A stretch of 64,000 nucleotides of DNA from Capnocytophaga leadbetteri (lineage in GTDB: Bacteria; Bacteroidota; Bacteroidia; Flavobacteriales; Flavobacteriaceae), in contig NZ_QBKG01000002.1 of NCBI RefSeq assembly GCF_003054025.1, positions 1 through 64,000 of the forward strand, given 5' to 3'. Positions 1 to 64,000 of the stretch are shown here, in pieces; positions within the stretch are counted from its first letter, which is position 1, and each line of letters begins with the position of its first letter. A program made the position numbers and the translations under genes. The notes beneath the pieces are model-generated. The model searched no databases and was not told the origin of the DNA. It was given only the letters and a program-made list of their open reading frames with translations.

Positions 1-2
1 AA

Positions 3-95
3 TTATCAAAATATAACTCAGGCTCACACGAGATATTCTTGCGCTACGAGCTTGTTAAAACCTATAAGAAAATCGTATCACCTCGATTCTTCTAA
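3..95 (+). CDS. PorP/SprF-family outer membrane protein, C-terminal end only
   Basis: An open frame enters from the left edge and stops at 93-95. The last 30 residues run SHEIFLRYELVKTYKKI and end in SPRFF, which resembles the final beta-strand of PorP/SprF-type proteins, the type IX secretion-associated outer-membrane family. It lies 33 bases before a PorE-like OmpA protein on the same strand; PorP/SprF genes are very often paired with such OmpA genes in Flavobacteriia. The family call rests on this short tail and on the neighbour, so it is an inference. Confidence 0.6.
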   Translation, partial: LSKYNSGSHEIFLRYELVKTYKKIVSPRFF

Positions 96-128
96 TTTAT
101 TTCATTGTTAACGTTATTAATATTAGAT

Positions 129-2078
129 ATGAAATTATTGAATATTACATTAGCATTTTTATGCACTACTTCATTATTTGCGCAGCACGAACGTGAGCTG
201 CAAAAAGCTAATAATATGTACAAGAATTACGCATATGTTGATGCTATTAAAATTTACGAGAAAATAGCTGAAAAAGGCTACGTGAATCAGGAAATGCTCG
301 AGAGTTTAGGTAACTCCTATTACTACAATGCAGAGTATAAGAATGCCTTGCGATGGTATGAACAACTTTTTGAAGAAGGAAAATATGATGTAAAAACTGA
401 ATACTATTATCGTTATGCACAAGCATTGAAATCAGTAGGTAGGTATGACGAATCAGATAAGATGATGAATAAGTTTGCAGAGTTGACAGGAAATACAGAT
501 ACTCGTGCAGTATTATTTGAAGAAAATAAGGATTATCAAGAGGTTATTCACAGCAATTCAGGGAGGTTAGAGTTACATTCTGTATCTATCAATACTGAGT
601 TTTCAGAATATGGCACAGCCCTATACGGAGATAAAATTGTATTTACAGCAGCTAATAGTGGTAAAACATCTAAAGGAGGAGTTTCTCAATGGACAGGAGA
701 GAGCTATTATGATTTGTATATAGCTGATCGTGACAAACAAGCTCTTTCTAATAAGAAGTTTTTTTCAACTACTATTAATACACCTTTTAATGAGTCTACA
801 GCAGTTTTTACCAAAGATGGTAATACGTTGTATTTTACTCGTAATAATTATGTAAACCGTAGAATAGGAACTAATGTTGAAAATACTATTTTGCTAAAGA
901 TACTTCGTGCTACTAAGGATAGTGATGGTCATTGGGGTAATGTGGTAGAACTCCCTTTCAATAGCAATAATTACAACGTAGCACATCCTGCTCTTAGCCC
1001 CGATGAGAAGTTTTTGTATTTTGCCTCTGATATGGAAGGTACATTAGGAGAATCAGATATTTTTAGGGTAGAAATACTTGGAGATAATGAATATAGCACT
1101 CCTGAAAACTTAGGTGATGTAATCAATACTTCGGGAAGAGAGTCTTTCCCTTTTGTGTCAAAAAATAATATATTGTACTATTCTTCTGATGGTATTCCAG
1201 GTTTAGGAGGATTAGATATTTTTGCTGTGAAATTCTACGAAAATGGTACCGTATCAAAACCTATTAATATAGGTATGCCAGGTAATAGTGCTGATGATGA
1301 TTTTTGCTTTGTGATGGATAGTGATACAAAGGTTGGTTTCCTTAGTTCTAATCGTCCAGGAGGGAAAGGTAGAGATGATATCTATAGTTTTTATGAAGAA
1401 AAACCATTGGTATTTGACTGTGAAAAAATGATAAAAGGAGTGCTAAAAGACTCTGAAAAAAATGATGTAATAGCTGATGGGGTAATAGTCCTTTCTGATA
1501 AGACAATGAAAGAGGTAGCGCGCCAAAAAACAAAAGAAGATGGTTCGTTTGCCTTTGATAAAGTAGATTGTAAAGATCTTTACTACTATTTACGTGCTGA
1601 GATTGGTGACTATGTAACTACTGAAGTAAAAGTAGATTTAAATGTAGAAGGAGATGTATTCTATGAATTTATGATCAAACCACGCGAAATAGCTATTGAT
1701 AAAGATGTTGATTTAGCTAAAGTATTGAATATCAAAGAAATTTACTTTGACTTCGATAAATCAGATATTAGACCTGATGCAGCTGTTGAGCTTGCTAAGA
1801 TAGTAGAAGTAATGCGTGAAAATCCGAAGATGAAGATTGATATTCGTTCTCATACCGATAGCCGTGGTGATGACTCATATAACCTTCGACTTTCTGACCG
1901 CCGTGCTAAAGCTACCCTCGAATGGATGGTAAAACAAGGTATAGAACGCAAACGTTTGACGGCTAAAGGTTATGGAGAAACTCAATTAGTAAATGGTTGC
2001 TCTAACGGAGTGCCTTGTACAGATGAGGAACACCAAGCAAACCGTCGAAGTGAGTTCATAATCGTAAGCATGGACTAA
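129..2078 (+). CDS. PorE-like OmpA family lipid/peptidoglycan-anchoring protein of the type IX secretion system
   Basis: This 649-residue exported protein probably links a type IX secretion/gliding complex to peptidoglycan in the periplasm. The start at ATG 129 gives a clean signal peptide (MKLLNITLAFLCTTSLFAQ); a TTG at 105 would only add a non-signal extension. Then come TPR-like helices (about 20-120), a WD40/PD40-like beta-propeller with repeated LSPDEKFLYFASD-type strands (about 170-420), a carboxypeptidase-regulatory-like fold (about 435-510) and an OmpA C-terminal domain (about 535-645) with IYFDFDKSDIRPD and the peptidoglycan-binding SHTDSRGDDSYNLRLSDRRA. This domain order is that of PorE. 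A PorP/SprF end precedes it at 33 bp spacing, and a strong terminator follows. Many OmpA paralogues share the architecture, so whether it is the true PorE is not settled. Confidence 0.85.
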   Translation: MKLLNITLAFLCTTSLFAQHERELQKANNMYKNYAYVDAIKIYEKIAEKGYVNQEMLESLGNSYYYNAEYKNALRWYEQLFEEGKYDVKTEYYYRYAQALKSVGRYDESDKMMNKFAELTGNTDTRAVLFEENKDYQEVIHSNSGRLELHSVSINTEFSEYGTALYGDKIVFTAANSGKTSKGGVSQWTGESYYDLYIADRDKQALSNKKFFSTTINTPFNESTAVFTKDGNTLYFTRNNYVNRRIGTNVENTILLKILRATKDSDGHWGNVVELPFNSNNYNVAHPALSPDEKFLYFASDMEGTLGESDIFRVEILGDNEYSTPENLGDVINTSGRESFPFVSKNNILYYSSDGIPGLGGLDIFAVKFYENGTVSKPINIGMPGNSADDDFCFVMDSDTKVGFLSSNRPGGKGRDDIYSFYEEKPLVFDCEKMIKGVLKDSEKNDVIADGVIVLSDKTMKEVARQKTKEDGSFAFDKVDCKDLYYYLRAEIGDYVTTEVKVDLNVEGDVFYEFMIKPREIAIDKDVDLAKVLNIKEIYFDFDKSDIRPDAAVELAKIVEVMRENPKMKIDIRSHTDSRGDDSYNLRLSDRRAKATLEWMVKQGIERKRLTAKGYGETQLVNGCSNGVPCTDEEHQANRRSEFIIVSMD

Positions 2079-2115
2079 CCTCTAATAATGATACCCATTA
2101 TTTTATAATAAAAAC

Positions 2116-2170
2116 AAAGAGACTATCTAAAAAAGTTAATGAGTTTAACTTTTTCAGATAGTCTCTTTTT
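2116..2170 (+). terminator. Rho-independent terminator after the PorE-like gene
   Basis: The arms AAAGAGACTATCT (2116-2128) and AGATAGTCTCTTT (from 2155) are perfect, with further pairing of AAAAAGTT with AACTTTTT inside, followed by a T run. It separates the secretion genes from tatC. Confidence 0.9.
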
Positions 2171-2199
2171 GAATAGTTACGAAAAAAATACTATCTTTG
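2169..2199 (+). promoter_or_regulatory. Promoter for tatC
   Basis: TTG at 2169-2171, a 20-base spacer and TATCTTTG at 2192-2199 match the Bacteroidota sigma-ABfr promoter (-33 TTG, -7 TAnnTTTG). It lies just after the terminator and 60 bases before the tatC start. Confidence 0.75.
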
Positions 2200-2259
2200 C
2201 AACGAAAAAAGTTGATTAGCTAATTAGCAAATTGAAAACCATATTAATACGTAAAACTG

Positions 2260-3069
2260 ATGAAAGTATCGGAAGGAGAAATGACTTTTTTAGACCATTT
2301 GGAGGAGCTTCGGTGGCATATAATACGCTCAGCTGTAGCGGTATTAGTAGTAGCCGTGATTGCTTTTGTGTTTAAAGACTACATTTTTGCCCTTCTCTTT
2401 GCTCCAAAAAACGGAGATTTTTTTACTTATCAAATGTTTTGCAAAGTTGGTCATTGGTTTAATTTTGAGAGTGATTTTTGTGCAGAGCAGCTACCTTTTA
2501 CTATTCAGAGTAGAACAATGGCAGGTCAGTTTTCGGCTCATATTTGGACATCAATTTGGACAGGAGTAATAGTTGCATTCCCTTATGTTCTCTATGAGGT
2601 ATGGAGATTTATCAGTCCGGGGCTGTATGACAATGAACGGAAGTTAGCACGAGGCTTTATACTAATAGCTTCTATACTTTTTTTCATAGGAGTATTATTT
2701 GGTTATTACCTTATAACTCCATTGTCAGTTAATTTTTTAGGCTCATACTCAGTTAGTCCAGAGGTAAAAAACCAAATAGACATTGATTCGTACATCTCAG
2801 TAGTGCGTTCGTCAGTTATTTCGTGTGGCATAATATTTGAGCTTCCGATAGTTATCTATTTTCTGACAAAATTAGGGGTAGTAAATCCAGATTTTATGCG
2901 CAAATATCGCAAGCATGCCGTAATAGTAGTACTGATAATAGCTGCTGTCATTACCCCTCCCGATGTTACAAGTCAAATTATTGTATCGATTCCAATAATG
3001 TTGTTATACGAAGTGAGTATATTTATTTCGGCATACGTTTTAAAAAAAGAACAAAACAAGGTAACTTAA
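2260..3069 (+). CDS. tatC: Sec-independent protein translocase TatC
   Basis: TatC is the inner-membrane receptor that binds twin-arginine signal peptides and forms the Tat translocase. The 269-residue protein starts with the typical MTFLDHLEELRWHIIRS motif and has about six membrane spans, with the conserved FPYVLYEVWRFISPGLYDNER loop (about 108-128) and the ITPPD element near 233. The cytoplasmic acidic and Arg residues of the N-terminal recognition motif are present. It has its own promoter, and an unknown gene follows 7 bases downstream. No tatA is visible here, so the partner must be elsewhere. Length and motifs fit the family well. Confidence 0.96.
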   Translation: MKVSEGEMTFLDHLEELRWHIIRSAVAVLVVAVIAFVFKDYIFALLFAPKNGDFFTYQMFCKVGHWFNFESDFCAEQLPFTIQSRTMAGQFSAHIWTSIWTGVIVAFPYVLYEVWRFISPGLYDNERKLARGFILIASILFFIGVLFGYYLITPLSVNFLGSYSVSPEVKNQIDIDSYISVVRSSVISCGIIFELPIVIYFLTKLGVVNPDFMRKYRKHAVIVVLIIAAVITPPDVTSQIIVSIPIMLLYEVSIFISAYVLKKEQNKVT

Positions 3070-3076
3070 TATTTTA

Positions 3077-3730
3077 ATGGATTGTAATACCTACTTACAG
3101 CAATTACCCAACGTGAAAACGTTGAAACAGCTTTGCAAAGGAAAAGCTGTGTTAGACTGGATTATTTGTGGTCACGAGTATGAGGTATATCATACGTACT
3201 ACAAAGCAAATGAAGAAGAGTATGATGGCTATGAAGCCCAATGGGGGCATGGCTTTGAAGATGAAGATGGCTCTTCACTTTCTTTCTACTTTGTCGATAA
3301 GGCGTGCATAATAGTACCTTCATCGAGTGCTGAAGATAGTAAAGGAGGTGATAATCACGATTTAGAAAGGAAACTTCCTAAAGTCTTTTTGCCTTATTAT
3401 CGCAAGAATTTTGCAGAGAGTGATATTCCGTTTGTTATTTATTCGTTAGATGGTGAAACTTGGCATTGTATAGAGAATTTTGCTGTAGAGGAGCATATTG
3501 ATAAGTTTGACAAAATCACTACTAACCCTGCTGTATATAAAGAGTGGGCGAAAGCTTACTTAGGAGAAGAGGCTTATCTACAAGAAACGATGTCTGAACA
3601 AACAATTTCAGATATTTACGCAGGTAAAGTACTTACTGAAGAGATGGTGTACAGCCTTGTGACTGAGGTGTATGATTGGGTAGATTTAGAGACAGAACTC
3701 AACGAAATACCTTATCGCTTTTCGTTTTAA
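3077..3730 (+). CDS. Hypothetical acidic cytoplasmic protein
   Basis: I do not recognise this 217-residue protein. It has no signal peptide or membrane span, is acidic (many D/E clusters such as NEEEYDGYEAQWGHGFEDEDGSS near 47-69) and contains several aromatic residues. It starts 7 bases after tatC and ends 3 bases before lptB, so it belongs to a tatC-orf-lptB transcription unit. Its ATG at 3077 is the only sensible start. The position beside two envelope-transport genes suggests, but does not prove, an envelope-related role. Confidence 0.8.
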   Translation: MDCNTYLQQLPNVKTLKQLCKGKAVLDWIICGHEYEVYHTYYKANEEEYDGYEAQWGHGFEDEDGSSLSFYFVDKACIIVPSSSAEDSKGGDNHDLERKLPKVFLPYYRKNFAESDIPFVIYSLDGETWHCIENFAVEEHIDKFDKITTNPAVYKEWAKAYLGEEAYLQETMSEQTISDIYAGKVLTEEMVYSLVTEVYDWVDLETELNEIPYRFSF

Positions 3731-3733
3731 TAT

Positions 3734-4477
3734 ATGAAATTAATAGTAAATAATATTATCAAAATCTATAAAGGTAGGAAGGTAGTGAAAGGGGTTTCGC
3801 TAGAAGTAAATCAAGGTGAAATCGTTGGGCTACTAGGGCCTAATGGGGCAGGTAAAACTACGTCATTCTATATGATAGTAGGGCTTATCAAACCCAATGG
3901 GGGTACTATCTTTTTAGATAATACAGAGATTACTCATTACCCGATGTACAAGCGTGCCCAAAGTGGAATAGGCTATTTGGCGCAAGAGGCTTCGGTATTC
4001 AGAAAATTGAGTATAGAAGACAATATCAAAAGCGTATTGCAACTCACAAAGCTCTCAAAAGCTGAGCAACAACGCAAAACAGATGAGCTGATAGATGAAT
4101 TTAGCTTGGGGCATATCCGAAAAAACCGAGGAGATTTGCTCTCAGGGGGTGAACGGCGCCGTACAGAGATAGCTCGTGCCTTAGCTACTAGTCCGAAGTT
4201 TATCCTGCTTGATGAGCCTTTTGCAGGAGTAGACCCTATAGCAGTGGAGGATATTCAGCGTATAGTGGCACAACTCAAAGATAAGAATATAGGTATTCTC
4301 ATCACAGACCACAACGTACAGGAAACTCTTGCTATTACTGACCGCACTTACCTGATGTTTGAAGGAGGGATTCTTAAATCTGGAGTGCCAGAGGAATTGG
4401 CAGCTGATGAGATGGTGAGGAAGGTATATCTTGGAAGGAATTTTGAATTGAGAAGAAAGAAAATATTGGAAGATTAG
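3734..4477 (+). CDS. lptB: LPS export ABC transporter ATP-binding protein LptB
   Basis: LptB is the cytoplasmic ATPase that powers extraction of lipopolysaccharide from the inner membrane with LptF/LptG. The 247-residue sequence has Walker A GPNGAGKTT (about 35-43), the LptB-type Q-loop region GIGYLAQEASVFRKLS, signature LSGGERRRTEIARAL (from about 136), Walker B FILLDEPFAGVDP (about 155) and switch His in ITDHNVQETL. Arg-rich LSGGERRR and the LAQEASVFRKL stretch are specific to LptB among ABC ATPases. It is only 3 bases after the preceding unknown gene, so the two are surely co-transcribed. lptF/G are not in the window. Confidence 0.95.
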   Translation: MKLIVNNIIKIYKGRKVVKGVSLEVNQGEIVGLLGPNGAGKTTSFYMIVGLIKPNGGTIFLDNTEITHYPMYKRAQSGIGYLAQEASVFRKLSIEDNIKSVLQLTKLSKAEQQRKTDELIDEFSLGHIRKNRGDLLSGGERRRTEIARALATSPKFILLDEPFAGVDPIAVEDIQRIVAQLKDKNIGILITDHNVQETLAITDRTYLMFEGGILKSGVPEELAADEMVRKVYLGRNFELRRKKILED

Positions 4478-4517
4478 CCAATTGGCAAATGAATAAAGAA
4501 TTAAAAACTATAATATA

Positions 4518-5741
4518 ATGAAAAATTTAGTAGATCGTTTTATTAAGTACATAAAAATAGATTCTCAGTCAGACCCTGAGAGTATAACAACTCCTAGTAC
4601 TAAAAAACAATGGAATATGGCAAACTTATTGGTAGAAGAACTGAAAGCCATTGGTTTGCAAGATGTGACTGTAGATGAGAATGCCTATGTAATGGCTACC
4701 TTACCATCAAATGTAGACTATGAGGTTCCTACTATTGGTTTTATCTCTCACTTCGATACTTCACCTGATTTTTCAGGAGAGAATGTAAATCCACACTTTG
4801 TAGAAAATTATGATGGGGGCGATATTGTACTTAACAAGGAACAAAATATAGTGTTATCACCTTCTTATTTTGAAGATTTATTGCTCTACAAAGGCAATAC
4901 TATTATCACAACCGATGGTACTACCCTTTTAGGAGCTGATGATAAGGCGGGGATTGCCGAAATTGTGACCGCTATGGAATACCTTGTTCACCACCCAGAA
5001 ATCAAGCACGGCAAGATACGCGTAGGTTTTACTCCGGATGAGGAAATAGGACGAGGAGCGCATAAATTTGATGTTAAGAAATTTGCGGCTGACTGGGCAT
5101 ATACGATGGACGGTGGACAAATAGGCGAACTTGAATACGAGAGTTTTAATGCTGCAGGAGCTAAGATTCACTTCAAAGGGAAAAACGTTCATCCAGGAAC
5201 TGCTAAAAACAAGATGATTAACTCAATGCTTGTTGCCAATCAGTTTATTAATGCGCTTCCTGCTGACGAGATACCTGCTCGCACTGAAGGTCGTGAGGGT
5301 TTTTATCACATTACTGATATTTCTGGAGATGTAGAAAATACAGTAGTACAACTTATTATCCGCGACCACGATCGTGATATTTTTAATAAGCGCAAAGCTT
5401 TAGTACAGCAAATAGTAGATGATCTTAACAAACAAATACCCAATGTAGCTGTAGCTGAAATAAAAGACCAATATTATAATATGGGTGAAAAAATTAAACC
5501 AGTGATGCATATTGTAGAAGTAGCTGAGCGCGCAATGAAGGAATTGGGTATCACACCTATTACAAAACCAATCCGTGGAGGTACTGATGGTTCACAACTT
5601 AGCTTTATGGGCTTGCCTTGTCCTAATATTTTTGCAGGAGGCCATAATTTTCACGGTAAATACGAGTTTGTACCTGTAGAAAACCTCGAGAAAGCTACTG
5701 AAGTGATTATTCGCATTGCTGAATTAGTAGCAAAAAAATAA
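4518..5741 (+). CDS. pepT: Peptidase T (tripeptide aminopeptidase)
   Basis: PepT removes the N-terminal residue from tripeptides in the cytoplasm and is a two-metal M20B enzyme. The 407-residue protein has the metal-binding SHFDTSPDF (about 77), [10 protein letters not shown] (about 139), the catalytic TPDEEIGRG (about 173) and the C-terminal [14 protein letters not shown] and [13 protein letters not shown] motifs (about 354-384). The dimerisation segment with [11 protein letters not shown] is also present. Length is that of the family. It starts 40 bases after lptB and is followed by a long hairpin. Confidence 0.96.
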
Positions 5742-5747
5742 TCAGTT

Positions 5748-5795
5748 ATTAGTCGTTAGTACTTAGTCTTTAGCTATTAAGTACTAACGATTAAT
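5748..5795 (+). repeat. 18 bp intergenic inverted repeat (hairpin)
   Basis: The arms 5748-5765 and 5778-5795 pair over 18 bp with one G-T wobble; the core is TTAGTACTTA / TAAGTACTAA with a 12-base loop. It lies between pepT and the aminotransferase gene. It has no clear T run, so it is either a weak terminator, an mRNA-stabilising hairpin or one of the AT-rich intergenic repeats seen elsewhere here. Confidence 0.7.
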
Positions 5796-5820
5796 TTCTA
5801 ACAACTAAAAACTATAAAAA

Positions 5821-7014
5821 ATGCCAACAATATCACATAGAGCACAAATATTACCCCAATCACCTATCAGGAAATTGACTCCTTATGCTGAAAAAGCGTC
5901 TAAGGAGGGAAAGACCATTTACCACCTTAATATTGGTCAGCCAGATATTAAAACTCCTGAAATAGCTATTCAAGCTGTAAAAGATTTTAGTCCTACAGTG
6001 CTTGAATATACTAAGAGTGAGGGGATTAATTCACTGAGAGAAAAGGTAGTAGAGTATTATAAAAAACACGATATAAAGGTAGATAGTAGTGATATTATTA
6101 TTACTTGTGGAGGCTCTGAAGCCCTTACTTATGTAATCGCTACAGTAGCTAATGCTGATGATGAGATTATCATTCCAGAGCCTTATTATGCAAATTATAT
6201 CAGTTTTTCAGAAGCTTTTGATGCAGTATGTGTGCCTATAACCTCTTCTTTTGATAATAATTTTGCTCTCCCGCCGATTGAGGAGTTTGAGAAAAAAATC
6301 ACACCTAAGACTAAAGCTTTCTTGATTTGTAATCCAGGAAATCCTACAGGCTATTTGTATTCTAAAGAAGAAATTTTGCAGTTAGCTGCAATAGCTAAAA
6401 AATACGATATTTTCCTCATTTTTGATGAAGTGTATCGTGAATTTGTATATGATGGAGCACAGCATTTTTCTATTATGCAAGTGCCTGATATTGAGCAAAA
6501 CGCTATAATGATAGATTCTGTGTCAAAACGTTTTAGTATGTGTGGAGCACGTATAGGATGGGTAGTCTCTAAAAACAAAGAGGTAATGAAATCTATTCTA
6601 AAGTTTGCTCAAGCACGTCTTTCACCTCCTACTTATTCTCAAATAGGAGCAGAAAAGGCTTTTGATGTACCAGAAACTTATTTTGAAGAAGTGCTGAAAG
6701 AGTATACTCAGCGCAGAAATGTACTAATAGATGCTCTACAAAAGATAGAAGGAGTACGTGTGTCGATGCCTAAGGGAGCTTTTTACTGTATAGCTGAGTT
6801 GCCAGTAGAGAATGCTGAAGATTTTTGTATATGGCTTTTAGACCAATTTTCTGTAGATAATGAAACAGTAATGTTAGCTCCAGCAGAGGGTTTTTATGCT
6901 ACTCCAGGTTTAGGACGCAATCAGGTGCGTATAGCTTATGTGCTTGAAAAAGAAAAAATAGAGAGAGCGGTAGAAATACTAAAAAAAGGATTAGAGTGCT
7001 ATAAAAAGCGATAG
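5821..7014 (+). CDS. Class I/II PLP-dependent aminotransferase (aspartate aminotransferase type)
   Basis: This 397-residue enzyme probably transfers the amino group between aspartate (or another amino acid) and 2-oxoglutarate. Fold-type I hallmarks are visible: NIGQPDIKTPE near 38, substrate-binding CNPGNPTGYLY (about 170), the Asp that holds the pyridine nitrogen in IFDEVYREFVYDG (about 200), the Schiff-base Lys in DSVSKRFSMCGARIG (about 232-246) and the carboxylate-binding Arg near GLGRNQVRIAY (about 366). The AspC Ib subgroup (SVSKRFS..G.RIG) is the best match. Exact substrate cannot be read from sequence. Confidence 0.88.
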   Translation: MPTISHRAQILPQSPIRKLTPYAEKASKEGKTIYHLNIGQPDIKTPEIAIQAVKDFSPTVLEYTKSEGINSLREKVVEYYKKHDIKVDSSDIIITCGGSEALTYVIATVANADDEIIIPEPYYANYISFSEAFDAVCVPITSSFDNNFALPPIEEFEKKITPKTKAFLICNPGNPTGYLYSKEEILQLAAIAKKYDIFLIFDEVYREFVYDGAQHFSIMQVPDIEQNAIMIDSVSKRFSMCGARIGWVVSKNKEVMKSILKFAQARLSPPTYSQIGAEKAFDVPETYFEEVLKEYTQRRNVLIDALQKIEGVRVSMPKGAFYCIAELPVENAEDFCIWLLDQFSVDNETVMLAPAEGFYATPGLGRNQVRIAYVLEKEKIERAVEILKKGLECYKKR

Positions 7015-7112
7015 ACCGAATGCAAAATATGAAATGTAAGGGCGAGAAGAAAAAGTTAATTAATAGTTAATTAGAGAGTTAGCAAGAATATAGAAAAAAA
7101 ACAGCAATAAAA

Positions 7113-7145
7113 TTGCTTTTATTTGAAAAATAATTCGTACCTTTG
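7113..7145 (+). promoter_or_regulatory. Promoter for pfkA
   Basis: TACCTTTG at 7138-7145 is a perfect -7 element, with TTG at 7113-7115 (22-base spacer, slightly long). It lies 22 bases before the pfkA start codon. Confidence 0.6.
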
Positions 7146-7166
7146 ATGCGAAAAATAAAAAGATAA

Positions 7167-8147
7167 ATGTCAGTAAAGAAAATAGCAGTATTAACATCAG
7201 GAGGCGATGCTCCTGGTATGAACGCAGCCATTAGAGCAGTGGTGCGTACGTGTGCCTATCACAATATAGGCGTAGTAGGTGTATATCGCGGCTATCAAGG
7301 AATGATAGAAGGCGACTTTAAAGAAATGAATGCGCGTAGTGTACGCGATATTATCAATAGAGGAGGAACTATACTAAAATCAGCTCGCTCAAAAGATTTT
7401 AGAACTCCTGAAGGACGAAAAGTAGCTTATGAAAATCTAAAAGCTGCAGGAGTAGATTCATTAGTAGTTATCGGCGGAGACGGTTCATTTACGGGGGCGC
7501 TTTTGTTTAACCAAGAGTATGGATTTCCTGTGATAGGTATACCAGGGACTATAGATAATGATATCTATGGTACTGACTTTACTCTAGGCTATGATACCGC
7601 CCTCAACACTGTTATTGAAGCTATCGATAAGATTAGAGATACTGCAAGCTCTCATAATCGTCTCTTCTTTATAGAAGTAATGGGGCGTGATGCAGGGCAT
7701 ATAGCTCTTAATTCTGGTATCGGAGCTGGGGCTGAAGAGATATTAATACCAGAGGAGAATATAGGGCTTAAAAAACTGCTTAGCTCATTAGAGAAAAGTA
7801 GAAGTACTGGTAAGACCTCGAGTTTAGTAGTAGTTGCAGAGGGAGATAAAATCGGTAAAAACGTATTTGAACTAAAAGAGTACGTAGAGCAACATCACCC
7901 TGACTATGATGTACGTGTGTCTGTGTTAGGACATATGCAAAGAGGAGGTTCTCCTTCTTGTTTCGACCGTGTGTTGGCAAGCCGAATGGGAGTGAAAGCA
8001 GTAGAGTCACTTTTAGAAGGAAAATCAAACTATATGGTGGGTATCCGCAGTACTAAAATGGAGCTTACTCCTCTTGAAAAAGCTATCAAAGGAAGTTCTA
8101 AAATCAATACAGAACTTCTTCGTGTAGCGGAAATAATGGCTACATAG
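7167..8147 (+). CDS. pfkA: ATP-dependent 6-phosphofructokinase
   Basis: PfkA phosphorylates fructose 6-phosphate to fructose 1,6-bisphosphate, the committed step of glycolysis. The 326-residue protein has the ATP-binding GGDAPGMNAAIR (about 12-23), GGDGSF (about 104), the catalytic GTIDND(I)YGTD segment (about 127-136) with the base Asp, GYDTALNTV, and the effector/substrate segment EVMGRDAGHIAL (about 169). Gly in GGDGS favours ATP rather than pyrophosphate use. gapA follows 66 bases downstream in the same direction, forming a small glycolysis cluster. Confidence 0.97.
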   Translation: MSVKKIAVLTSGGDAPGMNAAIRAVVRTCAYHNIGVVGVYRGYQGMIEGDFKEMNARSVRDIINRGGTILKSARSKDFRTPEGRKVAYENLKAAGVDSLVVIGGDGSFTGALLFNQEYGFPVIGIPGTIDNDIYGTDFTLGYDTALNTVIEAIDKIRDTASSHNRLFFIEVMGRDAGHIALNSGIGAGAEEILIPEENIGLKKLLSSLEKSRSTGKTSSLVVVAEGDKIGKNVFELKEYVEQHHPDYDVRVSVLGHMQRGGSPSCFDRVLASRMGVKAVESLLEGKSNYMVGIRSTKMELTPLEKAIKGSSKINTELLRVAEIMAT

Positions 8148-8201
8148 TTTTTTGAGAGGTAAAATATTTATAGAAATAAAATAATAAGTTAATTAAATTA
8201 A

Positions 8202-9212
<1,011 letters not shown>

Positions 9213-9218
9213 TTAACG

Positions 9219-9257
9219 AAAGGTGAAGTACTTTGGTTAGTACTTCACCTTTATTTT
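9219..9257 (+). terminator. Rho-independent terminator after gapA
   Basis: A 13 bp perfect stem, AAAGGTGAAGTAC (9219-9231) with GTACTTCACCTTT (9240-9252), is followed by a T-rich run. Confidence 0.93.
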
Positions 9258-9290
9258 TTACTATTAATAACATAATAAAACCGAAATAAT

Positions 9291-10148
9291 ATGATTTTAA
9301 TTGTTGATAGTGGAGCAACTAAGGCAGATTGGACAGCTTTAAACAGCAAAGGAGAAAAGGTATTTTTTACTCAAACATTAGGGCTTAATCCTGAGGTTTT
9401 AACTGAAGAGATACTTGTAGAGCGTATTACAACTAACTACCAACTATTTGAAAATAGAAATAGTGTAAGTGAAATCTATTTTTATGGGGCAGGTTGTGGT
9501 ACAGAACGCATTCGCTATTTTGTAGAACGCAGTTTGGCAACTATCTTTAAAAACGCTAAAATAGATGTAAAGGAAGATACTTATGCGGCTGTATTTGCAA
9601 CAACTAATCCAAGTGAAAAAGCTATAGTTTGTATATTAGGTACAGGTTCTAACTGTTCTTTCTGGAATGGTAAGGAGCTTTACCAAGCAGTAGACTCATT
9701 GGGTTATATCTTGATGGATGAATCAAGTGGGAATTTTTATGGCAAACGCTTGATAATAGATTACTACTTTAAGAAGATGCCAGCTGACCTTGTACAAAAG
9801 TTCGAAAGTCAGTATGAGTTGGGCTCTGATGTAGTGAAAAACCACCTTTATAAGATGCCAAACCCTAATAGCTATTTGGCTACTTTTGCAAAATTTATAG
9901 TGGAAAATAAAAATCACGAGTATTGCCGTACCATAGTGAAGAAAGGAATGCAACTATTCGTAGACCACTGGATTTCACAATATGAAGAACGTTATGAAGT
10001 GCCTATTAACTTCGTAGGTAGTATCGCTTTCTTCCTTCAAGATATTTTGGAAGAAGTATTAGCAGAAAACAAACTTAAGTTGGGAACTGTATTGAGGAAA
10101 CCTATTGATGGCTTAGTAGCATTTCACGTAAATAACTACTTCAAATAG
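9291..10148 (+). CDS. BadF/BadG/BcrA/BcrD-type sugar kinase (probable N-acetylglucosamine kinase)
   Basis: This 285-residue cytoplasmic protein has the ASKHA (actin-like) kinase fold: phosphate-1 loop ILIVDSGATKADWTAL (about 2-17), FYGAGCGTE (about 65), and the phosphate-2 loop CILGTGSNCSFW (about 109-120) followed by the GYILMDESSGNFYGKRLI segment. The BadF family in Bacteroidota is usually annotated as N-acetylglucosamine kinase. It follows gapA after a terminator and ends at a bidirectional terminator. The family call is firm; the sugar specificity is an inference. Confidence 0.82.
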   Translation: MILIVDSGATKADWTALNSKGEKVFFTQTLGLNPEVLTEEILVERITTNYQLFENRNSVSEIYFYGAGCGTERIRYFVERSLATIFKNAKIDVKEDTYAAVFATTNPSEKAIVCILGTGSNCSFWNGKELYQAVDSLGYILMDESSGNFYGKRLIIDYYFKKMPADLVQKFESQYELGSDVVKNHLYKMPNPNSYLATFAKFIVENKNHEYCRTIVKKGMQLFVDHWISQYEERYEVPINFVGSIAFFLQDILEEVLAENKLKLGTVLRKPIDGLVAFHVNNYFK

Positions 10149-10170
10149 AGAGATAAAGAAGATAAAAATA

Positions 10171-10211
10171 AAAAGAGTCTATCATTTGTAATGATAGACT
10201 TTTTTTATTTT
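10171..10211. terminator. Bidirectional terminator between convergent genes
   Basis: AGTCTATCAT (10176-10185) and ATGATAGACT (10191-10200) form a perfect 10 bp stem with a 5-base loop, flanked by A residues on the left and T residues on the right. It serves the kinase gene (+) and the deoxynucleoside kinase gene (-). Confidence 0.9.
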
Positions 10212-10825
10212 TAGAATAATCCGTAGAGAAGTGCGTCTATTTTGTTGATGATGTCGCCTAAATCTTCGGGGTTATCAACGAAATTGATATCATCAACTTC
10301 TATGATGAGGAGTTTGCCTTTGTTGTATTGTTTTATCCATTGTTCGTAGCGCTGGTTTAGTCGGTTTAGGTAGTCAATGGAGATGGAGTTTTCGTACTCT
10401 CTGCCACGTTTTTGGATTTGTTTTACCAGATTGGGAATAGAACTTCTTAGATATATAAGAAGGTCAGGAGGAGAGATAAGTCGCTCCATAAGAGCAAATA
10501 ACGAACGATAATTATCGAAATCGCGGGTACTCATTAGTCCCATTTCGTGTAGGTTGGGGGCAAAGATATGAGCATCTTCATATATGGTGCGGTCTTGTAT
10601 AATATCGTTGCCTTTTTCGTGAAAGTCTAATATTTGTCGAAATCTACTGTTGAGGAAGTAGATTTGTAGGTTGAAACTCCAACGCTCCATTTGATGGTAA
10701 AAATCATCTAAATAGGGGTTGTCGACAACATCTTCGAAATGAGCTTCCCACTGGTAGTGCTTAGCCAGAAGGGCGGTAAGGGTGGTTTTGCCAGCTCCGA
10801 TATTTCCTGCTATAGCTATGTGCAT
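10211..10825 (-). CDS. Deoxynucleoside kinase (dAK/dGK family)
   Basis: The enzyme phosphorylates deoxynucleosides in the salvage pathway. The 204-residue protein starts with a P-loop MHIAIAGNIGAGKTTLTALLA (GNIGAGKTT about 7-15), then the ERWSFNLQIYFLNSRF segment (about 47-62), the catalytic-site DRTIYEDAHIFA (about 78-89) with the DR[TS]IYED signature of the dNK family, and the LID-region Arg residues in KQIQKRGREYE (about 135-145). It is encoded 8 bases downstream of the Lrp-type regulator, so the two form an operon. Which deoxynucleoside is preferred cannot be judged. Confidence 0.92.
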   Translation of the reverse strand: MHIAIAGNIGAGKTTLTALLAKHYQWEAHFEDVVDNPYLDDFYHQMERWSFNLQIYFLNSRFRQILDFHEKGNDIIQDRTIYEDAHIFAPNLHEMGLMSTRDFDNYRSLFALMERLISPPDLLIYLRSSIPNLVKQIQKRGREYENSISIDYLNRLNQRYEQWIKQYNKGKLLIIEVDDINFVDNPEDLGDIINKIDALLYGLF

Positions 10826-10833
10826 TTTTTCTG

Positions 10834-11319
10834 TTATTTTTTGTCGTTATTTTCGCGCAAACAACGAATCATAGAGGTGTTTTTGATTTCTTGGATAACA
10901 AAAGAACTTTGTATGTTTGCGATGATTTCTAATTTTGATATTTTATGTACTACGAAAGTCTGGTATTCTTCCATATCATTAAGCACCAACTTCAGTAGGA
11001 AATCATAAGCACCCGCCATATAAGAGGCTTCTAATACTTCGTCTAAGGTGCTTATATAGTTTTCAAACTCTTCAAATAGTTCGCCGTTATGCCTAAGTAG
11101 TTTTACTTGGCAGTAAGCTACTAATTTTTTGCCTAATGCTTTGGGGTTTACGACAGCTACATATTTTTGAATAATCCCCATTTGTTCTAACTTTTTCACC
11201 CGCTCGTGTACTGGGGTGATAGAGAGTTTCACCTTTTCAGCTAATTGTTTGATAGACTGCTCGCTATCTTGCTGGAGTTCGTCTAATAATTGTAAATCAG
11301 TTTGATCTAATACGTACAT
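10834..11319 (-). CDS. Lrp/AsnC family transcriptional regulator
   Basis: This 161-residue DNA-binding protein has the typical winged helix-turn-helix (LDQTDLQLLDELQQDSEQSIKQLAEKVKLSITPVHERVKKLEQMGII, about 3-50) and the C-terminal RAM/AsnC effector domain (about 65-150). The ATG at 11319 is preferred to an in-frame TTG at 11325 because homologues begin close to YVLDQTD. It precedes the deoxynucleoside kinase gene by 8 bases. Family members sense amino acids; the ligand and targets are unknown here. Confidence 0.92.
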   Translation of the reverse strand: MYVLDQTDLQLLDELQQDSEQSIKQLAEKVKLSITPVHERVKKLEQMGIIQKYVAVVNPKALGKKLVAYCQVKLLRHNGELFEEFENYISTLDEVLEASYMAGAYDFLLKLVLNDMEEYQTFVVHKISKLEIIANIQSSFVIQEIKNTSMIRCLRENNDKK

Positions 11320-11449
11320 ATTCAACTTAAATTATTGCGGTAAAGGTAAAAAATATTTTTGATATAGAGGGTGTAAATAGAATTTTTTTTGTTGTTTTTA
11401 CTTAAAGTGTTAATAATCACTATTATAGAAATATTAGTTTTATTTATTG

Positions 11450-11480
11450 TTGCTCAATTCGTTTAATTATTGTAGTTTTG
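11450..11480 (+). promoter_or_regulatory. Promoter for the MenE-like operon
   Basis: TTG at 11450-11452, a 20-base spacer and TAGTTTTG at 11473-11480 match the Bacteroidota consensus. The leader to the start codon is about 145 bases and contains the 11-mer repeat tract. Confidence 0.75.
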
Positions 11481-11518
11481 CAGCAATTATCATTGGTTAG
11501 CGAATTAGTTAATCATTG

Positions 11519-11562
11519 TTCGCTTATCCTTCGCTTATCCTTCGCTCATTGTTCGCTCATCG
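11519..11562 (+). repeat. Tandem 11-mer repeat, family TTCGCTTATCC
   Basis: Four 11-base units run head to tail: TTCGCTTATCC, TTCGCTTATCC, TTCGCTCATTG, TTCGCTCATCG, then TTCGGTGAAAG. Related tracts occur at 45335-45366 and, inverted, at 61960-62003, where the end is TTCGGTGTAAGTGTA. It sits inside the 5' leader of the next gene. Confidence 0.85.
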
Positions 11563-11631
11563 TTCGGTGAAAGTAAGAGGTGTAAAGCGTATGAAAATAT
11601 AATAGTAGAAAATATTTAATATAGTAATAAA

Positions 11632-12714
11632 ATGAATGAAATAGATTACAAGTTTGTACATAAAGATTTTAGAATTAATGGTTTTCCGATAGACAGAAAT
11701 CGCCTTATTATATTGGCAGTGGCTTATGTGAAAGATGGTCTTCCTTATCGTAAGTCGGTAGGACGTTTTTTATTAGATTGGTTGGATGACCGTGATTATG
11801 TAGAGGCTACCACTTCTGGTTCGACAGGTATTCCTAAGCAAATAAAGCTAAAGAAACAAAGTATGGTAAATTCGGCTCTTGCTACGGGTGATTATTTGAA
11901 ACTTTCGCCTAAAAATAGGGCTTTACTATGTTTGCCAGCTGACTTTATTGCAGGTAAGATGATGATTATCCGCTCTATTATTCTGGGGCTACATCTTGAT
12001 ATTATCAGACCTTCGTCTATGCCACTTTCGCTTACGAGCAAGAATTACGATTTCTGTGCGATGATTCCGCTACAGGCTTCGAAATCATTAGTGGATTTGC
12101 CACGTGTGAAGAAGGTTATCTTGGGAGGGGCTTCGATAGATGGAGAATTGGAGGCTAAGCTACAAACTATTTCAACAGAAGTGTATTCGTCATATGGAAT
12201 GACGGAAACCATTTCGCATATAGCGATGCGCAAGGTGAACCATACAGAAGTACATCAGAATACATATAAGGCATTGCCTAATGTGACATTTACGCAAGAT
12301 GAGCGCCACTGTTTGGTGATTGATGCTCCTTTGATAGCTGACCACCCTGTAGTCACAAACGATATAGTGAACCTTATATCGCGCACTGAATTTGAATGGG
12401 TAGGACGCTTTGATAATATTATCAATTCGGGAGGCTTTAAGGTGTTCCCTGAAAGTGTGGAAAGAAAGATAAAGAAATATATCAAAGGGGATTACTTCAT
12501 CACTAAAGAGGCTGACGAAGAGTTAGGACAACGCGCTGTGCTGTATGTGCAGGGTGATGAGAAGGATTATCCTACGCTTTCGCACGATATTTATATGGAT
12601 AAGGATATGCTGAAGTATGAAGTGCCACGCCAGATTTACTTTGTACCTGAGTTTGTATATACTGATAATCAGAAGATAAGGCGTGATGAAACCGTAAAGA
12701 AATACAAACAATAA
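11632..12714 (+). CDS. AMP-binding ligase, MenE-like (o-succinylbenzoate--CoA ligase type)
   Basis: This short (360-residue) member of the adenylate-forming superfamily probably makes o-succinylbenzoyl-CoA for menaquinone. The P-loop TTSGSTGIPKQIKLKK (about 60-75), the A5 motif VYSSYGMTETISH (about 182-194), and the A7-A8 region WVGRFDNIINSGGFKVFPESVE (about 262-283) are all visible, and an invariant Lys is likely in QKIRRDE near the end. The short N-terminal part is typical of Bacteroidota MenE. No other men gene is present here, so the substrate is inferred. The ABC exporter gene follows 6 bases later. Confidence 0.78.
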   Translation: MNEIDYKFVHKDFRINGFPIDRNRLIILAVAYVKDGLPYRKSVGRFLLDWLDDRDYVEATTSGSTGIPKQIKLKKQSMVNSALATGDYLKLSPKNRALLCLPADFIAGKMMIIRSIILGLHLDIIRPSSMPLSLTSKNYDFCAMIPLQASKSLVDLPRVKKVILGGASIDGELEAKLQTISTEVYSSYGMTETISHIAMRKVNHTEVHQNTYKALPNVTFTQDERHCLVIDAPLIADHPVVTNDIVNLISRTEFEWVGRFDNIINSGGFKVFPESVERKIKKYIKGDYFITKEADEELGQRAVLYVQGDEKDYPTLSHDIYMDKDMLKYEVPRQIYFVPEFVYTDNQKIRRDETVKKYKQ

Positions 12715-12720
12715 CCTACT

Positions 12721-14544
12721 ATGAAGCTGAAAAGGTTTATTCCTTATATATTGCCTTATAAGAAACAGGCATTGCTCAATATTTTTTTCAATGTACTCTA
12801 TTCGCTTTTTAGTGCGCTGTCGTTTATAGCACTTATTCCGATGCTGGATGTGCTTTTTGGCAAGAATAAGCCCATAAGTGAGCCCCCTGTATATTCAGGG
12901 AGTTTGATGGACTTAGGCGGCTATGGCAAAGCATATCTGAACTATCAAGTAGGAAAAATGGCGGGAGAGGATACTATATGGGCGTTGGCTATTGTTATCG
13001 CCTTGGTTATCTCGCTTTTTTTGCTGAAGAATATGTTTAGCTATTTGGCATCGCTGTTCATTACCTATTTGCGCAATGGGGTGCTACGCGACCTGCGAGA
13101 CAGCCTTTACAAAAAAATAATAAGTCAGCCGGTAGCCTTTTTTTCAGACCAGCGCAAGGGCGATATTATTTCGCGAATGGTAGGAGATGTGAATGAGGTA
13201 CAGTACTCTTTGCTTTCGGGATTAGAGGCGTACGTACGCGAACCGCTGACGATACTTTTTTCGATAATAGTGATGTTGGGCATCAGTGTGAAGCTGACTG
13301 TTTTCACCTTTGTATTTATACCGATAGCAGCTGCGGTGATTTCGAAGATAGGGAAATCACTAAAAAAGAACTCGATAGCTGTACAGCAAGAGCAGGGGCG
13401 GTTTCTTTCGCTTATAGAGGAGACGATAGGAGGCTTGCGCGTGATAAAGGCTTTTACGGCAGAGCGTATTTTTACTCAGCGCTTTAGTCAGTCGAGTGAG
13501 CACTTTATGAAGATGAGCAATAAGGTGATGAACCGTCAGAACTTAGGGTCGCCGATGAGCGAGTTTCTCGGTATACTGATGATAGCGATATTGCTTTGGT
13601 TTGGAGGTTCGCTGGTGTTGCTTGACAAGACTTTAGAAGGTACGCAGTTTATTGCTTTTATGGGCTTGGCTTATAATATTTTAACTCCCGCTAAGGCTAT
13701 CAGCAAGGCTTCGTATGATATGAAAAGAGGAAATGCCGCGGCTGAGCGTATATTGGAGATACTAGATTACGACAACCCGATAAAGGAAAAAGAACAGCCT
13801 GTGGTGATGCAAGATTTTACTGCGGCTATTCGTTTTGATAAGGTAACTTTTAGATATGAAGAGGCTAATGTGCTGACTAACTTCACATTGGAAGTGCCTA
13901 AGGGCAAGACAGTGGCTTTGGTAGGGCAGTCGGGGAGTGGAAAGAGTACCGTGGCAAACCTTATCACTCGTTTTTATGATGTGAATGAGGGGCAGGTGCT
14001 GATAGATGGGGTAGATGTGCGTGATATGCAGACGGATTCGCTACGCCACCTGATAGGTGTGGTATCGCAGGATTCGATTCTTTTTAACGATACCATTAAG
14101 AATAACTTGCTGATAGGTAAGCCTTCGGCAACAGATGAGGAGATTATAGCCGCTACCAAAATAGCAAATGCCTATGAGTTTATACAAGACCTCCCTGATG
14201 GGTTGGATACAAATATAGGGGATGCCGGTAGTAAGCTAAGTGGGGGACAAAAGCAGCGCCTGAGTATAGCGAGGGCGGTGCTGAAAAATCCGCCTATAAT
14301 GGTGCTTGACGAAGCGACTTCGGCATTGGATACTGAGAGTGAACGCTTGGTGCAAGTTGCTTTGGAGAATATGATGAAGAACCGCACTTCGGTAGTGATA
14401 GCCCACCGCCTTTCTACCATACAAAATGCTGACCATATAGTGGTGATGCAAAAGGGACAGATAGTGGAGCAGGGCACCCATACGGAACTACTGCAAAAGC
14501 AGGGAATGTATAAGAAGTTAGTGGAGATGCAGTCGTTTGAGTAA
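12721..14544 (+). CDS. ABC exporter with fused membrane and ATPase domains (MsbA/lipid-type)
   Basis: A 607-residue half-transporter that works as a dimer in the inner membrane. Residues 1-330 form a six-helix ABC type IV membrane domain; the ATPase domain has Walker A VGQSGSGKSTVANLI (about 400-414), Q-loop GVVSQDSILFNDTI, signature KLSGGQKQRLSIARAVL (about 505-521), Walker B PIMVLDEATSALDTESE (about 524-540) and switch AHRLSTI. It resembles the MsbA/lipid-exporter branch; peptide or drug export is possible. It lies between a MenE-like gene (6 bp) and an ADP-ribosylglycohydrolase gene (19 bp), all in one direction. Confidence 0.9.
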   Translation: MKLKRFIPYILPYKKQALLNIFFNVLYSLFSALSFIALIPMLDVLFGKNKPISEPPVYSGSLMDLGGYGKAYLNYQVGKMAGEDTIWALAIVIALVISLFLLKNMFSYLASLFITYLRNGVLRDLRDSLYKKIISQPVAFFSDQRKGDIISRMVGDVNEVQYSLLSGLEAYVREPLTILFSIIVMLGISVKLTVFTFVFIPIAAAVISKIGKSLKKNSIAVQQEQGRFLSLIEETIGGLRVIKAFTAERIFTQRFSQSSEHFMKMSNKVMNRQNLGSPMSEFLGILMIAILLWFGGSLVLLDKTLEGTQFIAFMGLAYNILTPAKAISKASYDMKRGNAAAERILEILDYDNPIKEKEQPVVMQDFTAAIRFDKVTFRYEEANVLTNFTLEVPKGKTVALVGQSGSGKSTVANLITRFYDVNEGQVLIDGVDVRDMQTDSLRHLIGVVSQDSILFNDTIKNNLLIGKPSATDEEIIAATKIANAYEFIQDLPDGLDTNIGDAGSKLSGGQKQRLSIARAVLKNPPIMVLDEATSALDTESERLVQVALENMMKNRTSVVIAHRLSTIQNADHIVVMQKGQIVEQGTHTELLQKQGMYKKLVEMQSFE

Positions 14545-14563
14545 TTAGCAAATTAGTAGAATT

Positions 14564-15370
14564 ATGGTACAAGGACAGACTATATTAGGAGCTATAGCAG
14601 GAGATGTGATAGGGTCGGTGTATGAGTTTGATAATGTGCATACAATTGATTTTCCGCTATTTAAAGACGATACAACTTTTACTGATGATACGGTGATGAC
14701 CATAGCTGTAGCTGATGCCCTACTCCATAATAAGGATTTTGCTGCTACTATGCACAGCTATGGGAGGACGTATGCCAATAGGGGCTACGGAGGACGCTTT
14801 AGATGGTGGTTATCACAAGAAACGCCAACGCCCGCTTATAACAGTTGGGGTAACGGTTCGGCTATGCGTGTGAGTGCTGTAGGCTTTGCTTATAATGATT
14901 TGGAAACGGTACTTGAAAAAGCTGAACAAACGGCTGAGGTAACGCATAATCACCCAGAAGGGATAAAAGGGGCTCAAGCTACAGCAGCGGCTATTTTTTG
15001 GGCGCGTATGGGTAAGAGCAAAGAGGAGATAAAAGAAGCTGTAACACAGACTTTTGGGTATGATTTGAACTTCACGATAGATGGAATACGCCCTACTTAT
15101 AAATTTAATGAAAGTTGCCAAGAAACGGTACCGCAAGCTATTGTTGCCTTTTTAGAAAGTACTGATTATGAGAATGCTATACGCATAGCCATTTCGTTAG
15201 GGGGAGATAGTGATACCATAGCGTGTATAACGGGAGGTATAGCGGTGGCTTTTTATAAGGAGATGCCGGAAGCTATAGTAGAGAAAATGCGTTGGAAATA
15301 TTTGCCTGATACTTTTGTAGCTATCATTGATGAGTTTGACTTAGTGTATGGAGGGAATGGGCGGAAATAA
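14564..15370 (+). CDS. ADP-ribosylglycohydrolase family protein
   Basis: Members remove ADP-ribose from proteins, DNA or small molecules using a two-Mg site. The 268-residue protein shows the family metal ligands: GAIAGDVIGSVYEF (about 9-22), TFTDDTVMTIAVADALL (about 38-54) with the TDDT motif, NSWGNGSAMRVSAVGFAY (about 92), and the C-terminal SLGGDSDTIACITGGIA (about 209-225) with the D-D/S-D-T triad. NHPEGIKGAQATA near 130 also fits. It follows the ABC exporter by 19 bases. Whether it acts on protein adducts, nucleic acids or free compounds cannot be told. Confidence 0.93.
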   Translation: MVQGQTILGAIAGDVIGSVYEFDNVHTIDFPLFKDDTTFTDDTVMTIAVADALLHNKDFAATMHSYGRTYANRGYGGRFRWWLSQETPTPAYNSWGNGSAMRVSAVGFAYNDLETVLEKAEQTAEVTHNHPEGIKGAQATAAAIFWARMGKSKEEIKEAVTQTFGYDLNFTIDGIRPTYKFNESCQETVPQAIVAFLESTDYENAIRIAISLGGDSDTIACITGGIAVAFYKEMPEAIVEKMRWKYLPDTFVAIIDEFDLVYGGNGRK

Positions 15371-15387
15371 AAAATATTAAAAAATAT

Positions 15388-15418
15388 TTGGTAGTAATAA
15401 ATTTTCTTATTACTTTTG
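15388..15418 (+). promoter_or_regulatory. Promoter for dnaN
   Basis: TTG at 15388-15390, a 20-base spacer and TACTTTTG at 15411-15418 match the consensus. The dnaN start is 53 bases downstream. Confidence 0.75.
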
Positions 15419-15470
15419 CCATTATTACTCCCGATGAGGGGGAAGATTTGTCGTTTAAAATACATAAAAT

Positions 15471-16592
15471 ATGAAATTTATAGTATCAAGTTCGTATCTA
15501 TTAAAGAAATTGCAAGTGTTTGGAGGTGTTATCAATAGTAGTAACACTATGCCTATACTTGATAATTTCTTATTTGAACTTTCACCCAATTCATTAACTA
15601 TTTCAGCCTCAGACCTTGAGACTACTGTGAGAGGGACATTGGAAGTGGAGTCGGATTCTGTGGGGAGTATTGCTATTTCGGCAAAGCTTTTGACTGATAT
15701 TCTGAAAACTTTCTCAGAACAACCACTTACTTTTCTTGTAAAAGAGAATAATATAATAGAAATTAGTTCGACAACTGGTAACTATACATTGGCATACCTT
15801 GATGGGGCAGAGTTCCCTCAGCCAGTGGCTTTGCCAGAGGCTAACAAAGTAACGCTATTAGGTGACGTGTTAGCAACTGCTATACAAAAGACGATTTTTG
15901 CAGTAGGGAATGATGACTTGCGTCCGACAATGAGTGGGGTGCTATTTCAGTTTAACGAGCAAGGGCTTACCTTTGTAGGTACTGACGCTCATAAATTGGT
16001 GAAATACGAACGTGCAGACATTAAAGCTACAGAGGCTACTGATTTTATTATGCCTAAGAAACCGCTCAATATATTGAAGGGTATTTTGGCAGGTAGCGAA
16101 ACTCAGGTAACCGTAGAATACAATGAGAGCAACGCTAAGTTCTCATTTGATGATATGGAGTTTATCTGTAGATTGATAGATGGTAAATATCCAAATTACG
16201 ATGCGGTTATCCCGAAAGAAAATCCTAATAAGCTGACGCTAAACCGTTCGCAATTCTACAACTCGGTGAATCGTCTTTCACTATTCTCTAATAAAACGAC
16301 TCACCAAGTACGCCTTAAAGTAGCTGGCTCAAGTCTTATTATTTCGGCAGAAGACGTAGACTACAGCAATAAAGGTGAGGAGCGTTTGACTTGTAACTAT
16401 CAGGGCGATGATATGGAGATAGGGTTTAACTCTAAATTCTTGAAAGAGATGATTAACAACCTTGACTCTGACGAGATATTGTTAGAAATGTCATTGCCTA
16501 ATCGCGCCGGTATTATTACTCCTATTGATGGTTTAGACGAGGGAGAAAAAGTACTGATGCTGGCGATGCCTATAATGCTTAACAATCAGTAA
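15471..16592 (+). CDS. dnaN: DNA polymerase III beta subunit (sliding clamp)
   Basis: DnaN forms the ring-shaped dimer that tethers the replicative polymerase to DNA. The 373-residue length and three similar clamp domains fit the family. Recognisable stretches include MKFIVSSSYLLKKLQ at the start, NTMPILDNFLFEL (about 25-37), PTMSGVLFQF (about 148), TDAHKLVKYE (about 168-177) and the C-terminal MLAMPIMLNN peptide-binding-pocket strand, a close variant of the usual ending MPMR/MPI. Its own promoter precedes it and a terminator follows. It is not next to dnaA here, which is common in Bacteroidota. Confidence 0.97.
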   Translation: MKFIVSSSYLLKKLQVFGGVINSSNTMPILDNFLFELSPNSLTISASDLETTVRGTLEVESDSVGSIAISAKLLTDILKTFSEQPLTFLVKENNIIEISSTTGNYTLAYLDGAEFPQPVALPEANKVTLLGDVLATAIQKTIFAVGNDDLRPTMSGVLFQFNEQGLTFVGTDAHKLVKYERADIKATEATDFIMPKKPLNILKGILAGSETQVTVEYNESNAKFSFDDMEFICRLIDGKYPNYDAVIPKENPNKLTLNRSQFYNSVNRLSLFSNKTTHQVRLKVAGSSLIISAEDVDYSNKGEERLTCNYQGDDMEIGFNSKFLKEMINNLDSDEILLEMSLPNRAGIITPIDGLDEGEKVLMLAMPIMLNNQ

Positions 16593-16621
16593 AAGATAGT
16601 TTTTTTTATTCATATCTATTG

Positions 16622-16666
16622 AAAAAAAGTGCTTTTGAGAAGTTTTTTCTTGAAAGCACTTTTTTT
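16622..16666 (+). terminator. Rho-independent terminator after dnaN
   Basis: AAAAAAGTGCTTT and AAAGCACTTTTTT form a 13 bp perfect stem (arms about 16623-16635 and 16653-16665) ending in a T run. Confidence 0.9.
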
Positions 16667-16818
16667 AAGACGAAAGATGAGAAGCGAGAGACGAATGGGC
16701 GGCAAAAAGAAAGTAGTGATTTTTTTCGGTGGTTTGGAAGTTTTTTATTACTTTTGCAAAATAATCCCAAATTGTGGGGCAGGAGGGTGAAATGCCTTTT
16801 TTGAAGTTTTACACAAAA

Positions 16819-16871
16819 ACATCCCCCCAGCCCCCTTCAAAGGGGGAGATGTGATGGTATGCATACACGAA
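16819..16871 (+). repeat. GC-rich dispersed repeat, copy 1
   Basis: A block starting AACATCCCCCC, with the near-palindrome CCCCCTTCAAAGGGGG in its middle and ending ATACACGAA. It matches the reverse complement of 59106-59160 at about 90 percent by eye, in a genome that is otherwise AT-rich. Confidence 0.85.
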
Positions 16872-16918
16872 TATTAGTAAAAGGGGGGGGATTTTAATGA
16901 TTGTTTATAATTTGATAT

Positions 16919-19006
16919 ATGAAATACTTTATAGGAAAACTTAAACCTTTCGCTTATATAGCTGGCTTATATGTGATAATATCGCTGATAATGCGCTGTG
17001 TGTTTGTATTTCACCCTATCACTACGGCTTCTTTTTCTTTTGTAGAAGTGCTGAAAATATGTAGTATTGGGTTGGTTTCAGACGTGCTAACAATAGTATT
17101 AGCGATGGGTATTTTGGCTATTTACTTCCTTTTTATAGCCAATGTGAAATACAAAAAGCCTTATGGTTATCTCATCTTTGGGGCATTGGTGCTCTTCTTG
17201 CTCTATATCCAATTCTACCCTAATAATATATTTGAGCAGTACGGAGGGGTTATTCCTGAAATAGCATTGGCTTTTTTTGGTTTTAAAACCTTCTGTTTTG
17301 GTCTTTTGCTCTTCTTGCCTAAATATCGCGCAACACTGCGGAATATTCTCTATTTCATCACTTTATTTATTTATGTTTTTGCTATAGTGATGAATGCGGT
17401 AAGCGAGTATTTCTTTTGGAATGAATTTGGTATTCGGTATAACTTTATAGCAGTAGATTATTTGATTTACACTAATGAAGTGATAGGCAATATAATGGAG
17501 AGTTACCCTGTAGTGCCGCTGTTTTCTGGGGTATTTGCAGTAGTATTGGCGCTCACTATATGGGTATTTGTAAAAACGAAATCGGTTTTGACCTCTATTC
17601 CGACCCTATTGCAAAAGAGTATATATGTGCTTAACTATGCCGTACTCTCTATCTTAGCTATTTGGGCTTTACCAGCACTGCACAACTTGAGCGGTAGTAA
17701 TATATTTGCACAAGAAATGCAAGCTAATGGAGTTTATAAATTTTATTACGCTTTCACCCATAGTGAGTTGGATTACGCTCAATTCTATCCTACTTTAGAG
17801 GAAGCAGAGGCTGAAGCAACACTTCTACAACAGATGAATGCTCCTGCCATTGAGCGTACTGTAGCTGCTAAGGGGCAAGAGCAACGCCGTAATGTGGTGC
17901 TTATTTCGGTAGAGAGTCTGTCGGCTGAATACCTTGCTCTCTATGGGAATGATGATAATCGCACACCGTTTTTAAACGAATTGGTAGATAAGAGTCTGTT
18001 TTTTACTAATCTTTATGCTACGGGAAATCGCACGGTACGTGGATTGGAAGCTTTGACGCTCTGCATACCCCCCACACCAGGGGAAAGTGTGGTAAAACGC
18101 AAGGATAATAAGAATAAGTTTACTACAGGTAGTGTGTTTAGAAGTAAAGGGTATGATGTGAAATTCCTTTATGGAGGCGATAGCTATTTTGACAATATGA
18201 AGGATTTCTTTACAGGTAATGGTTATGAGATAGTAGATAGCAAGAGTTTTTCGCCACAAGAGGTTACTTTTTCGAATATATGGGGTGTTTGTGATGAAGA
18301 TATGGCTAATAAAGCTATAAAAGTGATGAATGAGCAGGCTAAAACAGGCAAGCCATTCTTTAATCACTGGATGACAGTTAGCAATCACAGACCTTTTACT
18401 TATCCAGATGGAAAAATAGATATACCACCTACCCTAAAGAAGCGAATAGGAGGCGTGAAGTATACCGATTATGCGCTAAAACACTTTTTTGAATTGGCTA
18501 AACAACAAGAATGGTATAAAAACACCTTATTTGTGATAGTAGCAGACCACTGTGCTTCGAGTGCAGGTAGTACAGAATTGCCCCTTGATGGGTATAGGAT
18601 ACCGTGCTTTATCTACGCTGATTTTATAACACCTAAAAAGGTAGATACGCTTGTATCGCAAATAGATGTGATGCCAACCGTATTGGGGCTCTTGAATTTT
18701 GAATACACTTCTAAATTTATAGGACAAGATGTATTTAGCGGGCACTACACACCGAGAGCTTATATAGCTACTTATCAGGATTTGGGCTATTTGTCGCCTA
18801 CCCATTTGACTATTGTTTCGCCCTTGAATAAAATACGACAATACCAATTGTTGCCAGAGGCAGAACAGCCTGCAAAAGATTACCCTTTGTTCTATGAGCA
18901 GCAAGCGCAAACGCCTACAGGACAAGAAGTAAAAGAATGTATTTCGGCATACCAAGCAACCTCGCATTGGCTCAAAAAACAACAACTGAATGCGGTCAAG
19001 AAATAA
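16919..19006 (+). CDS. LTA synthase family membrane sulfatase/phosphotransferase
   Basis: A 695-residue inner-membrane protein of the alkaline phosphatase superfamily. About five membrane helices fill residues 10-260, followed by a large periplasmic catalytic domain from about 320. It starts with NVVLISVESLSAEYLALYGND (metal-binding Glu), carries the probable nucleophile Thr in YATGNRTVRGLEAL (about 365-378), and has the metal ligands in FFNHWMTVSNHRPF and FVIVADHCASSAG (about 540-552). Relatives transfer phosphoglycerol or phosphoethanolamine to envelope glycans or lipid A. The adjoining lipid A genes make an LPS-modifying role plausible but unproven. Its 3' end overlaps the HD-domain gene by 17 bases. 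Confidence 0.87.
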   Translation: MKYFIGKLKPFAYIAGLYVIISLIMRCVFVFHPITTASFSFVEVLKICSIGLVSDVLTIVLAMGILAIYFLFIANVKYKKPYGYLIFGALVLFLLYIQFYPNNIFEQYGGVIPEIALAFFGFKTFCFGLLLFLPKYRATLRNILYFITLFIYVFAIVMNAVSEYFFWNEFGIRYNFIAVDYLIYTNEVIGNIMESYPVVPLFSGVFAVVLALTIWVFVKTKSVLTSIPTLLQKSIYVLNYAVLSILAIWALPALHNLSGSNIFAQEMQANGVYKFYYAFTHSELDYAQFYPTLEEAEAEATLLQQMNAPAIERTVAAKGQEQRRNVVLISVESLSAEYLALYGNDDNRTPFLNELVDKSLFFTNLYATGNRTVRGLEALTLCIPPTPGESVVKRKDNKNKFTTGSVFRSKGYDVKFLYGGDSYFDNMKDFFTGNGYEIVDSKSFSPQEVTFSNIWGVCDEDMANKAIKVMNEQAKTGKPFFNHWMTVSNHRPFTYPDGKIDIPPTLKKRIGGVKYTDYALKHFFELAKQQEWYKNTLFVIVADHCASSAGSTELPLDGYRIPCFIYADFITPKKVDTLVSQIDVMPTVLGLLNFEYTSKFIGQDVFSGHYTPRAYIATYQDLGYLSPTHLTIVSPLNKIRQYQLLPEAEQPAKDYPLFYEQQAQTPTGQEVKECISAYQATSHWLKKQQLNAVKK

Positions 19007-20207
19007 ACTAAAAATTATTAACGACCCAATTTATGGGTTTATACATATACCGAGCACATTGGTGTTTGATATTATAGAGCATCGCTATTTTCAGCGTTTG
19101 CGACGTATCAACCAAATGGGGCTTTCGTTCTTAGTTTTCCCAGGGGCTAAGCACACTCGTTTTGAACACGTCTTGGGGTGTATGTACCTGATGCAGAAGA
19201 CGGTAGAGATGCTCCGTTTTAAAGGTGTGAGTATATCGGACAAGGAGGCAGAGGGGCTATACATTGCTATTTTGCTGCACGATATAGGGCACGGGCCTTT
19301 TTCGCACGCTATGGAACATAGCATAGTAGAGAATATCTCGCACGAGGATATTTCGCTGCTTTTTATGAAAGAACTCAATGCTACTTTCAATGGGAAATTA
19401 GAGTTGGCTATACAGATATTTCAGGGTACTTATCCGCGAAAGTTTATGCACCAACTCATCTCGAGTCAGCTGGATATGGACAGAGCAGATTATCTGAAGC
19501 GAGATAGTTTTTATACCGGAGTAGCAGAAGGGAATATCAACTCAGAACGACTTATCTCGATGCTGAATGTGCGCAATGACGAGTTGGTAGTAGAAGAAAA
19601 AGGGCTGTTTTCGGTAGAAAAGTTTCTGATAGCCAGAAGGCTTATGTATTGGCAGGTGTATTTGCACAAAACTAGTGTGACAGCAGAGCAGATGCTTATT
19701 AGGCTTCTGAAACGAGCTAAGATATTAGTGCAAGCAGGAGAACCACTGCGAATGTCGTCAGCCTTATCATTTTTTGTACATAACAGAATTTCAAACGAAA
19801 ATTTTACCACAGAAGTACTCGAACAGTTTGCTCTGTTAGACGATACTGATATTTTTGCAGCTATGAAAGAGTGGCAGTTTCACTCAGATAGGGTGCTTTC
19901 CTCACTGAGCAGAATGCTGCTGAACCGCGACCTGCTGAAAGTAAAACTGCGTCCTACAGATTTTGAAGCGCTTAAGATAAAACGACTACAGAATATGGCG
20001 GTGATTAATGGCTATGCTCCTGAAACGGTAGATTATTTTGTATTTACAGGAATGATGGAAAATAGAGCCTATAATCCTGAGAAGCAAATCGTAAAACTCT
20101 TGACTAAGAATGGTAGAGTAGTGGATATTAGCAAGACCGCTGAGGGGCTGAACCTTGAGGCTCTGGCACAAAAAACGGTGAAATACTATGTGTGCTACCC
20201 TAAGTAG
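18990..20207 (+). CDS. HD-domain phosphohydrolase
   Basis: A 405-residue soluble protein of the SAMHD1/dGTPase-like HD superfamily. The metal-binding residues are visible: H..R region KHTRFEHVLGCMYL (about 50-63), HDIGHGPFSHAMEH (about 96-109) with the defining HD pair, and a later Asp in SSQLDMDRADYLKRDSFYTG (about 155-174). It begins at an ATG inside the end of the sulfatase gene (17-base overlap), so translation is coupled. In Flavobacteriia this gene usually precedes lpxD, as here. Possible activity is dNTP triphosphohydrolase; substrate is not evident. Confidence 0.9.
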   Translation: MRSRNKLKIINDPIYGFIHIPSTLVFDIIEHRYFQRLRRINQMGLSFLVFPGAKHTRFEHVLGCMYLMQKTVEMLRFKGVSISDKEAEGLYIAILLHDIGHGPFSHAMEHSIVENISHEDISLLFMKELNATFNGKLELAIQIFQGTYPRKFMHQLISSQLDMDRADYLKRDSFYTGVAEGNINSERLISMLNVRNDELVVEEKGLFSVEKFLIARRLMYWQVYLHKTSVTAEQMLIRLLKRAKILVQAGEPLRMSSALSFFVHNRISNENFTTEVLEQFALLDDTDIFAAMKEWQFHSDRVLSSLSRMLLNRDLLKVKLRPTDFEALKIKRLQNMAVINGYAPETVDYFVFTGMMENRAYNPEKQIVKLLTKNGRVVDISKTAEGLNLEALAQKTVKYYVCYPK

Positions 20208-20278
20208 TCTGTGTGGAGCGAGAGGAAAGAAAATTGAAAAAAAATGATAAAAATAGATGTAGTTTAAAATAATTTTTA

Positions 20279-20286
20279 TACTTTTG
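20279..20286 (+). promoter_or_regulatory. -7 element of the lpxD operon promoter
   Basis: TACTTTTG lies 77 bases before the lpxD start. A TTG at the right distance is missing (TAGTTTA occurs instead), so the promoter may be weak or use another -33 sequence. Confidence 0.45.
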
Positions 20287-20362
20287 TTGCGAAAAATAGA
20301 GTCTAGAAACATCTGAAACAGGTAGCTTTAGAGCTATATCGTTTTGATTATAAACTAATTAA

Positions 20363-21382
20363 ATGAAATTTACAGCAATACAAATAGCCAATGTACTGGG
20401 TGGAGAAGTAGAAGGAAACCCCACGGTGGAGGTGTATAAACTTTCAAAAATAGAAGAGGGGACAGAAGGGAGTATTTCATTTTTAGCCAATCCTAAATAC
20501 AAGCATTTTATCTATACAACCCACGCGTCTGTAGTAATAGTAGGGAAGGATTTTGAACCAGAGAGTGCGCTTACTGCCACCTTAGTAAGAGTAGATGACC
20601 CTTACGCTGCTTTCTCGAAATTATTAGCGTTTTACAACGAGATAAAGTTGAACAAGACGGGGATAGAGCAGCCCTCATTTATAGCTGCCACTGCTAAAGT
20701 GGGCGAGAATGTGTATGTAGGAGCTTTTGCTTATATAGGCGAAAATGTAGTATTAGGCAACAATGTGAAGATATACCCTAACACCTATATAGGTGATAAT
20801 TCGGTAATAGGTGATAATACCACTATATTCTCAGGCTGTAAGATATATTCGGAGACTGTAATAGGGAAAAATTGTACTCTACACAGTGGTGTGGTATTAG
20901 GGGCAGATGGTTTTGGCTTTGCTCCTAATGAAATAGGGGTATATAGCAAAGTGCCCCAAATAGGTAATGTAGTATTGGAAGATAATGTAGATATAGGGGC
21001 GAATAGTACCGTAGACCGTGCTACTCTGGGTTCGACTATTATACGACAAGGGGTGAAATTGGATAACCAAATACAGATAGCCCATAATGTAGAGATAGGT
21101 AAAAATACAGTGATAGCTGCGCAAACGGGTGTAGCAGGCTCTACTAAAATAGGTGAAAATGGAATGATAGGAGGGCAAGTGGGCATAGTAGGACACCTAA
21201 CGATAGGAAACCGCGTACGCATACAAGCCCAAACAGGAGTAGGACGCAATCTGAAAGATGATGAAGTGATACAAGGTTCGCCAGCCTTGGGCTATGCAGA
21301 ATACAACAAAGCCTATGTAGTATTTCGCAAGTTGCCAAACTTGCTAAAACGCATAGAAGAATTAGAAAAGAAATTAAAATAA
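20363..21382 (+). CDS. lpxD: UDP-3-O-acylglucosamine N-acyltransferase LpxD
   Basis: LpxD adds the second 3-hydroxyacyl chain to UDP-acylglucosamine in lipid A synthesis. The 339-residue protein has the N-terminal uridine-binding domain (1-100), then a long left-handed beta-helix of hexapeptide repeats (about 105-300) and a C-terminal helical extension ending NLLKRIEELEKKLK. The active-site His lies in IAHNVEIGKN (about 240). It starts the cluster lpxD, lpxC-fabZ, lpxA, efp with spacings of 9, 0 and 33 bases. A second LpxD-like gene lies at 24278. Confidence 0.95.
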   Translation: MKFTAIQIANVLGGEVEGNPTVEVYKLSKIEEGTEGSISFLANPKYKHFIYTTHASVVIVGKDFEPESALTATLVRVDDPYAAFSKLLAFYNEIKLNKTGIEQPSFIAATAKVGENVYVGAFAYIGENVVLGNNVKIYPNTYIGDNSVIGDNTTIFSGCKIYSETVIGKNCTLHSGVVLGADGFGFAPNEIGVYSKVPQIGNVVLEDNVDIGANSTVDRATLGSTIIRQGVKLDNQIQIAHNVEIGKNTVIAAQTGVAGSTKIGENGMIGGQVGIVGHLTIGNRVRIQAQTGVGRNLKDDEVIQGSPALGYAEYNKAYVVFRKLPNLLKRIEELEKKLK

Positions 21383-21391
21383 CAATATAAT

Positions 21392-22780
21392 ATGGTGAAG
21401 CAAAATACTTTATCCAAAGAAATATCTTTAGAAGGTATTGGCCTACACACAGGCAAACAAGTAAAAATGGTGCTAAAACCAGCCGCTATTGATAACGGAT
21501 TTACCTTCGTACGTACTGATTTAGAAGGAAACCCTGTGGTAGAAGCTGACGCAACCTACGTATCGAACACTGAGCGAGGCACAGTGTTGGAGAAAAAAGG
21601 TGTGAGAATACAGACCTGTGAGCATATACTTGCGGCACTTGTAGGGATGGATTTGGATAATGTTATTATTGAACTGAACTCATCAGAGCCGCCAATAATG
21701 GACGGTTCGTCTAAGTTTTTTGTGGAAGCAATAGCCCAAGCGGGGATTGAGCCACAAGATGCCCCACGTAATGAATACGTGGTGAAACAAGTAATTACCT
21801 ACGTAAATGAAGAAACAGGTAGTGAGATAACCCTTATACCTGCTGATGAGTACCAAGTAACTACAATGGTGGACTTTGGTACCAAGATATTGGGTACCCA
21901 AAACGCTTATCTGAATAAGCTATCAGATTTTAAGAACGAGATAGCAGATGCGCGTACTTTTAGTTTCTTGCACGAGCTTGAGACGCTAATTGACCACGGG
22001 CTTATAAAAGGAGGTGACCTAAATAATGCTATAGTGTATGTAGATAAAGAAATATCGGATACTACTATGCAAAAGTTAAAGAAAATCTTCAACAAAGATG
22101 AGATTACTGTAAAACCTAATGGGGTACTTGATAACCTTACGCTACACTACCCCAATGAGGCAGCTCGCCACAAACTATTAGATGTAATAGGAGACCTTGC
22201 CTTAGTAGGTACCCGTATACGTGGGAAAGTGATTGCTACAAAACCAGGGCACTTCACCAATACACAGTTTGCTAAAAAACTTTTGAAGATAATAAAAAAT
22301 GAGCGACGTAATAACGTGCCTTCAATAGATATTAATCAGCCGCCATTGTTTAATACGGCTGATATAATGAAATTGTTGCCACATCGTCCTCCATTTTTAT
22401 TAGTAGATAAGATATTTGAGCTTTCGGACAAGCATGTAATAGGATTAAAAAATGTGACGATGGACGAGCCTTTCTTTGTAGGGCACTTTCCTGGAGCACC
22501 TGTGATGCCAGGGGTATTGCAGATAGAAGCTATGGCACAAGCAGGTGGGGTACTTATACTTAGTACTGTACCCGATCCGGAGAATTATCTTACCTATTTT
22601 ATGAAAATAGATAATGTGAAATTTAAGGTGCAAGTAGTACCTGGAGATACACTTATCTTTAAATTAGAATTGCTAACCCCTATAAGAAGAGGTATTTGCC
22701 ATATGCAAGCATATGCATACGTAAATGGTAAGTTAGCTACAGAAGCAGAGCTGATGGCTCAAATAGTAAAAGTAAAATAA
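21392..22780 (+). CDS. Bifunctional LpxC deacetylase / FabZ dehydratase
   Basis: A 462-residue fusion. The N-terminal half (1-300) is LpxC, the zinc deacetylase that commits UDP-acyl-GlcNAc to lipid A: LEGIGLHTGK (about 13-22), the zinc His in QTCEHILAALVG (about 70-81), and the distal KLLDVIGDLALVG region (about 258-270) with its His/Asp ligands. The C-terminal half (about 320-462) is FabZ, (3R)-hydroxyacyl-ACP dehydratase: LLPHRPPFLLVDKI and GHFPGAPVMPGVLQIEAMAQAGG with the catalytic His and Glu. This fusion is characteristic of Bacteroidota and helps balance fatty acid and lipid A flux. The stop codon abuts the lpxA start. Confidence 0.97.
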   Translation: MVKQNTLSKEISLEGIGLHTGKQVKMVLKPAAIDNGFTFVRTDLEGNPVVEADATYVSNTERGTVLEKKGVRIQTCEHILAALVGMDLDNVIIELNSSEPPIMDGSSKFFVEAIAQAGIEPQDAPRNEYVVKQVITYVNEETGSEITLIPADEYQVTTMVDFGTKILGTQNAYLNKLSDFKNEIADARTFSFLHELETLIDHGLIKGGDLNNAIVYVDKEISDTTMQKLKKIFNKDEITVKPNGVLDNLTLHYPNEAARHKLLDVIGDLALVGTRIRGKVIATKPGHFTNTQFAKKLLKIIKNERRNNVPSIDINQPPLFNTADIMKLLPHRPPFLLVDKIFELSDKHVIGLKNVTMDEPFFVGHFPGAPVMPGVLQIEAMAQAGGVLILSTVPDPENYLTYFMKIDNVKFKVQVVPGDTLIFKLELLTPIRRGICHMQAYAYVNGKLATEAELMAQIVKVK

Positions 22781-23575
22781 ATGTATATGATACAACCTTT
22801 AGCTTACGTACACCCTGATGCTAAAATAGCAAAGAATGTAGTAATAGAGCCTTTCACTACTATTAGTAAGAATGTAGAGATAGGAGAAGGTACTTGGATA
22901 GGTCCTAATGTGACCATTATGGAAGGCGCACGCATTGGGAAGAATTGTAGAATATTCCCAGGGGCGGTTATTTCGGCTATTCCGCAAGACCTTAAATACA
23001 AAGGAGAAGAAACTACTACTCATATAGGGGATAACACTACTATACGAGAATGTGTGACCATAAACAAAGGTACCGCAGACCGTATGAAAACAGTAGTGGG
23101 TAACAACTGTTTGATAATGGCATACTCGCACGTGGCACACGACTGCATTATAGGTGAGGGTTGTATTTTTTCTAATAGTACAACTCTTGCTGGGCACGTA
23201 ACTATTGGTGATTTCGTAGTAATGGCAGGGATGACAGCTGTATACCAATTTAGTTCGGTAGGTAGTTACGCTTTCGTAACAGGTGGGACAATGGTATCAA
23301 AAGATGTACCCCCTTATGCTAAGGCAGCGCGTAATCCTATTTCGTATGTAGGAGTAAACTCAATAGGGTTGCACAGAAGAGGCTTCAGTGTAGAAAAAAT
23401 ACGAGAAATACAAGATATATACCGTGTGCTTTTTCAGAAGAAACTGACCACTTCGCACGCTTTGGAATATATAGAAGCCGAAATGGAGGCTACCGTGGAG
23501 CGCGATGAGATACTGCAATTTGTGCGCAAATCGCAACACGGTATAATGAAAGGCTATTACGGTGAAAGTGTTTAG
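22781..23575 (+). CDS. lpxA: UDP-N-acetylglucosamine acyltransferase LpxA
   Basis: LpxA performs the first step of lipid A synthesis, adding a 3-hydroxyacyl chain to UDP-GlcNAc. The 264-residue protein is a left-handed beta-helix of hexapeptides (about 1-190) with the catalytic His in MAYSHVAHDCIIG (about 118-130), plus the family motif AIPQDLKYKGEET (about 67-79) and a C-terminal helical domain with NSIGLHRRGFS. It starts directly at the end of lpxC-fabZ; an alternative ATG lies two codons later (22787). Confidence 0.97.
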   Translation: MYMIQPLAYVHPDAKIAKNVVIEPFTTISKNVEIGEGTWIGPNVTIMEGARIGKNCRIFPGAVISAIPQDLKYKGEETTTHIGDNTTIRECVTINKGTADRMKTVVGNNCLIMAYSHVAHDCIIGEGCIFSNSTTLAGHVTIGDFVVMAGMTAVYQFSSVGSYAFVTGGTMVSKDVPPYAKAARNPISYVGVNSIGLHRRGFSVEKIREIQDIYRVLFQKKLTTSHALEYIEAEMEATVERDEILQFVRKSQHGIMKGYYGESV

Positions 23576-23608
23576 AAGAGTATTTAAAAATAAAAACAAT
23601 AATAATTA

Positions 23609-24175
23609 ATGGCAACAACAGCAGACATTAAAAAAGGATTATGTATCCGCTTTAACCACGACATTTATAAAATCATAGAGTTCCTACACGTGAAACCAGG
23701 GAAAGGACCTGCTTTCGTACGTACCAAGCTGAAAAGCGTTACCACAGGTAAAATATTGGATAACACTTTTTCGGCAGGGCATAAAATAGAAGATGTACGT
23801 GTAGAGACTCGCTCATTTCAGTACTTATATGCAGAAGGAGATGAGTTTGTGTTTATGAATAACGATGATTACAACCAAGTACATATCCGCAAAGATATGC
23901 TTGATTACCCAGACCTTCTAAAAGAAGGAGAGACTGTAATGGTAATCTTTAACGCAGAGGATGAAACTCCTCTTTCGGTAGAAATGCCTGCCAATGTAAT
24001 CCTAACAGTAACACACGTAGAACCAGGTGTGAAAGGAAATACAGCTACTAATGCTACTAAACCTGCCACTGTAGAAACAGGAGCAACTGTAAATGTACCT
24101 CTTTTCATCAATGAAGGAGACCGCATAAAAGTGGAAACCGAAAAAGGTACTTATGTAGAAAGGATGAAAGATTAG
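23609..24175 (+). CDS. efp: Elongation factor P
   Basis: EF-P relieves ribosome stalling at polyproline stretches. The 188-residue protein has the three-barrel EF-P length. The tip loop HVKPGKGPAFVRTKLKS (about 27-43) keeps the Lys that is modified in many bacteria, and the C-terminal INEGDRIKVETEKGTYVERM matches the family signature. It follows lpxA by 33 bases; the association of efp with lpxA is usual in Flavobacteriia. A terminator-like hairpin separates it from the second lpxD. Confidence 0.97.
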   Translation: MATTADIKKGLCIRFNHDIYKIIEFLHVKPGKGPAFVRTKLKSVTTGKILDNTFSAGHKIEDVRVETRSFQYLYAEGDEFVFMNNDDYNQVHIRKDMLDYPDLLKEGETVMVIFNAEDETPLSVEMPANVILTVTHVEPGVKGNTATNATKPATVETGATVNVPLFINEGDRIKVETEKGTYVERMKD

Positions 24176-24205
24176 TTTCCCCATATTTATAATTTTACTA
24201 TTCAA

Positions 24206-24260
24206 CAAAAGAGGTTGTCCTAAAGAAAAATAAACTTTTTGACGGAGAACCTCTTTTTTA
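24206..24260 (+). terminator. Terminator after efp
   Basis: AAAAGAGGTT-G-TCC (about 24207-24220) pairs with GGA-G-AACCTCTTTT (from 24244) across a one-base mismatch and ends in a T run. It lies only 20 bases before the next start codon, so partial read-through is possible. Confidence 0.75.
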
Positions 24261-24277
24261 TTAAAATAAACATTCAT

Positions 24278-25195
24278 ATGCGTTTTCCTCAACCTTATAC
24301 ATTAAAACAAATAGCTACTATTATCAATGCCAAATATATAGGCGATGATGATTTTAGCGTATTGGGAATGAATGAGATACACGTAGTACAACCCGGTGAT
24401 ATAGTGTTTGTAGACCACCCTAAGTACTACGATAAAGCACTGCAATCGAAAGCGACTATAGTGCTGATAAACAAAGAAGTAGAGTGTCCTGAAGGTAAAG
24501 CTCTACTAATATCGGACGACCCATTTAGAGACTTTAATAAGCTAACCGATTTTTTTAAGCCTTTTGTAAAAGCTTTTTCGTTAGTAGCACCTACCGCTGT
24601 AATAGGGAAAAATACTATAATACAACCAGGGGCTTTTATCGGTAATAATGTGAAAATAGGGAAGAACTGCCTTATACACTCTAACGTATCGGTATATGAC
24701 AATTGCGTAATAGGAGATAATGTAACTATACACGCAGGGACTGTATTGGGAGCCGATGCATTTTATTATAAAAAACGCCCTGAAGGATTTGATAAGCTAA
24801 AATCAGGCGGGAGAGTAGTGATAGAAGATAATGTAGATTTAGGCGCCCTTTGTACTATAGATAGAGGAGTGACAGGAGATACCACTATAAAGAAAGGGAC
24901 GAAAATAGACAACCAAGTGCATATAGGGCACGACACTGTAGTAGGAGAGAAGTGCTTAATAGCTTCGCAGACAGGCATAGCTGGCTGTGTGGTAATAGAA
25001 GACGAGGTAACTATATGGGGGCAAGTAGGAATGACCAGTGGGATAACTATTGGCAAGAAAGCCGTTATATTGGCGCAGAGCGGTGTGTCGAAATCATTAG
25101 AAGGCAATCAAACCTACTTTGGTTACCCAGCAGGAGAAGCAAGAGAAAAATACAGAGAGATGAGTGCGCTGAAACAGCTTATCAGCGCTAAGTAA
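24278..25195 (+). CDS. Second LpxD-like N-acyltransferase
   Basis: A 305-residue paralogue of LpxD with the same layout: uridine-binding domain (QPGDIVFVDHPKYYDKAL, about 42-60), hexapeptide beta-helix (about 105-280) and a short helical end. The catalytic-type His is present in VHIGHDTVVGEK (about 219-230). The start is ATG 24278; a TTG at 24239 would read through the terminator hairpin. Such second copies are known downstream of efp in Flavobacteriia. It may act on a different acyl chain or a different sugar; this is an inference. Confidence 0.88.
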   Translation: MRFPQPYTLKQIATIINAKYIGDDDFSVLGMNEIHVVQPGDIVFVDHPKYYDKALQSKATIVLINKEVECPEGKALLISDDPFRDFNKLTDFFKPFVKAFSLVAPTAVIGKNTIIQPGAFIGNNVKIGKNCLIHSNVSVYDNCVIGDNVTIHAGTVLGADAFYYKKRPEGFDKLKSGGRVVIEDNVDLGALCTIDRGVTGDTTIKKGTKIDNQVHIGHDTVVGEKCLIASQTGIAGCVVIEDEVTIWGQVGMTSGITIGKKAVILAQSGVSKSLEGNQTYFGYPAGEAREKYREMSALKQLISAK

Positions 25196-25204
25196 TAAGG
25201 AATT

Positions 25205-25234
25205 TTGTGAATTCTCAATTATTTTGTATCTTTG
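25205..25234 (+). promoter_or_regulatory. Promoter for ftsE
   Basis: TTG at 25205-25207, a 19-base spacer and TATCTTTG at 25227-25234 give a perfect Bacteroidota promoter 25 bases before the start codon. Confidence 0.8.
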
Positions 25235-25258
25235 CAATTATTAATTATAAGAAAATAA

Positions 25259-25942
25259 ATGGAGGCACCCATATTACAGCTGAAAGATGTAGCTGTATAT
25301 CAAAATAATAATCTTATTCTTTCGAATATCAATCTTGCGATAGGAAAAGGAGAGTTAGTATATCTTATTGGGAAAACAGGTTCGGGAAAGAGTAGCCTTA
25401 TTAAATTACTATACGGTGATTTACCTCTGACACAAGGGCAAGGAAAGGTAGTCGGTTTTAATTTGAAGAAGCTAAATGAAGACAAAATACCTTTGCTAAG
25501 GAGAAAATTAGGGGTGGTATTTCAGGATTTCAAACTGCTTACCGATCGTAGTGTGTATGACAATCTCGCTTTTGTACTAAAAGCAACTGGTTGGACAGAT
25601 AAAATAGCTATTAAAAACCGTATAAAAGAAGTTTTAACAAAGGTGAAGATGGAAACGAAAGACTTTAAGTTTCCGCACGAGCTTTCAGGAGGGGAGCAAC
25701 AACGTGTAGCTATTGCGCGTGCCCTTTTAAACAACCCAGAGCTTATACTTGCTGACGAACCTACAGGGAATTTAGACCCAGAAACAAGTGTGGAAATAAT
25801 GCAAGTACTGAAGGAGATAAATGCTTCGGGACGTACTATATTAATGGCTACACACGATTACGCCCTTATACTTAAATTTCCGTCGAAAACCCTGAAATGC
25901 GATGGAGAAAGAGTATTTGAGGTAGTACAAAGGAGGGTTTAA
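25259..25942 (+). CDS. ftsE: Cell division ATP-binding protein FtsE
   Basis: FtsE is the ATPase partner of FtsX, which controls septal peptidoglycan hydrolases. The 227-residue ABC ATPase has Walker [18 protein letters not shown] (about 36-52), the FtsE-type [20 protein letters not shown] (about 86-105), signature [17 protein letters not shown] (about 140-156), Walker [16 protein letters not shown] and switch MATHDY. FtsX is not adjacent, which is common in Bacteroidota. Its own promoter precedes it and an octamer repeat tract follows. Confidence 0.92.
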
Positions 25943-25972
25943 TTAGCAAATTAGCAGATTAGCAGATTAGCA
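25941..25972 (+). repeat. Tandem octamer repeat RATTAGCA
   Basis: Four 8-base units, AATTAGCA, AATTAGCA, GATTAGCA and GATTAGCA, directly overlap the ftsE stop. Shorter versions lie at 2216-2234, 14542-14556 and 43588-43610. Confidence 0.8.
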
Positions 25973-26025
25973 AATTTGTTGGAGAGAGAAAAAGATTAAA
26001 AATATAATAAAAATAATAATATATA

Positions 26026-26985
26026 ATGGCGATAAAAATACTTGCAAATGATGGTATATCTGAGACAGGTAAGGTAGCTTTGGAGCGGGAAGGATTTGAG
26101 GTTATCACTACAAAAGTAGCTCAGAATCAGTTAGTAGATTATATAAATAAACACAATATCGATGCTCTGATAGTACGTTCGGCTACCCAAGTGCGCAAAG
26201 ATATTATAGATGGCTGTCCTACACTAAAACTTATTGGTAGGGGAGGGGTAGGTATGGATAATATAGATGTAGCGTATGCTAAGAGCAAGCAGCTACACGT
26301 AATTAATACTCCTGCTTCATCAGCTAATTCGGTAGCAGAATTGGTATTTGCACACCTTTTTACTGGAGTTCGCTATCTACACGACGCTAACCGCAATATG
26401 CCATTGGAAGGTGACCAACGATTTAATGAACTGAAGAAAAACTACAATAATGGGGCAGAACTGAGAGGTAAAACTCTTGGTATTATAGGCTTTGGACGCA
26501 GTGGCCAAGCAGTAGCCCGTATAGCTATAGGCTTAGGAATGCGTGTGTTAGCATATGACCCTAATGTGCAAGAGACTGTAATTACTCTTAGTTTTTTTGA
26601 CGGACAAGAGACCTCTTTTACAGTGAAAACAGTAGCAAAAGAGCAACTACTGATGGAATCAGATTTTATAACCCTTAATAACAGTCCAGCAGATGGAGGT
26701 TATGTGCTTGATGAAGAAGAATTTAGGATGATGAAAGACGGAGTAGGGGTTATAAATCTATCAAGAGGAGGAGCACTGAATGAAGTAGCGCTAATAGAAG
26801 CTATAGATCACGGAAAAGTAGCTTTTGCAGGCTTAGATGTATTTGAAAATGAACCTAATCCGGCTATACAAGTGCTGATGCACCCCCAAATTTCGCTTAC
26901 GCCCCATATAGGTGCAGCTACTAATGAGGCACAAGACCGTATCGGCACAGAATTAGCCGCTCAAATAGTAACTTTATTAAAATAA
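26026..26985 (+). CDS. D-2-hydroxyacid dehydrogenase (phosphoglycerate dehydrogenase type)
   Basis: A 319-residue NAD-dependent dehydrogenase that probably oxidises 3-phosphoglycerate for serine synthesis. The substrate-binding RSATQVRKDIID (about 51-62), GRGGVGMDNIDV (about 73-84), the NAD fold GIIGFGRSGQAVARIA (about 150-165), catalytic Arg in INLSRGGALNE, and a Glu and His in the VFENEPNP / LTPHIGAAT segment are all present. It is short, lacking the regulatory ACT domain, as in many Bacteroidota SerA proteins. The DUF937-like gene follows 9 bases later. Substrate is inferred. Confidence 0.85.
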   Translation: MAIKILANDGISETGKVALEREGFEVITTKVAQNQLVDYINKHNIDALIVRSATQVRKDIIDGCPTLKLIGRGGVGMDNIDVAYAKSKQLHVINTPASSANSVAELVFAHLFTGVRYLHDANRNMPLEGDQRFNELKKNYNNGAELRGKTLGIIGFGRSGQAVARIAIGLGMRVLAYDPNVQETVITLSFFDGQETSFTVKTVAKEQLLMESDFITLNNSPADGGYVLDEEEFRMMKDGVGVINLSRGGALNEVALIEAIDHGKVAFAGLDVFENEPNPAIQVLMHPQISLTPHIGAATNEAQDRIGTELAAQIVTLLK

Positions 26986-26994
26986 TTATATAAA

Positions 26995-27393
26995 ATGGCA
27001 GGAATTTTAGACTTCTTGGGTGGGGAGAACCTCCAACAAATCGTTAACGGGCTTAGTGAAAAGACCGGAGTATCAACAGATAAAGTAGGTACCGTGTTAG
27101 ATTCGCTTAAGCAAATGTTAGGACAAGGTGAAAATACTGGCGCTGAACTGCTAAGCAAACTAACAGGCGACGGACAATCGTCTACCTTGCAAGCTATCAG
27201 CGAAAAAACAGGAGTTTCTCTTGACAATGTGAGCCAAATATTCCAAAACTTAACTCCTATGATTTCTAACTTCTTTGGAGGAAAAGGCGGAAATATAGGC
27301 GATATGCTTACCTCTTTCCTTGATAAAAACAAGGACGGAAATGTAATGGATGATATAATGGGTGGTATAGGTAACCTTTTCGGAGGTAAATAA
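26995..27393 (+). CDS. DUF937-like glycine-rich protein
   Basis: A 132-residue cytoplasmic protein without signal peptide, with two similar helical blocks containing SEKTGVSTDKVGTVLDSL (about 21-38) and SEKTGVSLDNVSQIFQNL (about 64-81), so it appears to be an internal duplication. The C-terminal part, FLDKNKDGNVMDDIMGGIGNLFGGK, has an EF-hand-like DKNKDG loop and glycine-rich end typical of DUF937/YidB-related proteins. Function is unknown. It is 9 bases downstream of the dehydrogenase gene and ends at a strong terminator. Confidence 0.8.
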   Translation: MAGILDFLGGENLQQIVNGLSEKTGVSTDKVGTVLDSLKQMLGQGENTGAELLSKLTGDGQSSTLQAISEKTGVSLDNVSQIFQNLTPMISNFFGGKGGNIGDMLTSFLDKNKDGNVMDDIMGGIGNLFGGK

Positions 27394-27415
27394 TTACATT
27401 TTAATACATTGATTT

Positions 27416-27455
27416 TTACTTTGGCAGAGTTTTTGCTCTGCCAAAGTAATTTTTG
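27416..27455 (+). terminator. Rho-independent terminator after the DUF937-like gene
   Basis: TTACTTTGGCAGAG (27416-27429) and CTCTGCCAAAGTAA (27436-27449) form a perfect 14 bp stem with a 6-base loop, followed by T residues. Confidence 0.93.
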
Positions 27456-27461
27456 TTAGTT

Positions 27462-27899
27462 ATGACAGAAGACGAATACTTTATGCAGAAGGCACTTGAA
27501 GAAGCAAAAGTGGCTTTTGAAGAAGATGAAATACCGGTAGGAGCTATTATAACTATTGACAACAGAATAATAGCACGTGCGCATAATATGACTGAGCGAC
27601 TAAATGATGTTACAGCGCACGCTGAGATGCAGGCTATTACGATGGCAGCTAACTACTTAGGAGGTAAATACTTAAAAGATTGTACTATGTACCTCACTTT
27701 AGAGCCTTGTGCTATGTGTGCGGGAGCCTTATATTGGAGTCAGTTGTCGCGGTTAGTTTATGCGGCAGCCGATACGCACAGAGGGTATACCGTGATGGGT
27801 GGTACTCTTCACCCCAAAACCGACATTACAACAGGTGTGTTAGCAGCGCCTGCTACAGAACTTTTAAAACAATTTTTTCAGCAGAAAAGAAAACGATGA
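27462..27899 (+). CDS. tadA: tRNA adenosine(34) deaminase TadA
   Basis: TadA converts A34 of tRNA-Arg(ACG) to inosine. The 145-residue protein has the zinc and proton-shuttle motifs HAEMQAI (about 55-61) and PCAMCAGAL (about 86-94), and the N-terminal EDEYFMQKALEEAKVAFEEDEIPVGA. The ATG at 27462 is chosen over an in-frame TTG at 27453. Its stop overlaps the next start (ATGA), so the barrel protein gene is translationally coupled. Confidence 0.96.
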   Translation: MTEDEYFMQKALEEAKVAFEEDEIPVGAIITIDNRIIARAHNMTERLNDVTAHAEMQAITMAANYLGGKYLKDCTMYLTLEPCAMCAGALYWSQLSRLVYAAADTHRGYTVMGGTLHPKTDITTGVLAAPATELLKQFFQQKRKR

Positions 27900-29776
27900 T
27901 GAGACTACTTTTCATACTATCATTTTGGTTGGGAATGACTTCACTTTTTTCCCAAACAGTTGATACATTGGAAGTAAAAACAAAAGATACTCTTATCAAT
28001 CCTATTAATCCGCAACGTTCTGCTAAAAATAAAGCCTTCTATGAGAAAATACGGACGTACTTACGCAAACATAGACTCACAAAAAGGTTAGATGACCTCA
28101 TACAAACACCTACTGCTACAGCTGCGGTAGCTACCCCTACTCAATTAATTACTATTCCTGAAAAAAAGATAATACCTAAGCCCTCTTATCAGGGGAAAAT
28201 AATTCGGAAAATACATATTCGTACATTAGACCCCTTTGGGTTTGATGAAAAAGATAGTACAAAAGTGCCTCGTACCCGTTTAGAGCATTATGGCAATATG
28301 TTGCATATAAAGACACGTGAGGGTACTGTAAAGGGGATACTGCTGTTTAAATCGCATACCCCATTAGATACTCTCTTGCTGAGCGAGAGTGAGCGATTAT
28401 TGCGTAATCAGCGGTATATACGAAGGGTGCAGATAACACCAGAGCTTATTTCGCAGTCGTCGGATTCGGTAGATGTGTATGTAACTGTACTTGACAGTTG
28501 GACAATGTACTTTGATGGAGATTTAGCGGGGAACAAAGGATGGACACGACTTACAGAGCAGAACCTTTTTGGGTTAGGACACGAAGCCACATTTACCTAT
28601 CAACAATTCTTTTCTGGGATTTCTAATAACGGGAAAGGTATGAGTTATACATTGCGGAATATTAGGAATACTCATATAAATGTACGCGGATCATATTATG
28701 CAGATTATGACAATTATTTCAGCAAATATTTGTATGTAGAGCGCCCGCTGTATTCGCCATTAGCTCGATGGTCGGGGGGATTGTCTTATTACGAATACAG
28801 AGATGAGGAAGATTTGCGTACGCGTACTACTTATACCCCTTTACTTCACTCGAAAAGTTTTACCGCTTTTGGTAGTTGGGTTAAACCTATAAAGATGGAG
28901 GGCAATAAGAATATCAACAACTTTATAATAGCTGTAAATTACAGAAATATAAGTTATTACAGAAATTCACTTCAGGTTCCTTATAAAGAAACTTATCATT
29001 CTAATGAAAATCAATGGCTTACGCAGTTTAGTTTGAACAGCAGTAACTTTGTGAAAGACCGATACCTATTTCGCAATGGAGATACAGAAGATGTAGGGGT
29101 AGGACATTCTATATTTCTAACCTCTGGAATGATTTGGAAAAATACCACACTTTTGCCCTATTTTTCTGTTGGAGCACAACGCGCTTATTACGCCAAAAGT
29201 GGGTATTATGCAATGCATTTGGAAGTAGGTACTTTTATAACTCAAGGAGCTTTGAAAGAAATAGTAATAAAAGGGAGTGCTACTCACTTCACTAATCTAT
29301 TTGATATAGGTAACTGGCACTTTAGAGAGTTTTTAAGAGCAAACTTTGTGTTAGGAGTTAATGACTTTGTATATCAACATAAAATCATCAACCTTAATGG
29401 TAGCAATGGGATTTCAGGCTTTAGCAGCGAGAAAGTTTACGGTACTAGAAAGCTCTTACTAACCACACAAACACAAATTTATGCCCCTTTTCAGTTTATT
29501 GGTTTTCGTATTAGTCCGTTTTTATCAGCAGACTTAGGTTTTATAGGACGAGATAACACCTCTTTTTTTAAAACGGAATGTTATGCTAAATGTGCCTTGG
29601 GTTTTTACATCACTAATGATTATTTGCCTTTTGGAGCTATACAATTTTCATTTGCGTATTACCCAGTAGTACCAGGTACGGGGAATCATATCATAAAGAT
29701 AACAGGAGATACCAATGACGACTTTAGATTACACAGTTTTTCGCAACGAATGCCAGCGGTTACAAGTTTTAGATAA
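27896..29776 (+). CDS. BamA/TamA-like outer membrane beta-barrel protein with POTRA domain
   Basis: A 626-residue exported protein. The start at ATG 27896 gives a signal peptide (MMRLLFILSFWLGMTSLFSQ) and overlaps the tadA stop by four bases. A POTRA-like domain follows, from IIRKIHIRTLDPFGFD (about 101) through SERLLRNQRYIRRVQITPEL and DSVDVYVTVLDSWTM (about 165-205). The rest (about 210-626) is an aromatic-rich beta-barrel. The last residue is R rather than an aromatic. Family members insert or translocate outer-membrane proteins; the specific client is unknown. Confidence 0.78.
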   Translation: MMRLLFILSFWLGMTSLFSQTVDTLEVKTKDTLINPINPQRSAKNKAFYEKIRTYLRKHRLTKRLDDLIQTPTATAAVATPTQLITIPEKKIIPKPSYQGKIIRKIHIRTLDPFGFDEKDSTKVPRTRLEHYGNMLHIKTREGTVKGILLFKSHTPLDTLLLSESERLLRNQRYIRRVQITPELISQSSDSVDVYVTVLDSWTMYFDGDLAGNKGWTRLTEQNLFGLGHEATFTYQQFFSGISNNGKGMSYTLRNIRNTHINVRGSYYADYDNYFSKYLYVERPLYSPLARWSGGLSYYEYRDEEDLRTRTTYTPLLHSKSFTAFGSWVKPIKMEGNKNINNFIIAVNYRNISYYRNSLQVPYKETYHSNENQWLTQFSLNSSNFVKDRYLFRNGDTEDVGVGHSIFLTSGMIWKNTTLLPYFSVGAQRAYYAKSGYYAMHLEVGTFITQGALKEIVIKGSATHFTNLFDIGNWHFREFLRANFVLGVNDFVYQHKIINLNGSNGISGFSSEKVYGTRKLLLTTQTQIYAPFQFIGFRISPFLSADLGFIGRDNTSFFKTECYAKCALGFYITNDYLPFGAIQFSFAYYPVVPGTGNHIIKITGDTNDDFRLHSFSQRMPAVTSFR

Positions 29777-29816
29777 AACTGACAAAATGGCTTGATAGAT
29801 TATATTGGCAATATTT

Positions 29817-29847
29817 TTGCTTTTTAAAGTAAATAATAGTATTTTTG
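29817..29847 (+). promoter_or_regulatory. Promoter for the rsfS-ftsH operon
   Basis: TTG at 29817-29819, a 20-base spacer and TATTTTTG at 29840-29847. A second, overlapping -7-like TATTTTTG lies at 29812-29819. Confidence 0.7.
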
Positions 29848-29895
29848 CACGCTTTATAAGCACACAATAGTTATAACTAAAAAAATAGAAGAGCT

Positions 29896-30267
29896 TTGAA
29901 TAAAGAATTATCATCAAATACCCTGATAACCAATATTATAGCAGGTATTGAAAAAGTAAAAGGAACAGACATCACTATTATGGACTTGCGTGAAGTAGAG
30001 AACACGGTGTGTGACTATTTCATTTTATGCAATGGTTCGTCAAACACCCAAGTGGCAGCTATTTCGGGCGCTATACAGAGAGTAGTAAGCCAAGCAGACG
30101 AACATCAGCATCCTTGGCACGTAGAAGGAGAAGCTAATGCTGAATGGGTACTGATAGACTATGTAGATGTAGTTGTACACATCTTTCAGACGCGTTTGCG
30201 TGCCCACTACGACTTAGAAGGGCTATGGGGTGATGCTAAAATTATAAACTTAGAAACTAACTATTAA
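29896..30267 (+). CDS. rsfS: Ribosome silencing factor RsfS
   Basis: RsfS binds ribosomal protein L14 and blocks subunit joining during starvation. The 123-residue protein shows the DUF143 features VENTVCDYFILCNGSSNTQVAAI (about 35-57), WHVEGEANAEWVLIDYVDVVVHIF and a terminal YDLEGLWGDAK. It starts with TTG at 29896: no ATG or GTG exists between the upstream in-frame stop (29878) and the conserved region. The ftsH start is one base after its stop region. Confidence 0.93.
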   Translation: MNKELSSNTLITNIIAGIEKVKGTDITIMDLREVENTVCDYFILCNGSSNTQVAAISGAIQRVVSQADEHQHPWHVEGEANAEWVLIDYVDVVVHIFQTRLRAHYDLEGLWGDAKIINLETNY

Positions 30268-30268
30268 T

Positions 30269-32236
30269 ATGGCAGATAACAATAATAACGGAAGTCGATT
30301 TTCAGCCTATTGGCTTTACGCTGTTTTACTCCTTATACTTTTAGGATTTAATTATTATTCGGGAGCAACATTTTGGACGCAACCGAAAGAGATACCTCAA
30401 TCAAAATTTGAAGAGTATTTGACCAATGGCGATGTATCTAAAATAATCATTCTCAATAAGAAAGAAGCTAATGTATACCTTACCCCTAATGCCCTGAAAA
30501 AAGAAGAGCACAAAGAGGTGAGACCTACAGGCAATGCTATTATGCAAAGTGGTAATCCTGCAGATGTGCCCCAATATCGATTTGAATTGGGAGACTTGAG
30601 CAACTTTGAGAACCGATTTGACCAAATAGTAAAAGATAATAACTTAGAAACCACTCGTGAAAACAAGAGTCAGCAGAATTTATTGTCAGACCTGCTGCTT
30701 ACCGTTTTACCTTTTGCCTTAGTTATAGGTGTTTGGATTTATATAATGCGCCGTATGTCTGGAGGTGGCCCTGGAGGTATTTTTAGCATAGGGAAATCGA
30801 AAGCAAGAGTTTTTGATGAGAAAAAAGAAAACCGCGTAACATTTCAAGATGTAGCAGGACTTGAAGGAGCTAAAGAAGAGGTACAAGAAATAGTAGATTT
30901 TCTTAAAAATCCAGATAAATATACTTCGCTTGGGGGAAAAATTCCAAGAGGAGCCTTATTAGTAGGTCCTCCTGGAACGGGTAAAACCTTATTAGCGAAA
31001 GCTGTAGCAGGAGAGGCACAAGTGCCATTCTTCTCGTTATCAGGTTCTGATTTCGTAGAGATGTTTGTAGGGGTAGGAGCCTCGAGAGTGCGAGACCTTT
31101 TTAAACAAGCTAAAGAAAAAGCACCCGCTATCATCTTCATAGATGAGATTGATGCGATAGGGCGTGCTCGTGGCAAAAATGTAATGACAGGCGCTAATGA
31201 TGAGCGCGAAAATACCCTTAACCAACTACTAACAGAAATGGATGGTTTTGGTTCGCATACTAATGTAATTGTATTGGCTGCTACTAACCGTGCTGATATA
31301 TTGGACAAAGCACTGATGCGAGCAGGACGTTTCGACCGACAAATATATGTAGAGCTGCCTAACCTAAATGAGCGCAAGCAGATATTTCAGGTGCATTTGA
31401 AGCCTATTAAGACATCAGAAACATTGGATATAGACTTCCTTGCGAAGCAAACACCAGGATTTTCGGGAGCTGATATTGCCAATGTATGTAATGAAGCAGC
31501 CCTTATAGCTGCCCGTAAAGGAAAAACAGCTGTAAGTAAGCAAGAATTCTTAGATGCGGTAGACAGAATAGTAGGAGGGCTTGAGAAAAAGAGCAAGATA
31601 TTGACTCCTGAAGAGCGTAAGGCAATTGCTTTTCACGAGGCTGGACACGCAACGGTTAGCTGGCTGTTAGAATATGCCGCTCCGTTAGTGAAAGTGACTA
31701 TTGTGCCACGAGGACAATCATTAGGAGCCGCTTGGTATTTGCCAGAGGAAAGACAAATAGTTCGCACAGAGCAAATACTTGATGAGATGTGCGCCGCTTT
31801 AGGAGGTAGAGCTGCTGAGAAAGTGATTTTTGATAAAATATCAACAGGAGCCCTTAGTGACCTTGAGAAAGTGACTAAACAAGCTCGCGCTATGGTGACT
31901 ATCTATGGACTTAATGACAAAATAGGTAACCTTACTTATTATGATTCAGCACAGTCTGATTACGGATTTACAAAACCTTATAGCGAGCGTACTGCCCATT
32001 TGATAGATGAGGAAATCTCTAAAATTATAGAGGAACAATACCAACGCGCTATAAAGATACTTTCGGAAAATAAAGAAAAACTTACTATTTTGGCAAATCT
32101 ACTTTTAGAACGAGAAGTGATATTCCGCGATGATTTGGAAAATATTTTTGGTAAGCGAAAATACAAAGATGCTGAAGAAGCTATAGAAGCCGAGATACCA
32201 GCAGAAAATAAAAATGTGGCTGAGGTAACCCAATGA
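30269..32236 (+). CDS. ftsH: ATP-dependent zinc metalloprotease FtsH
   Basis: FtsH is the membrane-anchored AAA protease that degrades misfolded membrane proteins and regulatory proteins such as LpxC in other bacteria. The 655-residue protein has two membrane spans (about 14-32 and 135-155), AAA domain with Walker [15 protein letters not shown] (about 232-245), Walker [15 protein letters not shown] region [21 protein letters not shown] (about 334-354), and zinc site [11 protein letters not shown] (about 453-463). The gene is one base after rsfS and overlaps the prenyl synthase gene by 4 bases. Confidence 0.98.
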
Positions 32237-33213
32237 AAATAACCGCTCAAATAAAAGAACCCATCAGAGAGGAGATGGAGCTTTTTGAACAGAAGTTCCG
32301 CGGAGCTATGTCGTCTAAAGTAGCTTTGCTAAACCGTATTACCTATTATATAGTAAATAGGAAAGGCAAGCAAATGCGCCCAATGTTTATTTTTTTGGTA
32401 GCAAAAATGCTTTCGGGAGGCAAGGTAACAGAGCGTACTTATCGCGGAGCTTCGGTGATAGAGCTTATTCACACAGCTACATTAGTACACGATGATGTGG
32501 TAGATGATAGCAATAAAAGGAGAGGTTTCTTTTCTATCAACGCACTATGGAAGAATAAAATAGCTGTTTTAGTAGGAGACTATCTTCTGTCGAAAGGTTT
32601 GCTTCTGTCTATTGATAATGGTGATTTTGACCTGCTACGTATTATTTCAGTAGCTGTACGGGAGATGAGTGAAGGCGAACTGCTACAGATGGAGAAAGCT
32701 CGCCGCTTGGATATAGTAGAAGAGGTATATTATGAAGTAATTAGGCAAAAAACAGCTACCCTTATAGCTGCGTGTTGTGCTATGGGAGCTTGCTCAGTAA
32801 TGCCTGATGCACCAGAGTTGATAGAGAAAATGCGCCTCTTTGGAGAGTATATAGGAATGGCTTTTCAGATAAAAGATGATCTTTTTGATTATACAGAAGA
32901 TGCTATAGGAAAGCCTACAGGTATAGATATTAAAGAGCAAAAAATGACTCTTCCTCTTATCTATGTACTTAATACTTGTACAGAAGAAGAGAAAAAATGG
33001 CTTATCAACTCGGTAAAAAAATATAATAAGGATAAGAAAAGAGTAAAAGAGGTTATAAACTTTGTTAAAACTCATAATGGATTAGAGTATGCTACAGCTA
33101 AGATGAAAGATTTTCAGCAAAAAGCACTGAGTTTGTTAGATGAATTTCCTGCTTCTGCTTATAAAGAATCATTGATTTTGATGGTGAATTATGTAATCAA
33201 TAGGAATATTTAG
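32233..33213 (+). CDS. Polyprenyl synthetase family protein
   Basis: A 326-residue trans-isoprenyl diphosphate synthase that probably makes the octaprenyl-type chain of quinones or an undecaprenyl precursor. Both Asp-rich Mg sites are visible: LVHDDVVDDSNKRRG (about 84-98) and AFQIKDDLFDYTED (about 213-226), along with GKQMRPMFIFLVAKM (about 44) for isopentenyl diphosphate binding. It starts inside the ftsH stop (ATGA), so coupling is likely. Chain length cannot be judged with certainty. Confidence 0.92.
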   Translation: MKITAQIKEPIREEMELFEQKFRGAMSSKVALLNRITYYIVNRKGKQMRPMFIFLVAKMLSGGKVTERTYRGASVIELIHTATLVHDDVVDDSNKRRGFFSINALWKNKIAVLVGDYLLSKGLLLSIDNGDFDLLRIISVAVREMSEGELLQMEKARRLDIVEEVYYEVIRQKTATLIAACCAMGACSVMPDAPELIEKMRLFGEYIGMAFQIKDDLFDYTEDAIGKPTGIDIKEQKMTLPLIYVLNTCTEEEKKWLINSVKKYNKDKKRVKEVINFVKTHNGLEYATAKMKDFQQKALSLLDEFPASAYKESLILMVNYVINRNI

Positions 33214-33248
33214 TAGGTGAGGAGTAGGTGTTTTTTGAGTGAATTAAA

Positions 33249-33293
33249 ATATTTCTAAATAAAGTAGTCTATTATTTTGTATATTTCTAAATA
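33249..33293. promoter_or_regulatory. Paired operator-like repeats before the heme-uptake genes
   Basis: ATATTTCTAAATA occurs twice, at 33249-33261 and 33281-33293, exactly 32 bp apart (about three helical turns). Each is a near-palindrome (TATTT..AAATA), and the second lies between the -33 and -7 elements of the promoter. This is where a repressor such as Fur would act. The regulator is inferred from the iron/heme role of the genes. Confidence 0.6.
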
Positions 33294-33306
33294 GTTTGTA
33301 TCTTTG
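33277..33306 (+). promoter_or_regulatory. Promoter for the HmuY-like gene
   Basis: TTG at 33277-33279, a 19-base spacer and TATCTTTG at 33299-33306, 31 bases before the start codon. Confidence 0.78.
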
Positions 33307-33336
33307 CAGCGTCAAAAATATTAAAACCAAACATAT

Positions 33337-33972
33337 ATGAAATTACAATTTTTAGTACCTGCGGTTATGACAGGAATGATGCTTTTTAGTACATCTTGTA
33401 AGAAAGATGATGATAACAAGATTGAAGCTCCTATGGAGAATGCTAGAGAAGCTACAATTGATGCTTCAGGAAATGAATGGAAATACTTTTCTTTTTCTTC
33501 TGGAAAAGAAGTGTCGGTAGCGAGTCCTACTACCAGCTTGGATTGGGATATTGCTTTCAATCGTTACTATGTAAAATTAAATGGTGGTGCATCGGGAGAT
33601 GGTAAAGCAGAAGCGCTGAAAACTGATAAAACTCAGTGGAATGAGGTAAACGAAGCTCCTACCACAGGCTACAGCAAAGATGAAAAAGGTACTATGCAAC
33701 TTGGTATGCCTCCTAAACCTATAGAAGGCACTTTCTGTAAAATAATTTCAGGAGGAATGAAAGATGAAAATAAAACGGGCTACGTTACTTACAACCCCAA
33801 AGTAATGCAAAGTGGAGGAGGAAATCCTTATGAAATTTACAAGTATGTATATGTTTTAAAAGCTGCAAATGGTGATTTTGTAAAAATACAGTTTACAGAT
33901 TATTTAAATGATAAAAATAAAGGAGGACATCCTAAATTTAACTATATAGTTAGTAAAGATAGTAAATTCTAA
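33337..33972 (+). CDS. HmuY-like heme-binding lipoprotein
   Basis: A 211-residue lipoprotein that probably captures heme at the cell surface and hands it to the adjacent receptor. The signal peptide ends in a lipobox-like FSTSCKKDDDN (Cys about 21, followed by the KKDDD type of export signal). The HmuY-family core reads SLDWDIAFNRYYVKLNGGASGDGKAEAL (about 66-93), and WKYFSFSSGKEV precedes it. The TonB-dependent receptor follows 70 bases later across a hairpin. A promoter with paired operator-like repeats suggests iron control. Confidence 0.85.
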   Translation: MKLQFLVPAVMTGMMLFSTSCKKDDDNKIEAPMENAREATIDASGNEWKYFSFSSGKEVSVASPTTSLDWDIAFNRYYVKLNGGASGDGKAEALKTDKTQWNEVNEAPTTGYSKDEKGTMQLGMPPKPIEGTFCKIISGGMKDENKTGYVTYNPKVMQSGGGNPYEIYKYVYVLKAANGDFVKIQFTDYLNDKNKGGHPKFNYIVSKDSKF

Positions 33973-33990
33973 GTTAAAAAGATAGTTTAT

Positions 33991-34022
33991 GAGGCTGTTC
34001 AGCTGTGGACAGCCTCTTTTTT
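33991..34022 (+). terminator. Hairpin between hmuY-like and receptor genes
   Basis: GAGGCTGT (33991-33998) and ACAGCCTC (34009-34016) form an 8 bp stem followed by TTTTTTC. Because no promoter is visible before the receptor gene, it may act as an attenuator that lowers receptor expression relative to the lipoprotein. Confidence 0.8.
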
Positions 34023-34041
34023 CTAAAATACAAATAAAATT

Positions 34042-35985
34042 ATGCAAAAGATTATTATTACAGCGTTTATTGCTTTTCTGACACTACAAGAAGCTTTTGC
34101 ACAAAATGATAAAGATAATAAAGATAAAGAGATAAAACTCAATGAGGTAATCGTGACGGCTACTCGTGCCCAGCGAAACCTCAAGAATGTGCCCATCACT
34201 GTACAAGTGGTTACTGCTGAAGATATAAGAAAATCACAGGCTACTGATTTTCAATCGTTTTTAGAGACAGAGTTTGCAGGTGTTAACTTTACATATGATG
34301 GGGGAATGCCTAATATCAATATGATGGGGTTTGGAGGTAAGTACGTACTTTTCTTGATAGATGGTGAGCGTATGGCTGGTGAAACTTTTGATAATATTGA
34401 TTATAACCGTATAGACCTTGACAATATAGAACGTATAGAGATTATTAAAGGAGCGTCCTCTTCGCTCTATGGCTCAAATGCTTTAGGAGGAGTTATCAAT
34501 ATCATTACTAAGAATGCTCATAAACCTTTAGAAGCAGGTGTAGGTTACCTTTATGAGAATCGTGGGAATCATAAAACAAATATTTCATTAGGGAGCAAAA
34601 AGAACTGGGGAAGTGTACGTCTGTCAGGGTATCATAACTATATGAAACCTTATATATTAGAGGATAAAGAGCCTTTGCGTACTTATGAGAATGGTCGTTT
34701 GGTATTGGTTACACAAGGAGGATTGAATATTTCAGGAGGTAGTAACTATGGTATTACTCCTAAGCTTATCTTTAATGTAACTCCTAAAATAGACCTTACC
34801 CTAACACCTAATTATTATTTTAGTGAACGTGATGCAGGTACAGAAAGCTCTAAAAAAGTGAGAGACCGCTATTATAACTATGTGATGAATCTCAAAACTA
34901 ATATAGCACTTTCAGAAGATAAAAAGCTGAGTCTTTCTGGAGCTTTTGACCGCTATGATAAGTTTAATTATTACCGTTTGCTCAATGAACAAGAAAAAAA
35001 CTATGAAAATAGTATATGGCGTGTAGTAGCGCAGTATAACCAGTCACTTTTTGAGAAACACTCTTTGGTAGCAGGCGCTGAAGTGCTATCGGATGAGTTA
35101 CTTAGCTTTCGTTTCAATAATACGGGAACAGAGGCAAAGCAAAATGCTAAGAATTATACACTCTTTGCACAACAAGAATGGGCTCTATCACCTGTTTTTA
35201 CCTTAGTATCGGGAGTTAGAATGGATTATCACTCACTCTTTAAAGATTTCTTTACTTATAGATTTTCAGGAATGTTTAAGGTAGAAAATTTTACTTTCAG
35301 AGGTGGGTATTCTACAGGTTTTCGTTCGCCTACATTGAAAGAACTTTATACAAACTGGTTTCACCCTTGGGGGGGAGGTTTTCAGATAATGGGTAATAAA
35401 GATCTAAAACCTGAAAAGAGTAATAATTTTAACTTTTCAGTAGATTATAATACTTCAAAAATTAATGTAACGGCTATGACGCAGCTTTCAGTGGTGAAAG
35501 ACAAAATAATTTATAAATGGTCGCGTGCTACTGACACAATTCAATATGTGAATGATTATGGAAATGCGAAAATAGTAAGTTCAGAGTTGTCGGCTACTTA
35601 TAGGCCTACTAAAAGTTTGCGTTTAAAGGGATCATATGCCTATTATCATACTAGTCAACAGCGTTCAGAAAATCGTCCTCATACTGCTACTTGGAAAGCT
35701 GAATACATTCCGAAAACTGAAACAAAATATATACCCAATGTAATAGTGAGTGGTAAATATGTAAGTGCTACTACTATCTATGAAACATCTAATAATATAG
35801 AGTATTACACCTATTATGCTCCATATACTATATGGCGATTACAGCTATCATCAAGACTTCCTTATCATTTTACCTTAAATGCTGGTATCGATAACCTTTT
35901 TGACTATGTAACAAAAACTACTAGTTTTTATTCGAGTATTTCACCAGGGAGAACATATTTTGTAGGAATAAAGTGGGAACTTTAA
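34042..35985 (+). CDS. TonB-dependent outer membrane receptor, HmuR-like
   Basis: A 647-residue TonB-dependent receptor, probably for heme given the HmuY-like gene before it. The signal peptide is MQKIIITAFIAFLTLQEAFA. The TonB box/plug begins at LNEVIVTATRAQRNLKNVPI (about 34-53), with DGERMAGETFDNIDYNRIDL and the plug motif IERIEIIKGASSSLYGSNALGGVINIITK split over about 130-160. The 22-strand barrel holds FRGGYSTGFRSPTLKELY (about 420-437) with the FRSPT motif, and the end GRTYFVGIKWEL is a typical terminal strand. Confidence 0.92.
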   Translation: MQKIIITAFIAFLTLQEAFAQNDKDNKDKEIKLNEVIVTATRAQRNLKNVPITVQVVTAEDIRKSQATDFQSFLETEFAGVNFTYDGGMPNINMMGFGGKYVLFLIDGERMAGETFDNIDYNRIDLDNIERIEIIKGASSSLYGSNALGGVINIITKNAHKPLEAGVGYLYENRGNHKTNISLGSKKNWGSVRLSGYHNYMKPYILEDKEPLRTYENGRLVLVTQGGLNISGGSNYGITPKLIFNVTPKIDLTLTPNYYFSERDAGTESSKKVRDRYYNYVMNLKTNIALSEDKKLSLSGAFDRYDKFNYYRLLNEQEKNYENSIWRVVAQYNQSLFEKHSLVAGAEVLSDELLSFRFNNTGTEAKQNAKNYTLFAQQEWALSPVFTLVSGVRMDYHSLFKDFFTYRFSGMFKVENFTFRGGYSTGFRSPTLKELYTNWFHPWGGGFQIMGNKDLKPEKSNNFNFSVDYNTSKINVTAMTQLSVVKDKIIYKWSRATDTIQYVNDYGNAKIVSSELSATYRPTKSLRLKGSYAYYHTSQQRSENRPHTATWKAEYIPKTETKYIPNVIVSGKYVSATTIYETSNNIEYYTYYAPYTIWRLQLSSRLPYHFTLNAGIDNLFDYVTKTTSFYSSISPGRTYFVGIKWEL

Positions 35986-35999
35986 GAGATAGTGAAAAT

Positions 36000-36030
36000 T
36001 TGCTTTATACAAAATAAAGAAGTACATTTG
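36000..36030 (+). promoter_or_regulatory. Promoter for the small membrane protein gene
   Basis: TTG at 36000-36002, a 20-base spacer and TACATTTG at 36023-36030. It places the transcription start just before ATG 36058 and so rules out the longer GTG start at 35992. Confidence 0.75.
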
Positions 36031-36057
36031 CCACAAATTTTAAAAAAAGTCAGATAT

Positions 36058-36267
36058 ATGAAAAGAAATATTAGTGCTTTAGATAAGAACATTCGCCTTT
36101 TGATAATAGTAGTTATTGCTATTTTAGGTTTGTATAATGAGTTTTCTGTAACTGTAGCTTCTGTGCTTGGAGCTATATCTATCTTACTATTAGTGACCAT
36201 AATGATTGGTTTTTCACCAATATATATGCTTTTGGGTATTAGTACTTATAAAGAGAAGAATAAATAA
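36058..36267 (+). CDS. Small two-span membrane protein (DUF2892-like)
   Basis: A 69-residue protein with a short polar start (MKRNISALDKNIRLL), two hydrophobic spans (about 12-28 and 32-60) and a basic/acidic tail KEKNK. The residues NIRLLIIVVIAILGLY followed by a second span ending GFSPIYMLLGIST resemble the YgaP-type DUF2892 family, which usually contains a CP motif; here only FSPIY is seen. The start is fixed by the promoter. Its stop overlaps the ybeY start. Function is unknown. Confidence 0.78.
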   Translation: MKRNISALDKNIRLLIIVVIAILGLYNEFSVTVASVLGAISILLLVTIMIGFSPIYMLLGISTYKEKNK

Positions 36268-36683
36268 TGATAGCTTTTTTTAATGAAATATCTTTTGTTT
36301 TTCCTTATCATAAAAATAAGGTGAAACAATGGGTCAAACAGATTGCCCTTTCAGAAGAAAAAAAAATAGGGGATATTAACTATATATTTTGTGATGATGC
36401 TTATTTGCATAAAATAAATATCCAATACCTGCAGCACGATACCCTTACTGATATTATCACTTTTGATTATGCTGAAGGAGATACTCTTAATTCTGATATT
36501 TATATCTCAATAGAAAGAGTGCGAGAAAATGCAGATATTTTTGGTGTAACCTTTGAACAAGAACTTTTAAGAGTATTAGCACACGGGATTTTGCATCTTT
36601 GCGGCTATAAGGATAAAACACCTACAGATAGCGAGTTGATGCGCACTAAAGAAGAAGAAAAAATGAAACTTTTTAGTTTATAA
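36267..36683 (+). CDS. ybeY: Endoribonuclease YbeY (16S rRNA maturation factor)
   Basis: YbeY is a zinc endonuclease for 16S rRNA 3' maturation and ribosome quality control. The 138-residue protein shows the family zinc motif LAHGILHLCGYKDKTP (about 107-122, with three His replaced in the last position: the usual HGxLHLxGYDH ends here as GYKD), and the preceding TDIITFDYAEGDTLNSDIYIS (about 60-80). The third ligand His of GYDH is not visible at its standard place, which is common in some Bacteroidota members. It overlaps the upstream small gene by one base. Confidence 0.92.
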   Translation: MIAFFNEISFVFPYHKNKVKQWVKQIALSEEKKIGDINYIFCDDAYLHKINIQYLQHDTLTDIITFDYAEGDTLNSDIYISIERVRENADIFGVTFEQELLRVLAHGILHLCGYKDKTPTDSELMRTKEEEKMKLFSL

Positions 36684-36688
36684 CTACA

Positions 36689-36727
36689 CAAAAAAAGACT
36701 GCTTTTAAATGGCAGTCTTTTTATTTT
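36689..36727. terminator. Bidirectional terminator between ybeY and the flippase gene
   Basis: AAAGACTGC (36694-36702) and GCAGTCTTT (36712-36720) pair perfectly, flanked by A and T runs. It overlaps the last codons of the flippase gene on the minus strand. Confidence 0.88.
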
Positions 36728-38129
36728 TCCGAAATCTAAACTTTAAGGTTAGACTAGCTAAGTAACCATAAATAAGTAGAAATACGCACCCGATATAGAT
36801 ATTGCAGTTGAAAAGGTAAAACTCTAAGAAAGAGAAGAGTACACTCATACTAAGAAATACTTTTATCTTTCGCTTGTTATAAGGTATGGGGTAGTGCTTT
36901 TGTCCGTAGTAATAAGAGATACTCATCATTGCTCCGTAGGTGATAAGGGTTGCTAATGCTGCTCCTTTATAGCTAAGCCAAGGAATTAAAGCAAAATTGA
37001 AAAGTACTGTAAGTGCCATACCTATTAATGATACAATAGCTCCAAAGCTGGTACGGTCAGTTACTTTATACCATACTGAAAGACTGTGGTAGATGCCCAA
37101 ACAGAGATTGGCAAGTAAGACGATAGGTACTATCCAGAGCGCTTCCCAATAAGCCTTATTGGGTATCAAGATAAATTTGAATACATTAGTAAATACAGTG
37201 ATAAAAACTAAAATAAAACCACTACATACGATGAAATATTCAGTAATACGGGCGTATGTCTTAGGAGCATTCTTGTCTTGAGCACTACTGAAAAAGAAAG
37301 GTTCTACTCCGAGCTTAAAAGCACTTACAAAAAGATTCATAAATACTCCCATTTTATAACAGGCGGAATAAATACCTATGGTAGCGTCAGCTGTCTCTTC
37401 AGGAAGTAACATACGTAAGAATACACGGTCAAATCCTTCGTTTACAGCAAAAGCAATCCCTGCTAAAAGTACAGGGAAGGCATAAATCATCATTTCCTTC
37501 CACAGCGAGTAATAAAACCTAAAACGTATTTTGATATAGATAGGCAGTAGCACTATCAGAGTTGCTAGGCTCGCTATTACATTGGCTAAGAAGATGTAAT
37601 ATACCCCTCCGTTGGTGGCGATACTTTCTTGAGACAAGTAGTTTAAAAAGTAGATGTTTAGGAGCAAATTAAGGGCGGTATTGCCTACTTTTACAAAAGC
37701 GTAAAAGTTAGCTTTACCTTTGTTGCGCAACCATGCAAAAGGAATTACTACTAAAGCATCGAGCACCATTATGTAGATACCAAAAACAATATGCTCTACT
37801 TTGTAGTTAAGCCACGAGGCTATAGATTCTCTTAGCAGGTAGGCAAGTAGTAGGAAAAATAAAGAAGATACAGTTAGAGAAGTAAGTGCAGTAGATTGTA
37901 CTTGCTTTTTTTGTTCACCTTTATTCATAAAACGAAAAAAAGCCGTTTCCATACCATACGACAACAGCACATTGCCCAAAATAAGATACACAAAAATACC
38001 TGAATAAATGCCGAAATCATTTGTATCTAGCTTGCTAACGTAGAGGCGTGTGAGCAAAAGCGTCATCACACGTGGCAATACGGTTGCAATTCCGTAAATA
38101 GCTGTATCTTGAAAGAGTTTCTTAAGCAT
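36705..38129 (-). CDS. Oligosaccharide flippase family protein (Wzx-like, MOP superfamily)
   Basis: A 474-residue inner-membrane protein with about 12-14 hydrophobic helices. It begins MLKKLFQDTAIYGIATVLPRVMTLLLTRLYV, typical of the polysaccharide biosynthesis/MurJ-type family, with FGIYSGIFVYLILGNVLLSYGMETAFFRF near 37-65. It probably moves a lipid-linked glycan across the membrane for O-antigen or capsule. It is 12 bases downstream of radA and ends at the shared terminator. No Wzy or glycosyltransferases are nearby, so the substrate is open. Confidence 0.87.
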   Translation of the reverse strand: MLKKLFQDTAIYGIATVLPRVMTLLLTRLYVSKLDTNDFGIYSGIFVYLILGNVLLSYGMETAFFRFMNKGEQKKQVQSTALTSLTVSSLFFLLLAYLLRESIASWLNYKVEHIVFGIYIMVLDALVVIPFAWLRNKGKANFYAFVKVGNTALNLLLNIYFLNYLSQESIATNGGVYYIFLANVIASLATLIVLLPIYIKIRFRFYYSLWKEMMIYAFPVLLAGIAFAVNEGFDRVFLRMLLPEETADATIGIYSACYKMGVFMNLFVSAFKLGVEPFFFSSAQDKNAPKTYARITEYFIVCSGFILVFITVFTNVFKFILIPNKAYWEALWIVPIVLLANLCLGIYHSLSVWYKVTDRTSFGAIVSLIGMALTVLFNFALIPWLSYKGAALATLITYGAMMSISYYYGQKHYPIPYNKRKIKVFLSMSVLFSFLEFYLFNCNIYIGCVFLLIYGYLASLTLKFRFRKNKKTAI

Positions 38130-38141
38130 ATATAAGTCTTC

Positions 38142-39506
38142 TTATCCAAAAAGTTCACCAATAGCATCTTCTATTTTGGCGACTTTCACAATCTTAATTT
38201 TAGTGTTTTTAAGGGCTATCTTGTTGTATTTAGAAATAAAAATAGTATTAAAGCCTAACTTTTCAGCCTCTGTAATGCGCTGTTCTACTCGCTGTACAGG
38301 TCGTATTTCTCCACCAAGCCCTACTTCACCCGCAAAACAAACATCCTTTTCAATAGCAATATCTTCGTTAGATGAAAGTATTGCCATTGCTACCCCTAAG
38401 TCAGTAGCGGGGTCATCAATAGTGATACCCCCTGTAATATTAAGAAAGACGTCTTTTGCTCCTAAGCGGAAACCAGCACGTTTTTCGAGTACAGCTAAGA
38501 GCATATTCAGTCGTTTGGCATTAAAGCCTGTAGTGCTACGCTGAGGTGTGCCATAGACAGCTGTACTCACAAGAGCTTGTATTTCAATCATCAGTGGTCG
38601 CATACCTTCTAAGGTCGCAGCTATTGTAGTACCGCTGATAGTCTCATCAGTCTTAGAAATAAGTATCTCTGAAGGGTTGTTTACTTCACGTAGACCATTG
38701 CTAAGCATTTCATAAATACCGAGTTCTGAGGTAGAACCAAAGCGGTTTTTTAACGAGCGCAAGATACGATACACGTGGTTGCGGTCGCCTTCAAACTGCA
38801 GGACAGTATCAACCATATGTTCTAATATTTTAGGCCCCGCAATCTGTCCGTCTTTAGTTATATGCCCAATAAGAATTACAGGAGTATGCGTAGTCTTAGC
38901 AAACTTAATTAGCTCAGAAGTACATTCTCTTATCTGTGAGATGCTTCCTGCCGATGCTTCTATATAATCAGATTGTAACGTTTGTATAGAGTCTATAATC
39001 ACAATTTCAGGCAGAAGTTCTTTTATCTGCTGAAATATATTTTGCGTCTTGGTTTCGGTTAGGATAAAGCAATTATCAAGATGATGTGGAATGCGGTCAG
39101 CACGCATTTTTATCTGTTTTTCACTCTCTTCCCCCGACACATAAAGGGTACGATAAGGTAAGTTAAGGGCTATTTGCAGCAATAGCGTACTTTTGCCAAT
39201 ACCCGGTTCACCTCCTAAAAGGGTTACAGAGCCAGGCACAATCCCCCCACCAAGCACATTGTTCAGTTCGTGGTTATTGCTATTTAAGCGTGACTCTTGT
39301 TGAGTGCTGATTTGCGAAACAGCTATGTATTTAGGAGCTTTGTTTTTGCTTATGCTCTCTTTTTCTTGCCATACAGGGGCAGTGTCTTTCTGTACAACCT
39401 CTTCAACAATAGTATTCCATTGTTTGCAGGCGTGGCATTGTCCTTGCCATTTGCTGTATTGGGTTCCGCAATTCTGACAGAAATAAGCTGTTTTTAGTTT
39501 TGCCAT
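38142..39506 (-). CDS. radA: DNA repair protein RadA
   Basis: RadA is a DnaB-like ATPase that aids branch migration in recombination. The 454-residue protein starts with the C4 zinc finger CQNCGTQYSKWQGQCHACKQW (first and last Cys about 9 and 28), then Walker A GGEPGIGKSTLLLQIA (about 98-113), the RadA-specific KNRFGSTSELGIYEM (about 249-263) and a C-terminal Lon-protease-like domain with GEVGLGGEIRPVQR (about 393-406). It lies between rfbA (36 bp) and the flippase gene (12 bp). Confidence 0.97.
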   Translation of the reverse strand: MAKLKTAYFCQNCGTQYSKWQGQCHACKQWNTIVEEVVQKDTAPVWQEKESISKNKAPKYIAVSQISTQQESRLNSNNHELNNVLGGGIVPGSVTLLGGEPGIGKSTLLLQIALNLPYRTLYVSGEESEKQIKMRADRIPHHLDNCFILTETKTQNIFQQIKELLPEIVIIDSIQTLQSDYIEASAGSISQIRECTSELIKFAKTTHTPVILIGHITKDGQIAGPKILEHMVDTVLQFEGDRNHVYRILRSLKNRFGSTSELGIYEMLSNGLREVNNPSEILISKTDETISGTTIAATLEGMRPLMIEIQALVSTAVYGTPQRSTTGFNAKRLNMLLAVLEKRAGFRLGAKDVFLNITGGITIDDPATDLGVAMAILSSNEDIAIEKDVCFAGEVGLGGEIRPVQRVEQRITEAEKLGFNTIFISKYNKIALKNTKIKIVKVAKIEDAIGELFG

Positions 39507-39542
39507 AACTTAGGTGAGGAGGGGAGTTTTTTTATTAAATTG

Positions 39543-40421
39543 TTAATTGTCAATTGTCAGTTGCAAAAGGTACTGTCCGTACTGGTTTTTAATCATTGGC
39601 TGAGCTAATTCGCGTAGCTTTTCAGTGCTTATCCAACCTTTGCGATAGGCTATTTCTTCGAGACAAGAGATTTTCAGTCCTTGACGTTTCTCTAAGGTTT
39701 CTACAAAGTTAGATGCCTCGCTAAGCGAATCGTGGGTGCCAGTATCCAGCCACGCAAAGCCGCGACCTAAAAGCTGCACTTTTAGCTCTCCATCTTTCAG
39801 AAACACCTGATTAACGCTCGTAATTTCCAACTCACCGCGTGCCGAAGGCTTGATTCCCTCGGCTACCTTCACTACTTTATTTGGATAGAAATAAAGCCCT
39901 ACCACTGCGTAATTCGACTTTGGTTGCGCAGGCTTTTCCTCTATGCTTAGCACATTTCCTGCTGTATCAAACTCTGCTACTCCATAGCGTTCAGGGTCTT
40001 TCACATAGTAACCAAATACAGTAGCTTTGCGCTCTTTTTCTACATTGTGAACAGCTTGGGTAAGCATTTGTGAAAAACTCTGTCCGTAGAAGATATTATC
40101 GCCCAATACCAAGCACACATCATCATCTCCAATGAAGTCTTTGCCAATAATAAAAGCCTGAGCTAATCCATCAGGGCTTGGCTGTTCAGCATAGCTCAGA
40201 TTTATACCAAAACTACTGCCATCTCCTAAAAGGCGTTGGAACCCGGGTAAGTCTTGAGGAGTAGAAATCACTAATACTTCACGAATACCAGCCAACATTA
40301 AGACTGATAAAGGGTAGTAAATCATTGGTTTGTCATAAATAGGGAGTAATTGTTTTGAAACTCCTTTTGTAATTGGGTAAAGGCGGGTGCCTGAACCTCC
40401 TGCTAATATAATTCCTTTCAT
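39543..40421 (-). CDS. rfbA: Glucose-1-phosphate thymidylyltransferase RfbA
   Basis: RfbA makes dTDP-glucose, the first step to dTDP-rhamnose and related sugars. The 292-residue protein has the nucleotide-binding [20 protein letters not shown] (about 8-27), the [14 protein letters not shown] segment (about 76), LGDNIFYGQ (about 108-116), and the [18 protein letters not shown] stretch (about 160-177). rfbB, rfbC and rfbD are not adjacent. It is 21 bases downstream of the phosphoesterase gene and probably shares its transcript. Confidence 0.96.
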
Positions 40422-40442
40422 TTTTTTATTAGTTTTTAGTTA

Positions 40443-41633
40443 TTAATCATCATCTTCAGGGATAGAAGCGTTTTCTACTATTGTTGTTTTGTTGCCTTTG
40501 TTATCTACTTTATACTCATTGCCATTCTCTATTAGCAAACCTTGTACCACTCCTTTAGCGTGGGATACATCGAGGTCAATAACGCGTTTGTTTAATAGGT
40601 AAGTTACTTCGCTGTGAAGACTATGCCCAATAACGAACTTGCCTACATTCCACTTTTTCATTATTTCATCAGCCTCTTCAAGGGCTATGGTTTGTTTGCC
40701 CCAACCTCTGTACCACGTTGGGCTTACCCCAAATTTGTAAATAGTGCTGTATGTCTTGTCTGTTTGTTGTTGAGCTTCTTTGTTTCTGAAGTAATATCGG
40801 CGCGCCTTGTCGTTCAACTCTTGTACTGACAGATTGAGGTCAGCTACTTCTTTAGAAATACCTGCGTGCACAAACACATAGTTGCCTATCTTCTCTACTA
40901 TGTTTTTAGTTTCTAACCATTGACCCAATTCGGTCTTGGGCTTATAAAGGTCTATATAAGGGATATTCATCAGTTCGGCATTGGTGAAATACTTTTTGCG
41001 TACATAGCGAAAATCGTTATTCATATTCATCAGGTCGTGATTGCCAAGAATAAAGTGTACCTTGCCTCCTGCTTTTTCTGCTTGGTTTTCTAAGTGATAG
41101 ATGAGCCAAAGAGTTTGGGTTACCATCAGTCCGCGGTCAAAAAAGTCACCTACGGTTACCAAATGCCCCTTGCCGAATGTCCATTTATACTTTTCATTCA
41201 TCACCCCATTAGCGATAAGAAAAGAGCGAAAAGCCTCAAACTCTCCTTCTATATCGGAGATAGCAATTAGCTTTTCAGGCATTTCGTACACTGCAGGTTC
41301 CTTGGTGAGTTCCTTTTTCAATCTGAAGCTGAAAAAATGCTTGTGTCCTACTTGTGTTTTTAGTTTTTTACCTCGTTTTACCCCTGAATAATACCATTTA
41401 GAGGTGATTTTCATATTCTCTCTACCGCTTTCAGTGATGTATTTAATGACTTTTTCGGGGCCTCTTCCGGTATAATATATATGAGGGCCGTCCATACCTG
41501 CGGTGGAGGTATCACTGCTTAGGCGTTTTTCGCTAATGATAGGCTTTAATGTTTGTGCTTGCGACTGAGCCTTTTCAGCACAGAAAAGTCCCAAAAACAA
41601 ACATAAACTTACTATATAATGCTGTATCTTCAT
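40443..41633 (-). CDS. Exported calcineurin-like metallophosphoesterase
   Basis: A 396-residue protein with a signal peptide (MKIQHYIVSLCLFLGLFCAEKAQSQ). The two-metal phosphoesterase motifs are in order: AISDIEGEFEAFRSFL (about 127-142, with the usual DxH changed to DIE), VGDFFDRG (about 165), LGNHDLMNMN (about 197-206), VHAGIS (about 254) and IGHSLHSEVTYL (about 335-346). The tail NASIPEDDD is acidic. It is similar to the Shewanella-like or periplasmic metallophosphatases; the phosphate substrate is unknown. It is followed by rfbA after 21 bases and preceded by the dipeptidase gene by 31 bases. Confidence 0.86.
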   Translation of the reverse strand: MKIQHYIVSLCLFLGLFCAEKAQSQAQTLKPIISEKRLSSDTSTAGMDGPHIYYTGRGPEKVIKYITESGRENMKITSKWYYSGVKRGKKLKTQVGHKHFFSFRLKKELTKEPAVYEMPEKLIAISDIEGEFEAFRSFLIANGVMNEKYKWTFGKGHLVTVGDFFDRGLMVTQTLWLIYHLENQAEKAGGKVHFILGNHDLMNMNNDFRYVRKKYFTNAELMNIPYIDLYKPKTELGQWLETKNIVEKIGNYVFVHAGISKEVADLNLSVQELNDKARRYYFRNKEAQQQTDKTYSTIYKFGVSPTWYRGWGKQTIALEEADEIMKKWNVGKFVIGHSLHSEVTYLLNKRVIDLDVSHAKGVVQGLLIENGNEYKVDNKGNKTTIVENASIPEDDD

Positions 41634-41664
41634 AATAAAATAGTATTTTTAATTGATAAACCGG

Positions 41665-42267
41665 CTAATTGCACTGCCATTCAAAGTTTTCTACTTTCGA
41701 TTGCATCTCAGGGCGGTACTCATAATGCCACCATTCTGAGTAAATCGACTTAAAATTGAACTTATCGAGTGTTTCTTTTAGCAGTTTGCGGTTCTCAAGT
41801 ACTTCTTTAGAGTGCTGAGTATAGGTGTGATGCGCTTCTTTTCCAAAGAAATCAAAAGGCGTCCCCATATTAAGTTCCTTGCCTTGTGCGTCTACCAGCG
41901 TAAGGTCTACGGCTGCCCCTCTGTTGTGCTTAGACCCTTTAGCGGGATTGGCTACATAGTGAGTGCCGGGCAGTATCTTCCACATTTTCTTTTGAACGCT
42001 TAGCGGTCGGTAGCAATCAAACAGCTTAATGCGGTATCCTAGCTGTTTAAAAGCCTCATTTGCCTTCACTAAGGCTTCAGCTGTACTTTTGCGCAAGTAG
42101 CACTCGCCACAATCGTATACCGCCTGCTTTAGGAAGTTGTCGGGCGTAGCGTATTTTAACTCATACACAAAGTCGGGTGAGAGGTCTTTCAATCGTACAA
42201 AATCCGATTGCTGCCCCCACACCACAAAGCTCAATAGCGTAGACAAAAATGTTATAATTAATTTCAT
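41665..42267 (-). CDS. D-alanyl-D-alanine dipeptidase (VanX/DdpX, M15D)
   Basis: A 200-residue exported zinc peptidase that hydrolyses D-Ala-D-Ala. The signal peptide is MKLIITFLSTLLSFVVWGQ. The zinc motif SKHNRGAAVDLTLVD (about 119-133; H..D ligands), the catalytic Glu-Trp-Trp-His in SEWWHYEYRP (about 181-190) and the FDCYRPLSVQKKMW Arg site (about 80-93) are all visible. Such genes occur in many Bacteroidota without glycopeptide resistance, where they probably recycle peptidoglycan dipeptides. It is the first gene of the minus-strand row running to 36705. Confidence 0.93.
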   Translation of the reverse strand: MKLIITFLSTLLSFVVWGQQSDFVRLKDLSPDFVYELKYATPDNFLKQAVYDCGECYLRKSTAEALVKANEAFKQLGYRIKLFDCYRPLSVQKKMWKILPGTHYVANPAKGSKHNRGAAVDLTLVDAQGKELNMGTPFDFFGKEAHHTYTQHSKEVLENRKLLKETLDKFNFKSIYSEWWHYEYRPEMQSKVENFEWQCN

Positions 42268-42285
42268 TGTGTCTTAAATTTGTGG

Positions 42286-42293
42286 CAAATATA
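42286..42293 (-). promoter_or_regulatory. -7 element for the VanX-like gene
   Basis: On the minus strand TATATTTG (CAAATATA on the plus strand) lies 19 bases before the start codon. No TTG was found at the usual distance. Confidence 0.45.
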
Positions 42294-42334
42294 CTATTTT
42301 TTTATTTTATGTAGTACTATTTTTGTAAAAATCT

Positions 42335-42342
42335 TACCTTTG
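42335..42342 (+). promoter_or_regulatory. -7 element for lysA
   Basis: TACCTTTG lies 36 bases before the lysA start. A -33 TTG at the usual distance is lacking. Confidence 0.5.
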
Positions 42343-42377
42343 CAGTTCTGTAACTCATTAAGTAACACATTTATAAG

Positions 42378-43583
42378 ATGAAAATAGAAGATTTACTATC
42401 GGTAGCACATACCTACGGAAGTCCGGTGTATGTGTATGATGCTGATAAAATAAGCTCTCAATATCAGCTACTTACAGCTTCTTTTAGCAGCGTGCCTCAT
42501 TTGCGTATCAATTACGCTATGAAGGCGCTTTCTAATATTTCAGTGTTAAAACTGATGAAAAAATTAGGAGCGGGACTCGATACGGTTTCCATTCAGGAAG
42601 TACAATTAGGCTTGCGTGCAGGCTTTGCCCCTCAGCAGATTATTTTTACTCCTAATGGAGTTTCTCTAGACGAAATAGAAGAGGCAATGCACTTAGGGGT
42701 ACAGCTCAATATCGACAACCTTTCGGTCTTAGAGCAGTTTGGTAGTAAGCACCCTGAAGTGCCTGTGTGTATCCGTATCAATCCACACGTGATGGCAGGC
42801 GGCAATAGCAATATTTCAGTGGGACATATAGACAGCAAGTTTGGTATTAGTATCCACCAAATACCTCATATTCTGCGTATTGTCGAAAATACGAAAATGC
42901 ATATCAACGGCATACACATTCACACTGGTAGCGATATCCTCGATATTGATGTCTTTCTATACGCAGCCGAAATATTGTTCGAGATGGCTAAAAACTTCAA
43001 AGATTTGCAGTTTATTGACTTTGGTAGTGGTTTCAAAGTGCCTTATAAGGAGGGAGATATACAGACGAACATAGAAGAATTAGGCGAACGCCTAAGCGCA
43101 CGCTTTTTAGCTTTTTGCCAAGAATATGGGCGCGACCTAACTTTGGCTTTTGAACCTGGTAAATTCTTGGTAAGCCAAGCAGGTTATTTTTTAGTGAAAG
43201 TAAATGTAGTAAAGCAGACCACCTCAACAGTTTTTGCGGGAGTCGATTCGGGCTTCAATCACCTTATACGACCTATGTTTTACGGGGCTACTCACTTTAT
43301 AGAGAATATCTCTAATCCCGAAGGGCGCAAGCGTTTTTATTCGGTAGTGGGCTATGTGTGCGAGACCGATACTTTTGCTTCTAACCGACAGATAGCCGAA
43401 ATTACTGAGGGCGATATACTCTGCTTCCACAATGCAGGGGCTTATTGCTACACTATGTCGAGCAATTACAATTCGCGCCTACGTCCTGCCGAAGTGCTTT
43501 GGTATAAAGGAGAAGCTCATCTTATCCGCAGAGCTGAAACCTTTGACGATTTAGTAAGAGGACAAATTGAAATAGAAATCTAA
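42378..43583 (+). CDS. lysA: Diaminopimelate decarboxylase
   Basis: LysA converts meso-diaminopimelate to lysine, using PLP on a fold-type III barrel. The 401-residue protein has the PLP Lys in INYAMKALSN (about 43-52), HIDSKFGI (about 153-160), the HIHTGSDI motif (about 183-190), phosphate-binding FGSGFKVPY (about 212-220), AFEPGKFLVSQAG (about 257-269), and the catalytic Cys region YVCETDTFASNR (about 326-337) with HNAGAYCYTMSSNYN near the end. A terminator follows. Confidence 0.95.
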   Translation: MKIEDLLSVAHTYGSPVYVYDADKISSQYQLLTASFSSVPHLRINYAMKALSNISVLKLMKKLGAGLDTVSIQEVQLGLRAGFAPQQIIFTPNGVSLDEIEEAMHLGVQLNIDNLSVLEQFGSKHPEVPVCIRINPHVMAGGNSNISVGHIDSKFGISIHQIPHILRIVENTKMHINGIHIHTGSDILDIDVFLYAAEILFEMAKNFKDLQFIDFGSGFKVPYKEGDIQTNIEELGERLSARFLAFCQEYGRDLTLAFEPGKFLVSQAGYFLVKVNVVKQTTSTVFAGVDSGFNHLIRPMFYGATHFIENISNPEGRKRFYSVVGYVCETDTFASNRQIAEITEGDILCFHNAGAYCYTMSSNYNSRLRPAEVLWYKGEAHLIRRAETFDDLVRGQIEIEI

Positions 43584-43599
43584 AAAATTAGTAAATTTG

Positions 43600-43645
43600 A
43601 AAATTAGCAAATTACTCCTTTGGTAATTTGCTAATTTTTTTATTT
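43600..43645. terminator. Terminator between lysA and the vapC-like gene
   Basis: AAATTAGCAAATTAC (43601-43615) and GTAATTTGCTAATTT (43623-43637) form a perfect 15 bp stem followed by T. It is built from the same AATTAGCA words as the intergenic octamer repeats and serves convergent genes. Confidence 0.88.
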
Positions 43646-44023
43646 TTCTTCGTATAAGATAATATCTTTGATAAGTTTGAAGTGTTTCAGATTATGAGTA
43701 TATATGGGTAGTCCGTAATATAAGCCCGTAGCCCCGATAAAAATATCGGGGAAGTCAAGGCTGTTGTCATTTCTGATGATATCAATAGAGAGTTCTGAAA
43801 TAGCTTTATTGGTATGGAGTATTTTTAGAGAGTCCATAAACGATTTGATTTCCTTTCTGTCCTCACGAGTGAACTTTTTATAACTACTAAGCCAATGAAT
43901 GATTTCTATATATACTATAGGGGTAATATAGATATTCTTCAGCCCTATCATATCTATTTGCTTCAGTACTAAAGGGTCTCGAAAGAGAAGTTTGCTGATA
44001 ATGTTAGTATCACAAATTACCAT
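43640..44023 (-). CDS. PIN-domain ribonuclease toxin (VapC-like)
   Basis: A 127-residue PIN-domain protein. The acidic active-site residues are visible: D5 in MVICDTNIISKLL, E41 or so in YIEIIHW, D94 or so in SLDFPDIFIGATGLYYGLPIYTHNLKHF (about 89-116), where IGATGLYYGLPIYTHNLKHF is the usual end of the fold. VapC toxins cut tRNA or rRNA. Its start overlaps the end of the antitoxin-like gene by 14 bases, a typical toxin-antitoxin arrangement. Target is unknown. Confidence 0.88.
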   Translation of the reverse strand: MVICDTNIISKLLFRDPLVLKQIDMIGLKNIYITPIVYIEIIHWLSSYKKFTREDRKEIKSFMDSLKILHTNKAISELSIDIIRNDNSLDFPDIFIGATGLYYGLPIYTHNLKHFKLIKDIILYEEK

Positions 44024-44216
44024 ATAATTCTTTTCTATTGAAAGGTTTAATATCGTACTTGCTAATAATATTTTGGGCTATTTCAGCTAATTCTTCTATT
44101 GTTTTTTTCTTTTTAACAGTGGCTTTCTTCTTAGGTACTACAAGTGCTAAGCCTTTGGTACTTGTAGCTCTGTGGGTAGTGGTTTTGGTAGTGTGTGTTG
44201 TGGTTGTTGCTGTCAT
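44010..44216 (-). CDS. Probable VapB-type antitoxin
   Basis: A 68-residue basic protein upstream of and overlapping the PIN toxin by 14 bases. The N-terminus is strikingly Thr-rich (13 Thr among the first 20 residues: TATTTTHTTKTTTHRATST), then a Lys-rich segment PKKKATVKKKKTIEE, then IAQNIISKYDIKPFNRKELYGN, which resembles the C-terminal toxin-binding end of small antitoxins. No clear DNA-binding fold is seen. The antitoxin role is inferred from position and size. Confidence 0.7.
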   Translation of the reverse strand: MTATTTTHTTKTTTHRATSTKGLALVVPKKKATVKKKKTIEELAEIAQNIISKYDIKPFNRKELYGNL

Positions 44217-44246
44217 AATATTATGGTTTTATTAGTTTCTATGGGG

Positions 44247-44254
44247 CAAAGATA
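44247..44254 (-). promoter_or_regulatory. -7 element of the vapBC-like operon
   Basis: TATCTTTG on the minus strand (CAAAGATA on plus) lies about 31 bases before the antitoxin start. No TTG at the standard spacing was found. Confidence 0.5.
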
Positions 44255-44282
44255 ATAAATAATTCGTTAGTTTTTAAATTTC

Positions 44283-44765
44283 TTAAAGAAATCGATTGTG
44301 CCAGCTTTCAGCCAAAGGCACTTCCCAATTTTCTTCGTATTCTAATTTAGTATTGACAAGGTTGTTAAATACTATTGTCTCTGCCGATACCGCCTTATCC
44401 TTTACCATCTTCTTAAAGTCGATTAAGTTTTTATAAGCGATATGTTCTCCTTGTCGATAACTCACATTCATACGATCGAGCAGCATAACCTGATATTGCT
44501 CTTCAAGCTCTTGTATAAAGCGCACCAAAGCATCTAAAGAGCAGCCCGAAACAGCGTGTGCTCCGTAGTTTGCTCCAATAATAATAAAGCGATTATAGCG
44601 CAACTCGTACGAAGCCAATATGTCTTTTTTGTGTACAGTCCATTGGTTTAGATATGCTTCTAATTGAGCGTGCAGTTGCTGTTGTTCTTCTTCAGTAAAA
44701 CTGCGATTGCATTGGTATACCCACACACGGGCATCTTCTGGAAGTTCTTTAAAATCAATATACAT
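44283..44765 (-). CDS. Conserved hypothetical protein next to smpB
   Basis: A 160-residue cytoplasmic protein (MYIDFKELPEDARVWVYQCNRSFT at the start). Such proteins are conserved in Bacteroidota and are often labelled 'ABC transporter ATPase', but I see no Walker motif, so that label is not supported. Acidic and aromatic residues are common and a coiled segment TEEEQQQLHAQLEAYL lies at about 24-39. It starts 8 bases after smpB, so it is co-transcribed with it. Confidence 0.8.
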   Translation of the reverse strand: MYIDFKELPEDARVWVYQCNRSFTEEEQQQLHAQLEAYLNQWTVHKKDILASYELRYNRFIIIGANYGAHAVSGCSLDALVRFIQELEEQYQVMLLDRMNVSYRQGEHIAYKNLIDFKKMVKDKAVSAETIVFNNLVNTKLEYEENWEVPLAESWHNRFL

Positions 44766-44773
44766 TTTTTATT

Positions 44774-45229
44774 TTATTTCTTCATTAGTCGGTCTAAGTT
44801 CCGTTTATTGTCACGGTCTTTGATAGTTTCACGCTTGTCGTATAGCTTTTTACCACGAACTAAAGCAATATCTACCTTAGCGAGCCCTTTATCATTGATA
44901 AAAAGTCGCAAAGGCACGATAGTAAGTCCGCTGTTTTTTACCTCTTTGTTCAGTTTGCGCAATTCTTTCTTTTGCAATAGCAGCTTGCGTTCGCTTTTAG
45001 GGCGATGGTTGTAATAGGTGCCAAAGTCGTATGCCTCAATCGTCATATTGATAACAAACAACTCTCCTCGCTCGTTAAACTCGCAGAAACTCTCGGCTAT
45101 AGATGCTTTTCCGAGCCTAATCGACTTAATTTCAGTACCTACAAGCACTATACCTGCCTGATATTTGTCGAGAATTTCGTATTCAAACTTAGCCCTTTTG
45201 TTTAATATTTGTATGGTCTTCTGAATCAT
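44774..45229 (-). CDS. smpB: SsrA-binding protein SmpB
   Basis: SmpB binds tmRNA and delivers it to stalled ribosomes. The 151-residue protein has the family signatures [30 protein letters not shown] (spread over about 9-38), the tmRNA-binding [17 protein letters not shown] (about 76-92) and the basic C-terminal tail [20 protein letters not shown], which mimics mRNA in the A site. ssrA itself is not visible in this window. Confidence 0.97.
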
Positions 45230-45233
45230 AGTA

Positions 45234-45241
45234 CAAAGATA
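45234..45241 (-). promoter_or_regulatory. -7 element for smpB
   Basis: TATCTTTG on the minus strand (CAAAGATA on plus), directly before the smpB start. The spacing to the start codon is very short (about 5 bases), so the transcript would be nearly leaderless. Confidence 0.45.
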
Positions 45242-45334
45242 GTACTTTTCTTTGAAATACGAACTTTTTTTGATAATTTTTTCTGATTTGATAATTTGTT
45301 GATTTACTAATTAGGTAATTATATTTTTCTGTAT

Positions 45335-45366
45335 TTATCCTTCGCTTATCCTATAGTGTAAGTGTA
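45335..45366 (+). repeat. 11-mer repeat, short copy
   Basis: It reads TTATCC, TTCGCTTATCC, then TATAGTGTAAGTGTATC. The end GTGTAAGTGTA is shared with the tract at 61960-62003 (reverse strand). Confidence 0.75.
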
Positions 45367-45527
45367 TCTAAAATAAAGAGGGAGAGCGGAAGAAAAAATA
45401 TTTTTTGCAATTAAAAAATAAGTGTATATTTACCGCAAGTTTTAAAAAACATTTAAATCCTATTTAGAAGAAACAGAAAAACCATAACATAAAGACATAA
45501 TATTAGCGTTTCGCTTTACGATTTTCC

Positions 45528-45648
45528 TATCATAGAAATACGACCAATATTTTTTAGCACAAGGAAAGTGAAGTGGAAATGCCTACGTTAATAAGCGTGG
45601 GCATTCCTTTTTACTTTGTGCGCAGCCTTTGGTCGGGCTTCTATGATA
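45528..45648. repeat. 121 bp nested inverted repeat (structured RNA or MITE-like element)
   Basis: Outer arms TATCATAGAA (45528-45537) and TTCTATGATA (45639-45648) pair perfectly. Inside, CGACCAA (45541-45547) pairs with TTGGTCG (45629-45635), GCACAA (45557-45562) with TTGTGC (45616-45621), and the apex GG-AATGCCTACG with CGTGGGCATT-CC (45575-45587 / 45596-45607) with one wobble and one bulge. All stems are nested. The TA at each outer end would suit a TA-targeting transposon remnant; the apical stem followed by T could also terminate transcription. Confidence 0.7.
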
Positions 45649-45725
45649 AGTAACAAGGAATGTAACCGCGCTTTTTTTGTGTGTTTTTCTCAATGATAAG
45701 TAACTAATTTTAATTTTTATAAGCA

Positions 45726-46865
45726 ATGAAAAAAGTAATTTTAACTATTTTAGCCGCAATGGCTATTGGTGTAATGGGGTGTAAGAAAGAGCAAGAAGAA
45801 CTACCAAGCTATGCTTATGTATACACTTACTATACAGAGAATACAGCACGAGCCGTATTTGGAACTAGAGGGATAGCAGATAAAGCTCCTAATGTTACAG
45901 TTACTTTGTATAAAACAAAGACTGATTTAGAGCAAGAAAAAAACAAAGTAGTATCAGGGGTAACTGATGCTAACGGAAATCTTCAGTTTGAAAATTTAGA
46001 AGATGGTATCTATTATGTAGTAGCGAGTAAAGAAGGCTGTTTTTATAACGCAACTGATATAGAGAAAGAGAAAAATATAGTTACTTATATCAAGAATAAA
46101 GAAATGAATATTTATGTACATATTGATAAAATATCACCTATAGATATCAATAACTATTGGGATAAAGATGTTTATGTAAGTATTGATGATGAAACTGACA
46201 AAGTTTTGGTAGAAAAAAGTAAAAGTAAAAGAGGTTATCTTACTCCGCATAGATGGGCAACCCCTACTGATTATTTAGAGCATACCCTTAAACTGTATAA
46301 CAATAGTTTTGATACCGCTCCCTTTAGAGAAATGAGAATAACTGCAAATGATAATTGTAGTGTACTTCCTGTTGATTTGAATACGAATAAAAGGAATCTT
46401 ATTTTTGTTTTTGAAGATGAACAACGAAAACTATTAGGAGAGGGAGATGTAGCTGTACAGTTTAATGGAGAAACTAAATTTACCAATAATGTAGGAGAGA
46501 TCTCTTTTGAAATTACTGATACTATGAATAGTGAAATTCCATATATAGCATATTCTTATTGTCAAACCAAAAATTCAAGTATTAACCCTTATCAGTATAA
46601 AGATTCTAACAATTATGTTTCTATACAGATAAGACGTCCAAAAGGGAAAATAAAACTTAATAACACTTCTACTAGTCCGTATACAGTAACCATAGGGAGT
46701 GAGCAGTATGTTGTAGAAGGAGGCCGTACTAAAACAATAGAAACTTCTTTAGGAAGTAAAAATATCAATGTAAAACAAAAAAGTGGTTATATACTTTATC
46801 CTACTGTAAAAGACTATACAGGAACTGTAACTTGTGATGAGATTTTAACTGTTACTTTCCCTTAA
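45726..46865 (+). CDS. Lipoprotein with prealbumin-like (Cna-B type) domains
   Basis: A 379-residue exported lipoprotein. The signal peptide MKKVILTILAAMAIGVMGC ends at a lipobox Cys (19), followed by KKEQEE, the sort of charged motif used for surface export in this group. At about 55-105, NVTVTLYKTKTDLEQEKNKVVSGVTDANGNLQFENLEDGIYYV (cut over this span) has the beta-sandwich pattern of SdrD/Cna-B-like repeats. The rest is beta-rich without a known domain. Its leader closely resembles that of the next lipoprotein gene. Function is unknown. Confidence 0.8.
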   Translation: MKKVILTILAAMAIGVMGCKKEQEELPSYAYVYTYYTENTARAVFGTRGIADKAPNVTVTLYKTKTDLEQEKNKVVSGVTDANGNLQFENLEDGIYYVVASKEGCFYNATDIEKEKNIVTYIKNKEMNIYVHIDKISPIDINNYWDKDVYVSIDDETDKVLVEKSKSKRGYLTPHRWATPTDYLEHTLKLYNNSFDTAPFREMRITANDNCSVLPVDLNTNKRNLIFVFEDEQRKLLGEGDVAVQFNGETKFTNNVGEISFEITDTMNSEIPYIAYSYCQTKNSSINPYQYKDSNNYVSIQIRRPKGKIKLNNTSTSPYTVTIGSEQYVVEGGRTKTIETSLGSKNINVKQKSGYILYPTVKDYTGTVTCDEILTVTFP

Positions 46866-46889
46866 TCCTAAATTTTGTATTGGAAATCA

Positions 46890-46921
46890 TAACTAATTTA
46901 ATTTTTATAAGCAATGAAAAA
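46890..46921 (+). repeat. Leader sequence shared by the two lipoprotein genes
   Basis: The 32 bases ending at the start codon (TAACTAATTTAATTTTTAT, then AAGCAATGAAAAA) match 45701-45733 except for one extra T there. This similarity covers the probable ribosome-binding region and the first codons. Confidence 0.8.
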
Positions 46922-47270
46922 GCTGTTTTTATTTGGTGCATTGGCACTATTGTTAGCGAGCTGTGGTTCTACTAATGAACTTACTCATAACCTAAACAAC
47001 CACACTACCCAAGTGGTACTTTCTAAGAAAAACTTTAATGTAGTTGAACACGTGAAAGGTGAAGCTTCTAATTTGTATGTGTTAGGTTTCGGTGGTACTA
47101 AAGCAGGACTTGTAGGAGAGGCTCGTGCTAAGATGTTGCAAAATGCTAATTTAGTAGGCTCATCAAAAGCAGTCATTAATGAGACGGTAGAAATACATTA
47201 TTTTAGCTTTTTGTTGGGGGCTAACTATAAAGTGGTTGTTTCTGCTGATGTAATAGAGTTTACAGAATAG
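46914..47270 (+). CDS. Small lipoprotein (DUF6567-like)
   Basis: A 118-residue lipoprotein: MKKLFLFGALALLLASCGSTNEL has the lipobox Cys at 17. The mature part (VEHVKGEASNLYVLGFGGTKAGLVGEARAKML, about 45-76, cut) is glycine-rich with the LYVLGFGG motif that resembles DUF6567 proteins of Bacteroidota. It follows the larger lipoprotein gene by 48 bases, with a nearly identical leader, and ends at a terminator. Function is unknown. Confidence 0.8.
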   Translation: MKKLFLFGALALLLASCGSTNELTHNLNNHTTQVVLSKKNFNVVEHVKGEASNLYVLGFGGTKAGLVGEARAKMLQNANLVGSSKAVINETVEIHYFSFLLGANYKVVVSADVIEFTE

Positions 47271-47293
47271 TTACAAACTATAAAACAACTATA

Positions 47294-47340
47294 AACAACT
47301 TTGCTAAAGGGTAAAACTTTGGTAAAGTTGTTTTTTTGTT
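47294..47340 (+). terminator. Terminator after the small lipoprotein gene
   Basis: AACAACTTT (47294-47302) pairs with AAAGTTGTT (47324-47332), followed by a T run. Confidence 0.8.
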
Positions 47341-47344
47341 TGTT

Positions 47345-47374
47345 TTGTCAATTGCTATTATTTTTCTACCTTTG
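47345..47374 (+). promoter_or_regulatory. Promoter for sufS
   Basis: TTG at 47345-47347, a 19-base spacer and TACCTTTG at 47367-47374, 22 bases before the start codon. Confidence 0.78.
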
Positions 47375-47395
47375 CCAATAAATACTAAGTAAAAA

Positions 47396-48616
47396 ATGAA
47401 ATCTATCAACGAAATACGCGCTGACTTTCCTATATTGCGGCGCATTATCAATCATAAACCTCTTATTTATTTTGACAATGGGGCTACTTCTCAAACACCT
47501 ATGCAGGTTATTGAGGCGATAATAGCGTATTATTCTTATGAGAATGCTAATATTCATAGAGGGGTGCATACCCTTAGTCAGGAGGCGACCGACCTATATG
47601 AGCAGGCTCGTATCAAAGTACAAAAACATTTTAATGCTCGCAAGTCGTCTGAAATTCTTTTTACAGCTGGTACTACCCACAGTATCAACTTGGTAGCCAG
47701 CGGCTATGGAGCGCTGATGAAAGCTGGCGATGAGGTAATCGTGTCAGCTTCTGAGCACCATAGCAATATAGTGCCTTGGCAATTAGCTTGTCAGCGCAGT
47801 GGGGCATCACTAAAGGTAATACCTATGGACGAGCGAGGGGTATTAGACCTACAAGCATACGAACAGCTGCTTAGCGAGCGTACTAAAATAGTGAGTGTGC
47901 AACACGTATCGAACGCTTTGGGCAACATTCACCCTATAGAGGCTATCATCGAGAAGGCACATAGGGTAGGAGCGGTAGTCTTGGCAGATGGCGCTCAGGC
48001 AGCCCCTCACTTACAACCCGATGTGCAAGCCTTAGATGTAGATTTTTATGCAGTATCAGCGCATAAGATGTACGGGCCTACGGGGGTAGGGGCACTATAT
48101 GGCAAAGAAGAGTTGTTGTTGCAACTACCACCTTATCAAGGAGGAGGTGAGATGATAAAAGAAGTGTGTTTTGAGAAGAGTACCTATGCTGATTTGCCTT
48201 ATAAGTTTGAAGCGGGTACGCCTAATATTTGCGGAGGAATTGCTTTTGGGGCAGCTATTGATTATATGCATTCGTTGGGTATGACTGAAATAGCCGCCTA
48301 CGAACACGAGTTGTTAGTGTATGCTATCGAAAAACTAAAAATGATTGAGGGAATAGTGCTCTATGGCAATGAAGATTTGAGCAAGCGCACAGCGGTTATT
48401 TCATTTAATCTGAAAGGGGTGCACCCTTATGATGTGGGTACTATTTTAGACAAGTTGGGCATAGCTGTACGTACGGGGCATCATTGCGCTCAACCTATAA
48501 TGGATTACTACCAGATACCGGGTACTGTACGCGCTAGCTTTGCGGTGTATAACACGTTTGAAGAGATAGATACTTTTATAGAAGGAATTAAAAAAGCCCA
48601 GCAGATGCTGAGCTAA
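47396..48616 (+). CDS. sufS: Cysteine desulfurase SufS
   Basis: SufS takes sulfur from cysteine to feed Fe-S cluster assembly. The 406-residue group II enzyme has the PLP Lys in DFYAVSAHKMYGPTGVGALYG (about 220-240), ADGAQAAPH (about 199-207), and the catalytic persulfide Cys in RTGHHCAQPIM (about 359-369). Length and the RTGHHCAQP motif fit the SufS branch. Unlike in many genomes it stands alone here, without sufBCD or sufE, with its own promoter and terminator. Confidence 0.95.
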   Translation: MKSINEIRADFPILRRIINHKPLIYFDNGATSQTPMQVIEAIIAYYSYENANIHRGVHTLSQEATDLYEQARIKVQKHFNARKSSEILFTAGTTHSINLVASGYGALMKAGDEVIVSASEHHSNIVPWQLACQRSGASLKVIPMDERGVLDLQAYEQLLSERTKIVSVQHVSNALGNIHPIEAIIEKAHRVGAVVLADGAQAAPHLQPDVQALDVDFYAVSAHKMYGPTGVGALYGKEELLLQLPPYQGGGEMIKEVCFEKSTYADLPYKFEAGTPNICGGIAFGAAIDYMHSLGMTEIAAYEHELLVYAIEKLKMIEGIVLYGNEDLSKRTAVISFNLKGVHPYDVGTILDKLGIAVRTGHHCAQPIMDYYQIPGTVRASFAVYNTFEEIDTFIEGIKKAQQMLS

Positions 48617-48618
48617 AA

Positions 48619-48654
48619 AGAAAAGGGAACAACACAGCGCTGTTCCCTTTTTTG
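48619..48654. terminator. Bidirectional terminator between sufS and sprE
   Basis: AAAAGGGAACA (48621-48631) and TGTTCCCTTTT (48641-48651) pair perfectly and are flanked by A and T runs. Confidence 0.9.
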
Positions 48655-48664
48655 TATAGTAATA

Positions 48665-51154
48665 CTAATCAGGTAGTTTCTCTTTTCGTATTTGTATTAA
48701 ACGGTAGTTTTCAGTAGGTACAGCCTTTGCTGAGAGCTTATGAGTCGCTAAGAAATCTTTCAGTTCTTCAATAAGGCTATGAGCGGTATAAGCATCGCGC
48801 AAGTGGTGAATTACCCACCACGTTTCTTGTGCGTTGTACAGGTCGGCAGAAAGACTAAGCGATGCCGAGATAGCTTGTAGTTTCTCGGTAAGAGCGTCTT
48901 TCAGCTGAGCACGTGTTTCAGAAGTAGTGCCTGTGATGATGACCTTCCAGCTGGTTGCCTTATCGTCAGTTACAAAAGTCTCTTTCTCTATGTCTTTCAG
49001 TTCCTCTAATAGGTTTTTAGCCTCTTCGCTTTCAGCAGTAGCTGGATAGTTAGTTACGAGCTGTTGTAACTGTTGTTGATAAGCAGTGATTCCCTCTAAA
49101 CGAGCAGTAGTTTTGGCTTGTAGCAAGGCTATTTTAGGTGCAAGAGCTGTTTCGCGATAGTTGATAGCTTCATTTTGCAGACGCTCGGCTACGGCTACTA
49201 TCTCATTCCGATTGTATTCAGCTGTAAGCGAGTCTAAAAACTGCTGAGCCAATTTGTTTTGTTCTTGCTTAGTAGTTTCACCTCCTTGCAATAGTTTAGC
49301 ATAATCAGTGCCACTGTAGTTTGCTAAAAGTTTCTCCTTGATACTTTCCGCTTTAGGGCTATGTACATCGGTGTAGTTTTTCTGTAGTTCGTATAGGGCA
49401 GCTACCTCTAAGTCGGCAGTAGGTTGTAGAGAAAGCAATCGCTCTAAACGCTGTATAGCCAATTCATTCTCACTAAACTTGGCGCGGTATAATACCCCTA
49501 ATTGATACAGCGCTTCATTGCGGTCTGCCGTTAGCTTACTGATTTCAGCTTCGGATTTAGGCAGTTTGCTGAGGTAATTATCAGGAGTATCTACCTCTTT
49601 TTCTGCTACCTGTTGAGTAGTGGTTGTAGCGCTGAGGTTAGATATCGTGCTATTGTTCATAGCTGACCAGCGCCAGTTATCTTCTAACTTGCGATCGCCC
49701 CAATACTGCTCGAATTGCTGTTTTCCGTATGCTACAGTCAGAGGGTTATAGAAGTAGAATTTACCACCTTTTTGTTCATCGGCTGTAGGCATAGTAAAGC
49801 CTAAACCTAAATTAGCATTTTTGACATTCTTAGTTTTCTGACTTCTAAGGGCGGCAAGCTGTTGTAGCGAGTCGATATGTTTTTGATAGAAAGCGCGGCG
49901 CTCTGCTTCGGGTAGTTTTATTACCTTTAGCACGCTGTCGTTCTTCTTCACCACAAATTCTAATTCAGCAATTTTAGCCAAATTGTCCTTTTTGCGGCGC
50001 ACATATAGATGCTCAAAAGTGTTTTCAGGAATGTAAGTAAGAGTACTATCTAAGTGTTGGTAAGCCCCAATATAATCTTTTTGGTCGAAGTACAATTCCG
50101 AAAGCCGAGTGTGAGCTTTAGCTTTCAACGGATTGTTGTCTTTGTTGTGCAATAGTGATTGACGGTAGTAGTCAGTTGCCAATCGTTTATTAGGGTCTTT
50201 TACTAAGTCGGCGTGAGTGTAATACAGCACATCAAGGAAGTCTTTGTGCTCGTAGCGGTTCTCAAGTTTTTGCAGATAAGCTAAAAACGCTGCTTTTTCT
50301 TCAGGAGTAAAGGTCTTATTACGCGCCTTTCCAGCTTGCGCTTCTACCCATAGCTTACGTGGTATTTTCCAATTTTGCTTTACTACCTTTTCAAAAGCTA
50401 CTGCAGCTGAATCTTTTTGGTGTTGTTTTTCATATAATTGGGCAGCAATGAAGTAATACCGCCCGCGCAATGCCTTGTTGCGAGTGTATTTACCAGCGAG
50501 GTAGAGAGCCTCTGCAGCTGCAGGATACTGCTCTTGGTTGATGTACGCTTGCCCTAAGGTAGCATAAGCCTCAGCCTTGTCGTTACGGCGTATTTTAGGA
50601 GTTTCTCTGAGTAGTTCTGTTAGCTTATCAATAGCCACTTTGTCTCTTCCTAATCGCAAATTAGTTTTCTGAGCCCATACCGCAGCCTCTGGTATGCGCT
50701 CGCTAAATCCGTAGTTAGTAAGTAAGTGGTTAAAAGCCTCTAAAGCAGGAAAGAAGCGTTCGTTATAATAACGCGATTGCCCTAATAGCATATACGCATC
50801 ATCAATTTTGTAGTTGCGTTGTATCCCATTGAAGACCATAGAGTGGCGCTGAATAGTTTTAATAGCTTTTTCTTCAGCACGTTCAAAGTTAGGATTTTCC
50901 ATTCCTCCTACTTGCACTTTGCCGCTCATACCGATAGGCTCTACTGGCAGTATCTCGCTAAAATTGTCTTGATACTTATTTCGCAACTCGTTTAGCCCTT
51001 TGGCGTAGGCTTCTTCGCCATTGTACAACACATTGTATTTAGTAACAATTGGCTGTAGCTGGCGGTTGTAATAAGTATTGGCATTAGGCGTACAAGCGAT
51101 GATGAGTAGCGTAGCAAAAAGAATAAACGAACAGTATTGTAAGGCTTTTTTCAT
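48665..51154 (-). CDS. sprE: Gliding motility / type IX secretion lipoprotein SprE (PorW)
   Basis: SprE/PorW is an outer-membrane-associated TPR lipoprotein needed for type IX secretion and gliding. The 829-residue protein has a lipobox signal (SFILFATLLIIACTPN, Cys about 21), then the diagnostic stretch IVTKYNVLYNGEEAYAKGL (about 38-56) and NFSEILPVEP (about 66-75). Many TPR-like helices follow (about 90-420, and again about 540-760). It is the third type IX component in the window, away from the PorP/PorE genes, as usual. The SPFH gene lies just upstream. Confidence 0.9.
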   Translation of the reverse strand: MKKALQYCSFILFATLLIIACTPNANTYYNRQLQPIVTKYNVLYNGEEAYAKGLNELRNKYQDNFSEILPVEPIGMSGKVQVGGMENPNFERAEEKAIKTIQRHSMVFNGIQRNYKIDDAYMLLGQSRYYNERFFPALEAFNHLLTNYGFSERIPEAAVWAQKTNLRLGRDKVAIDKLTELLRETPKIRRNDKAEAYATLGQAYINQEQYPAAAEALYLAGKYTRNKALRGRYYFIAAQLYEKQHQKDSAAVAFEKVVKQNWKIPRKLWVEAQAGKARNKTFTPEEKAAFLAYLQKLENRYEHKDFLDVLYYTHADLVKDPNKRLATDYYRQSLLHNKDNNPLKAKAHTRLSELYFDQKDYIGAYQHLDSTLTYIPENTFEHLYVRRKKDNLAKIAELEFVVKKNDSVLKVIKLPEAERRAFYQKHIDSLQQLAALRSQKTKNVKNANLGLGFTMPTADEQKGGKFYFYNPLTVAYGKQQFEQYWGDRKLEDNWRWSAMNNSTISNLSATTTTQQVAEKEVDTPDNYLSKLPKSEAEISKLTADRNEALYQLGVLYRAKFSENELAIQRLERLLSLQPTADLEVAALYELQKNYTDVHSPKAESIKEKLLANYSGTDYAKLLQGGETTKQEQNKLAQQFLDSLTAEYNRNEIVAVAERLQNEAINYRETALAPKIALLQAKTTARLEGITAYQQQLQQLVTNYPATAESEEAKNLLEELKDIEKETFVTDDKATSWKVIITGTTSETRAQLKDALTEKLQAISASLSLSADLYNAQETWWVIHHLRDAYTAHSLIEELKDFLATHKLSAKAVPTENYRLIQIRKEKLPD

Positions 51155-51225
51155 ATTGTTAGCTATAAAAGAATGGGCGAAAGTACTACTTTTTTTTGAA
51201 AATACGAAATCCTAACACTAACTTT

Positions 51226-51930
51226 TTATATTTTAGCAGTAGGGACTTCGCCTATTACAAAGGTATGTTTGCCCTTATCAGCTATTTTGGTGATAGTCTC
51301 TAAATATTGGAAAAACTTAATATTCTCATCGCCTTTCATTAGTTCTGAAGCGTTCTTAAGGGCTCTGGCAGTAGCTACAGCTGTACGCGCATTTTCGAGC
51401 TCGGAGGTAGCGCGTATTTTGCTTTCTAATACTCGCGAGAAGAGGTCTTGTACACTTTTAGGGAAGGTGATATCTATCAGCTGTGCTTTTATTATTTTAA
51501 GCCCCAAAGTAGCCACTTCGTTACAAAAATCTTCCTCTTTAAAGTCAGTGATGTCATTGCGACATTCATTTAGTTTTTCGCTACTGAAAGTGGCGATTTT
51601 TTGACGTAGTAATACCTGTGCAACTGCTACTATTTGCTGTTCAGCTACGGCAAAATTATCGGCTTCAACCCCGAAATTATCTACAAATAGCTTAGTATTA
51701 TCGAGTTTGTAAGCCAAGTAAAAAGAAAAGCGTAATGCGATATTATCAGCGGTCAGTACCTCCTGATTTACCACCCTTACACTTCTTAATTTTTGCGATA
51801 GTGAGATAATATGCACTTTCTCCCACGGACTAAATTTATAAATACCCGCAGATAGTTCTTGCTGAAAAACATTCTTTTTGAAGAGGAGTCCCACAGAGTT
51901 AGGAGCTACCTCTAATTCTTTGTAAAACAT
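51226..51930 (-). CDS. SPFH/band 7 domain protein (slipin-like)
   Basis: A 234-residue SPFH-domain protein. Unusually it lacks an N-terminal membrane anchor (MFYKELEVAPNSVGLLFKKNVF), and starts directly in the SPFH fold (about 5-170), with EVLTADNIALRFSFYLAYKL (about 57-76) and LIDITFPKSVQDLFSRVLESKIRATSELENARTA (about 150-185, cut) forming the band 7 helix. A coiled tail follows. It may be peripheral or a membrane-remodelling relative. Its 5' leader contains the structured element at 51959-52081. Function is open. Confidence 0.87.
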   Translation of the reverse strand: MFYKELEVAPNSVGLLFKKNVFQQELSAGIYKFSPWEKVHIISLSQKLRSVRVVNQEVLTADNIALRFSFYLAYKLDNTKLFVDNFGVEADNFAVAEQQIVAVAQVLLRQKIATFSSEKLNECRNDITDFKEEDFCNEVATLGLKIIKAQLIDITFPKSVQDLFSRVLESKIRATSELENARTAVATARALKNASELMKGDENIKFFQYLETITKIADKGKHTFVIGEVPTAKI

Positions 51931-52330
51931 ATAAATACGATTAATAAGTTAATAAAATAAGAAAGAGAAGACCTCTAAACAGAGGGAAAACCCGATTAAG
52001 CCTTTCAAAAGAGCGAAAGGCGGTATCCTCGGTTTTGCAAACTTTGTTTAGAGTGAGCTGCAGCTCTGTCTTATCTTTCTTCCCAATAATAAATACAATG
52101 GAGTCATTCCCCTTTAGTTATTCCGCAATACCTTATTTTATGAGGGGAAGACGGTTTATATAATAAGTGGCGGTTTGTTTTTCTAAATCTGTTCCTTATT
52201 TCTGAATATTGTGCTAATACTATACAAGGAAAAGGAATAAAAATAAACGGAGCATAATAGGATATGACAATTCGTAAGTTCCTATTATTTTAGAAAGCTC
52301 AAAATATATTGAATTAAAACAAACAATTTT
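51931..52330. other. Intergenic region between the RT gene and the SPFH gene
   Basis: This 400-base gap lies on the same strand as both flanking genes. It holds the three-way-junction structure (51959-52081). The rest (52082-52330) is AT-rich; I see no gene or clear promoter, only a weak -7-like TATTATTG on the minus strand near the structure's 5' end. Confidence 0.75.
51959..52081 (-). ncRNA. Structured leader RNA candidate (three-way junction) before the SPFH gene
   Basis: The outer stem pairs AAGAAAGA-G-AAGAC (51959-51972) with GTCTT-A-TCTTTCTT (52068-52081) around a one-base mismatch. Inside, one branch stacks CTCTAAAC/GTTTAGAG (51973-51980, 52046-52053), AAAACCCGA/TCGGTTTT (51987-51995, 52029-52036) and GCCTTTC/GAAAGGC (52000-52006, 52015-52021). 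The other branch is the hairpin GAGCTGCAGCTC (52055-52066). Every stem is nested and consistent. It ends 29 bases before the SPFH start, so it may be a riboswitch-like leader or a separate small RNA. I do not recognise a known class. Confidence 0.6.
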
Positions 52331-53884
52331 TTAGTGAAGAACTTTCTTTAAAATAGGTTTATGGCAATCTTTAAGTAATTTATTGATATTTTTCCAGTGT
52401 TTTTTTATTTGATTATTAATCTTATTATTAGACATCCTACTTATAGCCTTTTTTGCATAAGTTATATAGTTCCCATAATTATATGTATCATATTTATATA
52501 GCCTTTTTTCTGCCTCATTCCATACTACTTTTCTATTTCTTTTGGCTCCTTTGTAAGAGAATTTTTTTAAAATTCGCCTTCTAAAAATTGGCTCTTCATA
52601 TTTATAAGAATAAAATTTTGCTCTACTTATATATCTTTTCATTTTTCTATAATACCCTGAAAGACTTGATTTTTTTAATCTTATACTTTCGCCATCAAAT
52701 TCAAAACCTAAATATGTTAGATTTTTATTTCTATTAATAGTATCCTCAAAAATTTGTGCACATGTTAATTTATTATTCTCTCTTTTAAATTCAAATACTT
52801 GAGTTTTTGCCTCTTGTATCTCTAATTTATACTTTGTAATCTCTTCCATTACAAAATGACAAACTTCCTTTCTGTATTCATAAGTACAGATGACAATAAT
52901 ATCGTCTGAATATCTTTTATAATGCCCTCCAATCTTTTCAATATAACTATTAATATCCTTGTCAAAATCTACTAAATAGATATTTGCTAAAGTAGCACTA
53001 ATGGGGGAGCCCTGTGGAATCCCAAATGTTCTTGGTATAATTTGGTCTCCTTTTTTAATAGTTTTAAACGAATGAACTAATTTATGTTTTACCTTAAGAA
53101 ATTCCTTTTTTTCACAGAAAGCTATTGCATTTTGATTCCTTAAGAATTTTATCTTGCTAATCTTCTTTCTTTTAACTGGCTGTTGTATTCCCCTAGTTGT
53201 TATTTTTTGTGTCAGGATACTACCTTGAAAAAAACTGAATATATCCACTAAATCTACATAACTGAAACGTGTAATGTTTTTGTATATATTAAAATGATCT
53301 ATAGGTAATTTATCTACAGAAAGAACTTCTTCCCACTTTTCTCTTAATATTCTATGATCCAAGTTATCAAAAAAACTAGTAATATCAAAAGCTATTACAC
53401 AGAAAAAATCTTTAGGATATTTCTTTATTAAATCAAAAGCATCATTTGCAATCTCGATATTAGATTTATTAGTGCTATTTGGGTTATTCTCATCAATTGA
53501 GATACTTCTATAAGCACAAACAACCTCATCTAATTTATATTCCTTTATAAGTTTTTCATATTTATCAGACAACTGATAAGAATAATAACTAAAAATAAGA
53601 GAATCTAAATGACTTGCATAGAAAAGTTCTCTTTTTTTCTGACCTTTTACTCTTTGTATTTTATTAGTTCCTTCTGCCTTTATAGGATTTCCTTCCTCAT
53701 TATATTCCTTACGAAACTTACGGACTAATGAGGTTTTATGGATAAAAGGCAGGAATGAATGTTTAGCTATATTCTCAGGACTAAGTATATAAGACATTAC
53801 CCTTTTTTTATCTTTAATAGAAATAGGTCTTCCTATATGAGGGTATTTTTTTAACTTAAACCAATCCTTCTTGTTTTTTCTCAT
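52331..53884 (-). CDS. DRT2-like (UG2) antiviral reverse transcriptase
   Basis: A 517-residue RNA-directed DNA polymerase. Motif A is in FCVIAFDITSFFDNLDH (about 160-176, catalytic Asp), motif B is GIPQGSPISATLANIYL (about 286-302) and motif C is RYSDDIIVIC (about 322-331). The N-terminal block DWFKLKKYPHIGRPIS and the ASHLDSLIFSYYSY segment (about 90-103) followed by AYRSI, NKSNIEIANDAF and KLPIDHFNIYKNITRFSYVD resemble UG2/DRT2 proteins. No maturase, endonuclease or protease domain is visible. It is AT-richer than its neighbours. It starts 15 bases from the closing stem of the upstream RNA candidate. The DRT2 assignment comes from sequence pattern and locus layout; another UG class is possible. 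Confidence 0.85.
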   Translation of the reverse strand: MRKNKKDWFKLKKYPHIGRPISIKDKKRVMSYILSPENIAKHSFLPFIHKTSLVRKFRKEYNEEGNPIKAEGTNKIQRVKGQKKRELFYASHLDSLIFSYYSYQLSDKYEKLIKEYKLDEVVCAYRSISIDENNPNSTNKSNIEIANDAFDLIKKYPKDFFCVIAFDITSFFDNLDHRILREKWEEVLSVDKLPIDHFNIYKNITRFSYVDLVDIFSFFQGSILTQKITTRGIQQPVKRKKISKIKFLRNQNAIAFCEKKEFLKVKHKLVHSFKTIKKGDQIIPRTFGIPQGSPISATLANIYLVDFDKDINSYIEKIGGHYKRYSDDIIVICTYEYRKEVCHFVMEEITKYKLEIQEAKTQVFEFKRENNKLTCAQIFEDTINRNKNLTYLGFEFDGESIRLKKSSLSGYYRKMKRYISRAKFYSYKYEEPIFRRRILKKFSYKGAKRNRKVVWNEAEKRLYKYDTYNYGNYITYAKKAISRMSNNKINNQIKKHWKNINKLLKDCHKPILKKVLH

Positions 53885-54024
53885 GTTTTCTTTATAAAAA
53901 GAGTAGTGAAATCCAAATGCGGAGCCGTGCTTTTTAAGAAGATAACACTATCTTCTAGAACCATGTATGCTAATACGATATATCAATCAATTAAAAGCTG
54001 TCAATATATCACTCCGTCTTCTAT

Positions 54025-54054
54025 TTGGGTAGAAAAATATTAATGCTATATTTG
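54025..54054 (+). promoter_or_regulatory. Plus-strand promoter before repeat unit 1
   Basis: TTG at 54025-54027 (outside the repeat), a 19-base spacer and TATATTTG at 54047-54054 (inside unit 1). It would drive the ORF starting at 54079. Confidence 0.55.
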
Positions 54055-54298
54055 CACATTCGTGCTAAACCTAACATTATGAAAGTTATGTATATCATAT
54101 CTAAGATATTAACCTTAGCTGGACTTGCTCAAAGTAGAATTATTTCTCTTGAGGTTTGTCTCTATGAAATATTAATGCTATATTTGCACATTCGTGCTAA
54201 ACCTAACATTATGAAAGTTATGTATATCATATCTAAGATATTAACCTTAGCTGGACTTGCTCAAAGTAGAATTATTTCTCTTGAGGTTTGTCTCTATG
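54035..54298 (+). repeat. Exact tandem duplication of 132 bp
   Basis: Unit 1 (54035-54166) and unit 2 (54167-54298) are identical as read base by base, followed by three further bases (54299-54301) that continue the pattern. The length is 44 codons, so the plus-strand frame continues across the junction. The edges share short homology: GAAA on both sides of each junction. Confidence 0.95.
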
Positions 54299-54318
54299 AA
54301 ATGACATTTCCCTTATAG
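54079..54318 (+). CDS. Possible Neo-type repeat ORF (two units)
   Basis: Starting at ATG 54079, 25 bases after a -7 element, the frame encodes 79 residues: MKVMYIISKILTLAGLAQSR then IISLEVCLYE, the bridge ILMLYLHIRAKPNI, a second identical MKVM...CLYE block and a short tail MTFPL. Within a 132-base unit this frame has no stop, so a longer concatemer would be open indefinitely. The peptide is hydrophobic and helix-prone, as reported for Neo proteins of DRT2. It lies opposite in strand to the RT. I give low confidence to its expression from the chromosome itself. Confidence 0.4.
   Translation: MKVMYIISKILTLAGLAQSRIISLEVCLYEILMLYLHIRAKPNIMKVMYIISKILTLAGLAQSRIISLEVCLYEMTFPL
54156..54186 (+). promoter_or_regulatory. 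Promoter spanning the repeat junction
   Basis: TTG at 54156-54158 comes from the end of unit 1 and TATATTTG at 54179-54186 from the start of unit 2, with an exact 20-base spacer. Such a promoter arises at every junction of a concatemer, as described for DRT2 cDNA. Confidence 0.65.
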
Positions 54319-54418
54319 TTTTTCATATAAGGCTATAGGATTTCTCCTAACCAAAAAACACAATAGTTCGGCTATTTCACTACTCTTATATTTTCAACCT
54401 TGTATTCTAAAATCTCTG

Positions 54419-54448
54419 CAAATATACAACTAAAAACCAAAAAGGCAA
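54419..54448 (-). promoter_or_regulatory. Promoter for the RNA/RT module
   Basis: On the minus strand TTG (54448-54446), a 19-base spacer and TATATTTG (54426-54419). The -33 element lies within the carB terminator hairpin. Confidence 0.65.
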
Positions 54449-54466
54449 GCCTAGGCTTGCCCTTTT
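54440..54466 (-). terminator. Rho-independent terminator after carB
   Basis: On the minus strand GGCAAGCC and GGCTTGCC pair (54461-54454 with 54451-54444) and T residues follow. It insulates carB from the RT module. Confidence 0.85.
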
Positions 54467-54472
54467 AGTTCT

Positions 54473-57325
54473 TTATTTTGAAAGATACATCTTCCTCCTC
54501 GTATAAATCTCATAGAAAGCATCATCTTTAAGGCTATCTATAAACAAGATGCTTTCGCCAGTAGATTTCATTTCAGGTCCTAGCTTCTTATCTACATTCG
54601 GGAATTTGTTGAACGAGAACACAGGTTGCTTGATAGCAAAGCCCTCTAAGTGCGGATTGAAATGGAAATCAGTGAGTTTCTTCTCGCCAAGCATTACTTT
54701 GGTAGCGTAGTTTACGTACGGCTCTTGGTAAGCTTTAGAGATAAATGGCACCGTACGAGAGGCACGTGGGTTTGCCTCAATGATATAAACCACATCGTCT
54801 TTTACAGCAAACTGCACATTGATAAGCCCTACCGTGTTTAGTGCTAAGGCTATTTTATGAGTATGGTCTTTTATTTGTTGTAACACAAACTCACCCAAGT
54901 TGAATGGTGGCAAGGTAGCATTACTATCGCCTGAGTGAATACCACAAGGCTCTATATGCTCCATAATACCAATGATATACACATTCTCGCCATCACAAAT
55001 AGCATCAGCTTCAGCTTCTATGGCGCCATCGAGATAATGGTCGAGTAGTAGTTTGTTGTTAGGTATCTTGCGTAAGAGGTCTACTACGTGTGCTTCCAAC
55101 TCTTCTTTGTTGATAACAATCTTCATACCTTGCCCACCCAATACATACGAAGGACGCACGAGTAGCGGAAAGTCAAGTTCATCAGCAAGTTTGAGCGCCT
55201 CATCAGCGGTTTCAGCCACACCAAAACGAGGATAAGGAATATTATTCTCTTTCAGCAGGGTTGAAAAACTACCTCTATCTTCTGCCAAGTCAAGCGACTG
55301 GAAGCTAGTACCTATAATTTTAATCCCATATTTATCTAATTTCTCAGCCAATTTCAAGGCTGTTTGTCCGCCAAGCTGTACAATTACTCCCTCTGGCTTT
55401 TCGTGTTGAATAATATCATAGATGTACTCCCAGAACACAGGCTCAAAATAGAGTTTGTTAGCCGTATCAAAGTCGGTAGAAACAGTCTCAGGGTTGCAGT
55501 TGATCATTATGGTTTCATAACCGCACTCTTCAGCAGCCAATACCCCGTGCACACAGCAGTAGTCGAACTCAATACCTTGCCCTATGCGATTAGGACCTGA
55601 ACCGAGTACTACCACCTTTTTGCGGTCGGTTACTACGCTGTCGTTAGCTACATATTCCTTGCCGTCAGCGGTGCGTATAGGAGCCTCAAAAGTAGAGTAG
55701 TAGTAGGGGGTCTGTGCCTTAAACTCAGCAGCACAAGTGTCTACCAATTTAAACACACGACGTATGTTCAGTTCCTCACGCTTCTTGTGTACCTCACTCT
55801 CCCAACAGCCCAGCATATAAGCTATTTGTCGGTCGGCAAACCCTTTTTGTTTGGCTTCAAAAAGGAGTTCTTTAGGTAGGGTGTCTATCTTGTAGCGAGA
55901 TATTTCTTTTTCGAGCGCACAGAGTTCTTCATATTGTTTGAGGAACCACATATCTATCTTGGTAATTTCGTGTATGCGGCTTAACGGAATACCCATCTGT
56001 ACCGCATCGTATATTACGAATACCCTATCCCAGCTGGGGTAGGTTAGTTTTTCAATAATCTGTTCGTAGTTCTTATAGCCTTTGCCATCTGCCCCTAAAC
56101 CATTGCGTTTGATTTCAAGCGATTGAGTTGCTTTCTGCAATGCCTCTTGGAAAGAACGCCCTATACCCATTACCTCACCTACCGACTTCATTTGCAAGCC
56201 AATAGTACGGTCAGAACCTTCGAACTTGTCAAAGTTCCAACGCGGTATTTTCACAATCACATAATCCAATGTAGGCTCAAAGAAAGCGGAAGTGGATTTA
56301 GTGATTTGGTTTTGCAATTCGTCTAAATGATAGCCAATAGCCAGTTTGGTAGCAATCTTAGCAATAGGATAACCTGTAGCCTTAGAAGCCAAAGCCGAAG
56401 AGCGCGATACACGTGGGTTAATTTCAATAGCGATAATATCTTCCTTTTCATCAGGCGATACCGCAAACTGCACATTGCAACCGCCGGCAAAATCGCCTAT
56501 ACTACGCATCATCTTAATAGCCATATCGCGCATACGTTGGAAAGTGCGGTCAGATAGAGTCATCGCAGGAGCTACAGTAATAGAATCCCCCGTGTGGATA
56601 CCCATAGGGTCCATATTTTCAATGGTACAGATAATGGCCACATTGTCGTTCTTGTCGCGCAAAAGTTCGAGCTCGTATTCCTTCCAGCCTAAAAGGGCTT
56701 TATCGATAAGCACCTCGTGGATAGGCGAGGCTTCCAAACCGCGATTGAGGAGCATATCAAAATCCTCTTTTTTATAGACGATAGAAGCTCCTGTACCGCC
56801 CAAAGTAAAAGACGGACGTATTACTAACGGAAAACCAAAGCGTTGTGCGATTTCTTTTCCTTTGAGGAAAGAAGTAGCTGTTTCAGACGGTGCCATTGGG
56901 ATACCAATCTGGTCAAGCAGTATCCGGAACTTCTCGCGGTCTTCAGTGATTTGTATGGCATCAATATCTACCCCGATGATTTCAACCCCAAAGTCTTTCC
57001 AGATACCTTTTTCATCAGCCTCAATACAAAGGTTCAGAGCGGTTTGTCCGCCCATTGTAGGGAGTACAGCATCTATTTCAGGGTGAGCTTTTAGAATTTC
57101 CACTAATGATTTAGTAGTGAGAGGTTTCAGATAGACCACATCCGCCATAGAGGGGTCTGTCATAATGGTAGCAGGGTTAGAGTTAATAAGTATGGTTTTG
57201 ATACCATCTTCGCGCAAAGAGCGCAATGATTGCGAGCCTGAGTAGTCGAACTCGCAGGCTTGTCCGATGATAATAGGTCCTGATCCTATGAGCAGAACAC
57301 AATGTAGGTCGTTTCTTCTTGGCAT
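54473..57325 (-). CDS. carB: Carbamoyl phosphate synthase large subunit
   Basis: CarB makes carbamoyl phosphate from bicarbonate, ammonia and two ATP for arginine and pyrimidines. The start at ATG 57325 (MPRRNDLHCVLLIGSGPIII) gives 950 residues; a TTG at 57361 would overlap the upstream gene. Both ATP-grasp halves are clear: GGTGASIVYKKEDF, TMGGQTALNLCIE in the first and VVLGSGPNRIGQGIEFDYCC (about 584-603), VQLGGQTALKLAEKL, GGQGMKIVINKEEL in the second. The end is short: the C-terminal MGS-like regulatory domain found in enterobacterial CarB (about 1070 residues) is missing, as is usual in Flavobacteriia. carA is not adjacent. Confidence 0.96.
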   Translation of the reverse strand: MPRRNDLHCVLLIGSGPIIIGQACEFDYSGSQSLRSLREDGIKTILINSNPATIMTDPSMADVVYLKPLTTKSLVEILKAHPEIDAVLPTMGGQTALNLCIEADEKGIWKDFGVEIIGVDIDAIQITEDREKFRILLDQIGIPMAPSETATSFLKGKEIAQRFGFPLVIRPSFTLGGTGASIVYKKEDFDMLLNRGLEASPIHEVLIDKALLGWKEYELELLRDKNDNVAIICTIENMDPMGIHTGDSITVAPAMTLSDRTFQRMRDMAIKMMRSIGDFAGGCNVQFAVSPDEKEDIIAIEINPRVSRSSALASKATGYPIAKIATKLAIGYHLDELQNQITKSTSAFFEPTLDYVIVKIPRWNFDKFEGSDRTIGLQMKSVGEVMGIGRSFQEALQKATQSLEIKRNGLGADGKGYKNYEQIIEKLTYPSWDRVFVIYDAVQMGIPLSRIHEITKIDMWFLKQYEELCALEKEISRYKIDTLPKELLFEAKQKGFADRQIAYMLGCWESEVHKKREELNIRRVFKLVDTCAAEFKAQTPYYYSTFEAPIRTADGKEYVANDSVVTDRKKVVVLGSGPNRIGQGIEFDYCCVHGVLAAEECGYETIMINCNPETVSTDFDTANKLYFEPVFWEYIYDIIQHEKPEGVIVQLGGQTALKLAEKLDKYGIKIIGTSFQSLDLAEDRGSFSTLLKENNIPYPRFGVAETADEALKLADELDFPLLVRPSYVLGGQGMKIVINKEELEAHVVDLLRKIPNNKLLLDHYLDGAIEAEADAICDGENVYIIGIMEHIEPCGIHSGDSNATLPPFNLGEFVLQQIKDHTHKIALALNTVGLINVQFAVKDDVVYIIEANPRASRTVPFISKAYQEPYVNYATKVMLGEKKLTDFHFNPHLEGFAIKQPVFSFNKFPNVDKKLGPEMKSTGESILFIDSLKDDAFYEIYTRRKMYLSK

Positions 57326-57348
57326 TTTATATAGATATTGCTGTGTTT

Positions 57349-59058
57349 TTATTTTTTCCAAATTTGCTTAGCTTTTTCATATAAGAATAAAGCTCTTTCT
57401 TCTATTGTTTTTTCATCCCATTCAGGATATTCTAAGAATTGACTAATAGTCTTAAGTCCTCCTGAATATTCTATCAATCCTCCCTTTTTATTTTTTCCTT
57501 TTAGTTTATCTTCCCATTTACTATCTCTTATAGATGAATTTAAAGATTGAGTTATAATCGTTAGGTTACCTAATGTTAATAATTTACGATCTCTATTTAT
57601 CTCACTTTCTTTAGAAGATAGTTTATCCCAATTATTTCTCCATTTCTTAGGCATTAAATGTTCTAAGCTATACTTGTTTATTCCTAAAAGAGCTGTAGAA
57701 TCTTTTTCATTTCTAATTTTAGATTCTATAAGATAGAGTATACCTGCTGATTGTTTGTTAATCAATATAGATGTGTTAAAGCCTTTTTCAAGTTCATCAT
57801 CAGTAGGAAGAAAGTTTACTTTATCATCTCTTTTTTCTATATAATCTAAAAACTCTTGTTTAGATAAAACTCTATTATTTATCAACTTATCAGTAAATAA
57901 CTGATTGTAGTTTTTAGTGTTAGAATGAGTAATCATTCTTCTCATTATGTAGGTTTCAATAATACCAAATAACTCATTCTTAGTTGTCTCATCCGAAATG
58001 TTTCTAAGAATATAAAGAGTATAAGGTATTAATGTAGTGGTGTCTAACCCAAAAATAATAGTATTAATACGGTCTATTCCAAAATCTTGGGTAAGCTCTT
58101 CTCCTAATATTTCGTAGTTGAAGTTTTTCTTAAATAGCAAAGCATATTCTTTTATCTCTGATAAAATAGCTTCCTTATTATCATTAAGATAGCTCTTTAT
58201 AAAGTTTTTATAAGATTCAAAAAGATGCTCTACTTTTGCATATGCATCCTTATCTTCTGCTTTTACTTTAAAATCAGTCTCTTGAATTTTTATTTGTAGA
58301 TAGGCAAAGAAAAATAGGTCAATAAATGTTCTTCTTAACCGACCTGCAATTATTTCTCTATCCCAATAATTTTTGGTTTCCTCGTCTTTCTCAAAAACTT
58401 CTTTCCAATATTCATTATATTTTTCAATATCATCTCTATTGAAAAAATAATTTTTAAGGAGTTCTGCAGTAGTAAGTTTAACTCCTAACGAGTTGATTGT
58501 GTCAAAAATTTGTTGCTCATCTTCATCTTGGCTTAGGTCTATTCCTACAAACAATACGTTTGAAAGGATACTATCTAAATTGAGTTTATTTGGAACTAAA
58601 TTATCTTTAAAGTAATTATAGGCTTGAGTAATGTTGCTTTCACCTTCTAAATCTTTTAACTCTGTTAGTGCTAATATTTCATTGAATGCCTTAATATCAT
58701 TGTGGTTATGTAATAAGGCATTGCTATTATCTCTTAACTTAAAACTTCTATCGAATGTAGAATTTTCATTTGTTTTTAAGCATAGTACTTTAAAAAAAAT
58801 ATTAAGTGTAGTGAGCCTTTGTTGTCCATCTATCACAGTTCTTTTGTCTCCAATTCTTGCCCCAGTGGTAGTTTCCTGCTGTTTTAATATTACAGATCCT
58901 AAAAAGTAAGGTTTGTTAGATTCAGTAATATCTTTCATATCTTCTAATAATCGTTCCCATTGAGGTTGCCCCCATACATAGGCTCTTTGAAAAAAAGGAA
59001 TCTCTAAAACACGATTCCCATTGAAAATATCATTAATGGTTCTTTTTCCAGCATCCAT
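57349..59058 (-). CDS. DUF262/DUF1524 protein (GmrSD-type restriction family)
   Basis: A 569-residue protein with the DUF262 domain at the N-terminus: IPFFQRAYVWGQPQWERLLEDM (cut; about 18-39) and the defining RTVIDGQQRLTTLN (about 70-83), a ParB-like NTP-using fold. The C-terminus has a DUF1524 HNH-like nuclease region: SLEHLMPKKW (about 463-472) and GNLTIITQSLNSSIRDSKWEDK (cut; about 498-519). This fusion is that of GmrSD type IV modification-dependent restriction enzymes and related defence proteins. It is AT-rich and lies beside carB. The substrate DNA modification is unknown. Confidence 0.85.
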   Translation of the reverse strand: MDAGKRTINDIFNGNRVLEIPFFQRAYVWGQPQWERLLEDMKDITESNKPYFLGSVILKQQETTTGARIGDKRTVIDGQQRLTTLNIFFKVLCLKTNENSTFDRSFKLRDNSNALLHNHNDIKAFNEILALTELKDLEGESNITQAYNYFKDNLVPNKLNLDSILSNVLFVGIDLSQDEDEQQIFDTINSLGVKLTTAELLKNYFFNRDDIEKYNEYWKEVFEKDEETKNYWDREIIAGRLRRTFIDLFFFAYLQIKIQETDFKVKAEDKDAYAKVEHLFESYKNFIKSYLNDNKEAILSEIKEYALLFKKNFNYEILGEELTQDFGIDRINTIIFGLDTTTLIPYTLYILRNISDETTKNELFGIIETYIMRRMITHSNTKNYNQLFTDKLINNRVLSKQEFLDYIEKRDDKVNFLPTDDELEKGFNTSILINKQSAGILYLIESKIRNEKDSTALLGINKYSLEHLMPKKWRNNWDKLSSKESEINRDRKLLTLGNLTIITQSLNSSIRDSKWEDKLKGKNKKGGLIEYSGGLKTISQFLEYPEWDEKTIEERALFLYEKAKQIWKK

Positions 59059-59105
59059 AGTAATTAAATATTTTGTTTTTGAATTGGAGGTTGTCTAAAA
59101 AGTTT

Positions 59106-59160
59106 TTCGTGTATGCTGACCGTCACTTCTCCCCCTTTGAAGGGGGCAGGGGGGGATGTT
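59106..59160 (-). repeat. GC-rich dispersed repeat, copy 2
   Basis: Reverse complement of the copy at 16819-16871, with the CCCCCTTTGAAGGGGG near-palindrome (plus strand 59131-59146). Confidence 0.85.
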
Positions 59161-59277
59161 AATAATCAGAGTTATAAAAATCTAAATTATATTAACAAGC
59201 CTTTTTAAAGGAGAAATAAAACTTTTCGGATACCTCATAAAAAAATAGCTACATCTTTCAAAAGAAAAATATAGCTA

Positions 59278-59379
59278 CTATAATAATAAAGAATATTGTT
59301 GCCCTGCGTATCTCTTTCGAGTACTGCCTATCAAAGCACTAAAGAGTGCTAACTGACTCATATTCTTAAAGGTGTTCAT
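59278..59379 (-). other. Tiny ORF, 33 residues, possibly a gene remnant
   Basis: From ATG 59379 the frame reads MNTFKNMSQLALFSALIGST then RKRYAGQQYSLLL and stops at 59278. It lies downstream of tRNA-Gly(CCC) on the same strand. A hydrophobic start and basic RKR segment are seen, but there is no known match in my memory. It may be chance or a decayed gene. Confidence 0.25.
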
Positions 59380-59409
59380 TTAACAATTAATAACTGCACA
59401 TTAAAAAAG

Positions 59410-59482
59410 AGCGAAAAACGGGTCTCGAACCCGCGACCTCAACCTTGGGAAGGTTGCGCTCTACCAACTGTGCTATTTTCGC
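59410..59482 (-). tRNA. tRNA-Gly (CCC anticodon), variant copy
   Basis: A complete cloverleaf: acceptor GCGAAAA/TTTTCGC, anticodon arm CAACC-TTCCCAA-GGTTG with anticodon CCC, T arm GCGGG-TTCGAGA-CCCGT, discriminator U. The D stem reads GCAC/GAGC, giving an A-A mismatch at positions 12-23, where the nearby GCC gene has GCTC. No encoded CCA. It has its own copy of the promoter seen before tRNA-Gly(GCC). Confidence 0.85.
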
Positions 59483-59494
59483 TTATTTATGCTG

Positions 59495-59524
59495 CAAAGG
59501 TACAACAAAATTTAATACCTGCAA
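59495..59524 (-). promoter_or_regulatory. Promoter for tRNA-Gly (CCC)
   Basis: On the minus strand TTG (59524-59522), a 19-base spacer and TACCTTTG (59502-59495). The surrounding sequence closely matches 59923-59957. Confidence 0.75.
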
Positions 59525-59642
59525 ATTTATACCTGAAAAATTGCACTTACTACTGGAATAGGCGATTTAATTTACCTACATCAGAGGTAGCAAATGTTAC
59601 AGCTGTTTCCATAGTCAAATATTTTTAAAGGTTATGTAAAAG

Positions 59643-59678
59643 CAAAAAATCATTACTCTCGTTAGAAAGTAATGATTG
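59643..59678 (-). terminator. Terminator after tRNA-Leu
   Basis: AATCATTACT and AGTAATGATT pair perfectly over 10 bp (arms 59648-59657 and 59668-59677), followed on the minus strand by T residues. Confidence 0.85.
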
Positions 59679-59686
59679 TTTGTTCG

Positions 59687-59772
59687 TACTCGGAGCGGGA
59701 CTTGAACCCGCACAGGCATTGCTGCCCACTGGATTTTAAGTCCAGCGTGTCTACCGATTCCACCATCCGAGC
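59687..59772 (-). tRNA. tRNA-Leu (TAA anticodon)
   Basis: An 86-base class II tRNA: acceptor GCTCGGA/TCCGAGT (terminal G-U pair), anticodon arm CTGGA-CTTAAAA-TCCAG with anticodon TAA, a long variable arm TGGGCAGCAATGCCTG and T arm TGCGGGTTCAAGTCCCGC. Discriminator A is right for leucine. It follows tRNA-Gly(GCC) on the same transcript. Confidence 0.92.
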
Positions 59773-59802
59773 ATCATCGTTATATGTAAGTAACAAAAAA
59801 AG

Positions 59803-59875
59803 AGCGAAAAACGGGGTTCGAACCCGCGACCTCAACCTTGGCAAGGTTGCGCTCTACCAACTGAGCTATTTTCGC
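59803..59875 (-). tRNA. tRNA-Gly (GCC anticodon)
   Basis: A standard cloverleaf: acceptor GCGAAAA/TTTTCGC, D stem GCTC/GAGC, anticodon arm CAACC-TTGCCAA-GGTTG with anticodon GCC, T arm GCGGG-TTCGAAC-CCCGT, discriminator U. It is followed by tRNA-Leu 30 bases later. Confidence 0.95.
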
Positions 59876-59923
59876 TTGTGTTTTTCAGTAAGTTTGCAGC
59901 TGATTTGTTTCTCATTTGCGGTG

Positions 59924-59953
59924 CAAAGGTACAACAAATTTCAATACCTGCAA
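59924..59953 (-). promoter_or_regulatory. Promoter for the tRNA-Gly/tRNA-Leu unit
   Basis: On the minus strand TTG (59953-59951), a 19-base spacer and TACCTTTG (59931-59924). Confidence 0.75.
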
Positions 59954-60000
59954 ATTTTTTCTTACTTTTTTTACAACTTTTTTTGCTTCAAAAAGCTAAC

Positions 60001-61788
60001 TTACATTCTTTCAGGTACTTGTATTCCTAACATTTTGAACGAAGCGGCTATAATTTCGCCTATTTTCTCGCATAAAACTACTCTGAAGTGCAACTTCACC
60101 GACTCTTTTTCACCTAAGATGGATACGTTCTGGTAGAAAGAATTGAAGTCTTTTACCAAGTCGTATACGTAATTAGCTATCACAGCAGGACTGTATTCTT
60201 CGGCTGCTTCTTGTACAATAGCAGGGAAAAGGGTAATACTTTTTAGCAGAGCTTTCTCTTTTTCGTGCAGAGTGTCAGGCATAGCTGTGCTGTCTGCGAC
60301 TCCCATTTCGGTGTATTTGCGCAAAATCGACTGTATACGCGCGTAAGTGTATTGTACAAAAGGACCTGTATTCCCTTGGAAGTCGATAGACTCTTTAGGG
60401 TCAAAGAGAATGCGCTTCTTAGGGTCTACCTTTAGTATATAATATTTTAGTGCCCCTAAGCCAATGGTGTGGTATAGAGCTTCTTTTTGCGCTTCGGTAT
60501 AGCCGTCGAGTTTGCCGAGTTCTTGCGAAATCTCTTTGGCGGTTTGCTCCATTTCGGCTATAAGGTCGTCAGCATCTACTACAGTGCCCTCGCGACTCTT
60601 CATCTTACCGCTTGGCAGGTCTACCATACCATAGCTGAGGTGGTATAAGTGCGAAGCCCAATCGTATCCTAACTTATTGAGTATCAGAAAAAGTACTTTG
60701 AAGTGATAATCCTGCTCATTACCTACCGTATATACCATTCCCTTTACATCGGGGTAGTCTTTCACGCGTTGGGTAGCAGTTCCCATATCTTGGGTAATGT
60801 ATACCGAAGTGCCATCAGCACGTAGTACCAACTTCTCGTCCAATCCATCAGCGGTAAGGTCGCACCATACCGAGCCGTCTTCTTTTTTGAAGAAAACACC
60901 CTGTGCTAATCCTCTCTCTACAATGTCCTTCCCTAATAAATAGGTGTTGCTTTCGTAGTAATACGAGTCGAAATCTACCCCTAAATTCTTATAAGTCACC
61001 GCAAAACCATCGTACACCCAGCCGTTCATCTTTTTCCAAAGCGATATTACTTCAGGGTCGCCGGCTTCCCATTGGCGCAACATCTCCTGAGCGGCTACAA
61101 ATATAGGGGCTTGCTTTTCAGCTTCCTCTTTGCTTTTTCCTTCGGCTATCAGTTGCTGAATTTCCTCCTTATAAGCCTTGTCAAAAGCCACGTAGTAGTT
61201 GCCTACCAGCTTATCGCCTTTTAAACCAGTGCTTTCAGGGGTTTCGCCGTTGCCAAAGCGTTGCCACGCAATCATCGATTTGCAGATGTGTATCCCTCTA
61301 TCGTTGATGATTTGGGTTTTGTACACTTTGTGTCCAGCAGCTTTTAGTATTTCAGCTACCGAATACCCCAAAAGGTTGTTGCGTATATGCCCTAAGTGCA
61401 GCGGTTTGTTAGTGTTAGGCGATGAATATTCTACCAAAATCGCCTCTTTACTGTTGGGGGTAGCCAAACCAAAGTGCTTATTTTCTCTGATTTGATTTAA
61501 GAAATCGATGTAATAACTGTCGGCTATCACAAGGTTCAAAAAACCTTTAATAACGTTGAAATCGCTAACTAAATTGCCAGCGTGTTTTTTCAGATAATCA
61601 CCTATTTGTTCGCCAATCTGCACAGGATTTCCTTTGATATGGCGCAATAAAGGGAATATCACAAGGGTAATATCACCGGTGAAATCTTTGCGAGTCTGCT
61701 GTAGTTCAACGGTTTCTAAATCAATGTGGTACAACTGCTGTACTGCTTGAATAATATGCTGTTTTAAAGTGTCTTGTAAAGTAAGCAT
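60001..61788 (-). CDS. argS: Arginyl-tRNA synthetase
   Basis: ArgS charges tRNA-Arg. The start at ATG 61788 gives 595 residues (MLTLQDTLKQHII); a longer reading to 61860 would include the promoter. The class I HIGH-like motif is PNTNKPLHLGHIRNNLLGYS (about 121-140), GNEQDYHFKVLFLIL precedes the KMSKS-like KMKSREGTVVDADDL (about 393-407), and the anticodon-binding domain ends in MLGIQVPERM. The N-terminal Add-1 tRNA-binding domain is present. It has a well-formed promoter. Confidence 0.97.
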   Translation of the reverse strand: MLTLQDTLKQHIIQAVQQLYHIDLETVELQQTRKDFTGDITLVIFPLLRHIKGNPVQIGEQIGDYLKKHAGNLVSDFNVIKGFLNLVIADSYYIDFLNQIRENKHFGLATPNSKEAILVEYSSPNTNKPLHLGHIRNNLLGYSVAEILKAAGHKVYKTQIINDRGIHICKSMIAWQRFGNGETPESTGLKGDKLVGNYYVAFDKAYKEEIQQLIAEGKSKEEAEKQAPIFVAAQEMLRQWEAGDPEVISLWKKMNGWVYDGFAVTYKNLGVDFDSYYYESNTYLLGKDIVERGLAQGVFFKKEDGSVWCDLTADGLDEKLVLRADGTSVYITQDMGTATQRVKDYPDVKGMVYTVGNEQDYHFKVLFLILNKLGYDWASHLYHLSYGMVDLPSGKMKSREGTVVDADDLIAEMEQTAKEISQELGKLDGYTEAQKEALYHTIGLGALKYYILKVDPKKRILFDPKESIDFQGNTGPFVQYTYARIQSILRKYTEMGVADSTAMPDTLHEKEKALLKSITLFPAIVQEAAEEYSPAVIANYVYDLVKDFNSFYQNVSILGEKESVKLHFRVVLCEKIGEIIAASFKMLGIQVPERM

Positions 61789-61813
61789 CGATATTGTCTT
61801 TGTTTTAAAGGTG

Positions 61814-61844
61814 CAAAGGTAATAATAATTTGCCAATTTGTCAA
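61814..61844 (-). promoter_or_regulatory. Promoter for argS
   Basis: On the minus strand TTG (61844-61842), a 20-base spacer and TACCTTTG (61821-61814). The -33 element is inside an octamer repeat tract (61827-61866). Confidence 0.75.
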
Positions 61845-61866
61845 TTTGTCGATTGGTCAATCAGTT
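61827..61866 (+). repeat. Tandem octamer repeat, AATTTGTC family
   Basis: Five 8-base units: AATTTGCC, AATTTGTC, AATTTGTC, GATTGGTC, AATCAGTT. It overlaps the argS promoter region, so changes in unit number could shift its upstream sequence. Confidence 0.75.
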
Positions 61867-61891
61867 CAAACACACAAAAGTCTGCTCATTC

Positions 61892-61936
61892 TTCCCAGCC
61901 TTCCCAATCCTCCCAGCCCTCCCAGCTCTCCCATAT
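61892..61936 (+). repeat. Tandem 9-mer repeat, YTCCCARYC
   Basis: Five 9-base units: TTCCCAGCC, TTCCCAATC, CTCCCAGCC, CTCCCAGCT, CTCCCATAT. It lies between the octamer and 11-mer tracts in one gap of 228 bases. Confidence 0.8.
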
Positions 61937-61959
61937 TTTTTATATACACTTACACCGAA

Positions 61960-62003
61960 GGATGAGCGAACAATAAGCGAAGGATAAGCGAACAATAAGC
62001 ATC
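61960..62003 (-). repeat. Tandem 11-mer repeat, family TTCGCTTATCC (inverted)
   Basis: Read on the minus strand: GATGCTTATTG, TTCGCTTATCC, TTCGCTTATTG, TTCGCTCATCC, then TTCGGTGTAAGTGTA. It is the same family as 11519-11562 and 45335-45366. Confidence 0.85.
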
Positions 62004-62016
62004 AATTTAGCATCAG

Positions 62017-62631
62017 CTAATTGACAAATTTCCCCGCGTATTCTGCGATAACATTTTTGTCGAAATAAGGTTCTTCATCTATATGCAGTAGCACTGGTAG
62101 TTGGGTTTTATGCAGAATAAATGACTCAGTTGAAGGGTTAGGCGTACCGCTGAATACAATGCCATACACATCTAAACCTCTGTGCTTTAAGGCTTCATAA
62201 GTGAGTAGCGTATGGTTGATACTGCCTAAGTAATGGCGCGATACTAGTACGATTTTATCGGTAGGGCGGAGTAGGTCTAGCATCGTGTCGTCTTCATTTA
62301 GCGGTACAAAAAGCCCACCAGCAGCCTCTATCACCAAGTGGTTGTCGGTCTCAGGGCGCACTATCTTAGATAGTTCTATGCGAATGCCATCCAATTCAGC
62401 TGAAAGGTGCGGACTGGCAGGGGTATGAAGAGCATAACTATTGGGGTGGAAAACAGTGCGTGTGTTAGAGATAAGTCGGCGTACTTTGTCGGTGTCTGAA
62501 TTGTCTAAATCACCTGACTGTATGGGCTTCCAATAGTCAGCTTCAAGAGCTTCGGTAAGGATAGCCGAAACGATGGTTTTTCCTACTTCGGTAGAAATAC
62601 CTACTACAAAATAAGTGTCTTTTTTCTTCAT
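62017..62631 (-). CDS. bioD: Dethiobiotin synthetase
   Basis: BioD closes the ureido ring of dethiobiotin using ATP and CO2 in biotin synthesis. The start at ATG 62631 gives 204 residues beginning MKKKDTYFVVGISTEVGKTIVSAIL, with the P-loop GISTEVGKT (about 9-17); a further upstream start would add 11 lysine-rich residues. KPIQSGD (about 35-41) and EAAGGLFVPLNEDD (about 102-115) are the substrate motifs. The protein is slightly short, as in other Bacteroidota. No other bio gene is in the window. Confidence 0.95.
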   Translation of the reverse strand: MKKKDTYFVVGISTEVGKTIVSAILTEALEADYWKPIQSGDLDNSDTDKVRRLISNTRTVFHPNSYALHTPASPHLSAELDGIRIELSKIVRPETDNHLVIEAAGGLFVPLNEDDTMLDLLRPTDKIVLVSRHYLGSINHTLLTYEALKHRGLDVYGIVFSGTPNPSTESFILHKTQLPVLLHIDEEPYFDKNVIAEYAGKFVN

Positions 62632-62732
62632 TTTGATTGTTTTTTTTGATTTTTCAGAAAGCAAAATTAGTAGTAAAAAATTAAATAACCATCGTCAGTA
62701 CAAAAAAATGTTAAAAATATTTTAAATATAAT

Positions 62733-62763
62733 TTGCAAGATTTGGTAAAAGTTCCTACATTTG
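62733..62763 (+). promoter_or_regulatory. Promoter for mdh
   Basis: TTG at 62733-62735, a 20-base spacer and TACATTTG at 62756-62763, 55 bases before the start. Confidence 0.78.
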
Positions 62764-62780
62764 TAGCTCGAAAATAACCT

Positions 62781-62800
62781 TCGGGAAGAGCATTTCCCGA
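62781..62800 (+). promoter_or_regulatory. Hairpin in the mdh 5' leader
   Basis: TCGGGAA (62781-62787) and TTCCCGA (62794-62800) form a 7 bp stem 18 bases before the start codon. No T run follows, so it is more likely a leader stabiliser than a terminator. Confidence 0.7.
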
Positions 62801-62817
62801 CCTAAATAACAGTATAT

Positions 62818-63750
62818 ATGAAAGTTACAGTAGTAGGAGCTGGTGCAGTAGGTGCCAGCTGTGCAGAGTACATCGCTATTAAGGACTTTGCTTCTGAAGT
62901 AGTATTAATTGACATCAAAGAAGGTTTTGCTGAAGGTAAAGCTATGGATTTGATGCAAACTGCCTCTCTTAACGGGTTTGATACTCGTATCGTAGGGGTA
63001 ACTAATGATTATGCTAAAACTGCTGGTAGTGATGTAGCAGTGATTACCTCTGGTATTCCTCGCAAGCCTGGTATGACACGCGAAGAGCTTATCGGTACCA
63101 ATGCTAACATCGTAAAATCAGTAGTAGAACAGTTGGTGAAATATTCACCAAACGTCATTGTAATCGTAGTGAGCAACCCTATGGACACTATGGCTTATTT
63201 GGTACACAAAGCTACTAACTTGCCTAAAAACCACATCATCGGTATGGGTGGTGCACTTGATAGTGCTCGCTTCAAATATCGTTTGGCTGAAGCGCTAAAC
63301 AGTCCTATTTCAGACGTAGATGGTATGGTAATCGCTGCACATAGCGATAGTGGTATGCTACCACTTACTCGTTTGGCAAGCTACCGCGGAGTGCCTGTTA
63401 CCGAATTCCTTTCAGTTGACCGCCTCAACCAAGTAGCCGAAGATACTAAAGTAGGAGGAGCTACCCTTACTAAATTATTGGGTACTTCAGCTTGGTATGC
63501 ACCAGGAGCAGCAGTTTCAGCTTTAGTACAAGCTATTGCTTGCGACCAAAAGAAACTTTTCCCTTGCTCAGTATTACTCGAAGGCGAATACGGCGAAAAA
63601 GACGTATGCGTAGGTGTACCTGTAATTATAGGTAAAGACGGTATTGAGAAGATTGTAGAAGTAAAACTCAACGATGCTGAAAAAGCAAAATTTGCTGAAA
63701 GTACTGCCGCTGTACGCGAAGTAAACAAAGCGTTAGCTGGCGTGTTGTAA
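62818..63750 (+). CDS. mdh: Malate dehydrogenase (LDH-like type)
   Basis: Mdh oxidises malate to oxaloacetate with NAD in the TCA cycle. The 310-residue protein has the Rossmann motif VVGAGAVGASCAEYIA (about 4-19), DIKEGFAEGKAMDL (about 36-49, the Asp choosing NAD), substrate-binding GIPRKPGMTREEL (about 79-91, with Arg residues), NPMDTM (about 120-125) and catalytic His in MVIAAHSDSGMLPL (about 172-185). The RKPGMTR pattern marks the LDH-like MDH branch of Bacteroidota. It is well expressed by codon pattern. Confidence 0.97.
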   Translation: MKVTVVGAGAVGASCAEYIAIKDFASEVVLIDIKEGFAEGKAMDLMQTASLNGFDTRIVGVTNDYAKTAGSDVAVITSGIPRKPGMTREELIGTNANIVKSVVEQLVKYSPNVIVIVVSNPMDTMAYLVHKATNLPKNHIIGMGGALDSARFKYRLAEALNSPISDVDGMVIAAHSDSGMLPLTRLASYRGVPVTEFLSVDRLNQVAEDTKVGGATLTKLLGTSAWYAPGAAVSALVQAIACDQKKLFPCSVLLEGEYGEKDVCVGVPVIIGKDGIEKIVEVKLNDAEKAKFAESTAAVREVNKALAGVL

Positions 63751-63770
63751 GATTTTTGTAATCATAATAG

Positions 63771-63810
63771 AAAAATAGGCTGTCCTAATAACAAGGGCAG
63801 CCTATTTTTT
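63771..63810. terminator. Bidirectional terminator after mdh
   Basis: AAAAATAGGCTG (63771-63782) pairs with CAGCCTATTTTT (from 63798), with further inner pairing of TCCT with AGGG. It serves mdh and the next minus-strand gene. Confidence 0.9.
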
Positions 63811-63828
63811 GTATCATAATCATTAGCA

Positions 63829-63999
63829 TTACCACGAAATAAATACGCCCCCAGTGGTCACTAAGTACATCTTTTTTATAGGCACGATAGGCTTGGTATG
63901 CTGAATGAGTTGGTAAGAAAGCCATATACCAAGATTTTTAGTGATATGATGCTTTAGTTGTAAATCGTAGGCAAAACGTGGATTTGCGATATTGCTATC
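63829..63999 (-). CDS. C-terminal end of an outer-membrane beta-barrel protein (partial)
   Basis: On the minus strand an open frame enters from the right edge and stops at 63829. It encodes 56 residues with alternating patterns (RFAYDLQLKHHITKNLGIWL, then SYQLIQHTKPIVPIKKMYLV and TTGGVFISW). The final Trp is a common barrel end. The family cannot be told from this part. Confidence 0.6.
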   Translation of the reverse strand, partial: DSNIANPRFAYDLQLKHHITKNLGIWLSYQLIQHTKPIVPIKKMYLVTTGGVFISW

Positions 64000-64000
64000 T

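What the first reader, a model, noticed from the sequence alone, without database searches (positions are those of the whole stretch)
52331..54448. Complete DRT2-like reverse-transcriptase defence module with template RNA
Seen: an RT gene with motifs A (FDITSFFDNLDH), B (GIPQGSP) and C (YSDD), preceded on the same strand by a promoter and a 490-base RNA candidate closed by a 19 bp stem. Known: DRT2 (UG2) systems have the order ncRNA then RT, and the RT makes concatemeric cDNA from part of the RNA, producing a never-ending ORF (neo) on phage infection. Inference: this is a Bacteroidota DRT2 system between carB and the SPFH gene, with Bacteroidota-type promoters.
Basis: partly seen in the sequence, partly recalled or inferred. 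Interest (0 to 1): 0.95.

Follow-up and report, generated by a model that had tools for sequence, protein, structure and literature searches.

The report
Phage-defence RNA with doubled gene template
A bacterium related to mouth-dwelling species carries what looks like a phage-defence system that copies an RNA into a repeating toxic gene, and in this genome the RNA's template is already written twice, which was not seen in the relatives examined.

Summary
PADLOC Drt2 is far ahead of every other class; the NCBIfam Drt2 curated cut-off is narrowly missed.

The RNA contains a perfect 132-bp tandem duplication, the only exact one of 40 bp or more in the window. In single-copy relatives this segment (132-162 nt) is the predicted template. 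In 12 of 12 close-clade loci its length is divisible by three, its antisense frame stays open across repeat junctions, and joining units builds a Bacteroidota-type promoter. That is neo, with AUU(U) at the template ends; ACA, the Klebsiella motif, flanks both ends in 0 of 12. The duplication breakpoints fall on the AUUU sites. It occurs in 1 of 55 DRT2 upstream regions examined.

The chromosome thus carries a pre-joined neo dimer. Most likely the system works like Klebsiella DRT2 from a doubled template. The doubling may be microhomology slippage, recapture of its own concatemeric cDNA, or an assembly artefact. Reads are needed to decide.

The parts
54419..54448 (-). Promoter-like TTG-N19-TATATTTG of the ncRNA-RT unit
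   Evidence: Read from the sequence; the -7 box TAnnTTTG is the flavobacterial sigma-A consensus (PMC9723704 passages); the -33 half is recalled. Transcription not shown.
54303..54387 (-). 5' handle of the ncRNA: 5' arm of the closing stem, handle helix and hairpin before the template
   Evidence: Stem arms 54374-54387 / 53899-53912; covariation over 12 loci
54171..54302 (-). Template (neo unit) copy 1, 132 nt, begins with AUUU-1
   Evidence: Exact repeat; template bounds from relatives
54039..54170 (-). Template (neo unit) copy 2, 132 nt, identical to copy 1; begins with the internal AUUU
   Evidence: absent from single-copy relative L018
54035..54038 (-). AUUU-2, predicted acceptor site for template jumping
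   Evidence: Shared ATT/ATTT at both template ends in 12 of 12 close-clade loci, partly by the anchor rule used; function inferred
53899..54034 (-). 3' scaffold of the ncRNA, with the 3' arm of the closing stem
   Evidence: Covariation over 12 loci
52331..53884 (-). DRT2 (UG2) reverse transcriptase, 517 aa, intact
   Evidence: below NCBIfam cut-off
54155..54186 (+). Junction promoter-like TTTG-N20-TATATTTG, present in the chromosome because of the duplication
   Evidence: the junction element is kept in 12 of 12 loci in silico; transcription not shown
54024..54054 (+). Second promoter-like TTTG-N19-TATATTTG whose -33 part lies in the scaffold; does not need the duplication
   Evidence: present in 5 of 12 close-clade loci
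54079..54318 (+). Chromosomal antisense frame of 79 aa, about 1.8 neo repeats, ending in a stop in the 5' handle
   Evidence: no Pfam family for the longer 97-aa frame

Best explanation
This is a Bacteroidota DRT2 (UG2) anti-phage system that works like Klebsiella DRT2, but its RNA holds the neo template twice. Inferred cycle: the RT binds the RNA by its 5' handle and 3' scaffold. On phage infection it copies from AUUU-2 through both template copies to AUUU-1 beside the handle, realigns the nascent AAAT end on AUUU-2, and repeats. The copies are identical and each is exactly one repeat unit, so the product is the same endless 132-nt repeat that a single template would give, with two units added per jump if the internal AUUU is read through. 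The repeats, once double-stranded, carry a Bacteroidota-type promoter at every junction and an endless frame of 44 aa per unit. The resulting Neo protein arrests the cell. Shown here: RT class, RNA structure by covariation, unit length, open frame, junction promoter-like sequence, exact duplication in the assembly. Inferred: cDNA synthesis, jumping at AUUU, transcription, toxicity, defence.
For: PADLOC Drt2 1.2e-138; Drt2 structures nearest by sequence; scaffold covariation, 30 of 48 pairs; unit divisible by 3 with antisense frame 1 open in 8 of 8 loci used to set the bounds, then 3 of 3 later loci with both anchors plus one with a hand-relaxed anchor; TTG-N20/21-TAnnTT(T/G) at the junction in 12 of 12, with the full TAnnTTTG box in 6 of 12; Met at unit residue 10-14 in 12 of 12; perfect duplication of exactly this unit.
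Against: No experiment. NCBIfam cut-off missed. ACA motif absent. The frame alone does not fix the jump base, as shifts by three also stay open. The bounds were widened after two loci were missed. On the comparison with L018, 9 of 10 changed codons are non-synonymous, so the Neo sequence is not visibly conserved. A scaffold-side promoter-like element means concatenation is not clearly needed to form a promoter in this genome. The duplication may not be in the real genome.
Confidence: 0.82

Rival explanations
1. Origin A: an ordinary tandem duplication by slippage or recombination between the two AUUU sites of the single-copy RNA gene. It is neutral or nearly so because an exact in-frame unit leaves the concatemer unchanged.
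For: A 4-nt match (ATTT) lies at both breakpoints. Copies identical, so recent. Seen in 1 of 55 regions, as expected of a sporadic event.
Against: The breakpoints are 1 of 236 direct repeats of 4 nt or more (spacing 60-250) in the single-copy RNA, and 1 of the 27 that give an open antisense concatemer. Selection for function could explain that choice.
Confidence: 0.45
2. Origin B: recapture of concatemeric cDNA. Double-stranded repeats made by the RT recombined with the chromosomal template and added exactly one unit.
For: The unit and its junction are what template jumping between AUUU-1 and AUUU-2 would make. The papers describe abundant double-stranded concatemers on infection.
Against: No other stray copy in the genome at E up to 0.001. 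Slippage gives the same end product. None of the other 54 regions shows it.
Confidence: 0.3
3. Origin C: assembly artefact. Reads from concatemeric cDNA in the culture led the assembler to write the unit twice; the chromosome has one copy.
For: Draft of 40 contigs; repeat period near common short-read lengths; the papers report some repeat cDNA even in uninfected cells. Unique among 55 regions.
Against: The contig runs cleanly through the repeat, with exactly two copies and no other match elsewhere in the assembly. No read data available either way.
Confidence: 0.22
4. Not DRT2: another UG class, retron or group II intron RT.
For: NCBIfam Drt2 cut-off not reached; ACA motif absent.
Against: The next class scores 385 bits lower. 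The closest solved structures are Drt2-type. A neo-like unit is present in 12 of 12 close-clade loci.
Confidence: 0.02

Closest known systems
Klebsiella pneumoniae DRT2 (UG2) with neo (PMC11100668, PMC12039810)
   Same: Single RT gene behind a structured ncRNA; template flanked by handle and scaffold; antisense stop-free frame of 3n nt; promoter elements at opposite template ends that meet at the junction; predicted helical Neo.
   Different: AUU(U) instead of ACA at template ends; Bacteroidota-type instead of sigma-70 promoter; 517 aa RT against 425; template of 132-162 nt in this clade against 120; two template copies in the window.
Capnocytophaga sp. oral taxon 338 DRT2 (L018)
   Same: Same position after carB, 89-94% RT identity, same RNA scaffold, 132-nt unit with the same frame and junction promoter.
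   Different: One template copy; its RT is frameshifted near codon 84 in the held assembly.
DRT10 and telomerase
   Same: RNA-templated addition of tandem DNA repeats; telomerase RNA holds a full repeat plus a partial alignment repeat (PMC12039810 part 4; PMC12632851 passages).
   Different: Different RT classes and no coding repeat. Here the template is two full coding units.

Membership tests
DRT2 / UG2 | RT matches Drt2 profiles better than other RT classes | tested here: met
   PADLOC Drt2 461.2 bits; next class 76
DRT2 / UG2 | NCBIfam NF041746 curated cut-off (390 bits) | tested here: not met
   369.5 bits. I read this as a database threshold, not a biological definition of the family.
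DRT2 / UG2 | Structured ncRNA upstream on the same strand, no added effector gene | tested here: met
   Covariation; neighbours are carB and an SPFH gene
DRT2 / UG2 | Template of 3n nt with an antisense frame open across repeats | tested here: met
   12 of 12 close-clade loci
DRT2 / UG2 | Promoter elements joined at the repeat junction | tested here: met
   In silico only: 12 of 12, full TAnnTTTG box in 6 of 12. In the window a second such element exists without joining.
KpnDRT2-type subgroup | ACA motifs at both template ends | tested here: not met
   0 of 12 have ACA within 4 nt of both ends; AUU(U) instead. So I do not place it in the ACA subgroup.
DRT2 / UG2 | Rolling-circle cDNA, Neo expression and toxicity, phage defence | not testable with these tools
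   Needs sequencing of DNA and RNA and plaque assays

The most novel reading that the evidence does not exclude
The chromosome has recaptured the system's own concatemeric cDNA. A gene that DRT2 normally keeps hidden as a permuted RNA template has been written back into the genome as a promoter-bearing dimer. Two copies may be the tolerable limit, since a third would place a promoter-driven multi-repeat neo in the chromosome. The doubling also lets a single jump yield an already toxic length.
Probability: 0.2. Interest if true: 0.88.

Novelty: new variant of a known kind. Interest (0 to 1): 0.7.

Why it matters
Both DRT2 discovery papers suggest that neo stays hidden because a pre-assembled chromosomal copy would be toxic or unstable (PMC11100668 discussion; PMC12039810 discussion). 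This locus would be a natural exception: a joined dimer with its junction promoter, in a genome whose RT gene is intact. It makes three questions testable: what stops the RT at the template end rather than at an internal copy of the jump motif, how many genomic neo units a cell tolerates, and whether DRT2 cDNA can feed back into the chromosome. Separately, the AUU(U)-bounded unit gives a simple rule for reading Neo in a Flavobacteriales DRT2 clade. The preprint says Neo annotation was 'more challenging' in divergent clades.

Tried and rejected
Rfam search of the whole window at gathering threshold: three tRNAs only. Viral contigs: no relative by protein and no exact match to a 32-nt scaffold pattern. 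The first 3' anchor pattern missed 2 of 8 loci and was widened. A MAFFT alignment of whole RNAs misaligned the Capnocytophaga template end, so template-free scaffolds were aligned instead. Rejected: group II intron, retron or another UG class. Dropped: 'a promoter appears only on concatenation', because a scaffold-side promoter-like match exists in the window without it.

Literature: 6 paper searches. 'duplicat' occurs 0 times in the held main texts of PMC12039810, PMC11100668, PMC12596737 and PMC12632851. DRT2 together with 'bacteroid' gave 5 papers, seen only in the listing. Supplements and most subscription papers were not readable, so a published mention of a doubled template or of Bacteroidota Neo cannot be excluded. 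What I saw of papers: PMC11100668, parts 1-4 of 8 plus passages; PMC12039810, parts 1-4 of 10 plus passages; PMC12596737, PMC12632851 and PMC9723704, passages only; all others only in listings.

Full report
What is there. The window lies in a Capnocytophaga-like genome: the closest named locus found is Capnocytophaga sp. oral taxon 338, and G000 is a 2.64 Mb draft in 40 contigs. The minus-strand order is carB (54473-57361), ncRNA, RT (52331-53884), then a Band 7/SPFH gene (51226-51930) (carB named by me from its sequence). PADLOC's Drt2 model matches at 1.2e-138, and the next class is 385 bits lower. NCBIfam Drt2 scores 369.5, under its curated 390. The best solved-structure relatives by sequence are the Drt2-type entries 9lje and 9c0i.

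The missed feature. 54035-54302 is a perfect two-copy tandem repeat of 132 bp, with a 136-bp self-match because ATTT is shared at both ends. It is the only exact direct repeat of at least 40 bp with period 20-2000 in the window and the only array scoring 100 or more in Tandem Repeats Finder. A search of the draft genome with it gave no second place at E up to 0.001. Of 55 DRT2 upstream regions examined (42, the window among them, and 13), only the window has a tandem duplication: score 136, against at most 15 for the others. Not examined: L056, whose match lacks the RT start; RT hits weaker than the script's E limit; and 23 of the 26 phage and plasmid records. Second records of the same locus (L002, L015, L042, L043, L057, L064) were dropped before counting.

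What the repeated unit is. Published DRT2 systems copy a template of about 120 nt into concatemers; one antisense frame runs through all repeats, and a promoter forms at the junction (PMC11100668 and PMC12039810, parts 1-4 of each read). I aligned the RNAs of the window's closest relatives. The single-copy template is bounded by an AUU(U) after the 5' hairpin and another just before a conserved CCC...GGRGYG element. With these bounds, 8 of 8 loci gave units of 132-162 nt divisible by three, antisense frame 1 open through the junction, and TTG-N20/21-TAnnTT(T/G) formed at the junction. Frame-1 openness in dinucleotide shuffles had probability 0.0035-0.041 per locus. The bounds were adjusted on these 8 (one search missed two), so I applied them unchanged to loci fetched later. 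3 of 3 with both anchors passed, and a fourth passed with a hand-relaxed 5' anchor. Of the other nine later loci, six from the same genus search and three from plasmids, none had both anchors, so they were not testable this way. The 34 other regions were not tested with this rule; several visibly carry other RNA types. Over the 12 loci the -7 box is a full TAnnTTTG in 6, TAnnTTT in 5, of which L068 was judged by eye, and TAnnTTG in 1. A Met lies at residue 10-14 of the unit in all 12. ACA lies within 4 nt of both template ends in 0 of 12. The frame alone does not fix the jump base, since shifts by three also stay open. Some of the 12 are near-duplicates of each other (for example L065 and L066), so they are not independent.

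The RNA. Template-free scaffolds of 12 loci share a closing stem, a handle helix pairing with the 3' part, a hairpin before the template, and others. 91.1% of cells are paired and 30 of 48 pairs covary. Slid controls give 38-47% and 11-15 pairs; dealt controls reach at most 82.2% and 26 in 500 rounds. The rows are related, so this is not a probability.

What the duplication does. The two copies are identical and each equals one predicted repeat, so the concatemer should not change in sequence. With read-through of the internal AUUU, each jump would add two units. PMC12039810 speculates that closeness to tightly bound RNA elements, not the motif alone, stalls the RT; on that view the internal site is read through. 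In the chromosome the duplication puts a complete junction promoter-like element at 54155-54186(+), and a 79-aa frame of about 1.8 neo repeats lies at 54079-54318(+). A second promoter-like element at 54024-54054(+), with its -33 part in the scaffold, precedes that frame. TTTG-N18-22-TAnnTTTG occurs 24 times in the window against 2.45 expected, so it is a meaningful pattern here, but no transcription is shown. The scaffold-side element exists in 5 of 12 loci, the junction one in 12 of 12. In the papers toxicity rises with repeat number: one study saw arrest in liquid culture from two repeats, with one repeat already lowering colony counts on plates; the other saw it only with three. A dimer may therefore sit at the edge of tolerance.

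Origin. The breakpoints coincide with the two template-end AUUU sites, 1 of 236 direct repeats of 4 nt or more (spacing 60-250) in the single-copy RNA; 27 of these would give an open antisense concatemer. Slippage at AUUU, recapture of cDNA, and an assembly loop fed by cDNA reads would all produce this structure. I weigh them 0.45, 0.3 and 0.22. The copies are identical, while the unit differs from oral taxon 338 at 14 of 132 nt, so the event is recent if real.

Neo. A model of the 97-aa two-repeat frame is helical throughout but of modest confidence (mean pLDDT 65.8, pTM 0.43, single sequence), in line with the helical fold proposed in PMC11100668. It matches no Pfam family at E 0.001. Between window and L018, 9 of 10 changed codons are non-synonymous. 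In one search, 8 of 12 Neo units are more hydrophobic than at least 95% of their shuffles; the other four (window, L018, L020, L068) are not.

Verdict. The RT and RNA make a convincing DRT2 system, a known kind. The doubled template, together with the AUU(U)-bounded Bacteroidota neo, makes it a new variant. What I say of the Klebsiella system comes from the papers read. The -33 half of the Bacteroidota promoter is recalled; the -7 box TAnnTTTG was seen in passages of PMC9723704.

Noticed in passing
window 57349-59058 (-): A GmrSD-type (DUF262) restriction gene lies directly beside carB (GmrSD_N 2e-36, GmrSD_C 1.6e-16; PADLOC Orf5 and HEC-06 models), so the carB region may hold a small defence cluster.
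   Followed up: partly
L060 about 2446; window 52184-54413: In genus-mate G001 the sequence upstream of the SPFH gene joins directly to a stretch like window 54414-54451 (38 bp, 89%), which looks like an empty site without DRT2. In L058, L059 and L061 homology to the window also stops at 52190-52198.
   Followed up: partly
L018 4001-5550: The RT of Capnocytophaga sp. oral taxon 338 changes frame near codon 84, so that copy may be broken or hold a sequencing error.
   Followed up: no
window 54024-54054 (+): A promoter-like TTTG-N19-TATATTTG exists without concatenation, with its -33 part in the RNA scaffold; 5 of 12 close-clade loci have such an element.
   Followed up: partly
L003, L025-L033, L069-L074 upstream regions: Other Bacteroidota DRT2 loci carry different-looking upstream RNAs without the AUU(U) anchors; their templates and Neo were not worked out.
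   Followed up: no
L023, L024, L065, L066: The RT matches in these four relatives are listed with one stop inside the match, either an early C-terminal end or damage.
   Followed up: no
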